A DNA stretch of 35,240 nucleotides, taken from contig CAMVJF010000002.1 of assembly GCA_947167725.1 (NCBI GenBank), positions 1 to 35,240 on the forward strand, in the 5' to 3' direction. The notes beneath the pieces were generated by a model that was not told the DNA's origin, did not search any database, and was given only the letters and a program-made list of their open reading frames with translations. How positions within the stretch are numbered: position 1 is the stretch's first letter; each line of letters opens with the position of its first letter. Origin of the DNA: an uncultured Clostridia bacterium (lineage in GTDB: Bacteria > Bacillota > Clostridia > Oscillospirales > Oscillospiraceae). The translations under genes were made by a program, and so were the position numbers. This document shows positions 1 through 35,240 of this stretch, one piece after another.

Positions 1-398
1 TAATTTTGATAACCAGGATAATAAGCAACTACTGAATGAACACCAGCATCAAAATCACTTAAAGATAAATTCAATAAAGCAGTAGCGTTTTCTAAAGTGA
101 TGTTATAAGCAATACTATCAATATAAACAGTCACATTGCCTTTTGCTTCCTCTGGAGTAATATTAACCTGAATAATAACACGATCATCAACAATACCAGT
201 AGTTAAATTAAGAGTAGTATTATATAACTTCCAATCAGCGATTAAAACTGCACCTTTATACACAAGATTACTATACCTAGAAGTATCAGTAATATTAGAA
301 GTTAAAACATTACTTCCCTGAACAACAACTAACTCATAGGCTTCATAATGACCACCAGTGTAATTAGCAACATAACCCACCTTAGGATTTAAAATATG
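1..398 (-). CDS. Fragment of archaeal adhesin-like protein (foreign, chimeric)
   Basis: One open frame runs through the whole stretch on the minus strand, entering from a TGA at 399-401 and leaving the window at position 1, with no usable start. The translation contains NPKVGYVANYTGG, then an Ig-like strand pattern with ITPEEAKGNVTVYID, YNITLENATALLNLSL and DAGVHSVVAYYPGY. This pattern (GNVTVYIDG.., then AGxHxVxVxYxG) is typical of the bacterial-Ig-like repeats in Methanobrevibacter adhesin-like surface proteins. Base composition is strongly AT-rich with A/T-ending codons, while everything from about 400 on is very GC-rich. I infer a different genome joined here. Organism assignment is from recall; that it is foreign to the phage is nearly certain. 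Confidence 0.8.
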
Positions 399-722
399 TC
401 AGGAAAGCGAATCTTTCCCGCGCCCCGACCCGGGGGGGATCGTCCGCCGGCGGAGCGCATCGCCCGCCGCGGTAAGCCGACCGCTCGCGCGATCGTGCAT
501 CGCGTTGTGGCTGGCCTGGCTGAGCGCGATGAGATTCCACCGCTCGTAAGCGTACTCCGGGTAGTCCTCGACGGGCCAGATGTGGTGCACATGGCTGGCC
601 GCCTCGCGCCGCCCGAAGCGCTTCGCGTACTCACAGCGGTACTCGCTCTCGCGCAGGACGCGCGCCCGCAGCCGCTGCCAGCGCCGGTTGCGCTCGGAGT
701 AATCGAAGCCCATAAACGACAA
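399..722 (-). CDS. HNH endonuclease
   Basis: 107 aa, the usual length for phage HNH proteins that sit before the terminase genes and help DNA packaging and cos cleavage. The HNH core is seen as VHHI (H46, H47), WNL (N63) and SHNAMH (H72, N73, H76), followed by the usual MHDR...G tail. It belongs to the variant with a single Cys (C30): the second Cys of the first pair and the CxxC before the last His are replaced (CEYA, SQAS), so the structural zinc is probably absent. It starts 16 bases after a terminator-like hairpin (721-770). The stop codon lies at the chimeric junction. On a circular genome its downstream neighbours are the small Cys protein, ParB-methyltransferase and terminases at the right end of the window. 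Confidence 0.88.
   Translation of the reverse strand: MSFMGFDYSERNRRWQRLRARVLRESEYRCEYAKRFGRREAASHVHHIWPVEDYPEYAYERWNLIALSQASHNAMHDRASGRLTAAGDALRRRTIPPGSGRGKDSLS
402..418. repeat. Small inverted repeat next to the chimeric junction
   Basis: GGAAAG and CTTTCC flank a 5-base loop, within the last codons of the HNH gene and about 5-10 bases from the point where the sequence becomes archaeal-like and AT-rich. It may be incidental, but a hairpin at a breakpoint fits template switching or an assembly break. Confidence 0.4.
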
Positions 723-786
723 AAAGCCAGAGCCGGGATCAGTCCTGGGACTGAACCGGGCTCTGGCTTAGGAAGCTCTGGCCTCT
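721..786 (-). terminator. Attenuator-like hairpin before HNH gene (copy 1)
   Basis: Read on the minus strand: GAGGCCAGAGCT, then stem AGCCAGAGCC, an inner stem CAGTCC/GGACTG, then GGCTCTGGCTTTTT, and 16 bases later the HNH start. The stem plus T-run is the form of an intrinsic terminator. The first GCCAGAGC (774-784) repeats the sequence of the stem's left arm and could pair with the right arm instead, giving an antiterminator. The same module, including the 13-base AGCTCTGGCCTCT (plus strand), recurs at 33109-33176 before a small terminase. The structure overlaps the C-terminal codons of the zinc-ribbon gene. Attenuation is inferred; the structure is seen. Confidence 0.65.
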
Positions 787-951
787 CGCGATATCGATGA
801 GCAGCTCGCGCCGACACTTGCGGCACCAGACAGGGAGCCGCTCGGCCTCGGTGCCTGGCGCGATCCGCACGAGCTTGCCGCCGCAGAACGGGCAGCAGGC
901 GAAACCGCCTTTTCTTGGCAATATTCTAACACGATTCTCCGGAGTTTGCAA
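739..951 (-). CDS. Com-like zinc-ribbon protein
   Basis: Up to 70 aa with CPFC (C20, C23) and CRKC (C43, C46), a four-Cys zinc ribbon like those of phage Com-type translational regulators, which are common just before HNH/terminase genes in Firmicute phages. The role is inferred from this resemblance. The start is unclear: no ATG is in frame. A TTG at 951 gives 70 aa but coincides with a good -35 box; a TTG at 919-921 gives 60 aa and would be on a nearly leaderless transcript. The C-terminus (SQSPVQSQD) is encoded by the hairpin at 721-786, so protein end and RNA structure are under joint constraint. Confidence 0.7.
   Translation of the reverse strand: MQTPENRVRILPRKGGFACCPFCGGKLVRIAPGTEAERLPVWCRKCRRELLIDIARGQSFLSQSPVQSQD
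923..951 (-). promoter_or_regulatory. Sigma-A-type promoter for zinc-ribbon/HNH/late operon
   Basis: On the minus strand TTGCAA (946-951) and TAGAAT (923-928) are separated by exactly 17 bases. It lies in the AT-rich gap (951-1012) after the HUH gene and points at the zinc-ribbon, hairpin, HNH and, on a circular genome, the whole packaging and structural region. It is therefore the best candidate for the late promoter. A second AT-rich patch at 979-1010 could hold additional promoter elements. Confidence 0.55.
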
Positions 952-1012
952 GACATCAGCCCCCTGTTCCTGAAAATAATATAGTTATCGAGACGCGAAA
1001 ATTTATAAAAGG

Positions 1013-1765
1013 TCAGCGCCTGCGTTTGGCTCTGGGCCGTCCCTTGGGATGGAGGCCGCGGATCTCGACGTACTTGAGGTACTGTCCGATGCCGAACTCG
1101 TTGCGCTCGTGCCAGTCCTCGCAGAGCAGGACGCCTTTGGGCGGCTGCAGCGTGGTGTCGTCCGGGACCGGGAAGGTCTCGACCTCGGGTTTGGCTGCGT
1201 TGCGGGTGTTGTGCCAGGCGTGGGCGCCGGCGCGGTCGAGCGGTTCCTTGACCATGTAGGCGGCGAGCTGGGCGTAGCTGTTGTCCTTATCGATCCGGAT
1301 CGGCTCAATGTCGACGCGCCCGTAGGGCCAGCAGCGCTGCAGCGTGTCGTAGTCGCTGCCGGATCTGGCCTGGATGCAGGCGTGCACGTGCCAGCGCCGG
1401 TCGGTCAGGAAGTCGTCGTCCTCGTGCTTGTGTTCGGCGCGCCAGAAGATGACGGGCGCGTTCTTGCCGTAGGCACGGACGATCCGCCGCCGGAAGGCCT
1501 TGACGCAGGCCTCGACGCCCTTCTCGTCCTTCGGGAGATCCTCGTCCCGAAAGGTGAACGTGCACCAGTGATCCCGCGGGAGGATGTTGGCGGCGAGCTC
1601 GAGCTCCAGCTTGTCGCGCAGGTACTTGGCGTTCATGCGCTTCTGCGCCTCGCTGGAGAGCCGCCGCTTGGCGCTGCGGGCCCTGGGCTCGTCGTAGCGC
1701 GAGCCCCGCGGATAGAGCGCGACCTTGACCAGCGGCCCGGCCGCGATGATCTTTTTGGTTTTCAT
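1013..1765 (-). CDS. HUH-type replication-associated protein (ORF2/G2P-like)
   Basis: 250 aa. It resembles the REP_ORF2-G2P family of HUH endonuclease-like proteins: a beta strand HWCTFTFRDEDLP (66-78), a metal-binding His motif RRWHVHAC (H126, H128), the sequence GRVDIEPI and a downstream tyrosine motif YAQLAAYMVKEP (Y170, K173), followed by a basic tail RPRAKRRR. HUH proteins nick single-stranded DNA at hairpins through the Tyr. Such genes occur in gut tailed phages, where their role is not clear, since DnaB and an initiator are also encoded here. The Shine-Dalgarno GGAGGG with 8-base spacing lies inside the hairpin at 1769-1805, which fixes ATG 1765 as start and suggests translational control. 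Confidence 0.72.
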   Translation of the reverse strand: MKTKKIIAAGPLVKVALYPRGSRYDEPRARSAKRRLSSEAQKRMNAKYLRDKLELELAANILPRDHWCTFTFRDEDLPKDEKGVEACVKAFRRRIVRAYGKNAPVIFWRAEHKHEDDDFLTDRRWHVHACIQARSGSDYDTLQRCWPYGRVDIEPIRIDKDNSYAQLAAYMVKEPLDRAGAHAWHNTRNAAKPEVETFPVPDDTTLQPPKGVLLCEDWHERNEFGIGQYLKYVEIRGLHPKGRPRAKRRR

Positions 1766-1768
1766 GGG

Positions 1769-1805
1769 CAGAGCCCTCCGAGGATTCCGGCCTCGCAGGG
1801 CTCTG
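1769..1805 (-). promoter_or_regulatory. Hairpin sequestering the SD of the HUH gene
   Basis: Arms CAGAGCCCTCCGAGG (1769-1783) and CCTCGCAGGGCTCTG (1791-1805) pair over 15 bases with one mismatch, around a 7-base loop. On the minus strand the downstream arm contains GGAGGG, 8 bases before ATG 1765, so folding would hide the ribosome site. The outer stem CAGAGCC/GGCTCTG matches the cores of the hairpins at 721-770 and 33111-33163. Confidence 0.7.
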
Positions 1806-1808
1806 ATC

Positions 1809-1967
1809 TCATTTCGTTTTGTCGTCGGGCCTCACCGCGCATCGGCAGCGGTTGGGCCAGTTGAGGCAGCGCTCGGGGCACTCGTCGCGCATCCAGCAGT
1901 CGGCGCAGCAGAGCGCCTTGCCGACGGCGCGGCAGAGGTAGATCCGGCAGATCCGTGTCTGCTTCAT
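1809..1967 (-). CDS. Small Cys-rich phage protein
   Basis: 52 aa, MKQTRICRIYLCRAVGK..., with seven further Cys arranged as CCADCWMRDEC.ERCLN..NRCRC. This spacing suggests a small zinc- or metal-binding knuckle. Similar short Cys-rich proteins are common in early regions of Firmicute phages; no function is known to me. ATG at 1967 overlaps the stop of the upstream gene as ATGA, so translation is coupled. The longer open frame upstream of this ATG is out of frame with good coding and is not used. Confidence 0.65.
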   Translation of the reverse strand: MKQTRICRIYLCRAVGKALCCADCWMRDECPERCLNWPNRCRCAVRPDDKTK

Positions 1968-2167
1968 CAGAATTTGAATCCCTCGCGGATCGTCCCTCCG
2001 GGGAAACTCGCCTCGGCGCGGTACCAGCGGTGCGCCTCGTTGACGTAGGTGATCCGGCCGCTGACGCGCACGGTGAGGCCGAGGATGTACTCGGTCTTGT
2101 CGGTGTTGTGGGTGAACGCGGTCGGCGTCCAGTCGTACGGCTTGCCGACCTCGGGGACGTCTTTCAT
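1967..2167 (-). CDS. Hypothetical early phage protein
   Basis: 66 aa, MKDVPEVGKPYDWTPTAFTHN..., predicted mostly beta (EYILGLTVRVSGRITYVNEAHRWYRAEASF). I recognise no domain. ATGA overlaps at both ends (with the gene at 2164-2493 and the one at 1809-1967) place it firmly in the leftward early operon. GC-rich third codon positions match its neighbours. Confidence 0.65.
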   Translation of the reverse strand: MKDVPEVGKPYDWTPTAFTHNTDKTEYILGLTVRVSGRITYVNEAHRWYRAEASFPGGTIREGFKF

Positions 2168-2493
2168 TTTGGACCCGCCCCCTCCGATTTGTCAAGGCAA
2201 GAATCCTTGACATTCTCGCCGATCAGCGCGTACATCTCGCTGCGGAGAGCGGCAACACGGTTGTCGATGTAGGACTTCAGCCGTTCGTTTCGGCTCTGCT
2301 TAAACCATTTCGTTTTGAACCATCGCAGGCTCTTTTCCCAGTCCTCCCGGCTGTAATCAGCCGATAGCCACCATTCCTCGTCGTGAAGAAGTTTCGCCAG
2401 GTCTGACATTAGATCCGCTATTTCCGGGTCTGCTTCCCTGCCAGCCATGTCCTCGACCTTGATGTAAAAATAATCGAAGTATCCTCCGCTCAT
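2164..2493 (-). CDS. Conserved phage protein of the MSGGYFDY type
   Basis: 109 aa. It begins MSGGYFDYFYIKVEDMAG and continues with LMSDLAKLLHDEEWWLSADYSREDWEKSLRWFKTKWF. I recall a phage family with this N-terminus and the LHDxEWW motif, of unknown function and typically found among small early genes. Helical and acidic-aromatic; no catalytic motif is visible. It overlaps the upstream gene (2490-2870) and the downstream one by 4 bases. Base composition is slightly lower in GC than the neighbours. Confidence 0.7.
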   Translation of the reverse strand: MSGGYFDYFYIKVEDMAGREADPEIADLMSDLAKLLHDEEWWLSADYSREDWEKSLRWFKTKWFKQSRNERLKSYIDNRVAALRSEMYALIGENVKDSCLDKSEGAGPK

Positions 2494-2870
2494 GTTCCTC
2501 TCTCCTCCTGTTTCACGCGGATGCGCCGCAGCTCGTCCATGTAGGCCGCGCCGTAGGCCCGGTCGAACTCGACGAAGTTCTCCTCCCCGACGATCTTCCG
2601 GATCAGGGCGTCGCGCTTACCCTTGGCGTAGTCGATGTGCTTATCGCCGTTCTGCTCGGCGTCGTCGACGTAGAGCCCGGCGAGCTCCTCCATGGCCTCG
2701 TGGTAGGCCGCCGAGAACGCTGCCGCCCGTCCCGGCCCCATGCCGAGGGCCTCGTGCGCGGCGATCAGCGCGGCGTCGAAGCCCAGCATGATCCGGGCCT
2801 GGGTCTGCTCGGCCACAAGCTTCCGGGCGATCCTCTCGGCGAGGATCAGGGTCTGATTCTTCCGGCTCAT
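2490..2870 (-). CDS. Hypothetical phage protein, helical
   Basis: 126 aa, predicted all-helical (LAERIARKLVAEQTQARIMLGFDAALIAAHEALGMG...). No known domain is recognised. The sequence FDAALIAAHEALGMGPGRAAAF followed by an acidic helix looks like a small DNA- or protein-binding accessory factor, but this is a guess. It overlaps the upstream 48-aa gene as ATGA at 2867-2870, so it lies in the parB-downstream operon. Confidence 0.65.
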   Translation of the reverse strand: MSRKNQTLILAERIARKLVAEQTQARIMLGFDAALIAAHEALGMGPGRAAAFSAAYHEAMEELAGLYVDDAEQNGDKHIDYAKGKRDALIRKIVGEENFVEFDRAYGAAYMDELRRIRVKQEERGT

Positions 2871-3013
2871 TTCTTTCCTCCCCGTGGGGTGATCGTGCAG
2901 GCGGTGAGGCGCTTGGAAAGCGCTTCGGCGATCTGGAGATCCTGCTCGTCGGCGATCAGCCGCAGCGAGGCGGCGAAGCTGTCGACGACGGCGAGGATCA
3001 TATCGATTTTCAT
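2867..3013 (-). CDS. Small hypothetical protein after parB
   Basis: 48 aa: MKIDMILAVVDSFAASLRLI, then ADEQDLQIAEALSKRLTACT and ITPRGGKK. It fills the gap between parB and the 126-aa gene exactly: its ATG overlaps the parB stop (3010-3013) and its stop overlaps the next ATG (2867-2870). The chain of ATGA couplings is the main evidence that it is real. Short amphipathic helices with no recognised function. Confidence 0.6.
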   Translation of the reverse strand: MKIDMILAVVDSFAASLRLIADEQDLQIAEALSKRLTACTITPRGGKK

Positions 3014-4575
3014 GTCTCGCCCTCCGTATCCGGCAGCGGCCACCAGCCGACGACCAGCATGCCCTTCATGATCGGCCGCCCGGTGAAGTACCAGGTCTGC
3101 CCATCCCAGTCAAAGCGGAACTCCTTCGGCGGTTCGTCCTCCGGGTCGAGGTTCCCCTTCATCCGGCAGAAGTACCGGCCCGGCCTGGGCGGCGTGCCGG
3201 TGAGCCAGCGCGGCTCCGGCGCGCCGTCGTCCTGCGTCGCAGCAGCCCCTTCCCCCGCGGGCCGCACAGCCTCCGTCCGCCCGAGCAGGTAGTCGGTGGA
3301 GCAGCCGAGCAGGTCGGCCAGGTCGATCAGGCAATCGTCGAGAAACTCGATCGCGTAGTGCTGCACGTCCTTCTCCTCGCCGGAGACGAAGCGCAGGATC
3401 TGCTGCACGTCCCCATCGCTCTCCCAGAGCTGGTCCAGCACGCCCTCCAGGTTCCGCCCGTTCTCCTCTGCCGCCCGGCCGATCCGGGCCCAGATCGCGG
3501 CGCTCTCCTCGTCGTGCTCCTTGCGGGCGCGCTCGGCCGCGGCCTGCCGCATTTCAAGATCCGTCTGCCGCTGCCGTTTGAGGCGGTCGGTCTCGGTGAT
3601 CGCCTGGGCGCGCTCGGCCTCGCACTTGATGCAGGCCCACTCGCACGTCCCGATCTCCTGGCAGCCGATGCAGCAGCGTCCCCGGTAGCAGTTCTCCCGG
3701 ACGCCCTCGAAGTGCGTGAGCTTCTGCGCGTAGTCGAAGCGGCTCTCCGCGTAGGTGCAGGGGCAGCCGACGCTGGACTTTTTGCACTTGATGGTGCAGA
3801 GCTTGCGGTGCAGGTCCCCGAGTTTCTCAACGTACTCGGCCGTGAGCGCCTCGGGCTTGTAGCCGAGGTGCAGGTGGTTGACCCAGATATTCTTTTGCAG
3901 CGCCTTGTCCAGCCGGGAGAAGGCATAGGCGACGCTCTCGTTGATCTTGCCCTGGTCGAAGGCGGAGAGGATGTACTCGTGGCAGCGGTGCCCGATGGCG
4001 TCCAGCCGCCCGATCTTGCTCTTGGTGAGGTTCACGGCCTCGGCCACGTGGTCGCGCATCCGGCCGGTAAACTGCACGCCCTGGGCCTGCAGCTCATAGA
4101 GCGCCTTGCGCGTCTCCTCGATCTCCCGGCGCTTCTCGGCGTCGCTGCGCTCGCGCGTGCAGGAGTTGGCGTAGATGAGCCGCAGCCGCCGCATGGCGTC
4201 GCTCGCCTCGCCGTACTCCACGATACAGGGCACTCCGCTGTCGAACATCGGGTTCCCGCCGTCGCGGATCAGCAGGCAGGCGGCCCGCCTCCGGTGGCCG
4301 GAGACGACGGTGTAGCGCTCGCCGTTCGGCCGGACCCGGATGGGATCCAGCAGGCCCACGGTCTCGATGTTCCCGGCGAGCTCGTCGAGCCCGTCGAGCG
4401 AGTAGAAGTTCTCCGGGTCCGGGTCGATCGCCTCCAGCGGCAGCCGGACGATCTGCTCCTCCCCGGTGTTTAAATCGGGCACGCCCTTCAGCGCTGCCGC
4501 AAGGTCAAAGCCCCCGCCGCTCACGGGGCCGAGCTCCTGCACCTTGCGCATCTGTTTTTCCTGTCGTTCCGTCAT
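3010..4575 (-). CDS. parB: ParB-like nuclease/partition protein with Cys cluster
   Basis: 521 aa. Residues ~40-150 are a ParB/Srx domain: IVRLPLEAIDPDPEN, LDELAGNIETVGLLDPIRVRP and VVSGHRRRAACLLI (the arginine-rich CTP-binding motif). A helical HTH region follows with LTKSKIGRLDAIG. A Cys-rich centre (roughly 265-330: CKKSSVGCPC, CYRGRCCIGCQ, CEWACIKC) could bind metal or an iron-sulfur cluster. After a coiled coil there is LADLLGCSTDYLLGR, which looks like the last helix of an XRE HTH, then a beta-rich tail with PPRPGRYFCR. With ParA upstream (ATGA overlap at 4572-4575) it forms a parAB cassette. A canonical parS was not found. Confidence 0.82.
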   Translation of the reverse strand: MTERQEKQMRKVQELGPVSGGGFDLAAALKGVPDLNTGEEQIVRLPLEAIDPDPENFYSLDGLDELAGNIETVGLLDPIRVRPNGERYTVVSGHRRRAACLLIRDGGNPMFDSGVPCIVEYGEASDAMRRLRLIYANSCTRERSDAEKRREIEETRKALYELQAQGVQFTGRMRDHVAEAVNLTKSKIGRLDAIGHRCHEYILSAFDQGKINESVAYAFSRLDKALQKNIWVNHLHLGYKPEALTAEYVEKLGDLHRKLCTIKCKKSSVGCPCTYAESRFDYAQKLTHFEGVRENCYRGRCCIGCQEIGTCEWACIKCEAERAQAITETDRLKRQRQTDLEMRQAAAERARKEHDEESAAIWARIGRAAEENGRNLEGVLDQLWESDGDVQQILRFVSGEEKDVQHYAIEFLDDCLIDLADLLGCSTDYLLGRTEAVRPAGEGAAATQDDGAPEPRWLTGTPPRPGRYFCRMKGNLDPEDEPPKEFRFDWDGQTWYFTGRPIMKGMLVVGWWPLPDTEGET

Positions 4576-5594
4576 GCCTGCTCGCCCCCTTCCCTGTCAT
4601 TGCGAGGCAGCGCGCACACTGCCGTGGCAATCCGTTCTCCCTTCCGCGGCCGTCCAGGCCGTCTCTTGCCCGTCTCCACGTCATGGCCCCGCAGCGGCTT
4701 CCCCGCCGCAGCGTCCTCCCCGCTGTCATTGCGAGCCAGCCCGCAGGCTGGTGTGGCAATCCGTTCTCTCCGCTCCTGTCCCACGATCCAGCTCGCGAGC
4801 GCCCGGTAGTCCCGGCAGGGCGCCGAGCGCGGGGAGCAGACGATCAGCGGCTGCTGGTGGTAGGTCATGTCGTCCACCCGGTCGGAGCGCCGGATCCGCG
4901 GCAGCACCTTGAGGCCCGCCGATCGCAGCGCGCTCTCGGCCCGCTGGATGGTCTCGGACCGGTACCACATGACCGGCAGCACGCCCAGCAGCTGCAGCTT
5001 TGGGTTGAGGCGCCGCATGTTGGCGATCTGCCGCATCAGGTTGGTCATGCCTTCGAGCGCGAAGGCGTCGAGCTTGACCGGGATCAGCACCGCGTCGGCC
5101 GCGATCAGGGCAGCCGAGCTCGCCGCGTTGAAGGCCGGCGGGCAGTCGATCAGGCAGTAATCGAAGGGCTCGCCGTAGATCACCGTCGCGAGCTTCTCGT
5201 TCCTCTCGTCCCCCTTGACGGCAGCGGCGATCTTCTCGCGCTGCTCCAGCGCCTTGCGCAGCTCGCGCAGACAGGTCACGTCGGCCCGCCCGTCCCCGGC
5301 CTTGCTGAGGTCCAGGTCCATCAGGTCAGGGCTGCCGGCGATCAGGCTCACGCCGGGCACGTTGGTGGTCTGCAGCGCCAGCGGCTTCTCGTCGCTGAGC
5401 TCCCGCCGCAGCATGGCGGCGACGCCGACGCGCTCCCGGTCCCCGCCGAGGAAGCTCGTGGCGTTGCCCTGGCTGTCCGCGTCGATCACGAGGACGCGCT
5501 TTCCGAACTCACGCGCGAGGATGGCCGCGAGATTGACGGCGGTCGTCGTCTTGGCGACGCCGCCCTTCTGGTTGCAGATGCAAATGGTTTTCAT
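4572..5594 (-). CDS. parA: ParA family ATPase with REP-derived tail
   Basis: 340 aa from ATG 5594, the start that begins the P-loop strand (MKTICICNQKGG). The deviant Walker A KGGVAKTTT (10-18), DADSQGN and DYCLIDCPPAF are typical of Soj/ParA partition ATPases, which move DNA by patterning on the nucleoid. The conserved domain ends near RALASWIVG (about residue 275). The remainder is encoded by two REP repeats read in the same frame (RIATPACGLARND and RIATAVCALPRND) separated by a basic stretch KRRPGRPRKG that resembles an AT-hook. The stop overlaps the parB start, so the unusual tail is still within the coupled operon. Upstream in-frame ATGs read through another REP copy and are unlikely. 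Confidence 0.87.
   Translation of the reverse strand: MKTICICNQKGGVAKTTTAVNLAAILAREFGKRVLVIDADSQGNATSFLGGDRERVGVAAMLRRELSDEKPLALQTTNVPGVSLIAGSPDLMDLDLSKAGDGRADVTCLRELRKALEQREKIAAAVKGDERNEKLATVIYGEPFDYCLIDCPPAFNAASSAALIAADAVLIPVKLDAFALEGMTNLMRQIANMRRLNPKLQLLGVLPVMWYRSETIQRAESALRSAGLKVLPRIRRSDRVDDMTYHQQPLIVCSPRSAPCRDYRALASWIVGQERRERIATPACGLARNDSGEDAAAGKPLRGHDVETGKRRPGRPRKGERIATAVCALPRNDREGGEQA
4595..4635. repeat. REP-like repeat, family 1, inside parA
   Basis: TGTCATTGCGAGGCAG ... CTGCC ... GTGGCAATCCGT: the family-1 form (TCATTGCGA, variable short stem, TGGCAATCCG). It lies in parA codons near the C-terminus and is translated as RIATAVCALPRND. Confidence 0.8.
4724..4764. repeat. REP-like repeat, family 1, inside parA (second copy)
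   Basis: TGTCATTGCGAGCCAGCC, a CCAGC/GCTGG stem and TGTGGCAATCCGT. It is translated in the same frame as the copy at 4595-4635; the two copies are offset by 129 bases, a multiple of three. Confidence 0.82.
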
Positions 5595-5621
5595 GTCTTT
5601 CTCTCTCTTTCTTTTCCGTTC

Positions 5622-5656
5622 TGTCATTGCGAGCCAGTGCTCACACTGGCGTGGGG
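5622..5656. repeat. REP-like repeat, family 1, upstream of parA (truncated)
   Basis: TGTCATTGCGAGCCAGTG with CCAGTG/CACTGG stem, but the usual GGCAATCCG end is replaced by GGGGTCTG running into the tandem repeat at 5661-5703. It lies between parA and the 57-aa gene. Confidence 0.72.
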
Positions 5657-5660
5657 TCTG

Positions 5661-5703
5661 CCCTTTAGGGTACAATCCGTTCCCCTTTAGGGTACAATCC
5701 GTT
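5661..5703. repeat. Tandem 21-bp repeat (two copies)
   Basis: Two copies (5661-5681 and 5683-5703) of CCCTTTAGGG followed by TACAATCCGTT, one base apart. CCCTTTAGGG is itself near-palindromic. The end ATCCGTT matches the end of family-1 REPs, so this may be a duplicated REP terminus. It lies directly after the stop of the 57-aa gene. Confidence 0.7.
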
Positions 5704-5706
5704 ATT

Positions 5707-5880
5707 TTACTCGACCTTGCGGGTCAGTTCCTCGAGCTCCTCCCGGCTCAGCGTGTCCGGGATATTGATCGGGCGGCAGCCGCGCAGGAAGATGAGCACG
5801 CGCCCCTCCTGCCGCACGACGCCGACCAGCGCGTGCCGGTCGACCGTGACGACGCCCTCGATCGTGATCGGGTCCTTCAT
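5707..5880 (-). CDS. Small hypothetical protein between dnaB and parA
   Basis: 57 aa: MKDPITIEGVVTVDRHALVG, then VVRQEGRVLIFLRGCRPINI and PDTLSREELEELTRKVE. Its ATG (5880) overlaps the stop of the upstream 62-aa gene as ATGA. Beta strands followed by a charged helix; no domain recognised. The other frame across this stretch gives an Arg/Pro-rich translation typical of a shadow. The gene is short, but coupling and codon pattern support it. Confidence 0.6.
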   Translation of the reverse strand: MKDPITIEGVVTVDRHALVGVVRQEGRVLIFLRGCRPINIPDTLSREELEELTRKVE

Positions 5881-6065
5881 GCCTCTGTTTCACCTCCGTT
5901 CCGTCTCTCGAGTTTTCGGCGTTTCTCCTCAGCCGGGAACCAGCCGCAGTGAACGCACTCCGGCGGGATCCCGCCGTATGCTGCCGGCAGACGGCAGACC
6001 ACGCCGTGCCGCCGAAACAGGCAGCCGTCCGCCTCCGGCGCTTTTTTGATAAACAAATCCATCAT
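5877..6065 (-). CDS. Small Cys-containing phage protein
   Basis: 62 aa, MMDLFIKKAPEADGCLFRRHGVVCRLPAAY..., with ECVHCGWFPAEEKRRKLE. The pattern C-x(8)-C ... CVHCGWFP resembles small phage zinc-knuckle proteins ending in CGWNP-type motifs, whose function is unknown. The Shine-Dalgarno GAGGAG overlaps the dnaB stop, directly before two ATGs (6065 and 6062); the second has the better spacing. Confidence 0.62.
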   Translation of the reverse strand: MMDLFIKKAPEADGCLFRRHGVVCRLPAAYGGIPPECVHCGWFPAEEKRRKLERRNGGETEA

Positions 6066-6069
6066 CTCC

Positions 6070-7443
6070 TCAGAACGGCAGCCCCTCCTCGCCGCCTTCC
6101 ATCTCCCGGAAGGCGCTCTCCTGGGCGTCGCGTTTTTCCTGCGCCCGGCGTTCCTTCTCCCGGCGCTCGGCGCGTTTCTCGTCCATTTTGGCGGTCCGCT
6201 CGGCGCTCCCGTTCGGCAGCGCCATGTAGCGGAAGGTCAGCCGCGGGCCGTCGAAGCTCAGGAGCATCCGGGCCTGGCCGACGTCCTTGTTTTTGTCCAT
6301 GACCAGCACGCGGTTTGATGCGTAATCATCCGGATCGCTCAGGTCGAGCAGCAAAACGACGTCGGCGTCGTTGGCGAGCTGCTGGCTCTCGCGCAGGTTC
6401 TCCTTGCGCAGCGGCGGGCGGCGGCCCTTGCTGTCGCGCTGCGGCAGCGTCACCTGGCTCAGGGCGAACACGGTCACGCCGAGCTGCTGGGCGAGCGTGT
6501 GCAGCGCCATCGAGATCGCGCGGACCTGCAGCGCCGGGCTCTCGCCCTCGGCGCTGATCAGCTGCACGTAGTCAATGAAGATCACGTCCAGCCGCTTGGA
6601 TAAGGTCCGGGCGCGGATGTCCGCCGCGGTGAAGCCCGCCGCCTGGAAAAACTCCAGCGGCAGCTCCCAGCTCTTCTCGACGAGATCCGCCGTTCGGCGC
6701 AGCTCCTCCCGGGTCAGGCGATGGGCCTGGATGCTGCTCATCCGTGTCTCCGTCTGCTGGGCGAAAATGCGGCGCGCGAGCAGACGGTCCTGCGTCTCGA
6801 GCGAGAAAAAGCCGACGCGCTTGCCGCTTTGGGCAAGCGCCCAGGCCATCTGCAGGGCGAGCGCCGTCTTGCCGACCGAGTTGTAGGCGCCGAGGATCAC
6901 GTACTGGCCGGCCTGCACGCGCGCGGCTTTGGTGAGCTCCGGGATCCCCAGCTCGAGATACTCGTCCGGCTCGGCGCTGAGATCTTCCAGGAAGGTCTCG
7001 GCCAGCTCCCGCCAGCTCCGGCTCTCCTCGCGCCGCGTGTCCGCGCTCAGATCCGCCGCCCGGCTGATCAGCGCCCGCGCCTCGTCCAGCGTCCGGCAGG
7101 CGCCGAGCGCGAGCCCGGCGGCCTGCAGGGCGCGCAGCTGCGCCTTTTGCCGCACGATCGCGGCGTACTCGGCTACGTTCGCGGCCGTCGGCGTCGAGCG
7201 CATGAGCTGCGCCGCCACCGTGCCGTATTCGTCCGAGGCCCCGGCCGCCGCCCCGATCGTCACGGGGTCGACCGGCTTCTTTTCCAGCCACAGTCCCCGG
7301 GCCGCCTCATAGAGATGCCGCAGCGTCGTATCCGCGAAGTCCTCCGGCCGAAGATCCTGCACGAGGCCCGGCAGCACGCCGTCCGGGTCGATCAGCAGCG
7401 AGCCGATCACCGCGGCCTCGGCCTGCGGGAAGCTCAGATCCAT
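6070..7443 (-). CDS. dnaB: Replicative DNA helicase, DnaB family
   Basis: 457 aa, close to the ~450 aa of bacterial DnaB. The N-terminal helical domain (1-110, beginning PQAEAAVIGSLLIDPD) is followed by a RecA-like ATPase: Walker A GAYNSVGKT (185-193), arginine/helicase motifs LGVTVFALSQV, Walker B LDVIFIDYVQL and RESQQLANDADVVLLL. It unwinds the phage origin as a hexamer. It directly follows the initiator gene, overlapping it by 10 bases, the usual initiator-helicase pair. The final ~60 residues are highly charged (EKRAERREKERRAQEKRDAQ). Confidence 0.93.
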   Translation of the reverse strand: MDLSFPQAEAAVIGSLLIDPDGVLPGLVQDLRPEDFADTTLRHLYEAARGLWLEKKPVDPVTIGAAAGASDEYGTVAAQLMRSTPTAANVAEYAAIVRQKAQLRALQAAGLALGACRTLDEARALISRAADLSADTRREESRSWRELAETFLEDLSAEPDEYLELGIPELTKAARVQAGQYVILGAYNSVGKTALALQMAWALAQSGKRVGFFSLETQDRLLARRIFAQQTETRMSSIQAHRLTREELRRTADLVEKSWELPLEFFQAAGFTAADIRARTLSKRLDVIFIDYVQLISAEGESPALQVRAISMALHTLAQQLGVTVFALSQVTLPQRDSKGRRPPLRKENLRESQQLANDADVVLLLDLSDPDDYASNRVLVMDKNKDVGQARMLLSFDGPRLTFRYMALPNGSAERTAKMDEKRAERREKERRAQEKRDAQESAFREMEGGEEGLPF

Positions 7444-8246
7444 GGGATGTTCTGCCCCCTCTCCGCGGTCTCCTCATACGGCTGCGCCTCCCACGGGTCC
7501 GGCATATCGTCGGCGTCCTGCCAGCGCGCGCCGTTGAGGTAGGTCGCGGCCATCGGGATGCCGACGCCCCGCTGCCACTCCGGCGTGGCGCGCTGCCTGA
7601 GCAGCGCCCGGCCGATCCGGGCGATCAGCTCGTCGTCCGGCTGCAGCCGGTCCCAGGCGTCCATGGCGGCCTGCTTGTTCTCGTTGCGTGTCCGGCCGCC
7701 CTCGCCCGGGATCTTCCGGTACCAGGTCCAGAACGCGGCGAAGCGCTCCGGCTTCCAGTCCGGTGCCTCCCGGGGAGCGTGTTTGCGACTTCCGCAAACA
7801 CGTGTATTAGATTTATTGTTAATTTTCTTATAAGGTGTCGGGGCCTCAGTTTGGAAAGTTTTTTCCAAACTGCCGGAAAATTTCTTCCGAACTGCGGACC
7901 CAGTTTGGAAAATATTTTCCAAACTGGACGGCGCCCCCGCGAGGGGATTGATCCCCGCGTAGATCCGCCGCTCGACGGTCGCGTTGTGCTCCCCCGCCTC
8001 GCGCTCGATGCGGATATAGCCGGTGTCGGCCAGGGCCTTCAGCAGCGAGCGGATCGTCCGCTCGGTCATTTGGTAGAGCCCGGCGAAATAGGCGTCGTCC
8101 GCGAAGCAGTAGCCGGTCTTTCCGGTGAGGCTGGAGATCTCCGCATAGAGGAGCTTGGCGTTGGCGGGGATCCGATCGTCGTACCGGATCCCCGCGGGCA
8201 ATATCGCCCAGTATCCCGGCTGCGCCGGGAGCTTGTCGTCGGTCAT
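7434..8246 (-). CDS. Replication initiator with N-terminal winged helix
   Basis: 270 aa. The N-terminus (GYWAILPAGIRYDDRIPANA, LLYAEISSLTGKTGYCFADD, then MTERTIRSLLKALADTGYIRIER, residues 11-83) is the helix-turn-helix seen in phage replication/DnaD-like initiators. The C-terminus (WKPERFAAFWTWYRKIPG ... WQDADDM) resembles the helicase-loading part. Between them, residues 108-145 are low in complexity and are encoded by the iteron palindromes and AT-rich stretch at 7801-7926 (LENIFQTG, RKKFSG, LEKTFQTE). This is the arrangement of phages whose origin lies inside the initiator gene. It is followed directly by dnaB. Confidence 0.82.
   Translation of the reverse strand: MTDDKLPAQPGYWAILPAGIRYDDRIPANAKLLYAEISSLTGKTGYCFADDAYFAGLYQMTERTIRSLLKALADTGYIRIEREAGEHNATVERRIYAGINPLAGAPSSLENIFQTGSAVRKKFSGSLEKTFQTEAPTPYKKINNKSNTRVCGSRKHAPREAPDWKPERFAAFWTWYRKIPGEGGRTRNENKQAAMDAWDRLQPDDELIARIGRALLRQRATPEWQRGVGIPMAATYLNGARWQDADDMPDPWEAQPYEETAERGQNIPWI
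7801..7926. other. Putative replication origin (iterons plus AT-rich region)
   Basis: Three palindromic repeats lie in a row: 7847-7872 (CAGTTTGGAAA ... TTTCCAAACTG, nearly perfect), 7873-7894 (a degenerate GGAAAATTTCTTCC form) and 7901-7926, a perfect 26-base palindrome with the same ends. Next to them, 7801-7838 is the most AT-rich stretch of this part of the phage and would serve as an unwinding element. All is inside the initiator gene, as in many phage theta origins. Function is inferred; the repeats are seen. Confidence 0.75.
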
Positions 8247-8250
8247 AATC

Positions 8251-8933
<683 letters not shown>

Positions 8934-8949
<16 letters not shown>

Positions 8950-9227
8950 TCCTTCACCCCGCCGATACTGGCGATCGCCTGCTCGCTGCAGGGGATGATC
9001 TCGATCACCTGGGTCACGGTCATCTGCGGCACCGTCACCGTGAACTTGCAGTTCTCCGGCGCCTTGGTGCCCTCGGTTGCGAGTTGGGAGAGCGACGCGG
9101 CTCCGTCCCAGTACCATATCCGCCGCGCGTCGCGCAGCTGCGCCGTCTGGCCGTCCAGGCTTTCCACGCGGGCAAAGAACACGCCCGCCCCGTAGCATCT
9201 CACGATGCAAAACTGATTTTCGTACAT
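8934..9227 (-). CDS. DUF6948-like phage protein
   Basis: 97 aa, MYENQFCIVRCYGAGVFFARVESLDG, then RDARRIWYWDGAASLSQLATEG and NCKFTVTVPQMTVTQVIEIIPCSEQAIASI. The ARRIWYWDGAASLSQLA motif marks the phage family I know as DUF6948, of unknown function. A Shine-Dalgarno (AGGAGG) lies just before the ATG at 9225-9227. It sits in the early operon between an HTH protein and the Gly-repeat protein. Confidence 0.8.
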
Positions 9228-9265
9228 GGATATCCTCCTTTATTTCTCCGGCCGCAGCCGGGTAT

Positions 9266-9469
9266 TCACGTTTCGCTGCTGCAGAGCTTATTCGCGAGGT
9301 CGATGGCCATGTAGCAGCGCTTCCGGCCGACCTCGTAGCGCGGCACGTCCTCCAGAAACTCGCGGGTCGCCTTGGGGCAGAGGCCCAGGTACTTCCCGGC
9401 GGCCTTGGTGGTGATCAGGTTGCCGCACTGGCTGCGGATGTCGTTCACGATCTCTTTTTTCGTTGCCAT
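9266..9469 (-). CDS. Small DNA-binding protein, excisionase-like
   Basis: 67 aa from ATG 9469 (MATKKEIVNDIRSQCGNLIT, then TKAAGKYLGLCPKATREFLE and DVPRYEVGRKRCYMAIDLAN). The LITTKAAGKYLG helix-turn-helix, then EV-GRKRCYMAIDLA, is the pattern of MerR-like winged-helix excisionases and phage DNA-binding proteins. Upstream in-frame codons run through the REP at 9482-9522 and are not used; AGGACGAC precedes the chosen ATG. As an early-operon HTH protein it is a candidate excisionase or regulator. Confidence 0.68.
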   Translation of the reverse strand: MATKKEIVNDIRSQCGNLITTKAAGKYLGLCPKATREFLEDVPRYEVGRKRCYMAIDLANKLCSSET

Positions 9470-9481
9470 GTCGTCCTCCCT

Positions 9482-9522
9482 TGTCATTGCGAACCGTCGC
9501 GCACGACGGTGTGGCAATCCGT
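9482..9522. repeat. REP-like repeat, family 1
   Basis: TGTCATTGCGAACCGTCG, stem CCGTCG/CGACGG and TGTGGCAATCCGT. It fills the gap between the excisionase-like gene and the 147-aa HTH gene almost completely. Confidence 0.82.
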
Positions 9523-9525
9523 CTC

Positions 9526-9969
9526 CTATCTCTCGCAGTAGTCGATCTGCATGGCCGCCTGGATCAGCGGGTGCAGATCCCGCACGATCGCCTTGAAGCG
9601 CGGTTCCTCCTCCGGATCCACGCGCCCGTCCGCCGCGATCCGCAGCAGCGCGTCGCCGTGGTGCTTCTCGTCGAAGTCCTGGATCGCCGCGAGCAGCTGC
9701 ACCACGGCCTGCGCCAGCGGCAGCCGCTGTACCTCCGGGATCACCTGGGCCGCGACGTAACTCTTGCGCCGCAGGTGCCAGGTCCCGAGGATCTGCATCC
9801 CGGAGAAGTCCGCCATGCTCAGCACGATGTCGTCCTCCGGCAGGATCTCGCCGCTCTCATATTTCCGCACGGCGCTCTCGCTCACGCCGAGGATCTCCGC
9901 CCAGCGCGCCTGCGTCAGACCGGCAGCGCGCCTGGCGTTGCAATAGATGTTTCGCCCGTTTTCGTCCAT
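9526..9969 (-). CDS. XRE-family HTH protein with C-terminal helical domain
   Basis: 147 aa. Residues 5-50 form a Cro/CI-type HTH (IYCNARRAAGLTQARWAEIL, GVSESAVRKYESGEILPEDD). The C-terminal half is helical and acidic (LAQAVVQLLAAIQDFDEKHH...) without known homology. A strong Shine-Dalgarno AAAGGAGG lies before the ATG at 9967-9969. By position (early lytic operon) it may be an antirepressor-side or replication regulator; it is not the main repressor, which is on the plus strand at 11863. Confidence 0.78.
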   Translation of the reverse strand: MDENGRNIYCNARRAAGLTQARWAEILGVSESAVRKYESGEILPEDDIVLSMADFSGMQILGTWHLRRKSYVAAQVIPEVQRLPLAQAVVQLLAAIQDFDEKHHGDALLRIAADGRVDPEEEPRFKAIVRDLHPLIQAAMQIDYCER

Positions 9970-10218
9970 GTATCAGGCCTCCTTTATCGCCTATAATCGG
10001 AGTATCAGATCCCCCGTCTCGCATCGGAGCCCAGCGCAGCGGGTCCGATGCAAGGAGGGTGGTGGCAGCGTGGAGAGTCGAACTCCGCGGCGCTCATGCC
10101 CCTGCGCCGCCTGCTGGCTTGGCGTCCAGCGTCACCGCTCCGGCGGGTCCGCTGCCGTATTCTGTCATCCTGAGCGAGGCCGCAGGCCGAGTCGAAGGAT
10201 CTCCCGGCCGGCAGCTCC
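9970..10218. other. Intergenic gap with hairpin and REP
   Basis: No gene on either strand is convincing. A stem GCATCGGA/TCCGATGC at about 10021-10054 and a family-2 REP at 10163-10205 are the only structure seen. It may hold a promoter for the 147-aa HTH gene (TTATAG at about 9993-9998 on the minus strand, weak). Confidence 0.5.
10163..10205. repeat. REP-like repeat, family 2
   Basis: GTCATCCTGAGCGAGGCC, GGCCGAGTCGAAGGATCTCC: the family that pairs TCATCCTGAGC with GCGAAGGATCT around a GGCC stem. Lies between the 59-aa membrane protein and the 147-aa HTH gene. Confidence 0.8.
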
Positions 10219-10398
10219 TCATCCCAGCAGCTCCATCTGCATGGCGAGCAGGATCATAAAAACGGGGATCGCCAGCATCGTCGCCACGATCATCGAGCCG
10301 AAGATCCAGAATTTCAGATCCTTGCGGCACATGGGCGCGTCAAAGCTCATAAACAGCACCAGGCCGTAAAGCCCGAGCCACAGCAGAAAGCCCGTCAC
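10219..10398 (-). CDS. Small two-helix membrane protein
   Basis: 59 aa from GTG 10398, whose GTGA overlaps the stop of the upstream HTH gene. Sequence: VTGFLLWLGLYGLVLFMSFD, then APMCRKDLKFWIFGSMIVAT and MLAIPVFMILLAMQMELLG. Two hydrophobic segments (3-18, 32-54) with a short basic loop (CRKDLK) predict a hairpin in the membrane. It is not next to the lysis genes, so a holin role is unlikely; early-expressed phage membrane proteins often act on the host or exclude other phages. Function unknown. Confidence 0.65.
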   Translation of the reverse strand: MTGFLLWLGLYGLVLFMSFDAPMCRKDLKFWIFGSMIVATMLAIPVFMILLAMQMELLG

Positions 10399-10682
10399 GC
10401 GCTCCCCTCCTCCGGCGCCGTCTTGTCATTGCGAACCAGTCCGCAGACTGGTGTGGCAATCCGTCCCTCCGTCTCTTCCGGTGCCTCGTACAGCTCGTCG
10501 ATCGAGCAGCACAGCAGCCCGGCGAGATCCGGGAGCACCCGGGCCGAGGGCCAGCTCGTCCCGGTCTCCCACATGCCGACGGTCGCGCGCTCGACGCCCA
10601 GCGCCTCGGCCATCTCGGCCTGCGTCATGCCCGCCCGCTTGCGCCGCGGCTGCAGGCCCTCCAGTTTCGTCCTCTTTGTCAT
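10395..10682 (-). CDS. XRE-family HTH protein with REP-encoded tail
   Basis: 95 aa. Cro/CI HTH at 8-65: LQPRRKRAGMTQAEMAEALG, VERATVGMWETGTSWPSARV, LPDLAGLLCCSIDELYEA. The conserved protein ends about residue 70; the rest (GRIATPVCGLVRNDKTAPEE) is a family-1 REP read in frame. As the early gene nearest the switch with this fold it is a candidate Cro. The GTGA overlap with the membrane protein shows the REP tail is part of the translated operon. Confidence 0.8.
   Translation of the reverse strand: MTKRTKLEGLQPRRKRAGMTQAEMAEALGVERATVGMWETGTSWPSARVLPDLAGLLCCSIDELYEAPEETEGRIATPVCGLVRNDKTAPEEGSA
10424..10464. repeat. REP-like repeat, family 1, inside HTH gene
   Basis: TGTCATTGCGAACCAGTC, stem CCAGTC/GACTGG, TGTGGCAATCCGT. 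It codes the C-terminal residues of the HTH protein at 10395-10682. Confidence 0.83.
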
Positions 10683-10696
10683 GCAATCCCCTTTCC

Positions 10697-10719
10697 GTAG
10701 GGGCGGCTATCAGCCGCCC
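10697..10719. repeat. Palindromic repeat, family 3
   Basis: GTAGGGGCGGCTATCAGC, arms GGGCGGCT and AGCCGCCC around ATC. It resembles a third gut-Firmicute intergenic repeat type and contains the stop codon of the YodL-like gene. Confidence 0.65.
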
Positions 10720-11069
10720 GCCTCCCATTGGATCTCCTTCCACCCGAGGCTGTCGCAGAACCACAGCCGCCCGTCCGGCGTCTCGACGATATCGCTCACG
10801 CTCATGCTGTGCCCGGTGAAGTCCTCGGGTACCGGCGGCACGTTCCCCTTCCCCTCGGCCCGGTTGAAAAGCAGAAACAGCCAGTCGAGGCTCGGCTCCT
10901 GCTCGGTCACGTAGGAGTAAAGGTGCACCCATGCCGCCCGCGGTAACTGCGGAAGCTCGCCGCGGCAATCCGGATGCTCCCGCAGGATCTGATCCAGCGA
11001 GCTGAAAGCATACGCCCGGAAGATCTTCTCGTCGTTGTTCCGGACCTGGTAGATCTTATAGACGTTCAT
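10710..11069 (-). CDS. YodL-like domain protein
   Basis: 119 aa, MNVYKIYQVRNNDEKIFRAY, with LDWLFLLFNRAEGKG, PEDFTGHSMSVSDIVETPDG and WFCDSLGWKEIQW. The F-N-x(n)-P-x-D-F-x-GHS-x-SVSD signature is that of YodL-like proteins found in many Firmicute mobile elements; biochemical role unknown. Its stop codon falls in the family-3 repeat, so the last residues (WEAGG) are repeat-derived. It lies in the early operon after the short genes that follow the switch. Confidence 0.75.
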   Translation of the reverse strand: MNVYKIYQVRNNDEKIFRAYAFSSLDQILREHPDCRGELPQLPRAAWVHLYSYVTEQEPSLDWLFLLFNRAEGKGNVPPVPEDFTGHSMSVSDIVETPDGRLWFCDSLGWKEIQWEAGG

Positions 11070-11085
11070 CCCAGCGCCTCCCCTC

Positions 11086-11126
11086 TGTCATTCCGAGCCA
11101 GTGTGCGCACTGGCGTGGGAATCCGT
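11086..11126. repeat. REP-like repeat, family 1
   Basis: TGTCATTCCGAGCCAGTG, stem CCAGTG/CACTGG, CGTGGGAATCCGT. A variant in which both conserved positions changed in a compensating way (TTGCG to TTCCG and GGCAA to GGGAA), keeping the end-to-end pairing. It codes the C-terminus of the 76-aa protein. Confidence 0.78.
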
Positions 11127-11318
11127 TCCGACCTCCACGGCGTCCACCAGCAAATAGGGCGATTCGCTCGCCCGCGTCCGGATCTGGATCCGCCAGACCT
11201 TCTTTTCGGCGTGCTCGATCTGCAGCCGCCCGCCGCTCGGGAGCTTCAAGGGCTCCTGATCCTTCCGGGTGAGATAGATATCGGCCGTCGTGGCCTTCCA
11301 GAGCTCCTGCAGCGTCAT
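11088..11318 (-). CDS. Small early phage protein with REP-encoded tail
   Basis: 76 aa: MTLQELWKATTADIYLTRKD, PLKLPSGGRLQIEHAEKKVW and RIQIRTRASESPYLLVDAVE, then a tail TDSHASAHTGSE encoded by the REP at 11086-11126. Mostly beta; short phage proteins with this N-terminus (TLQELL..T.ADIYI) are known to me from Clostridia phages without function. ATG at 11318 overlaps the stop of the 44-aa gene. Confidence 0.65.
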   Translation of the reverse strand: MTLQELWKATTADIYLTRKDQEPLKLPSGGRLQIEHAEKKVWRIQIRTRASESPYLLVDAVEVGTDSHASAHTGSE

Positions 11319-11449
11319 GCGCGCCCCTCCTCTCTGTCATCCTGAGCGCAGCGAAGGATCTCCCCGTCGCTCCACCAAGCCTCCTCGTCCTCCACCTCAT
11401 TGGCCAGGATCCGCAGCATGCTGATCACATAGTCCAAAAGTCCGATCAT
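11315..11449 (-). CDS. Very small early protein with REP-encoded tail
   Basis: 44 aa: MIGLLDYVISMLRILANEVE, DEEAWWSDGE and then ILRCAQDDREEGRA. The last part is a family-2 REP read in frame. An amphipathic helix followed by an acidic tail. ATGA overlap with the next gene supports translation; no function recognised. Confidence 0.5.
   Translation of the reverse strand: MIGLLDYVISMLRILANEVEDEEAWWSDGEILRCAQDDREEGRA
11335..11363. repeat. REP-like repeat, family 2 (short form)
   Basis: GTCATCCTGAGCGCAGCG then AAGGATCTCC, lacking the central GGCC stem of the copy at 10163-10205. Translated as RCAQDD at the end of the 44-aa protein. Confidence 0.72.
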
Positions 11450-11463
11450 GTCCGCGCCCCCTC

Positions 11464-11658
11464 TCAGAACACGAAGTCCGTGTGGACCTCGGCCGTGCCC
11501 TTGAGATAGGCGAAGCGGTTGGCGTCGTCGAAGCGGACGCACTCGTACTTGCCCTGGCTGCGGTCGTACTCGCCGCGGATCCAGACCTGGGACTCGTTCG
11601 GCTCAGCCAGCGCCTTGCGCGTGAAAAAGTCGCCCTTCTTGAGCTCTTTCAGTTTCAT
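11464..11658 (-). CDS. First gene of the early lytic operon, hypothetical
   Basis: 64 aa from ATG 11658, preceded by a strong AAAGGAG: MKLKELKKGDFFTRKALAEP, NESQVWIRGEYDRSQGKYEC, VRFDDANRFAYLKGTAEVHT, DFVF. It is a small beta-barrel-like protein with an SH3-like pattern (KKGDFFTRK, YLKGTAEVHTDF), common as the first leftward gene in related phages; function unknown. The promoter at 11736-11765 lies about 80 bases upstream. A longer open frame to 11907 crosses the promoter and repressor start and is rejected. Confidence 0.7.
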   Translation of the reverse strand: MKLKELKKGDFFTRKALAEPNESQVWIRGEYDRSQGKYECVRFDDANRFAYLKGTAEVHTDFVF

Positions 11659-11712
11659 CGTCGTGCTCCTTTCTCTCTCTTTGTTGGAAACTCTGTTGAC
11701 GATGTGGGAAAT

Positions 11713-11727
11713 GCCACGCTTTGTGGC
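11713..11727. promoter_or_regulatory. Candidate repressor operator O1
   Basis: GCCACGCTTTGTGGC, an inverted repeat of GCCAC/GTGGC with 5-base centre, positioned just downstream of the expected start point of the early leftward promoter, where bound repressor would block it. Confidence 0.6.
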
Positions 11728-11735
11728 GTGTGCAT

Positions 11736-11765
11736 ATAATAAGCCCCGTTCTGTTGCTTTGTCAA
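11736..11765 (-). promoter_or_regulatory. Early leftward (lytic) promoter
   Basis: Minus-strand TTGACA (11760-11765) and TATTAT (11736-11741) with an 18-base spacer, a near-consensus sigma-A promoter driving the early operon from 11658 leftward. A half-match of the operator core (GCTTTGT at 11756-11762) overlaps its -35 box. Confidence 0.75.
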
Positions 11766-11783
11766 GCAGATTTGCATTTATGC

Positions 11784-11798
11784 GCCACGATTTGTTGC
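11784..11798. promoter_or_regulatory. Candidate repressor operator O2
   Basis: GCCACGATTTGTTGC matches O1 at 13 of 15 positions. It lies between the two divergent promoters, five bases upstream of the proposed repressor -35 box, a place suited to autoregulation. Confidence 0.5.
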
Positions 11799-11803
11799 AT
11801 CTG

Positions 11804-11832
11804 CTGAAAAAGCGATTCGAGTATTGTATAAT
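11804..11832 (+). promoter_or_regulatory. Repressor promoter
   Basis: TATAAT at 11827-11832 with a weak CTGAAA (11804-11809) at 17-base spacing, 30 bases before the repressor ATG. The weak -35 fits a promoter that needs activation or is weak by design. Confidence 0.6.
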
Positions 11833-11862
11833 TTGACAAGCCCATTGTTGAGGTGAAACGAA

Positions 11863-12192
11863 ATGAACCGGATAAAGCAACTGCGGCAAGGTAACGGGTG
11901 GCTGCAAGCCGATCTTGCAAAAAAACTGCAGACAAGCCGTCAGGCCATCGGCAACTATGAGACCGGCGAGCGTTCGCCGGACGTCGAGACCATCCTTAAG
12001 CTCTGTGAGATCTTCGGCTGTTCCGCCGATTACCTCCTCGGCCGCTCCGCCCTTCCCTCGCCGGAGCTCAGCGAGGAGGAGACGGAGCTGCTCCTCGCCT
12101 TCCGCCGGGCGGACGATCGCTCTCGGGAGATGGTGCGGCTTGCCCTGGCCCCTTTCATCGGCGCGGCTATCACCGCCGAGTCGGCAAAATAG
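11863..12192 (+). CDS. CI-like repressor, XRE family
   Basis: 109 aa. HTH at 3-60: MNRIKQLRQGNGWLQADLAK, KLQTSRQAIGNYETGERSPD, TILKLCEIFGCSADYLLGR, then an acidic helical tail (SEEETELLLAFRRADDRSRE) that ends hydrophobic. This is the usual single-domain Firmicute phage repressor; it lacks a LexA-like cleavage domain, so induction cannot be by simple autocleavage. It is divergent from the lytic operon with operators between them. The GAGGTG upstream of ATG is its ribosome site. It begins the plus-strand lysogeny module. Confidence 0.85.
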   Translation: MNRIKQLRQGNGWLQADLAKKLQTSRQAIGNYETGERSPDVETILKLCEIFGCSADYLLGRSALPSPELSEEETELLLAFRRADDRSREMVRLALAPFIGAAITAESAK

Positions 12193-12220
12193 AGTTTTTG
12201 TATTGAGAAGGGAGCCGCTT

Positions 12221-13114
12221 ATGACAGCCTTTCACAAAAAGAGCTTAGTTTATCTTTGTCTGCTCGCCTTGTGTTTGTTCTTCGCGGCTTGCTCGTCTCA
12301 AAGTGAGGAGGGATGGACGCGTTTGAACGCGGCGGATAAAACGGTTCCAATAACGCCGCCTCCCGGCGCTGTGTTGGAATCGCCCTCTCTCGAGGCGGCC
12401 GAGCCGGACCCGCTTGAGCCGGTCCTCCTCGCCTGCGACCTGGCGTTCAAGCAGGCCATAGATGGTCAGTATGCTGTTGACCTGGATGAAGAGGCGAAAA
12501 GTGCACTTTTCTACGTGTGGCAGGACGACATCAACGGGTACGCGCTGGACGCTGCCATGGTAAACAAAGCCGATTATGAGACATGGCAGGGGATCAAAAA
12601 AGCGCTTTGCAGCCTGAGCACAACGATTCAGAAAAAGTTTGATGAAGCGGACGAGGGCCGCTACACTGTCGAGCTGCATCTTGTCGATCCTTATGATTTT
12701 GAGCTCTTGCTCGCCAGTATTTCCGAGGGCGCTGTGACGTTTGATATCGTCGACGAGACGCCAGCGGGGCAAAAAGTGTCGACGGCTTTATATGGTGAAG
12801 ACGCTTATCACGCAAGAGAACCGCGGACGCTTGGCGAACAGAACGCGTTAAAAACCGCTCTTTCCTACTTATCGGTGTCCGCTTTCTCGAAAACCGGCCT
12901 GATTTCTCAGCTTGAGTTTGAAGGGTATACGCACAGCGAGGCGGTTTTTGCTGCGGAGTCCTGCGGGGCTGATTGGGACGAACAAGCGGCAAAATCTGCC
13001 GCAAGCTATCTTCGGATCTCGAGCTTTTCTCGTCAGGGCTTGATCGAACAGCTTCAGTTTGAGGGCTTCACCTATGAACAGGCTCTGTATGGTGTCGTTA
13101 AAAACGGGTATTAA
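12221..13114 (+). CDS. Ltp-like surface lipoprotein, likely superinfection exclusion
   Basis: 297 aa from ATG 12221 (AAGGGAG upstream). A lipoprotein signal peptide (KKSLVYLCLLALCLFFAAC, lipobox FAAC with Cys ~24) leads to a middle domain, then two tandem copies of the Ltp-type helical repeat: ALKTALSYLSVSAFSKTGLI ... EFEGYTHSEAVFA and AAKSAASYLRISSFSRQGLI ... QFEGFTYEQALYG. In phage TP-J34 the lipoprotein Ltp with such repeats sits on the lysogen surface and blocks DNA injection by related phages. Position between repressor and integrase, on the lysogeny strand, fits this. GC content is visibly lower than in the structural genes, suggesting a cargo gene. The middle domain is not recognised. 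Confidence 0.82.
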   Translation: MTAFHKKSLVYLCLLALCLFFAACSSQSEEGWTRLNAADKTVPITPPPGAVLESPSLEAAEPDPLEPVLLACDLAFKQAIDGQYAVDLDEEAKSALFYVWQDDINGYALDAAMVNKADYETWQGIKKALCSLSTTIQKKFDEADEGRYTVELHLVDPYDFELLLASISEGAVTFDIVDETPAGQKVSTALYGEDAYHAREPRTLGEQNALKTALSYLSVSAFSKTGLISQLEFEGYTHSEAVFAAESCGADWDEQAAKSAASYLRISSFSRQGLIEQLQFEGFTYEQALYGVVKNGY

Positions 13115-13128
13115 GTGCCCAAATTAAA

Positions 13129-13152
13129 CACGCCCGGCTCCTGCCGGGCGTG
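13129..13152 (+). terminator. Hairpin after lipoprotein gene
   Basis: CACGCCCGGC / GCCGGGCGTG, a perfect 10-base stem with loop TCCT, 15 bases after the lipoprotein stop. No real T-run follows (GAGGTTTATC), and the GAGG after it serves as the integrase ribosome site, so it may be a partial terminator or an mRNA-stabilising hairpin that lowers integrase expression. Confidence 0.55.
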
Positions 13153-13164
13153 AGGTTTATCAAA

Positions 13165-14370
13165 ATGCCGAACAAAGAGAAATATCCCTATATCCGAAAG
13201 TATTTCACCTTCGACGGCCAGGCTTACGAGGTCTACGGCAAATCCGAGGAGGAGGCCGTCGCAAAGAAGCTTCGCCGCCTGCAGGAGCTGGAAGCCGGTC
13301 GCATGGATTCCTCGAAAACCGTCCGCGACTGGGCGGAGGTCTGGTACCGCGAGTACATCCAGCCGCGCAAAATCACGGCCAAGAGCAAAAAGATGTACCG
13401 CGGCGTCCTGGATCGTGAGATCATCCCCGCCGTCGGCAAGCTCAAGCTCCGCCAGGTGACGGAGCTGCACCTGCAGCGGATCCTCAACCGTCACGCCGGC
13501 GAGAGCAGCTCCGGCGTGGAGAAGATCCGCATGGTCATCAAGGCCATGTTCAAACGGGCCTATTTGAGCCGCCTGCTGCCGTTCGACCCGTCCGAGGGGC
13601 TGGTACTGCCCGAGACGACCGAAAACGGCCACAGGAGCCTCACAGAGGCCGAGAGAGCCGCTCTGCTCGCCGTGGCGTCTTATCCCACCTTCGACGGCAA
13701 AGCTAACAGGAGCGGCTGCTGGCTGCTCCTCATGCTGCGCTGCGGCCTCCGCCCCGGCGAGACGGCCGCCCTCAAAACGGCCGACGTGGATCTCCCCGGC
13801 CGCACGCTGCACGTGCGTGCCGCGCGGGAATCCGGCAGCGGCCGCGAAAAGGCGCCCAAGACGACAGCCGGCGTCCGAGACGTGCCGATCCCGGAGGATC
13901 TCGTGCCCTGGCTCGAGCGGCAGCTCCTGGCCGATCCATCGCCCTGGCTGTTCACGCAGAAGGACAAAAAAACGCCCCTCAGCGAAACCTCGATGCGGCG
14001 CCGCTGGGAGACGGTGAAAAAGTACATGGATATTGAACTCGGAGCCAAAACCGAGCGCGTCAAGCTGCCGGGCGCCCGGCGGCACTCCCTGGTGATCACC
14101 GCGAGCGTGCTCGCCGAAGATCTCGACCTCTACGATCTCCGGCATACCTACTGCACGGATCTGGAGATCGCCGGCGTCCCGATCAACGTGGCCAAGGAGC
14201 TCATGGGCCACGCCGACATCGCCACCACCGCGAACATCTACACCCACGCCAGCACCGCCGCTCTCGATCAGGCCCGCGCCCTCATTAACGCCGCCGCTGC
14301 CCCAAAGCCGCCCGCCGAGGCGTCCGATCCCGCGGGAATCCACACGGGAAATGAGAATCCGACCGCCTGA
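13165..14370 (+). CDS. int: Tyrosine site-specific integrase
   Basis: 401 aa from ATG 13165 with GAGG nine bases upstream; a GTG at 13150 lies in the hairpin and is less likely. N-terminus: arm-binding region (GQAYEVYGKSEEEAVAKKL) and SAM-like core-binding domain (TVRDWAEVWYREYIQP...). Catalytic domain: R196 in LRCGLRPGE, R326 in YDLRHTYCTDLE, H349 in LMGHADI and nucleophile Y359 in ANIYTHAS. It integrates and, with an excisionase, excises the phage at the attP directly downstream. A candidate excisionase is the 67-aa protein at 9266-9469. Confidence 0.95.
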   Translation: MPNKEKYPYIRKYFTFDGQAYEVYGKSEEEAVAKKLRRLQELEAGRMDSSKTVRDWAEVWYREYIQPRKITAKSKKMYRGVLDREIIPAVGKLKLRQVTELHLQRILNRHAGESSSGVEKIRMVIKAMFKRAYLSRLLPFDPSEGLVLPETTENGHRSLTEAERAALLAVASYPTFDGKANRSGCWLLLMLRCGLRPGETAALKTADVDLPGRTLHVRAARESGSGREKAPKTTAGVRDVPIPEDLVPWLERQLLADPSPWLFTQKDKKTPLSETSMRRRWETVKKYMDIELGAKTERVKLPGARRHSLVITASVLAEDLDLYDLRHTYCTDLEIAGVPINVAKELMGHADIATTANIYTHASTAALDQARALINAAAAPKPPAEASDPAGIHTGNENPTA

Positions 14371-14414
14371 TTTTCCGCTCCGTCCCGCCGTTCTTTCGCT
14401 TTTCGGCCCGCGCC

Positions 14415-14459
14415 TTCGTAATCAGCAGGTCGTGTGTTCGAGTCACATTACCAGCTCCA
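14415..14459 (+). other. attP: attP core: 3' half of a tRNA-Thr(CGT) gene
   Basis: From TTCGTAATCAGC through the variable loop, T-arm (GTGTG-TTCGAGT-CACAT) to TACCAGCTCCA, this is the 3' part of a tRNA: anticodon CGT in loop TTCGTAA, 3' anticodon strand TCAGC, T-loop TTCGAGT and encoded CCA. The 5' half is absent. Forty-five bases after the integrase stop, a tRNA 3' fragment is the classic attP that restores the host tRNA on integration. Confidence 0.88.
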
Positions 14460-14462
14460 TAC

Positions 14463-14508
14463 AAAAAGCCTTGGAATCCGGGATTTTCCCGTGATTTCAA
14501 GGCTTTTT
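14463..14508. terminator. Bidirectional terminator after attP
   Basis: Arms AAAAAGCCTTGGAATC and GATTTCAAGGCTTTTT pair over 16 bases with one mismatch, with A-run and T-run at the ends, so it can stop transcription from both sides (integrase side and late genes). Confidence 0.85.
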
Positions 14509-14509
14509 T

Positions 14510-14598
14510 CGTTCTGCCCGCCCGAGTCTCGCCCGGTGGCTATATGTAATTTAATGCACTCGAATGCACAATCAGACCGGGAAATGGGCCGGGAAAAA
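14510..14598. other. Gap with possible integrase arm sites
   Basis: No gene. Two direct repeats AATGCAC (14553-14559, 14563-14569) separated by TCG lie about 95-110 bases from the attP core, where arm-type integrase sites are often placed. Tentative. Confidence 0.4.
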
Positions 14599-15174
14599 TC
14601 AGCCCGGATCCGCGTCTCCCGTCTCGCCGCTGTCCCCTTCCGGATCCTCTTGGGGTGTCTCCGGCTCGCGGGCGTGCTTGCCGGTGTATTCCGTAACGTA
14701 ATCCAAAACCGGCGCCGCAGCGGTCGCGTCCGCGTCGAGCTTGTCCTTGTAATCCTTAAGCGATTTCTGCAGCCAGTGCGGGACCGGCGCGCCCAGGCGC
14801 CCGGCGTTTTCGATAATGCTGCCCAGCTCCGTGATGATGTACCAGAGCAGTACGACCGGCGTGATGATCGGCCCGATCTCGATCCCGATCGGCACGTGGC
14901 TGCCTTCGACAATCACATGCAGCGCGATGTCGCAGAGCGCGGCCACGAGCACCGCGAAAATCTCCCCCAGCTTGTGCCAAACGCCGTCACGGGCGACGTC
15001 GGAGCTCCACTCCCCCGCCCGTCGGGCTGCAGCCGTGCCGCTTGCGTAGTCGAGCAGGACGCAGGCCGCCCAGATGATGATCGCCCAGCCGAGCCAGCCC
15101 CAGAGGGCCGTGAGCGTGGCCAGGACGAGCGCGATCGCGCCCTTGATCTCCGTCGCTTTGTCAGGTGCTGTCAT
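14599..15174 (-). CDS. Phage holin, phi-LC3/Holin_4-like
   Basis: 191 aa from ATG 15174 with AAAGGAG upstream. Several hydrophobic segments: IALVLATLTALWGWLGWAII with WAACVLLDYASGTAAA, LGEIFAVLVAALCDIALHVI, then GPIITPVVLLWYIITELGSI. The LLDYxSGxxAA and WYIITELGSIIENAGRLG motifs are those of the Bacillus/Clostridium Holin_4 (toxin secretion/phage lysis) family. The acidic, Pro-rich C-terminus (EPETPQEDPEGDSGETGDAD) is cytoplasmic. It follows the endolysin by 16 bases: a standard lysis cassette. Inner membrane; it permits endolysin release. Confidence 0.9.
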   Translation of the reverse strand: MTAPDKATEIKGAIALVLATLTALWGWLGWAIIIWAACVLLDYASGTAAARRAGEWSSDVARDGVWHKLGEIFAVLVAALCDIALHVIVEGSHVPIGIEIGPIITPVVLLWYIITELGSIIENAGRLGAPVPHWLQKSLKDYKDKLDADATAAAPVLDYVTEYTGKHAREPETPQEDPEGDSGETGDADPG

Positions 15175-15190
15175 GTTAAATCTCCTTTCT

Positions 15191-15922
15191 TTAGCCCAGC
15201 AGAAGCCGGGTCCATGTCTCATCTCCGAGTATGCCATCCCGTAGAAGCCCGCGGTCGCCCTGGAAACGCACCAGCGCATTCCAGGTGTTATAGCCCAGAT
15301 CTCCGTCCGTTCCGTCTGGTCCGCAGCTGTACCCATGCGCGATGAGCGCGCCCTGAGCGCTGCGGACCGCCCAGCCTTTGCTGCCGCGGGATAAGGTCGG
15401 CAGGCCGCGGATCACCGTCTCCTGCTGATCCGAGACCTTATTGCCGGAGTCGGCAAAATGGTCCGCGGCGGCAGCACGCTCCTGATACCGCAGCACGCAG
15501 CTCCAGGGGTAGTTGTAGTAGCTCTGCTGACAGATTTCCTTCCCCGTCTGATCCCCCGGCACGCCGCCGACGGTCTGGCCTCTCTCGTTGAGCCGGGCCG
15601 CGACGATCCGGCCCTCTGTCACGACCAGCGCCGTGTGGCTGGCTTCGTTGAGCAGCACGTCTCCCGGCTGCATCCCGCGCCCGGAGGCAAGGTCCACTTC
15701 CACCGTGACATCCCGGAACCCGCAGGCGAGAAACGCCTTGCGCATGTTCCCGGTATAGCTCGCCCCAGCCTCCCGCACGGAGACGCCGACGGCCTCCCAT
15801 GCGGAGATGACGAGGGACGAGCAATCGTAGTCCGGCCCCCAGCGGTTCTGCTGGTCATAGCCGTGCGCAGGATTGTTCGCGATTGCCACGGCCCACGCGA
15901 CTGCTCCCTGTGCCTTGCTCAT
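15191..15922 (-). CDS. Endolysin: NlpC/P60-like amidase with peptidoglycan-binding domain
   Basis: 243 aa from ATG 15922, overlapping the previous stop as ATGA. Catalytic domain 1-155: WGPDYDCSSLVISAWEAVGV (nucleophile Cys34), GMQPGDVLLNEASHTALVV (His96) and YYNYPWSCVLRY, typical of phage peptidoglycan amidohydrolases (Amidase_5/NlpC-like). The last ~65 residues (TLSRGSKGWAVRSAQGALIA ... TDGDLGYNTWNALVRFQGDR) are a PG_binding_1 domain. There is no signal peptide, so it depends on the holin. Confidence 0.93.
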   Translation of the reverse strand: MSKAQGAVAWAVAIANNPAHGYDQQNRWGPDYDCSSLVISAWEAVGVSVREAGASYTGNMRKAFLACGFRDVTVEVDLASGRGMQPGDVLLNEASHTALVVTEGRIVAARLNERGQTVGGVPGDQTGKEICQQSYYNYPWSCVLRYQERAAAADHFADSGNKVSDQQETVIRGLPTLSRGSKGWAVRSAQGALIAHGYSCGPDGTDGDLGYNTWNALVRFQGDRGLLRDGILGDETWTRLLLG

Positions 15923-16323
15923 GTCACGACCTCCCAGCCATACACGCCGGGCTCCCACACGTTCCCGTCCGTGATGGACTCATACACCGGCCCGTCCGCA
16001 TCGGGATAATGCACCTTGTCACCCTTGCCATAAGCGTCCTGCGCTCCTGTGGGCTGTTTCCAGACGGGGATTTCTCCGGGACGCGCTACCTCCGTCCACA
16101 GCGCCGGGGTTCTGTCAGGTTCCCAATCGGCTTGGCTGGTGTGAGACTGGACACAGCGATAGAGCTTGCCGTTGTGCTGTACACGTTCATCGGTCACATA
16201 GGCGATGCCAGAGTACCAGCTTTTAAACAGCTCTACGCCGTCCAGCGCATCCGCGTCAGAGAGCGACGCTGCGGCGCGTTCGATCAGCGGACGCAAGGCC
16301 CTTGCTTTTTCTTGAGGTGTCAT
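15919..16323 (-). CDS. Small tail-associated protein with carbohydrate-binding (CBM5/12-like) motif
   Basis: 134 aa. After a helix-rich N-terminus (MTPQEKARALRPLIERAAAS) comes GELFKSW-like sequence and VQHNGKLYRCVQSHTSQADW then PDRTPALWTEV, the conserved core of the CBM5/12 chitin-binding family (Y-x-C-xx-xH-t-s, P-alW). A second similar block follows (GKGDKVHYPDADGPVYESITD). Such proteins sit between fibres and lysin in Firmicute phages and may bind cell-wall glycans. Four-base overlaps with both neighbours. Confidence 0.8.
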   Translation of the reverse strand: MTPQEKARALRPLIERAAASLSDADALDGVELFKSWYSGIAYVTDERVQHNGKLYRCVQSHTSQADWEPDRTPALWTEVARPGEIPVWKQPTGAQDAYGKGDKVHYPDADGPVYESITDGNVWEPGVYGWEVVT

Positions 16324-16550
16324 TCACTCACCCCCGTCAGAATGTCAAATGCCTCCGCTTTCGCGGCAAGCGCGTCCATGTCCTGCTCTTCAGGCGGCAT
16401 GATGTCACCCTCGGTGTACTGCCGTCCAAACTCAGCCGGGTCACATGCCTCGGAGTATTCCACGCCGTCGCGCACGACATAACGCCCGGAATCGGAGTAG
16501 GTGCGGATGAAATCGCGTTCACCCACTTTAAAGTTTTCAGTTACGATCAT
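16320..16550 (-). CDS. Small tail-region protein (XkdX-neighbour type)
   Basis: 76 aa: MIVTENFKVGERDFIRTYSD, SGRYVVRDGVEYSEACDPAE and FGRQYTEGDIMPPEEQDM. Phage proteins with MIVTEN..v...fvrTYSD.g.yI.rdGv.YseA.DP are common between the fibre genes and the CBM protein; function unknown, perhaps a fibre-associated or chaperone protein. The start ATG 16550 has GGAG about 9 bases upstream and lies 14 bases after the fibre gene's stop. Confidence 0.75.
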   Translation of the reverse strand: MIVTENFKVGERDFIRTYSDSGRYVVRDGVEYSEACDPAEFGRQYTEGDIMPPEEQDMDALAAKAEAFDILTGVSE

Positions 16551-16563
16551 TTCCGCGTTCTCC

Positions 16564-17373
16564 TTATGTGATTGGTGTTCCATCAGCGTACTGCGTTTCG
16601 TAGATACTGCCCTCGATGGGGAGAATCTGGTTGTTGGCATAGCCGAGGATGGTGCTCCAGTTGGTGGCTTGAGTGTACTCGGTGATTGTGGCCTGAGGGA
16701 CATACAGCGTGCCGCCATCCCCGCTGGAACCGAACGCGCCATCAAGTCCACCACCAAGTGTTATGCAGTATGGCGCTCTTATAATTAGCGTTTTCAGGGC
16801 GCCGCATCTGCTAAAACCATTATTGTATATACGATCATAGGTACCGTTACCACCAAGCATATCCACAGCAGCGAGTGCTGGGTTGGAATAAATTCCATAG
16901 TTGGCAATAGACTTCAGTTGTTCACCTACAAGGACTTCAAGCACAGTACACTCGCTGACCGCATAGCCCGATAACTGTTTGGCAGCAGTTAAATGTACCG
17001 ATGTAACTGCTACCCGTCCTCGAAGAGCACTCGATTTGATAACGCCATTCTCGCCGGAGTAATCGCTAACAAACGCGCCGCTCGGTTCATTTACATCGAG
17101 AATGTTTATTCCACCGCCCCCGCCTTGCACGTCCACCGTGATCTCCGCGTTGGCATACGCCGCCACGTCCTCGGTGGTCGTGCCGTTTTGGGCGATACTG
17201 ATCTGCTTCGTGCCGGTGGGTGTGATGCCGGTCGGGATGGCCTGCACAGCGCTCACAAATCCAGCCGGGAAAGCCATCTGCGCGGATGTGCCGCCTTTGG
17301 TACGGATAGCGTTGGCAACGGAGGTAAGGTCGCTGTCGAGCTGGGTGCTGTCTACGAGTTTGTCAACTGCCAT
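16564..17373 (-). CDS. Putative receptor-binding tail protein with leucine-rich (BspA-like) domain
   Basis: 269 aa. N-terminus MAVDKLVDSTQLDSDLTSVANAIRT (kept to phage tail-fibre attachment type) with KGGTSAQMAFPAGFVSAVQAI, a module shared by many Clostridia tail proteins. After a Gly-rich hinge (GGGGGINI) the C-terminal half has a BspA-like leucine-rich pattern (LEVLVGEQLKSIANYGIYSN, LKTLIIRAP...). Its GC content falls well below the phage average in this half, which suggests recent exchange of the host-binding tip. Likely adhesin at the fibre end. Confidence 0.72.
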   Translation of the reverse strand: MAVDKLVDSTQLDSDLTSVANAIRTKGGTSAQMAFPAGFVSAVQAIPTGITPTGTKQISIAQNGTTTEDVAAYANAEITVDVQGGGGGINILDVNEPSGAFVSDYSGENGVIKSSALRGRVAVTSVHLTAAKQLSGYAVSECTVLEVLVGEQLKSIANYGIYSNPALAAVDMLGGNGTYDRIYNNGFSRCGALKTLIIRAPYCITLGGGLDGAFGSSGDGGTLYVPQATITEYTQATNWSTILGYANNQILPIEGSIYETQYADGTPIT

Positions 17374-18554
17374 CAGTAGTTACCTCCCTGCCATGTCGCA
17401 AGCGTCTGCGCCGCCCACGCGCTGCCGTTCCACACGAGGAACGCCCCGGTCGCGGGGGAACTGGGTGCGGTGATCTTGCCGCTGTCGATCGCGTCCTGTG
17501 CCGCCGCCGTGCGATAGGTGGACGGGACGGACTGTAGAGCCGTATCCGCTTTGCCAAGGGAAGTCTGGACAGCGGAGGCGAGATCGGATTTCGGGATGCC
17601 GCCAGAGGGCTTGGAATAGGTTCCCGCGCCCACATCGGCAGCGTTAAGCATGACCGCGCCCGTTTTGTTGTTGACGCTCTGGACGGGAGCCGCAGCAGCA
17701 GCGCCAGAGGCATCGACGAATCCGCTGTCATTGGTCAGGTCGCTGGTTTTGGCCGGGATATCTGTATCAGACGGGAGCGCTCCGACATCGGACGCACTCA
17801 ACACAACAGCGCCCGTTTTGCCGTTTACGGACTGCACAGGGACAGCAGGGATGTCAGACGGAGTAGCAAGACCCAACTGCGCAGCCGTCTGATTCCCGGT
17901 CAGCGTATGGCCGTTGATCGAGGGGCGGTTGGTCAGCAAATCGTAGTCGGTCGTGCCGCCCTGACCACCCGGAGCCGTCCACAGTTTGCCGTTCGCATCC
18001 ACGCCGACAGGCTGCGTTTGTGCGCTCGTTTTCGCGTCCGGGTCAACCAGCGGGATCTCGTTTACCACATCGGTGACGATTTCGGCCTTATCTTCCTCGG
18101 TCAGCGTGTATGCCGGGCCTTTGATGTCGACAGGCTGGGGGTTGGGCAGATCTCCGTCATTCGTCCAGCTAATAATGCCAGCCGCGCTCACGCTGGGTGT
18201 GAAGGTCACGCCGTTCTCGCCGGGGTCGCCCTTCGGGCCTGATGCCAACTCGCCGAGGCTCATCCACCCGTTGTTCGGGTTGTAGGTGTAAACGGTGTAG
18301 GGGATCTCCGTGCCGACCAGGTAGCAGGTCCAGTCCTCCGCGGTGGCGGGGAGATCGGCCTCCGTGGCCACCAGGCCGGAAATCTCGAGCCCCGTGCCCG
18401 GGTCGCCCTTGATGCTGATCGCGGGCGGGTTCGGCAGCCCCGCGTTGTTGGTCCAGCTCAGGGTGCCGTCCTCGTCGACGGACGGCGTGTAGTACGGGCC
18501 ATAGTAGCCCTCGAACATGCGGAAGATCTCCGCACAGCTGTTTCCGCAATTCAT
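17373..18554 (-). CDS. Tail fibre with collagen-like stretches
   Basis: 393 aa. Two related blocks at the N-terminus: YTPSVDEDGTLSWTNNAGLPNP-like and FTPSVSAAGIISWTNDGDLP, each followed by a short collagen-like Gly-x-y stretch (IKGDPGTG, GPKGDPGENG). The central part has three repeats of the type PVQSVNGKTGAVVLSASDVG, a phage-fibre shaft repeat. The C-terminus ends in FLVWNGSAWAAQTL, usual for fibre tips. It probably forms a trimeric fibre. One base overlaps with the downstream receptor-binding gene (TGATG). Confidence 0.85.
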   Translation of the reverse strand: MNCGNSCAEIFRMFEGYYGPYYTPSVDEDGTLSWTNNAGLPNPPAISIKGDPGTGLEISGLVATEADLPATAEDWTCYLVGTEIPYTVYTYNPNNGWMSLGELASGPKGDPGENGVTFTPSVSAAGIISWTNDGDLPNPQPVDIKGPAYTLTEEDKAEIVTDVVNEIPLVDPDAKTSAQTQPVGVDANGKLWTAPGGQGGTTDYDLLTNRPSINGHTLTGNQTAAQLGLATPSDIPAVPVQSVNGKTGAVVLSASDVGALPSDTDIPAKTSDLTNDSGFVDASGAAAAAPVQSVNNKTGAVMLNAADVGAGTYSKPSGGIPKSDLASAVQTSLGKADTALQSVPSTYRTAAAQDAIDSGKITAPSSPATGAFLVWNGSAWAAQTLATWQGGNY

Positions 18555-18859
18555 GGCAGTACCTCCTCCTCATTCGACGGCAGCACGGGGATGGGCCAGC
18601 AGCGCGAGCCCGGGGCGTCGTACTCGCTGCGATAGCAGCGGATCTGCATCAAAGCCGGGGCGCCCGCCATGAAGCCGAGCGTCTCCTCCTGGCTGAGCTG
18701 CACGATCACGAGCCCGTTCTGCAGCAGCAGCGCCGTCTTGTCCTTGGCTGCGATCACCTGCCCGCCCTGGGCAAAGGTGACGCGCAGGGCGGAGTAGCTC
18801 TCCGCCGGAAGCGGCGTCTGGATCGTGGCGGCAAAGCTCGCCCCTTTTATGATTGGCAT
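18551..18859 (-). CDS. Small conserved tail protein
   Basis: 102 aa, MPIIKGASFAATIQTPLPAE ... YSALRVTFAQGGQVIAAKDK, LLQNGLVIVQLSQEETLGFM, LMQIRCYRSEYDAPGSRCWPI. Beta-rich, like the small baseplate or fibre-linking proteins found just upstream of collagen-like fibres in Clostridia phages. No enzymatic motif. ATGA overlap with the fibre gene. Confidence 0.7.
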   Translation of the reverse strand: MPIIKGASFAATIQTPLPAESYSALRVTFAQGGQVIAAKDKTALLLQNGLVIVQLSQEETLGFMAGAPALMQIRCYRSEYDAPGSRCWPIPVLPSNEEEVLP

Positions 18860-18872
18860 CTCTGTCTCCTCC

Positions 18873-19109
18873 TCAATACCCGATTTTCCCGATGATGAGA
18901 AACGTCCCCGACATCCTGGCCACCAGCACGCGGTCTCCCGCGGCCAGGGCCTCGCCGGTGAGGACGTGCTTGTAGCGCTTCGTTGTCGTGCTCGCGCTCC
19001 CGTCGAGCGTGAGCGTCGCGCCCGCGCTTGTGACGCTGCCGACCGTCGCCAGGATGAGGCTCGTGCCGCTTTTGTCTCCCGGCGCCGGGAAGTCCAGAAA
19101 CTCAGTCAA
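18873..19109 (-). CDS. Small tail protein, OB-like
   Basis: 78 aa: MTEFLDFPAPGDKSGTSLIL, VGSVTSAGATLTLDGSASTT, KRYKHVLTGEALAAGDRVLV, ARMSGTFLIIGKIGY. The ending GDRVLVARxSGTxLIIGKI is common in baseplate-hub accessory proteins with an OB-fold (as in DUF2577-like tail proteins). Overlaps the hub gene by 8 bases. Beta only. Confidence 0.7.
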   Translation of the reverse strand: MTEFLDFPAPGDKSGTSLILATVGSVTSAGATLTLDGSASTTTKRYKHVLTGEALAAGDRVLVARMSGTFLIIGKIGY

Positions 19110-20145
19110 GATTGAGCACCACCTTTTCCATCGTGTGGGTCATCGTCCCGCCGACGCGCAGCTCCATCGTCCAGCTCCGCTCGATGCAGATTCCGGTGAA
19201 TTCGCCGTAGTGCAGCGCCGTCACATCGCCGACGCCGAAGCCCGGCAGCAGCGCCGTCTGCACCGTCAGGGTCTCGCCGGAGATCAGGCTCTCCGTCCGC
19301 AGCCGGTTCGCGTAGGCCTGCAGTTCCTCCTGGGAGGCGATGTTGTCCACCCTCTCCAGCCGGCAGATCCGCCGCCCCCGCCGCGCTGTCGACAGCGGGC
19401 TCTGCGGGTTGTCGTTCACCGCCGTGGCGACCATCGGGCCGCTCTTGTCGGGGTTCGAGCAGGTCACGATAAACACGTTCGGCGCGGAGTAGACGTCGGT
19501 CTGCGCGTTGAAGGTGGGAAGTAGCAGGCTCTGAATGTCGCTGTCATTGAGGACGTGGTCGATGTTCTGCGCCGTCGGAATGCTCGCGGGCTCGACGATC
19601 GCGAGCCCCTCCGCGTTGAACCACAGCGCGTTGTAGTTGATCTCGCCGAGCAGCTCGTTGATGATGTCCAGGTAGCTGATCCCCGGCTCCCACCAGCCCC
19701 GCGCCTCTGCGAGCGTCGCGCTCGTCGGCGTGATCAGCGCGGTGGTGATCCCGGCCCGCGTCAGAAGATACTGCACAGGGGCGAGGTAGTTGGCTCCGGC
19801 GCTGTATGCGATGCTGTTCTCCACCCGGGTGTCGCGGACGACCCAGCCGCGGTCGTAGGCCTCGATGCTCACGCTGCGGCTGGTCTCGTCCTCCTGCTCC
19901 CGGACCGTCGCCGGGTAGAACACGCCCAGCGGGTGTGCCGTCCCGTCGATCCAGAGCTCGGGCCGGATCTGATCCGTCAGCCAGTTGGCGCCCTCCGGGA
20001 TGGCGAACTCGCCGCTCAGGCTCGTTTTGATGTCGCCGGAGTCCGTCATCCGCAGCGTGGGCGCGCTCCCGTCGATAGGATAGAGCGCGGCGAAGTCCGC
20101 GCCGTTGCGGACCAGCACGAACCGGATCTCAAGCGTTCTCGTCAT
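19102..20145 (-). CDS. Baseplate hub/tail-tip protein (gp27/XkdQ-like)
   Basis: 347 aa. N-terminus LEIRFVLVRNGADFAALYPI, TDSGDIKTSLSGEFAIPEGA and LWIDGTAHPLGVFYPATVRE, then EAYDRGWVVRDTRVEN and WWEPGISYLDIINELLGEIN. It resembles the hub proteins of siphophage and PBSX-like tails, which plug the tail tube. The ending (ALLPGFGVGDVTALHYGEFT ... MTHTMEKVVLNLD) is the usual last domain. Overlaps the upstream gene by 17 bases. Confidence 0.8.
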   Translation of the reverse strand: MTRTLEIRFVLVRNGADFAALYPIDGSAPTLRMTDSGDIKTSLSGEFAIPEGANWLTDQIRPELWIDGTAHPLGVFYPATVREQEDETSRSVSIEAYDRGWVVRDTRVENSIAYSAGANYLAPVQYLLTRAGITTALITPTSATLAEARGWWEPGISYLDIINELLGEINYNALWFNAEGLAIVEPASIPTAQNIDHVLNDSDIQSLLLPTFNAQTDVYSAPNVFIVTCSNPDKSGPMVATAVNDNPQSPLSTARRGRRICRLERVDNIASQEELQAYANRLRTESLISGETLTVQTALLPGFGVGDVTALHYGEFTGICIERSWTMELRVGGTMTHTMEKVVLNLD

Positions 20146-22168
20146 ACGCCCCGTCCTCCCAATGGATGCGCTGTATCGTGAAGCTGTAGCTCGTGAAGAA
20201 GTCGCCGACCCGCTTCTCGAGGCTCGCCAGCAGGCCGACCACCACGTTGCTGCGCCTGCTCTTCACGATTACGACCTTGCCGCGCAGCTGTTCGAAGGCG
20301 TCCGCGTCGTTCTCGTTCTGGAAGGCGCACGCGTAGCTCCCGCTGCCGTCCTCAAAGGACGAGAGCTCCAGCAGTGGCAGCCTCGTCGCGGTGATGTGCC
20401 GCAGGCTGTGCGTAAGCGACCAGGAGAAGCTCTGCTCTCCCGCGCTGAACTCCGAAAGCCGCAGAGAGATCCACGGGCCTCCGTCGACGGCGGAGATCAT
20501 GGTGGCGTTCTCCGGCAGCGCGGTGGTTCCCGTGACGGTCAGGGACTGCGAATACTCGCCCGGGTAATCCGCCAGCAGACGCCGCAGCACGTAGTAGCTG
20601 TGCGTCCCCAGCGAAAAGCGGTCGGTCCAGGTCATGGCGTCCGTCGTGCCGATCAGCACGCCGTCGCGATAGACGTAGAACCGGCTGCGGGAGGAGCCGC
20701 TCGGGATGCTCCACGTGAGCACCGCGTCCACGCCGAACTCCACGCTCAGCGTCGGCTTCCGCACGTCCGCCTTCGCCGTGATGCTGAAGTTCGTGCTCCC
20801 CTCCTCCGACCACAGCCCAAACTCGTTCTGCACCGCGACGCTCGCCGTGTGCTCCCCGTCGGGCAGATAGGTCTCGAGCTGGTAGCGCTTGGCTGTTCCG
20901 AAGAAGGTGCCGATCGTCTCGCCGTCCACGGCGATGCGGTAGGCCTGCTGTCCGCTGGCCGACCACGTGATGATGGCAAAGGGCACCGCCGTCACGCGGA
21001 CGCTCGGCGCCGCCGGCGCCGCTACATTGACGAACGACACGGCGGAGCTGTACGGGCCGGCCACGTTGTCCTGGTTGTAGGCTCTCGCCCGCCAGTAGAC
21101 CGTCCCCGGGCTGAAGGTGTTTGCCGGCGCGGTGTAGCTGGTGCCGGAGCCGGTGACCGTGGTCAGCGTCTGCCAGTCCGCGCCCTCCGCGTGGTACTGG
21201 ATCTGCGTCTTGGTCGCCGCCGATCCGTAGTCGTTGCTGATCGTCCAGCGGAACGTGATGGTTTTCGAGCCGTCCGCAATGGCGCTGACCGGGCTCGAGG
21301 GATAGGCGTAGGTGGTCACGTCTGCCGTGTTGATCGAATAGACCGGCGTGCTCGACGTGGCTCCGGAGTCATCGGTCGCGCTCACATACCATTGGATCGT
21401 GCCGGCGGGGAAGGTTCCCGCCGGAATCGTCACGCTCTGCGTGCTCCCGCTGGCCGCGACGGCGGTGTAGGAGCTGGCGGTGCTGAGCTTCCAGTAGAAC
21501 GTCGCGCTCCGCTGCGTGAAGTCTCCGGCGCAGTAGTAATCACCTGACCGCTGGAAGGTCCAGGCGAAGGTCTGCGCCGCGTTCCGGTTCACTCGGCCGC
21601 CCGTCGGGCTGTTCTGCTGGACGACCTTGCTGGAGACCGTGATGGAATCGTCGACAACGAAGGTTAAGACCGGCTTATAGTTGCTGCTGATATGCGAATA
21701 CCACCCGACGACATCAGACGCGAGGAAGGAGTAATAGGTCGTGAACAGAACGCCGGACGCGTGGGCGAGGGTGTTGGCGTAGGCGCTCTGCTCAACGTCT
21801 CCGACGCGAAACGTCTGAACCGAAGAGCTTTCTTTGATGAGGTTGACTCTTTCGCTCGCCTGGGCGGTGACCGGTCGGGTGTTCCATGTGATCGCGTATG
21901 GGTCGTACGCGCTCAGCGCCCATGTCTGGCCGTAGTTTCTGAACTTTGAGTCTGCTGTAGAGAACATGCGCAGATAAACACCGACGAGCGCGTGGTATTT
22001 GTGTGCGCTGGGGAAGGCTCCGAGATGGAAAGCGACCTGGATCTGCGAGCTGTCGCTGGTCCATTTCCCGTCAAAGCTGGCGCTTGTTATCCGGTACGTG
22101 AGGTCCGGTTTGTCGGCGCGCACGACGTTCGTGGCGTCGATTGCCCGGCTGACTTCTACTTGTGCCAT
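20129..22168 (-). CDS. Distal tail protein with fibronectin type III domains
   Basis: 679 aa. N-terminal beta domain (1-190) without a clear match: MAQVEVSRAIDATNVVRADK. Three or more FN3-type domains follow (about 190-500): PTGGRVNRNAAQTFAWTFQR, SPVSAIADGSKTITFRWTIS, TVYWRARAYNQDNVAGPYSS and AAPAAPSVRVTAVPFAIITW. The C-terminal ~110 residues (MISAVDGGPWISLRLSEFSA ... EKRVGDFFTSYSFTIQRIHW) look like a tail-hub end domain. Lies between tape measure and hub, so it is likely the adhesion platform (Dit/Tal-like). Confidence 0.78.
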   Translation of the reverse strand: MAQVEVSRAIDATNVVRADKPDLTYRITSASFDGKWTSDSSQIQVAFHLGAFPSAHKYHALVGVYLRMFSTADSKFRNYGQTWALSAYDPYAITWNTRPVTAQASERVNLIKESSSVQTFRVGDVEQSAYANTLAHASGVLFTTYYSFLASDVVGWYSHISSNYKPVLTFVVDDSITVSSKVVQQNSPTGGRVNRNAAQTFAWTFQRSGDYYCAGDFTQRSATFYWKLSTASSYTAVAASGSTQSVTIPAGTFPAGTIQWYVSATDDSGATSSTPVYSINTADVTTYAYPSSPVSAIADGSKTITFRWTISNDYGSAATKTQIQYHAEGADWQTLTTVTGSGTSYTAPANTFSPGTVYWRARAYNQDNVAGPYSSAVSFVNVAAPAAPSVRVTAVPFAIITWSASGQQAYRIAVDGETIGTFFGTAKRYQLETYLPDGEHTASVAVQNEFGLWSEEGSTNFSITAKADVRKPTLSVEFGVDAVLTWSIPSGSSRSRFYVYRDGVLIGTTDAMTWTDRFSLGTHSYYVLRRLLADYPGEYSQSLTVTGTTALPENATMISAVDGGPWISLRLSEFSAGEQSFSWSLTHSLRHITATRLPLLELSSFEDGSGSYACAFQNENDADAFEQLRGKVVIVKSRRSNVVVGLLASLEKRVGDFFTSYSFTIQRIHWEDGAYDENA

Positions 22169-22171
22169 CCC

Positions 22172-23968
22172 TTACCCTCTCATTCTCGCCCGGACGCGGG
22201 CGCTGCGCGCGATCTCGATGATGTCGTTGAATTCCTTCACGGTGTTCGCGGGGATCGTGATGTTAAAGACGTCTCCGCCGAAGCCCCGGCTCTCCTGCGC
22301 GCTGAGGATCTGCGATCCCCGCGGCAGCGCCACCAGCTCCGGCCCGGCTTCCCCGACCCAGGTGAGCCCGCCGCGCCAGTTGTCGGTGCCCCCGGCGTTG
22401 TAGGGGTTTCCGGTGGTGTACCAGCCCGTCTCCCGATCGTAGTAGCGGTTGGTGCTCCGGTCGTAGCTGTACTGCCCGCGCCCGTAGTAGGACTCGTACT
22501 GCGCGAGCGTGCCGTTCTGCTGCATGTACACGCGCTGCCAGTTGCTGAGCTGGCCTCTGGTGCTGTTCCAGCCGAGCGCCGTGGAGAGCCGTCCGCTCCC
22601 CCAGTTCCAGGGCGCAAGGCCCGCGATCACGTTGAACGTGTCTGCCACCAGCGCGGCGAACTGAGCCAGAGCACCGAGGACCGTCTGCAAGGCGTTGAAC
22701 CGCTGCGTCACGGCGGGCAGGGTACTCTCCGAGGCCTCCTGCATGCCGCCGAAAAGGCTGGATAGCGTGCGCAGCAGGCTCGCCATGCCCTCAATGATGC
22801 CGCTGCGGGCCAGCGCGTCGCCCGCCGTCTTGACCACGCGGGCGTAGAGCTCCATCGCGGCCTGTGAGGCCGGTGCGAACTCCACGGCGAGCTGTTTTTT
22901 CGTGGCGTCGATCTGCAGCTGCATCTCCTGGTAGGCGTCGTCGACCTCGCCGAGCTTCTTGAGCTGGCTCTCGTCCAGCACGTAGCCGGTCTGCTCGGCC
23001 TGCCGGGCGTACTGCCGCAGCGCCTCGCTCCCCTGCAGGATCAGCGGGTTGAGCTCCTGCGCGGATTTCCCCAGCAGCTCCATGGCCAGCGCGTCGCGCT
23101 GCGTGGTGTTCTCGATCCCGCCCAGCGCGTCGATCGTGTCGTAGAACACGGCCTCCGCGCTGCGCAGGTTGCCGTCGGTGTCCAAAATGGACACGCCGAG
23201 GGCCTGGAAGCTCTCGGCCAGCGCCTGGTTCCCGCCGTCGGCCTCGGCCATGTTCTTTGTGAGCTTTGTCAGCGTCCCGGTGATCGTGCCGTAGCTCACA
23301 TCGATCAGGTTCTCGGCGTACTTGAGCTGCTGGATCGTCTGCGTGCTGAGGCCCGTCGTCATGGACTCGGTCAGCACCTCGTCCACCTCGGCCGCTGCCT
23401 CCACCGTCGTCCGGTGCAGGGCCTGCACGCCCTTGACCAGCAGGGCCACGCCGCCGACGGCCGCGCTCATCGCGGCGACCGTGCCGGCGGAGAGTCCCTT
23501 CATGCCGTTGAGCGCCTTGGTGGCGCCCTCCGGCAGCTTGATCCCGAGCTTCGACGCGAGATCCGCCACGGTATCGCCGAGGCCCTTCATCGCGTCGCCC
23601 TCGCCCTGCAGCGCCTCGTTGTTTTCGCGGATCGCCGCCTCAAGGTCATATTGTGCGGCCTCGGCGTTGTTCAGCTTGATCTGCCAATCCTGCGTCTGCT
23701 GGGCGCTCTCGCCGTACTGCTGCGCGGCGTTTTTGAGCGCGTCGCGCAGGGTCTGGACCTTGTCCCGCTGCTGCAGGAGCTGCCGCTCGAGGAGCTCGCC
23801 TTTTTTCGTCAGGAACTCGGTGCTTTCCGTGTTTCCTTTGTACTCGGCCTGGAGCTTGCGCATCTCCGAGCCGAGGACGGCGTTCCCCTTCTGCAGATCG
23901 CTGAGAGCCTGCTTGTATTGTTTTTCGCCGTCGAGCTCGACGCGAGCTTTTACGGTCCGTGTTGCCAT
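22172..23968 (-). CDS. Tail tape measure protein
   Basis: 598 aa. A long coiled N-terminus (ARVELDGEKQYKQALSDLQK, GSEMRKLQAEYKGNTEST, ELLERQLLQQRDKVQTLRDA) precedes a hydrophobic segment GTVAAMSAAVGGVALLVKGV and helical repeats (GSEALRQYARQAEQTGYVLD). The C-terminus ends WVGEAGPELVALPRGSQILS then VFNITIPANTVKEFNDII, the classic end of Firmicute tape measure proteins. It sets tail length; by the usual rule of about 0.15 nm per residue the tail would be about 90 nm. It follows the G/GT genes as expected. Confidence 0.93.
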   Translation of the reverse strand: MATRTVKARVELDGEKQYKQALSDLQKGNAVLGSEMRKLQAEYKGNTESTEFLTKKGELLERQLLQQRDKVQTLRDALKNAAQQYGESAQQTQDWQIKLNNAEAAQYDLEAAIRENNEALQGEGDAMKGLGDTVADLASKLGIKLPEGATKALNGMKGLSAGTVAAMSAAVGGVALLVKGVQALHRTTVEAAAEVDEVLTESMTTGLSTQTIQQLKYAENLIDVSYGTITGTLTKLTKNMAEADGGNQALAESFQALGVSILDTDGNLRSAEAVFYDTIDALGGIENTTQRDALAMELLGKSAQELNPLILQGSEALRQYARQAEQTGYVLDESQLKKLGEVDDAYQEMQLQIDATKKQLAVEFAPASQAAMELYARVVKTAGDALARSGIIEGMASLLRTLSSLFGGMQEASESTLPAVTQRFNALQTVLGALAQFAALVADTFNVIAGLAPWNWGSGRLSTALGWNSTRGQLSNWQRVYMQQNGTLAQYESYYGRGQYSYDRSTNRYYDRETGWYTTGNPYNAGGTDNWRGGLTWVGEAGPELVALPRGSQILSAQESRGFGGDVFNITIPANTVKEFNDIIEIARSARVRARMRG

Positions 23969-23972
23969 TGGT

Positions 23973-24511
23973 TCAACCTCCCATGAGGTATTCGCTCAGG
24001 CTGCGCGGCGGCGCGGTCTCCTGCGCCGCCGGAGGCCCGAAGCGGGCCGCGTACAGGGCGTGCAGCCGGGCGGGCGTCATGCGCCGCCAGAAGCTCTGCT
24101 CGTCCATGTGCAGCTCAAAAAGCCAGATAGAGAGATAGCGGGCGAAGTCGATCTTCGCCCGCTTTGTCAGTTTCCCGAGTCGGCGGGCTCTGCGCTGCCC
24201 GGCGCTTCTCTGTTCCGCGTCGGCGAGAGCGACCGGAACAGCATGCCCACAAGGTCGAGCTCCATGAGCATCGCGTAGGAGATCCGCCGCTTGAGCTGCG
24301 CGCTCGTCCAGCGCTCGTCCCAGCCCTGCTCCTCGGCGTAGTCGTCGAGCATGGCCGCCAGCAGGTCCAGCGACGCCGTGCGGACCGGGAGCTGCGTCAC
24401 GGCCTCGAAGTCGCCGTGCTTCTCCTCGATCGCCTCCAGCACCGCCATGTTGCAGCGGAGGATGTAGCGCTTGCCCTCCAGCTCGAAGGGCTTCTCCTCG
24501 AGCCGGATCAT
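23973..24511 (-). CDS. Tail assembly chaperone GT (made by -1 frameshift)
   Basis: Fusion of the 114-residue G part (24511-24170) with a 65-residue T part (to 23973), 179 aa in total, made by a -1 slip at GGGAAAC (24170-24176). The T part begins LTKRAKIDFARYLSIWLFEL and has HMDEQSFWRRMTPARLHALY, the usual T-domain of Firmicute siphophages. GT binds the tape measure and recruits tail-tube subunits. The T frame has no start of its own at this junction. It is followed 4 bases later by the tape measure gene. Confidence 0.88.
24137..24176 (-). promoter_or_regulatory. -1 programmed ribosomal frameshift signal
   Basis: On the minus strand the slippery heptamer G GGA AAC (24176-24170, in the zero frame) is followed by TGACAA, including the zero-frame stop, as a 6-base spacer. 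Then comes a perfect 11-base stem AGCGGGCGAAG / CTTCGCCCGCT (24163-24153 and 24147-24137) with a 5-base loop. After -1 slippage the next codon is CTG, entering the T frame. All elements of a canonical -1 site are present. Confidence 0.93.
24167..24511 (-). CDS. Tail assembly chaperone G
   Basis: 114 aa: MIRLEEKPFELEGKRYILRC, NMAVLEAIEEKHGDFEAVTQ, LDLLAAMLDDYAEEQGWDER, WTSAQLKRRISYAMLMELDL. It is the unshifted product, ending ADSGN at a TGA that directly follows the slippery site. It matches the tail-chaperone family between major tail protein and tape measure. ATGA overlap with the major tail gene. Confidence 0.88.
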   Translation of the reverse strand: MIRLEEKPFELEGKRYILRCNMAVLEAIEEKHGDFEAVTQLPVRTASLDLLAAMLDDYAEEQGWDERWTSAQLKRRISYAMLMELDLVGMLFRSLSPTRNREAPGSAEPADSGN

Positions 24512-25107
24512 GCGAGCACCGCGGTGACCCAGGCGATCGCGGCCTCCTCATTGTCGGCGATGGCCACCTCCAGCATGTCCTGGTTGCTGGTGTCGTCCGC
24601 CAGGAATTCGCCGCTCGTGGTCGGCGTGTTGAACTGGATGTTGTCGCCGGCCGTCTGCAGCGTCATGCTGGGCGGGCCGAACAGGGCCTTTGCGATGTAG
24701 ACGCAGGTGTACTTGAGCGTCCCGTCGACCATGTCGGGCGCGTAGAACGCGACCGAGACGTAGACGCTGTCCGTCTTGGCGCCCAGGACCAGCCCGGAGA
24801 TCTCGCCGGTGGTCTGGCTGCCGCCCTCCGGGGTGTAGGTCACGCTGCGCGTCTTGGCGCGGCTGCCGAACATGAGCTGCTGCGTCGCGCTCGGGATATA
24901 CTTCACGCCGAGCGAGATCGTGCCGCCTGTGGCCTTGCGCATGTACTCCGCGAGCGTGCTCTCGGCATAGAGCCGTCCCTCGGCGTAGCGCATTTCCAGG
25001 TTGGCCGTCATGGCGTCGCCGGCGCTCATGGGCGTGCCGTGCGTGACGGCGCCGTTGGAGGCTTCGTATTTGGCGACCTTGATCCCTCTGAGATCAAACT
25101 GAGGCAT
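24508..25107 (-). CDS. Major tail (tube) protein
   Basis: 199 aa: MPQFDLRGIKVAKYEASNGA, THGTPMSAGDAMTANLEMRY, EGRLYAESTLAEYMRKATGG, TISLGVKYIPSATQQLMFGS. Matches the phi13/TP901-1-like major tail protein family of Firmicute siphophages, length as expected (about 190-200). TGG-TISLGV and GEISGLVLGAKTDSVYVSVA mark the tube barrel. Followed directly by the G chaperone gene. Confidence 0.9.
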   Translation of the reverse strand: MPQFDLRGIKVAKYEASNGAVTHGTPMSAGDAMTANLEMRYAEGRLYAESTLAEYMRKATGGTISLGVKYIPSATQQLMFGSRAKTRSVTYTPEGGSQTTGEISGLVLGAKTDSVYVSVAFYAPDMVDGTLKYTCVYIAKALFGPPSMTLQTAGDNIQFNTPTTSGEFLADDTSNQDMLEVAIADNEEAAIAWVTAVLA

Positions 25108-25119
25108 GTTGTTTCCTCC

Positions 25120-25560
25120 TTATCGGTTGAATTCTTTCTCGATCCAGTCGCCGAGGACATCGCCGCCGGCGTCTGCGATTTTCGCTTCGTTTTCGGTCAT
25201 GGCCCGTCCCATGAAGGGCCGGGCCGGCTGCCCGCGCTTGCCGTACTCGTTGATGAAGGCGATCTCGGCGTTGCGCGTGCTTTTGGATCCGCGCCGTCGG
25301 CTTCCCGAGAACGTGATGTCCTGGTAGCCGCCGGCGGCGGTGAATTTGGGCTTTGTCGTGGTGATCTTGTCGAGGATGTGGACGCTGCTCTCCGGATCAC
25401 GCACGCCCATGCTCTCGCCGCTGCGCTTGATCGCCGCGGCCGCGATGGCTGCCATGTCGTTGAGCGCCTTTCCCGTGACGCTCTGCGGCACGTCCTGGAT
25501 CCGCCCGAATGCGGCGTTGAGCTCGTCCATGCCCTCGATGTCAAGTCTGGCCATAGACAC
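25120..25560 (-). CDS. HK97 gp10-like tail completion protein
   Basis: 146 aa: ARLDIEGMDELNAAFGRIQD, GKALNDMAAIAAAAIKRSGE, HILDKITTTKPKFTAAGGYQ and IAFINEYGKRGQPARPFMGR, ending EAKIADAGGDVLGDWIEKEF. The EYG-x(n)-RPFM motif is diagnostic of the HK97-gp10 family, which joins tail and connector. It overlaps the upstream gene by 20 bases. Start at MSMARL or the second Met cannot be resolved. Confidence 0.88.
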   Translation of the reverse strand: MSMARLDIEGMDELNAAFGRIQDVPQSVTGKALNDMAAIAAAAIKRSGESMGVRDPESSVHILDKITTTKPKFTAAGGYQDITFSGSRRRGSKSTRNAEIAFINEYGKRGQPARPFMGRAMTENEAKIADAGGDVLGDWIEKEFNR

Positions 25561-25888
25561 CTCCGGCGTTCACGTACTCGCACTCCAGCACGTAGTGCTG
25601 GCCCTCGCTGTCGCTGGCGTTGGTGATGTTCGGCCAGGTGAAGCCGGCCTCGAACAGCGCCCGGCTCAGCTGCAGCTTCCCGGGGTTCGGGTTCTTCCCG
25701 TGCGGCAGGTAGTAGTGGACCTGCGTGGGGTAGCGCGCGGCCGCCGGCCTGCGCTCGGCGTAGACCTCCGGGACCGTGTAGGCGTTCCAGACGACGTATT
25801 CGAGAGCCTGGCCCTGGTACTCGTTCGGCGCGCATTCCGGGAAAAGCGGCGCGATCGCGGCCTTCGCGGCCGCGTCCACGTTTTTCAT
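25541..25888 (-). CDS. Tail terminator/completion protein
   Basis: 115 aa from ATG 25888, preceded by GGAGGTGATCC: MKNVDAAAKAAIAPLFPECA, NEYQGQALEYVVWNAYTVPE, RYPTQVHYYLPHGKNPNPGK, TWPNITNASDSEGQHYVLEC. The position after the head-closure gene, size and sandwich-like pattern (xxYVVWNAYTVPEVYAE...Q-HYYLP) match the tail-terminator family of Firmicute siphophages (gp11/minor capsid-type). Four-base overlap with the upstream gene. Confidence 0.78.
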   Translation of the reverse strand: MKNVDAAAKAAIAPLFPECAPNEYQGQALEYVVWNAYTVPEVYAERRPAAARYPTQVHYYLPHGKNPNPGKLQLSRALFEAGFTWPNITNASDSEGQHYVLECEYVNAGGVYGQT

Positions 25889-26208
25889 CGGATCACCTCC
25901 GAGAGGATCAGCGTCACATAGTCGAAACCGGAGACGAAGGACCGGAGCACGCGGTAGAACCGCCCGCCGAAGCAGACGTAGCGCTCGCCCTGGTAGTCCG
26001 CCTGCCAGAGCTCTACGGAGGCCGAGGCCTGCTGCCCGGCCTTCATCGAGTTGTAAAACTCGCTCTGGCTGACGCCCTCCTCGAAGGTACACAGCACGCT
26101 GCGCGTGCAGGGCCTTGTCGGGAGCTGGTAGCCTTCCTCGTCCTGGCTTTTATCAAACGCCACAAGGCCGATTTCGTCGCTCCAGGGCGTGTGCAGCTCG
26201 TTGCGCAT
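25885..26208 (-). CDS. Head closure/head-tail adaptor protein
   Basis: 107 aa: MRNELHTPWSDEIGLVAFDK, YQLPTRPCTRSVLCTFEEGV, SQSEFYNSMKAGQQASASVE, YQGERYVCFGGRFYRVLRSF. The basket of short beta strands with VELWQADYQGERYV..F.G..YRV.R is the pattern of head closure proteins (SPP1 gp16-like/phage head-tail adaptor). It sits between connector and tail terminator as expected. Confidence 0.78.
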   Translation of the reverse strand: MRNELHTPWSDEIGLVAFDKSQDEEGYQLPTRPCTRSVLCTFEEGVSQSEFYNSMKAGQQASASVELWQADYQGERYVCFGGRFYRVLRSFVSGFDYVTLILSEVIR

Positions 26209-26211
26209 GTC

Positions 26212-26487
26212 TCAGCCCTCCCCTGCCGCCTTGCGGGAAAACAGGCGGTTGTTGAGTGCGTAGCGCAGCATCCTGGGCATGCCCTCGCCGCTCGTCCGGC
26301 TGCGCCAGAGGTAGGCGGCGTACATCACGACGAGATCCCGGTCCTGCTCGGTGTCCTCCAACGTGATCCCCTCCTCCTCGATCCGGGCCTGCGCGGTCCG
26401 GATCTTGGAGAGAAGGCGCTGCGAGAATGCCTCGGACGTGATCCCGAGATCGACGCGGAGCGCCTTGAGCAGCAGTTCCTCGTTCAT
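26212..26487 (-). CDS. Head-tail connector protein (gp6-like)
   Basis: 91 aa, helical: MNEELLLKALRVDLGITSEA, FSQRLLSKIRTAQARIEEEG, TLEDTEQDRDLVVMYAAYLW, SGEGMPRMLRYALNNRLFSR. DLVVMYAAYLWR...MPRMLRYALNNR is typical of the gp6-like adaptor family that docks to the portal. Length as expected (about 90-110). Confidence 0.85.
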   Translation of the reverse strand: MNEELLLKALRVDLGITSEAFSQRLLSKIRTAQARIEEEGITLEDTEQDRDLVVMYAAYLWRSRTSGEGMPRMLRYALNNRLFSRKAAGEG

Positions 26488-26490
26488 GTC

Positions 26491-27120
26491 TCAGCCTCCT
26501 TTCTCCTTGAAGTAAAGCGCCTCGTCGAAAAGCGAGACGCCGACGTGCCCGAGCCGGATCCGGCTGTCGCACCAGATCGTCTCGCCCAGCTCCGTGCACC
26601 GCATGCAGAAGCTGAGGTCCTCTCCGAAGCCCAGGACGGGGGAGAAGGGCAGCTTGAAGCGCTTGCGCACCTTCCGCAGAATCTCGGTCTCCATCATCAC
26701 GGCGCCGAAGCCGCAGGCGGCGACGGGGAAGATCTGGCCCTTCGGCCAGTCTTCGTATTTTTGCGCCCGCGGAATCGGCTCCTCTCTGCTCCGGTCGAGG
26801 CCGACCTCGCGGTAGATGATCGGCCGAACCGGCCTCTTGCGGGAGAAGTACAGTCCGGAGACGCAGCTGCGTCCCTCGTCTAAGTCGGCGCTGAGCTTAT
26901 CAAACAGATCCGCCTGGAAGCTCATGTCGCTGTCCAGCCAGAGCACCCGGTCCCAGCCGCCGTCGATGGCCATGGAGGCGAGCATGTTCCGCCCGTCGTA
27001 GACCAGCGAGGCCTGGGAGAACGCATACTGCACCTGGCCGGAGGTTCTCATTCCGACAAGCGAGCGCACGAACTCGGTCTGGACCATGTCCATGCAGGGG
27101 ATCGCGATCAGCGTCTTCAT
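26491..27120 (-). CDS. Glycosyltransferase within the head gene cluster
   Basis: 209 aa: MKTLIAIPCMDMVQTEFVRS, YDGRNMLASMAIDGGWDRVL, WLDSDMSFQADLFDKLSADL, CVSGLYFSRKRPVRPIIYRE and GFGAVMMETEILRKVRKRFK. The WLDSDM (61-66) DxD motif and Rossmann-like start are those of GT-A glycosyltransferases (GT2/Anp1-like), which bind a nucleotide sugar with a metal ion. Here the gene is inserted between the capsid and connector genes, so virion protein glycosylation is a natural inference, not proof. FxxEDLSFCMRC completes the fold. Lies just after the family-2 repeat hairpin. Confidence 0.78.
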   Translation of the reverse strand: MKTLIAIPCMDMVQTEFVRSLVGMRTSGQVQYAFSQASLVYDGRNMLASMAIDGGWDRVLWLDSDMSFQADLFDKLSADLDEGRSCVSGLYFSRKRPVRPIIYREVGLDRSREEPIPRAQKYEDWPKGQIFPVAACGFGAVMMETEILRKVRKRFKLPFSPVLGFGEDLSFCMRCTELGETIWCDSRIRLGHVGVSLFDEALYFKEKGG

Positions 27121-27140
27121 GTCTGTCTCCTTTCGCTCTC

Positions 27141-27212
27141 GGTCATCCTGAGCGCAAGCGAAGGATCTCCCGGTTTATCGGCGATCCTTCGCCCACGCCT
27201 TTCAGGCTCAGG
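27141..27212. repeat. REP-like repeat, family 2, with extended hairpin
   Basis: CCTGAGC ... GCTCAGG (27147-27153, 27206-27212) and, inside, GCGAAGGATC ... GATCCTTCGC (27158-27167, 27183-27192) make a long hairpin between the capsid and glycosyltransferase genes. It contains the capsid stop codon. Possibly two opposed family-2 copies; might dampen transcription past the capsid gene. Confidence 0.75.
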
Positions 27213-28857
27213 TGGTGACGGTGACGGTGCAGCTCGCGCTCTGGCCGCCGGCGCTCACGGTGATGACGCTGGTGCCGGAGGCGACGCCGGTCACGACGCC
27301 GTTGGCGTCGACGGTGGCCTTCGCCGTGGTGGCGCTGGCCCAGGTCTCAGCCGCGGAGACGCCGAAGGGCATCAGGGTCGCGGGAAGCTGCAGCTTCCCG
27401 CCGACAGCGACGGACGCGGTGGCCGGGAGCACGATGCCGGCGACCGTGTTGGCCGCGTCGGGATCGAAGGCCACGGCGTTCGCGGTGGGAGCGCTGTCGC
27501 CGAGGCCGACGGCGATGAACGCCTCCGCGATGGCCGGAGCGCCGTCATAGCGGGCCACGCCCTTCATGACTGTCTGATCCTGCAGGAAGCGCACATGCTC
27601 GCTGGTGCCGAAGCGCGGGCCGCGGCGCTCCGCGAGAACGTAGAGCTCAAAGTAGCCGCCGATGATCACGTTGTCGGGGATGAAGTTGAGCACCTCGATG
27701 ATGCCGCCGATGACGGGCATGGTGCCGTTCACGCCGCTGACGATCGCGCCGCCGGCGTCGATGCTCATGGCCTCAGCCACGACCTTGGTGTAGGTGACCT
27801 CGTTCATGACCCAGACCTTCTCGCCGCGGGCGTAGCGGCCCTTGGCGGCGCCGGACGCCAAAGCCAGGGCCTTGAAGAAATCCACGCCGGTCGCGGAGGC
27901 GGCGATGGTCTTGATGTTGCTGGTGTGCAGGTCGGCCCAGGGGCGGGCGGTGGCGGGATAGCCGGCGGGCTGCGCGGTCTGAGCCAGGCGGCTCACGATG
28001 CCCTGCGGCATGTTCTGGGCGCCGGCAGCGTTCCGGCCGTAGAGGATGGCCTTGTCCAGCGCGAGGCCGATGGCCTGCGCCAGAGCCTCCAGCAGCTCGG
28101 CAATCAGGTCGAGGTCGCTGTCCTCGATGTTGGCGTTGCAGACGGCGAAGTAGCCCGCGACCATGTAGCAATTGAACTCGAGATCATTGAAGCTAAGCGT
28201 CAGCTCGTTGAGGTTGGCGCAGCACTCGGTCCAGATGCCCTCGGGCACGACGCCCATGATCAGGTAGCGGCCGTCGCCGCGCACGGTGCGCACGGTGACG
28301 TGGCGGTAGAGCTTGGAGTAGTTGATCAGGTTCTCACGCAGCAGGCCCAGCATGACCTCGGGGATGGTCAGGCCGACGTTGGTGATGGCGCGCTTCTCTT
28401 TGATGCTGGTGCGGATCTCCTGCAGGTAGGCCTGGACGTCCTCGCGGGCGGCGAAAGCGTCGCGCTCCTGCGCGGACATCTTGCCGAAGAAACGGGCGCG
28501 GGTGATGGTGTTCATGGTAGATTCATCCTTTCTTTCGCCGGCCTTGGCCGGGTCGTTATGTTTGGGAGTGGTATCCTGACGGGCCTCCTCCGCGGCGAGC
28601 TGCTCCTGCAGCTCAGAGATCTCGCTCTCCAGCGCGTTCACGCTGTTGCGGTGCTCCTGCAGCTCCGCGTCGAAGGCGGTGATCTCCGCCTCCAGGGCGC
28701 TGCGGTCCTCGGCCGGCGTTTTGTCCGTGACCTCGTCGATCGCGGCGGCGTACTCGGCCTCGCGCTTCTCAAAATCGGCGTCCTTTTCACGCAGGGCGTC
28801 CAGCGTTTTGGTCCTGTCGTCGATCTTGCGGCGCAGGAACAGGGCTTTCAGTGCCAT
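27208..28857 (-). CDS. HK97-type major capsid protein with scaffold domain and Ig-like tail
   Basis: 549 aa, well above the ~400 usual. Residues 1-115 are a charged coiled coil (RREA-type delta scaffold, DALREKDADFEKREAEYAAA, ALESEISELQEQLAAEEARQ), removed by the protease in related phages. Then the HK97 fold: RARFFGKMSAQERDAFAARE, TNVGLTIPEVMLGLLRENLI, YLIMGVVPEGIWTECCANLN, NIEDSDLDLIAELLEALAQA, KVWVMNEVTYTKVVAEAMSI. The last ~80 residues (LPATASVAVGGKLQLPATLM, WASATTAKATVDANGVVTGV, ASGTSVITVSAGGQSASCTV) form a BIG2-type Ig-like domain, which would be displayed on the capsid surface. Confidence 0.93.
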   Translation of the reverse strand: MALKALFLRRKIDDRTKTLDALREKDADFEKREAEYAAAIDEVTDKTPAEDRSALEAEITAFDAELQEHRNSVNALESEISELQEQLAAEEARQDTTPKHNDPAKAGERKDESTMNTITRARFFGKMSAQERDAFAAREDVQAYLQEIRTSIKEKRAITNVGLTIPEVMLGLLRENLINYSKLYRHVTVRTVRGDGRYLIMGVVPEGIWTECCANLNELTLSFNDLEFNCYMVAGYFAVCNANIEDSDLDLIAELLEALAQAIGLALDKAILYGRNAAGAQNMPQGIVSRLAQTAQPAGYPATARPWADLHTSNIKTIAASATGVDFFKALALASGAAKGRYARGEKVWVMNEVTYTKVVAEAMSIDAGGAIVSGVNGTMPVIGGIIEVLNFIPDNVIIGGYFELYVLAERRGPRFGTSEHVRFLQDQTVMKGVARYDGAPAIAEAFIAVGLGDSAPTANAVAFDPDAANTVAGIVLPATASVAVGGKLQLPATLMPFGVSAAETWASATTAKATVDANGVVTGVASGTSVITVSAGGQSASCTVTVTT

Positions 28858-29438
28858 TTCTCAATGACTCCTTTCATTCGCATTTTCCAGGCTTCGGCGG
28901 CCCGGGCTTTGTGGGCGTCTCTCTCGGCGGATCTCGCCGCCACGCCCGTCTCCGAATAGGCGGGGAACGTGCAGACGCTGACTTCATAGAGAGGGTCCAC
29001 GCGGGTGATCGTCCAGTGCACGGAGCCGTCGTCCTTCCAGTCGACCTCCTCGGCGCCGATCTGGAAGCCGAAGCTGCACTGGCTGACGTCGCCGCGTTTG
29101 ACGCGCTCGTACAGGTTGACGGCGTCGCCGTCCTTCGGGTTGATCAGGATATCGCCCCACAGCCCGTGGCTGTCCTCGCGCAGCTGCAGCGTGCCGGCGG
29201 TGTTGCGGCCGAGCACCAGCGTGCTGTCGTGGTTGGTCAGCGCCCGGACGTCTCCGCCCAGCGCGTCCCGGAAGGCGCCCGGGGCGATGCTCTCGGACAT
29301 CTGATCGCCCATCTCGTAGTTGCTGTTGAAAACAGCGAAGTACCCGGAGATGTGCATCGCGCCGTCCTCTTCCCGCGTCTCGAACGCGGTCGGGATCGTG
29401 CGCAGGGTGCGCATCTCAGGGGTTATCAGCTTTTCCAT
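28848..29438 (-). CDS. HK97-family prohead protease
   Basis: 196 aa from ATG 29438, preceded by AAGGAGAG. Motifs: SGYFAVFNSNYEMGDQMSES, LTNHDSTLVLGRNTAGTLQL (catalytic His70), GDVSQCSFGFQIGAEEVDW (Ser122) and YEVSVCTFPAYSETGVAARS, characteristic of the U35 prohead protease. It cleaves the capsid scaffold domain. The end overlaps the capsid start by 10 bases. A longer frame starting at 29483 is rejected because the ribosome site is at 29438. Confidence 0.93.
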   Translation of the reverse strand: MEKLITPEMRTLRTIPTAFETREEDGAMHISGYFAVFNSNYEMGDQMSESIAPGAFRDALGGDVRALTNHDSTLVLGRNTAGTLQLREDSHGLWGDILINPKDGDAVNLYERVKRGDVSQCSFGFQIGAEEVDWKDDGSVHWTITRVDPLYEVSVCTFPAYSETGVAARSAERDAHKARAAEAWKMRMKGVIEKWH

Positions 29439-29607
29439 CGTTTCTCTCCTTTTTCCGCAGCGGGCAGCGTGCGGCGTTCTCATTGAGGACCCACCAGCCC
29501 TTGCAGCGCTTGAAGTAGGCGTTGCCGCAGTAGCTCAGGGTCCTGTCGCAGACGATCCGCATGTCGCTGCGGTAACTCGCGCACGGGCATTTCAGCTCAA
29601 GATCCAC
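29416..29607 (-). CDS. Small Cys-rich protein between portal and protease
   Basis: 63 aa: MDLELKCPCASYRSDMRIVC, DRTLSYCGNAYFKRCKGWWV, LNENAARCPLRKKERNDGKA. Seven Cys (CPC, C20, YC, RC, RC) suggest a metal-binding knuckle. Overlaps the portal end by 11 bases and the protease start by 23 bases, consistent with a translated small gene of a tight operon. Function unknown. Confidence 0.62.
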   Translation of the reverse strand: MDLELKCPCASYRSDMRIVCDRTLSYCGNAYFKRCKGWWVLNENAARCPLRKKERNDGKADNP

Positions 29608-30802
29608 TTCCGTCTCCTCCTGTCAGCTTGGCCTGGTTGCCGCTCTGATCGTAGGGGATGTAGTTTTCCAGGACCTTGTATTCCTTGAGGCCTGCCGGCG
29701 CCATGTGCATCCGGTCGCGCCACTCGTCGCCGTTCACGAAGCCGCGGTCCGCGCCGTCCAGCAGAAGACGGGAGAGGCCCGCAAGGTCGTAGTCGAGCAG
29801 CGAGTAGTAGTTGAGCTGGATGTAAAAATCAGGCGACGTGATCAGGCAGCGCGTCATCTCCTGCTGGATCGTCTGCGCGATCGCCCGGATCTTGGTCTGC
29901 ACGAAGTTGTTGTACTCGTCGCGCTTGAAATCCCCCACGCCCAGCAGAAAAGCCGGGACGCCGACGACCGCGGCGACGGTTTTCTTGTCCATCTCGACCG
30001 TGTCCTTGATCGCGATGTCGGCCAGGCTCAGCGGCCGGATCTGCTCCACCTCGAACTGTTCCGCCGGGATCAGCCAGGGCTGCCCGGGCGAGCTGGGCTT
30101 GACGTAGCTGTCGAGCAGCTTCTGCCGCCCCTCCGGGCTGGAGAACTCGTCCGTCAGCGCGTCGACCTTGACGATGATCGAGGGCTTCCACTCCGAGGCC
30201 ATAAAGGCGTTCTCCGTCTTTTGGGCCTGCTTGAGGTTCTTGGCGATGTCCTTCAGCGTCACGGTCACGCCCTGGCCCTTCCAGAGGTAGTGCGGGTCGG
30301 GGTTGTACACGAAGTGCATCAGGTTGTCCGGGCTGCGCGGCACGCCGTCGATCTGCACCCAGTAGTCCCGCATGGAGATCCCGTCCGGCACGAGGCTCAC
30401 GCGCTCGGCTGTGATCGGCTCCATGCTCTGCAAAAAGCCCTGATAGGTGTGGGGCACGCAGATCGCGTTGCCGTGGCCGTAGAGCAGCATGTTCATCACG
30501 TTCGCGATCAGCCATTGGCTGCGGTTCATGTGCCGCTCCGGCGTGATATCCAGAACGCGCGAGAGCTCGTTTTTGACGCGCTCGTCCCCGTCCGGCGTGC
30601 TGCGCATGAGATAGATCGTCATGCTTCCGATCAGCTCGGCGATCCGCAGGCAAGCGGTCTGGATCTCCGGGTTGTCGCTCAGCCGGGTGTAGCCGGGGAC
30701 GCAGAGGTCGCCGTCGTCAAGAAGGGCCAGATAGGACCCGGCGTTCTGGCGCTCCTGGGGCTTGTCTCGGGCCATCGGCCTGGCCTGCGGTTTGACTTTC
30801 AA
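29597..30802 (-). CDS. Portal protein
   Basis: 401 aa, HK97/SPP1-like portal of the size usual in Firmicutes. Motifs: NPEIQTACLRIAELIGSMTI, PERHMNRSQWLIANVMNMLL, YGHGNAICVPHTYQGFLQSM, DNLMHFVYNPDPHYLWKGQG, VGVPAFLLGVGDFKRDEYNN. It forms the dodecameric DNA gateway. A short basic N-terminus (KVKPQARPMARDKPQER) precedes it. Lies after large terminase by 18 bases. Confidence 0.93.
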   Translation of the reverse strand: MKVKPQARPMARDKPQERQNAGSYLALLDDGDLCVPGYTRLSDNPEIQTACLRIAELIGSMTIYLMRSTPDGDERVKNELSRVLDITPERHMNRSQWLIANVMNMLLYGHGNAICVPHTYQGFLQSMEPITAERVSLVPDGISMRDYWVQIDGVPRSPDNLMHFVYNPDPHYLWKGQGVTVTLKDIAKNLKQAQKTENAFMASEWKPSIIVKVDALTDEFSSPEGRQKLLDSYVKPSSPGQPWLIPAEQFEVEQIRPLSLADIAIKDTVEMDKKTVAAVVGVPAFLLGVGDFKRDEYNNFVQTKIRAIAQTIQQEMTRCLITSPDFYIQLNYYSLLDYDLAGLSRLLLDGADRGFVNGDEWRDRMHMAPAGLKEYKVLENYIPYDQSGNQAKLTGGDGSGS

Positions 30803-30820
30803 GGGGCATTCCTCCTCGTC

Positions 30821-32629
30821 TCAGATCGGGTGGCGGCGCTCCTGGGGAGCGTCCTCGAACCACCCGGCGTTGGTGCTGCTGCGGTCCGTCTCGATCAGCA
30901 GCCGCACGGTGGCAAAAACAGACGCGTCGAAGATGTCGATGCGGCTGGTTTCGTTGATTTTTTCGTATTGCACGGCGTCGTCCGTTTTCTCGGCCGCGCG
31001 CACGTTCTGCACGCAGTATTCAAAGGGCTCCGCGTGCAGGTAGTAGAGGCAGCCGACCTTGGCCTTGTGCTCGATGTAGCGAAAGCCCTCGCTCTTCTGC
31101 AGGTACATCTGCGGCTGGTCCTGGATGCGGAAGCCCGCCTTCCGCATCGCGGTGTAGTAGGGACGGGCGAACTTCCGGTCGTGGCCCACGCGCCGGATGT
31201 GGAAGCCCTGCTGCTTCCACGCGAGGAACTGCTTCACGGGCTCCGTCGGGTCCATGCTCGGCGTGTTTGGCATGTCGAGCCAGCCGTCGTCGCGCCAGCC
31301 GAACAGCGGGATCTGGTCCTTGTCGGCCTTCTCCGTTGCCGCCACGATCGGGAACCACGCGTGCGGGATCAGCACCAGCACGTCCTCCGGCGGTGTCCAG
31401 TCCGCCGTCGCGGCCTGTTTCGCCGGGATCTCCCCGGCCAGGCAGGCTGCCGTGAGGTCGTGCAGCTTGCTCAGGTCCGCGCCGCCGAACCAGTTTTTCA
31501 CCAGCTTCGGCAGCTCCGCGATCGTCCAGTCGTAGCGCTGGTCGCTTCGCCGGAACTCCTCGATGTCGAACCAGGCCTTGTAGGAGCTCACGAAGCGGTT
31601 GAGCGAGCGCGTGAAGAACTCCTTGCGCAGGCTCGGGTTGTGCTCTGCCTGCTCCGCCGCGGCGATCATGTCGCCGGGCCGGATCGTGATCCCGTAGGCG
31701 GGATTGCAGGCCCGGTGCACGGCGGGGTTGAGATAGTCTATCGTGCCGTCCGGCTCCATCGGCGCCTGCGCCAGGAAGACGAAGGTGCTGTCCGCCGCCG
31801 GGCCGGTCACGGTCCCGCGCAGGATCCGCTCCATGTAGTCCCGGTGCGTCGCGGCGAAGCCGGTCCCGTCGTCGCCGGCGGTGAACGTGGCCAGCAGCAG
31901 TTTGTTGCTGTAGGCCTTCATGCCGTCGCGCAGACGGGTGTAGGGGATCGCGTTTTTGTAAAGCTCCAGCTCGTCCAGGTGGACGAAGTTGGCGTTGAAG
32001 GAGTCGAAGAGCTCCGGCTTGAATGCCAGCGTCTCCAGGTCGATGCTCCCTCCCCAGATCTCACCCTCGATGCTGTGGCCGAGGGAGGAGTTGAGCAGCT
32101 TAAGCTTTCCCGGCGGGTTGTTGTCGGCCACGAGGCCCAGGCGCTTGAAGTTGTAGACGAGCCAGTCGAAGCCCTCCAGACCCTGCTTGAGGGACCCGGC
32201 CACGGTCTTGGCCTTGGCGCCGGATTTGCGGTACCACAGCGCCAGCGTCGTCTGCAGCGCCTCGCCGAAGGTCGTCTTGACCGTCTTGCGCGGGGCGAAC
32301 AGATCCGCCTCCGTGAACCGCCGCAGCTGCGTCCCCGGCTGCAGGAAGCCGCCGATCGCGTAGGTGCAGTAGATGTGCCAGGGCATGAGCTCGAAGGGCT
32401 CGCCCCGCAGCGGCGTGCCGTCCAGGCGTTCACCCTGGGAGAAGGAGAAGAGCCCTGTCATGATCTCGATGCAGAACTCCGGGATCGCCGGGGAGAAGTC
32501 CCAGCGGCCGCGCTCCAGATCGTCCAGGAAGCGGCGGCAGCCGAGCCGCTGCAGCTCCTCGATGCCCTTGTCGTCCCAGGTGTCGCGGGCGTAACGCCAC
32601 GCGATCTCAAAGTGCGGCGCGTTATTCAT
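30821..32629 (-). CDS. terL: Terminase large subunit
   Basis: 602 aa. The ATPase domain has an unusual Walker A, APRKTVKTT (112-120), where the common form has a Gly before the Lys, and Walker B FVHLDE (215-220). The C-terminal nuclease part includes DVLVLIPHAWFPIVAA, RRVGHDRKFARPYYTAMRKA and RIDIFDASVFATVRLLIETD with acidic residues. It translocates and cuts DNA with the small terminase. It belongs to the Terminase_1 type (P27-linked). Overlaps the upstream small-terminase gene by 8 bases. Confidence 0.93.
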   Translation of the reverse strand: MNNAPHFEIAWRYARDTWDDKGIEELQRLGCRRFLDDLERGRWDFSPAIPEFCIEIMTGLFSFSQGERLDGTPLRGEPFELMPWHIYCTYAIGGFLQPGTQLRRFTEADLFAPRKTVKTTFGEALQTTLALWYRKSGAKAKTVAGSLKQGLEGFDWLVYNFKRLGLVADNNPPGKLKLLNSSLGHSIEGEIWGGSIDLETLAFKPELFDSFNANFVHLDELELYKNAIPYTRLRDGMKAYSNKLLLATFTAGDDGTGFAATHRDYMERILRGTVTGPAADSTFVFLAQAPMEPDGTIDYLNPAVHRACNPAYGITIRPGDMIAAAEQAEHNPSLRKEFFTRSLNRFVSSYKAWFDIEEFRRSDQRYDWTIAELPKLVKNWFGGADLSKLHDLTAACLAGEIPAKQAATADWTPPEDVLVLIPHAWFPIVAATEKADKDQIPLFGWRDDGWLDMPNTPSMDPTEPVKQFLAWKQQGFHIRRVGHDRKFARPYYTAMRKAGFRIQDQPQMYLQKSEGFRYIEHKAKVGCLYYLHAEPFEYCVQNVRAAEKTDDAVQYEKINETSRIDIFDASVFATVRLLIETDRSSTNAGWFEDAPQERRHPI

Positions 32630-33089
32630 CCGCGGTCTCCTCGGTGTCCAGATTGGGCACCAGGCTGCGCCAGTCGTTTCCGCTCTCTTCGGCGTAGGCC
32701 TGGGCGACGGCTTCGTCCAGGCTGTGCGGCTTCGGCAGCTCGTAGCAGCTGACGCGCCGGGCGATCAGATCGAGCCGCTGCGTGATACTCTCCGGCTCGC
32801 TCGGGCCGCCGGCGGCCGTCACGCCGCGCAGCTTGCGCAGCGCCTTCGGCGTGAGCCCCAGCGTCTCCCGGTGCACGAGGATCTCGCGCTCGAGCTGGAC
32901 GATCACCTGATAGTGCGGATCAAGAAAGCTCGGCTTTTCGCCCTTCGGGACCGTCGCGCTCCAGGCTTTCTCCGCCCGGGTTTTTCGGCGCTCCAGCTTG
33001 GCCAGCGTCGTGATCTCCGGCTCGAAGGCCTCCTCGTAGATTCCGAGCTCTTGCAGCTGCGCCCGGTAGATGTCCTCGCGTTTTGCCAT
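32622..33089 (-). CDS. Terminase small subunit, P27 family
   Basis: 155 aa from ATG 33089 (AGGAG upstream): MAKREDIYRAQLQELGIYEE, EPEITTLAKLERRKTRAEKA and VQLEREILVHRETLGLTPKA. The L-G-x-Y-xx-xF-xx-I-x-T-L-A start and the LGLTPKALRKL end are those of P27 small terminases. A helical C-terminus with QRLDLIARRVSCYELPKPHS follows. It recognises phage DNA for packaging. Preceded by a terminator-like hairpin (33109-33176). Confidence 0.82.
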   Translation of the reverse strand: MAKREDIYRAQLQELGIYEEAFEPEITTLAKLERRKTRAEKAWSATVPKGEKPSFLDPHYQVIVQLEREILVHRETLGLTPKALRKLRGVTAAGGPSEPESITQRLDLIARRVSCYELPKPHSLDEAVAQAYAEESGNDWRSLVPNLDTEETADE

Positions 33090-33108
33090 GTCTTTCTCCT
33101 GCAAACAG

Positions 33109-33176
33109 AAAAAGAGCCAGGGCCTGGCCGGATCTCTCGGTCCGTCCGGGCTCTGGCTCTTTCAGCTCTGGCCTCT
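33109..33176 (-). terminator. Attenuator-like hairpin before small terminase (copy 2)
   Basis: On the minus strand: AGAGGCCAGAGCT, AAAGAGCCAGAGCCC, a loop, then GGCCCTGGCTCTTTTT and 19 bases later the small-terminase ATG. The pairing of AAGAGCCAG with CTGGCTCTT followed by T-run is intrinsic-terminator-like. It shares with 721-786 the 13-base plus-strand string AGCTCTGGCCTCT at the same distance from the stem. Confidence 0.68.
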
Positions 33177-33179
33177 GTG

Positions 33180-33500
33180 TTATTTCGGGGCAATCAGCCC
33201 CCTGGCCCTCCGCGCGGAGGGGTTCAGCCCCAGCTCCGCGCCGAGACTGAGGATCTGCTTGGTCAGGCGGTCCTGCGCGGCCAGCCACTTGCCGGCGGCC
33301 TCCGCGTCCCCGCCCCGGATGCTCTCCTGCACATGATTCGAGATCTGCAGGTATTCGTTCTCCGCCAGGATGTATTTGGCCGCCAGGTCCGCGTTCAGCG
33401 CGTCCAGCGTCCCCATCCGGCAGAGCTTCGGCGCCAGCTGCTCCCAGCGCTCCCGCAGCGTCCCGGCGAGATACGCCGGGCACGGCACCGTCTCACTCAT
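33180..33500 (-). CDS. Second P27-like small-terminase protein
   Basis: 106 aa: MSETVPCPAYLAGTLRERWE, QLAPKLCRMGTLDALNADLA, AKYILAENEYLQISNHVQES, GAELGLNPSARRARGLI. P-x-YL-x(n)-W-x(n)-L-x(2)-G-x(2)-x(n)-D-x(2)-L and LGLNPSARRA are the Terminase_4/P27 signature. So two P27-type proteins lie side by side; this one may be the true DNA binder and the next a partner, or they may be paralogs. Overlaps the methyltransferase stop by 8 bases. Confidence 0.78.
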   Translation of the reverse strand: MSETVPCPAYLAGTLRERWEQLAPKLCRMGTLDALNADLAAKYILAENEYLQISNHVQESIRGGDAEAAGKWLAAQDRLTKQILSLGAELGLNPSARRARGLIAPK

Positions 33501-34083
33501 GGAGCAGCACCGCCTTCTCTCCCGTGAAGGTCTCCCACCGTTCGATGATCACGTCGCAGTAGCGCGGGTCGATCTCCATCATGCAGCAGTTGCGCTTGAG
33601 CTGCTCGCAGGCGATCAGCGTGCTGCCGGATCCTCCGAAGGTGTCCAGGACCAGCTCGCCAGGGCGGGAGCTGTTGCGGATCAGCCGGGCCAGCAGTTTG
33701 ATCGGCTTCATGGTCGGGTGCTCGCTGGATCGGCTGGGCCGGTCCTCATCGATCACCGTGCTGGGCTTTTCGTTTTCCAGCAGGCGCTTGCAGAGCTCCA
33801 CCAGCTCGCTTTTGCTGAGCTTCTTGGGGTTGATTTCCTCGGCGTCGGGGATCACGGTCGTCTCCGACCGAGTCTCATCGAAGAAATGGCCGGCGCCATC
33901 TTTCCAGCCGTAAAGACACGGCTCATGCTTCCATTGGTAGTCCGGACGTCCCAGCACAAAGCTGTTTTTGTTCCAGATCAGGCATTGCCGGACCTGCCAG
34001 TGCGCATCGGCGCAGGCCGACCGAAAGGGGAAGCCGTTGGAATCTGCGTGCCAGATGTAGAAGGCCGCGCCTGGCTTCATCAC
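33493..34083 (-). CDS. DNA methyltransferase, C-terminal part after frameshift
   Basis: 196 aa in this frame from the first ATG; coherent coding actually extends to 34229 (LFLTDPPYNVDYTGGTKDKL precedes the ATG). Motif IV DPPY is followed by HADSNGFPFR-type sequence and WNKNSFVLGRPDYQWKHEPC, and then HPTMKPIKLLARLIRNSSRP and LDTFGGSGSTLIACEQ (motif I). Motif IV before motif I is the beta-class N4/N6 methyltransferase order. In intact phages this is the C-terminal half of one ParB-methyltransferase protein. Alone it lacks motif IV unless translation starts upstream or frameshifts. Confidence 0.85.
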   Translation of the reverse strand: MMKPGAAFYIWHADSNGFPFRSACADAHWQVRQCLIWNKNSFVLGRPDYQWKHEPCLYGWKDGAGHFFDETRSETTVIPDAEEINPKKLSKSELVELCKRLLENEKPSTVIDEDRPSRSSEHPTMKPIKLLARLIRNSSRPGELVLDTFGGSGSTLIACEQLKRNCCMMEIDPRYCDVIIERWETFTGEKAVLLHE

Positions 34084-34192
34084 TCGATCCGCCGCGCGGA
34101 ACGCCTGGCATAGGAATTTCTTAAATTCCGGGAGCGGCTGGTGGTCGCCTTCGATCTTGAGCTTGTCTTTGGTGCCTCCGGTGTAGTCGACG

Positions 34193-34789
34193 TTATAAGG
34201 CGGGTCGGTAAGAAAGAGGTCGATCTGTGCCCCCCCCCACGAGCGCCTGTACGTCGCCCGCGGACGTGGCGTCGCCGCACAGCAGGCGGTGGCGTCCGAG
34301 CTGCCAGAGCTGGCCGCGCTTGGTTCGCGGCTCCTCCGGGAGCTCCGGCTCGAAGTCGTCCTCCTCGGCGATGATCGGAGCTTCCTCGCTCCCCAGCTGA
34401 AGCCCGGCGGGATCGTAGCCCGTGAGGCTCACGTCAAAGCCGGCGGCCTTTAGGGCCTGCATCTCGCTGCGCAGCAGTTCCGCGTCCGTGCCGGACTCGG
34501 CCAGCAGGTTGTCGGCGTGGATAAAGGCGCGCCGCTGCGTCTCGCTCAGGCCTTCGATCTCAATGCAGGGGAAGTCGGTGTCGCCGCGCTGTCGCGCCGC
34601 GAGGATCCTCCCATGCCCGTAGATCAGGTTGCCCTGCCCGTCGATGCCGGCCGGCACGATCCGCCCGAACTCGTTAAAGCTGCCGACCAGCTTGTCGAGC
34701 TGTTCCTGCGGGTGCAGCTTCGCGTTGTTTTCGTAGGGGATCAGCTCGTCGATCTTCCGCCAGACGAGCTGGATCTTCGGCTCGGCCAT
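34193..34789 (-). CDS. ParB-methyltransferase, N-terminal part, truncated by frameshift
   Basis: 198 aa. Residues 1-150 are a ParB/Srx-type nuclease domain: IDELIPYENNAKLHPQEQLD, GSFNEFGRIVPAGIDGQGNL and IYGHGRILAARQRGDTDFPC. Then RTKRGQLWQLGRHRLLCGDA is the start of the methyltransferase. The reading breaks at the G9 tract (34230-34238); with one G fewer the protein continues ALVGGAQIDLFLTDPPYNVD into the methyltransferase motifs. Such ParB-fused methyltransferases are common near small terminase in phages and may protect DNA. Confidence 0.85.
   Translation of the reverse strand: MAEPKIQLVWRKIDELIPYENNAKLHPQEQLDKLVGSFNEFGRIVPAGIDGQGNLIYGHGRILAARQRGDTDFPCIEIEGLSETQRRAFIHADNLLAESGTDAELLRSEMQALKAAGFDVSLTGYDPAGLQLGSEEAPIIAEEDDFEPELPEEPRTKRGQLWQLGRHRLLCGDATSAGDVQALVGGGTDRPLSYRPAL
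34230..34238. repeat. Homopolymer C9/G9 tract at the frameshift
   Basis: Nine consecutive C on the plus strand (G on the coding strand). Eight would keep ParB and methyltransferase in one frame. Either sequencing miscount, phase-variable tract, or a slippery site. Confidence 0.9.
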
Positions 34790-34798
34790 GTCTCTCTC

Positions 34799-34984
34799 CT
34801 ATCTCGAGTGCCGGCTCCTGCGCCGCACCTTGTCCTTGAAGTAGCCGCGGATCATCGAGTCCCGGCGCAGCGCCTCGGCCCGTTTCCGCTGCAGCTCTTT
34901 CGCCGCGAGGAGCCTCTCGCAGCTCGCCTGGCAGCCGACCGTCCGGTCCGGGCAGTCCGGCGTGCATAAGTTGATACGGCTCAT
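34799..34984 (-). CDS. Small Cys-containing protein upstream of ParB-methyltransferase
   Basis: 61 aa from ATG 34984 (GGAGG upstream): MSRINLCTPDCPDRTVGCQA, SCERLLAAKELQRKRAEALR and RDSMIRGYFKDKVRRRSRHS. Resembles short phage proteins with C-x(3)-CPDRTxxCHxxC, found before the packaging genes; function unknown. The basic tail may bind nucleic acid. The frame upstream of the ATG is a non-coding continuation. Confidence 0.65.
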   Translation of the reverse strand: MSRINLCTPDCPDRTVGCQASCERLLAAKELQRKRAEALRRDSMIRGYFKDKVRRRSRHSR

Positions 34985-35240
34985 GCGCTCCTCCGTTACA
35001 TGCCTTCCTCCGTCTCGCGCAAAGCCTGGCCGGATCTCCGGCCCCGGGAGGAAGCGGAGCCGGAGGCCGCGTGGCACGCAGCCCTTCGATCCGGCGAGGC
35101 CCGCCCGCGTTTCGCTGCCGCGGTTTCACGCCCGCGGCCCGCCCCTGCGGGCGAAAGTCATTGATTATTTACATCTTCTCCCCGCCGCACACGCTGGAAG
35201 AATTCCGGGATCCGGAATTTTTCCCGCGTGTGCTCAAGGC
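34985..35240. other. Non-coding right end with large inverted repeat
   Basis: No convincing gene on either strand. It holds GC-rich short hairpins (CCGGATCTCCGG at about 35031-35042, CCGCGG repeats at 35117-35140), an AT-rich patch (35159-35175), and the 45-base near-palindrome at 35188-35232. Lies upstream of the packaging operon and downstream (on a circle) of HNH, a position where cos or pac sites are often found. Confidence 0.5.
35188..35232. repeat. Large near-palindrome near the right end
   Basis: Left arm CACACGCTGGAAGAATTCCG and right arm (reverse complement CACACGCGGGAAAAATTCCG) agree at 19 of 22 positions, centred on GGATCC near 35210. No T-run follows, so not a terminator. Confidence 0.82.

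Follow-up and report, generated by a model that had tools for sequence, protein, structure and literature searches.

Frameshifting by −1 in tail chaperone genes is classical and well known in phages, and Xu, Hendrix and Duda are said to have surveyed such frameshifts in 2004. To our knowledge, stimulators of these events have been thought absent or minor in certain tailed phages. The window, by which we mean the whole stretch of 35,240 nucleotides analysed here from an uncultured Clostridia bacterium, raises a question, as it holds a tail chaperone gene in which a slippery heptamer, a stop codon and a hairpin follow one another directly. Is the gene decoded by programmed frameshifting, and is the hairpin part of the signal? 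The locus very probably contains a programmed −1 frameshift site of the lambda G/G-T kind, from which two tail assembly chaperones would be made from one mRNA.

Anatomy of the tail chaperone locus

The gene order is major tail protein, G, T in the −1 frame and tape measure protein, G and T being two overlapping ORFs. The features concerned are as follows.

24508..25107, minus strand: major tail protein, 199 aa (phrog_88, E 2.9e-16)
24167..24511, minus strand: G, zero-frame tail assembly chaperone, 114 aa, its ORF ending TCG GGA AAC TGA
24170..24176, minus strand: slippery heptamer G_GGA_AAC, in the X_XXY_YYZ phase of the G frame
24167..24169, minus strand: zero-frame UGA stop adjoining the heptamer
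24164..24169, minus strand: 6-nt spacer UGACAA, stop included, with pairing at the 6-nt register throughout the aligned sites
24137..24163, minus strand: putative stimulatory stem-loop of 11 bp with a 5-nt loop, based on folding (z −3.97), covariation and a match to the covariance model R1
23973..24176, minus strand: T domain in the −1 frame, 67 codons from GGG AAA plus the stop
22172..23968, minus strand: tape measure protein, 598 aa (phrog_8462 and others, tail length tape measure protein)

The stop of the major tail protein overlaps the start of G, whose C-terminal codons read ...GAC TCG GGA AAC TGA. The −1 frame reads GGG AAA CUG ACA AAG CGG and onwards to the stop at 23973, giving a predicted G-T fusion of 112 + 67 = 179 aa that ends just 5' of the tape measure ATG (23968). 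The stem arms, AGCGGGCGAAG and CUUCGCCCGCU, enclose the loop AUCGA and form 11 Watson-Crick pairs.

The heptamer alone is no evidence, since GGGAAAC is expected 3.8 times in the window by chance; it is the combination with stem, phase and conservation that counts. The window has five perfect stems of 11 bp or more with a loop of 3-10 nt (overlapping ones counted) versus a mean of 0.2 in 30 shuffles, and the 61-nt stretch folds at −24.6 kcal/mol versus −13.1 kcal/mol when shuffled, with none of 200 shuffles folding equally well. To judge from sequence and conservation together, the frameshift element at 24176-24137 is not a chance occurrence. A 6-bp match between the loop and downstream sequence, as a pseudoknot would need, is found in only 5 of 78 family members, and a simple hairpin is therefore preferred.

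The structure model of G (pLDDT 85) matches viral structures named tail assembly chaperone or tail tube protein. Foldseek against the PDB gave no significant match, and a second structure comparison gave weak ones, headed by 2ob9 (Z 3.7, rmsd 4.6 over 85 residues, tied with an unrelated chain), which we take to be the HK97 reference for the tail assembly chaperone fold. The argument from fold thus rests on the viral models. No reliable family was found in Pfam or NCBIfam.

Elsewhere in the window, two perfect inverted repeats (CCAGTTTGGAAA...TTTCCAAACTGG) at 7840-7930, within a replication initiation gene (7434-8246, minus strand, phrog_270), are a candidate phage replication origin. The hexamer AGCCGT, repeated about 33 times at 8715-8915, encodes a low-complexity stretch rich in Gly, Ser, Tyr and Asp in a minus-strand ORF that has no PHROG match. 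A ParA-like partition gene (phrog_164) and a second replication initiator (phrog_3584) lie at 4572-5703 and 1013-1765, and two perfect 22-nt direct repeats, CCCTTTAGGGTACAATCCGTTC, accompany the ParA-like gene at 5661-5703. Because of this gene with its repeats and the second initiator, the contig may represent a phage-plasmid; its ends were not found to overlap.

Conservation of the heptamer and the stem

A G homologue was present in 80 IMG/VR viral contigs, two of which (L020, L075) leave the contig before the site. All 78 testable homologues have GGGAAAC or AAAAAAC, then TGA directly, plus the stem. One of the 78 (L056) lies on a contig that ends soon after the site, and the stem analysis comprises 77 relatives and the window. 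Stem pairs 3 to 7 and 9 are standard pairs in every one of these sequences. Among the 43 distinct sequences, 94.7% of cells are paired, double changes occur in 6 of the 11 pairs, and the covariation score is reached by none of 500 shuffles. In a human faecal phage (L130), the residues over the 3' arm have changed from F-A-R to F-P-G and the arms still pair. About four changes between GGGAAAC and AAAAAAC fall on the tree, an exchange that preserves, in its letters, the XXXYYY symmetry that tandem re-pairing would need.

These results bear out most of a preliminary description of the locus, which had placed the signal at 24137-24176 without giving the strand; the coordinates are correct and the strand is minus. 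The zero-frame GGGAAAC (24176-24170), the 6-base spacer that includes the stop and the perfect 11-base hairpin with its 5-base loop are all in the sequence, the last also by folding; the −1 frame does continue as T to right before the tape measure gene, and the proposed products of 114 and 179 residues match the ORF lengths. Relatives without both heptamer and stem had been named as what would speak against the signal, and 0 of the 78 testable close relatives lack either.

Two departures were seen among the relatives. In L102 (reverse strand, about 1478-1523) the heptamer is short of one A (CAAAAAC), which places T in +1 relative to G, and the stem is kept; this may be a broken copy, a differently decoded copy or a sequence error. 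L007/L089 (G000:C5) is a second tail-chaperone gene in one genome; its AAAAAAC is followed 18 nt on by a stop, and its stem covers F-A-W in place of F-A-R.

At greater distance, the G family corresponds to phrog_2115 ("tail protein"), which 26 of 27 aligned members match (best 4.6e-12), with the G of the window (P0001) reaching only 0.0021; this family is present in 38 of 391 genomes of the class. AAAAAAC occurs in phase in 23 of the 30 phrog_2115 loci fetched, with the zero-frame stop 12 nt past the heptamer in nearly all. Here too the stem begins 6 nt past the heptamer, with its 3' arm over the same codons, which in these loci encode F-T-R-L in place of F-A-R-Y. Since the 6-nt stem is shared by the distant relatives, whose stop mostly lies 12 nt on, stem and spacing seem to have arisen before the abutting stop, which, on this distribution, looks like a derived trait of the window's clade.

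In 48 representatives, 97.5% of cells are paired, 7 of 10 pairs show double changes and none of 500 shuffles does as well, while pairing falls to 30-50% in slid-register controls. Parsimony on a 99-gene tree built from residues outside the stem counted 39 double and 31 single changes after which the pair still forms, against 13 that break it. In stem pairs 2, 5 and 8 both partners are third codon positions of the −1 frame, and the two letters show a strong association (0 of 2000 permutations), a value inflated by shared ancestry, for which reason the tree count is given alongside. Overall, more than 100 related gut phages retain the stem at an unchanged distance, its position being fixed 6 nt past the heptamer in about 100 genes. 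The AAAAAAC/GGGAAAC element is absent in some divergent phrog_2115 members (L113, L114, L120, L125, L126). Two of these, L125 and L126, are not matched by R1 and carry TTTTTTC or TTTTTTA in phase, and the signal may have been replaced there.

The covariance model R1 matches the window at 24176-24137 with 50.1 bits (E 2.9e-11), the window itself belonging to the training set. Across 295 genomes including the window's own, eight matches were found in other genomes at E ≤ 0.001, seven of which lie in tail chaperone genes where AAAAAAC is in phase and the −1 frame resembles T (L136, L137, L138, L140, L141, L142, L143). One of the seven, L143, had already come up through its protein as L085, but was not part of the training set of R1. 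The eighth, L139, was rejected as a chance hairpin or terminator look-alike without a chaperone frame. Three weak matches in the host genome (L133-L135) were likewise set aside as terminator-like or chance hairpins with no chaperone frame. R1 finds nothing in the stretches fetched for lambda, HK97 (L145), PVL (L146), TP901-1 or KL1; for HK97 the stretch is only the end of gp14, and the published slip site was not located for PVL or HK97, so this negative concerns the fetched stretches. Rfam gave no match at gathering score, and only chance microRNA and lncRNA scores at a relaxed threshold.

Decoding of the site

Directly supported are the site, the frame, the conserved −1 coding, the covarying conserved stem and the fixed spacing. 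From this anatomy and conservation we infer tandem slippage to GGG AAA, and the best reading is that a dnaX-like simple hairpin stimulates it. Most ribosomes would decode GGA AAC and terminate at the UGA next to it, releasing G of 114 aa. With GGA in the P site and AAC in the A site, the foot of the hairpin would lie 6 nt downstream, at about the mRNA entry, and resist unwinding; on some ribosomes both tRNAs would then shift back by one base to pair with GGG and AAA, and reading would go on through CUG ACA AAG to make G-T of 179 aa. By analogy with lambda, G would coat the tape measure protein, T would recruit the major tail protein, and G and G-T would both leave before the tail is completed.

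An internal Shine-Dalgarno-like stimulator is not conserved, as 50 of 78 members have no such motif in the 22 nt upstream and none is held at a fixed spacing. According to one study, A_AAA_AAC slips far less readily than A_AAA_AAG in E. coli, and the second codon of G_GGA_AAC is mammalian-like (PMC5009743). For these two reasons, efficiency in the clostridial host could be low. Published values are about 30:1 for lambda and 6-7% in a reporter for HK97-like sites (PMC5009743, PMC3711429).

The adjoining stop allows another order of events, in which the slip comes late, after translocation, with AAC in the P site, UGA in the A site, release factor 2 competing and the UGA itself part of the signal. 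Such a slip, which we regard as possible if unlikely, would suit a UGA that adjoins the heptamer in every testable close relative, and codon bias alone would not keep this stop, since CTG makes up only 173 of the 487 CTN leucine codons in T domains. Work on other viruses points both ways: when HIV-1 constructs carried a stop after the heptamer, eRF1 was able to recognise it ahead of the frameshift, whereas in Rous sarcoma virus, where the codon is naturally a stop, mutating it left efficiency unchanged (PMC4373837). The distant relatives argue against such a slip, as the heptamer and the stem with its spacing are retained there with the stop lying 12 nt on. The use of UGA rather than UAA or UAG is to be expected, because CTA is rare in T (3 of 546 leucine codons), but that rarity leaves the persistence of any stop at this position unexplained.

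The T domain bears on whether a frameshift is needed at all. Its motif, F-A-R-Y-L-x-I-W ... F-W, is conserved in the relatives, and over the 90 nt after the stem dN/dS in the −1 frame is 0.20-0.44 versus five close relatives; by this measure T evolves as a protein in the −1 frame, under purifying selection. T could conceivably be made separately by re-initiation near the G stop, as the records of three annotated relatives (L127, L128, L129) suggest by listing it as a small hypothetical protein with its own internal start. This is very improbable. In 57 of 78 members the −1 frame has no ATG, GTG or TTG from the last stop to the T motif, and the conserved T of these members cannot come from an initiation of its own; the annotated ATG of L127 sits past the conserved start of T, and re-initiation leaves the heptamer symmetry and the covarying stem unexplained. 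Because T is annotated separately, the G-T fusion has been missed in these three records.

That the hairpin is a transcription terminator or processing site with an incidental heptamer is scarcely credible: the stem is strong and GC-rich, yet the coding strand has no T-run behind it, it is absent from the terminator scan, and in about 100 genes it is locked 6 nt past the heptamer within the coding frame of T. Transcriptional slippage, with the polymerase adding or dropping a base, would find an A-run in the AAAAAAC of some relatives and can be given hardly any weight, because no run in GGGAAAC exceeds three bases and the mRNA keeps its stem at a constant distance of 6 nt from the decoding sites.

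Known systems and biological meaning

With ribosomal −1 frameshifting as the favoured reading, the nearest known systems share parts of the element. Lambda G/G-T has the same gene order, the same −1 direction and the same pairing of a short chaperone with a T-extended form just upstream of the tape measure gene, but its heptamer is GGGAAAG (G_GGA_AAG), its zero-frame stop lies further on, and neither a strong hairpin 6 nt downstream nor an R1 match was found. Burkholderia phage KL1 gp18/gp19 (L090) has GGGAAAC directly before the UGA of the short form (PMC3483164). KL1 belongs to another phage group, and a 6-nt-spaced stem is absent by folding (z 0.26) and by R1, although its authors proposed an mfold stem-loop (PMC3483164). 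The preliminary description had held up the stop immediately after the slippery site as a distinction; the stop is there, but KL1 shares the arrangement and the distant relatives have the stop 12 nt on. In E. coli dnaX, as in the window, a simple stem-loop follows a two-codon (about 6 nt) spacer, a spacing also reported for IBV (PMC4373837). Unlike the window family, in which no upstream stimulator is conserved, dnaX combines A_AAA_AAG with a Shine-Dalgarno-like one (PMC3711429). GGGAAAC is also found in tail chaperone genes of haloarchaeal virus HCTV-1 (PMC5009743) and Caulobacter phage Colossus (PMC3556154), where the accessible parts of both papers report no stem or stop adjacency. PRFect gives mean heptamer-to-stop distances of 26 and 36 nt in two sets (PMC10885494), against which the zero distance in the window is at an extreme.

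No description of the element in Clostridia phages was found in a literature search that had little reach into subscription journals, and the family-wide, fixed-distance stem seems undescribed. What looks new here is the conserved RNA element, GGGAAAC before UGA being already known from KL1.

By comparison of sequences, the case for a stimulatory RNA structure at a tail-chaperone frameshift is strong, and R1 can annotate G-T fusions overlooked in clostridial gut phages. Versions of one element in which the stop abuts the heptamer or stands at a distance offer a natural contrast between early and late slippage. We advance, as a doubtful proposal, that the tail-chaperone genes of many Clostridia phages share an RNA family not described before, whose dnaX-like stem keeps a distance of 6 nt to the slip site, and that in one clade the abutting UGA would make release factor 2 a direct competitor, so that the ratio of the two tail chaperones would depend on termination in the host.
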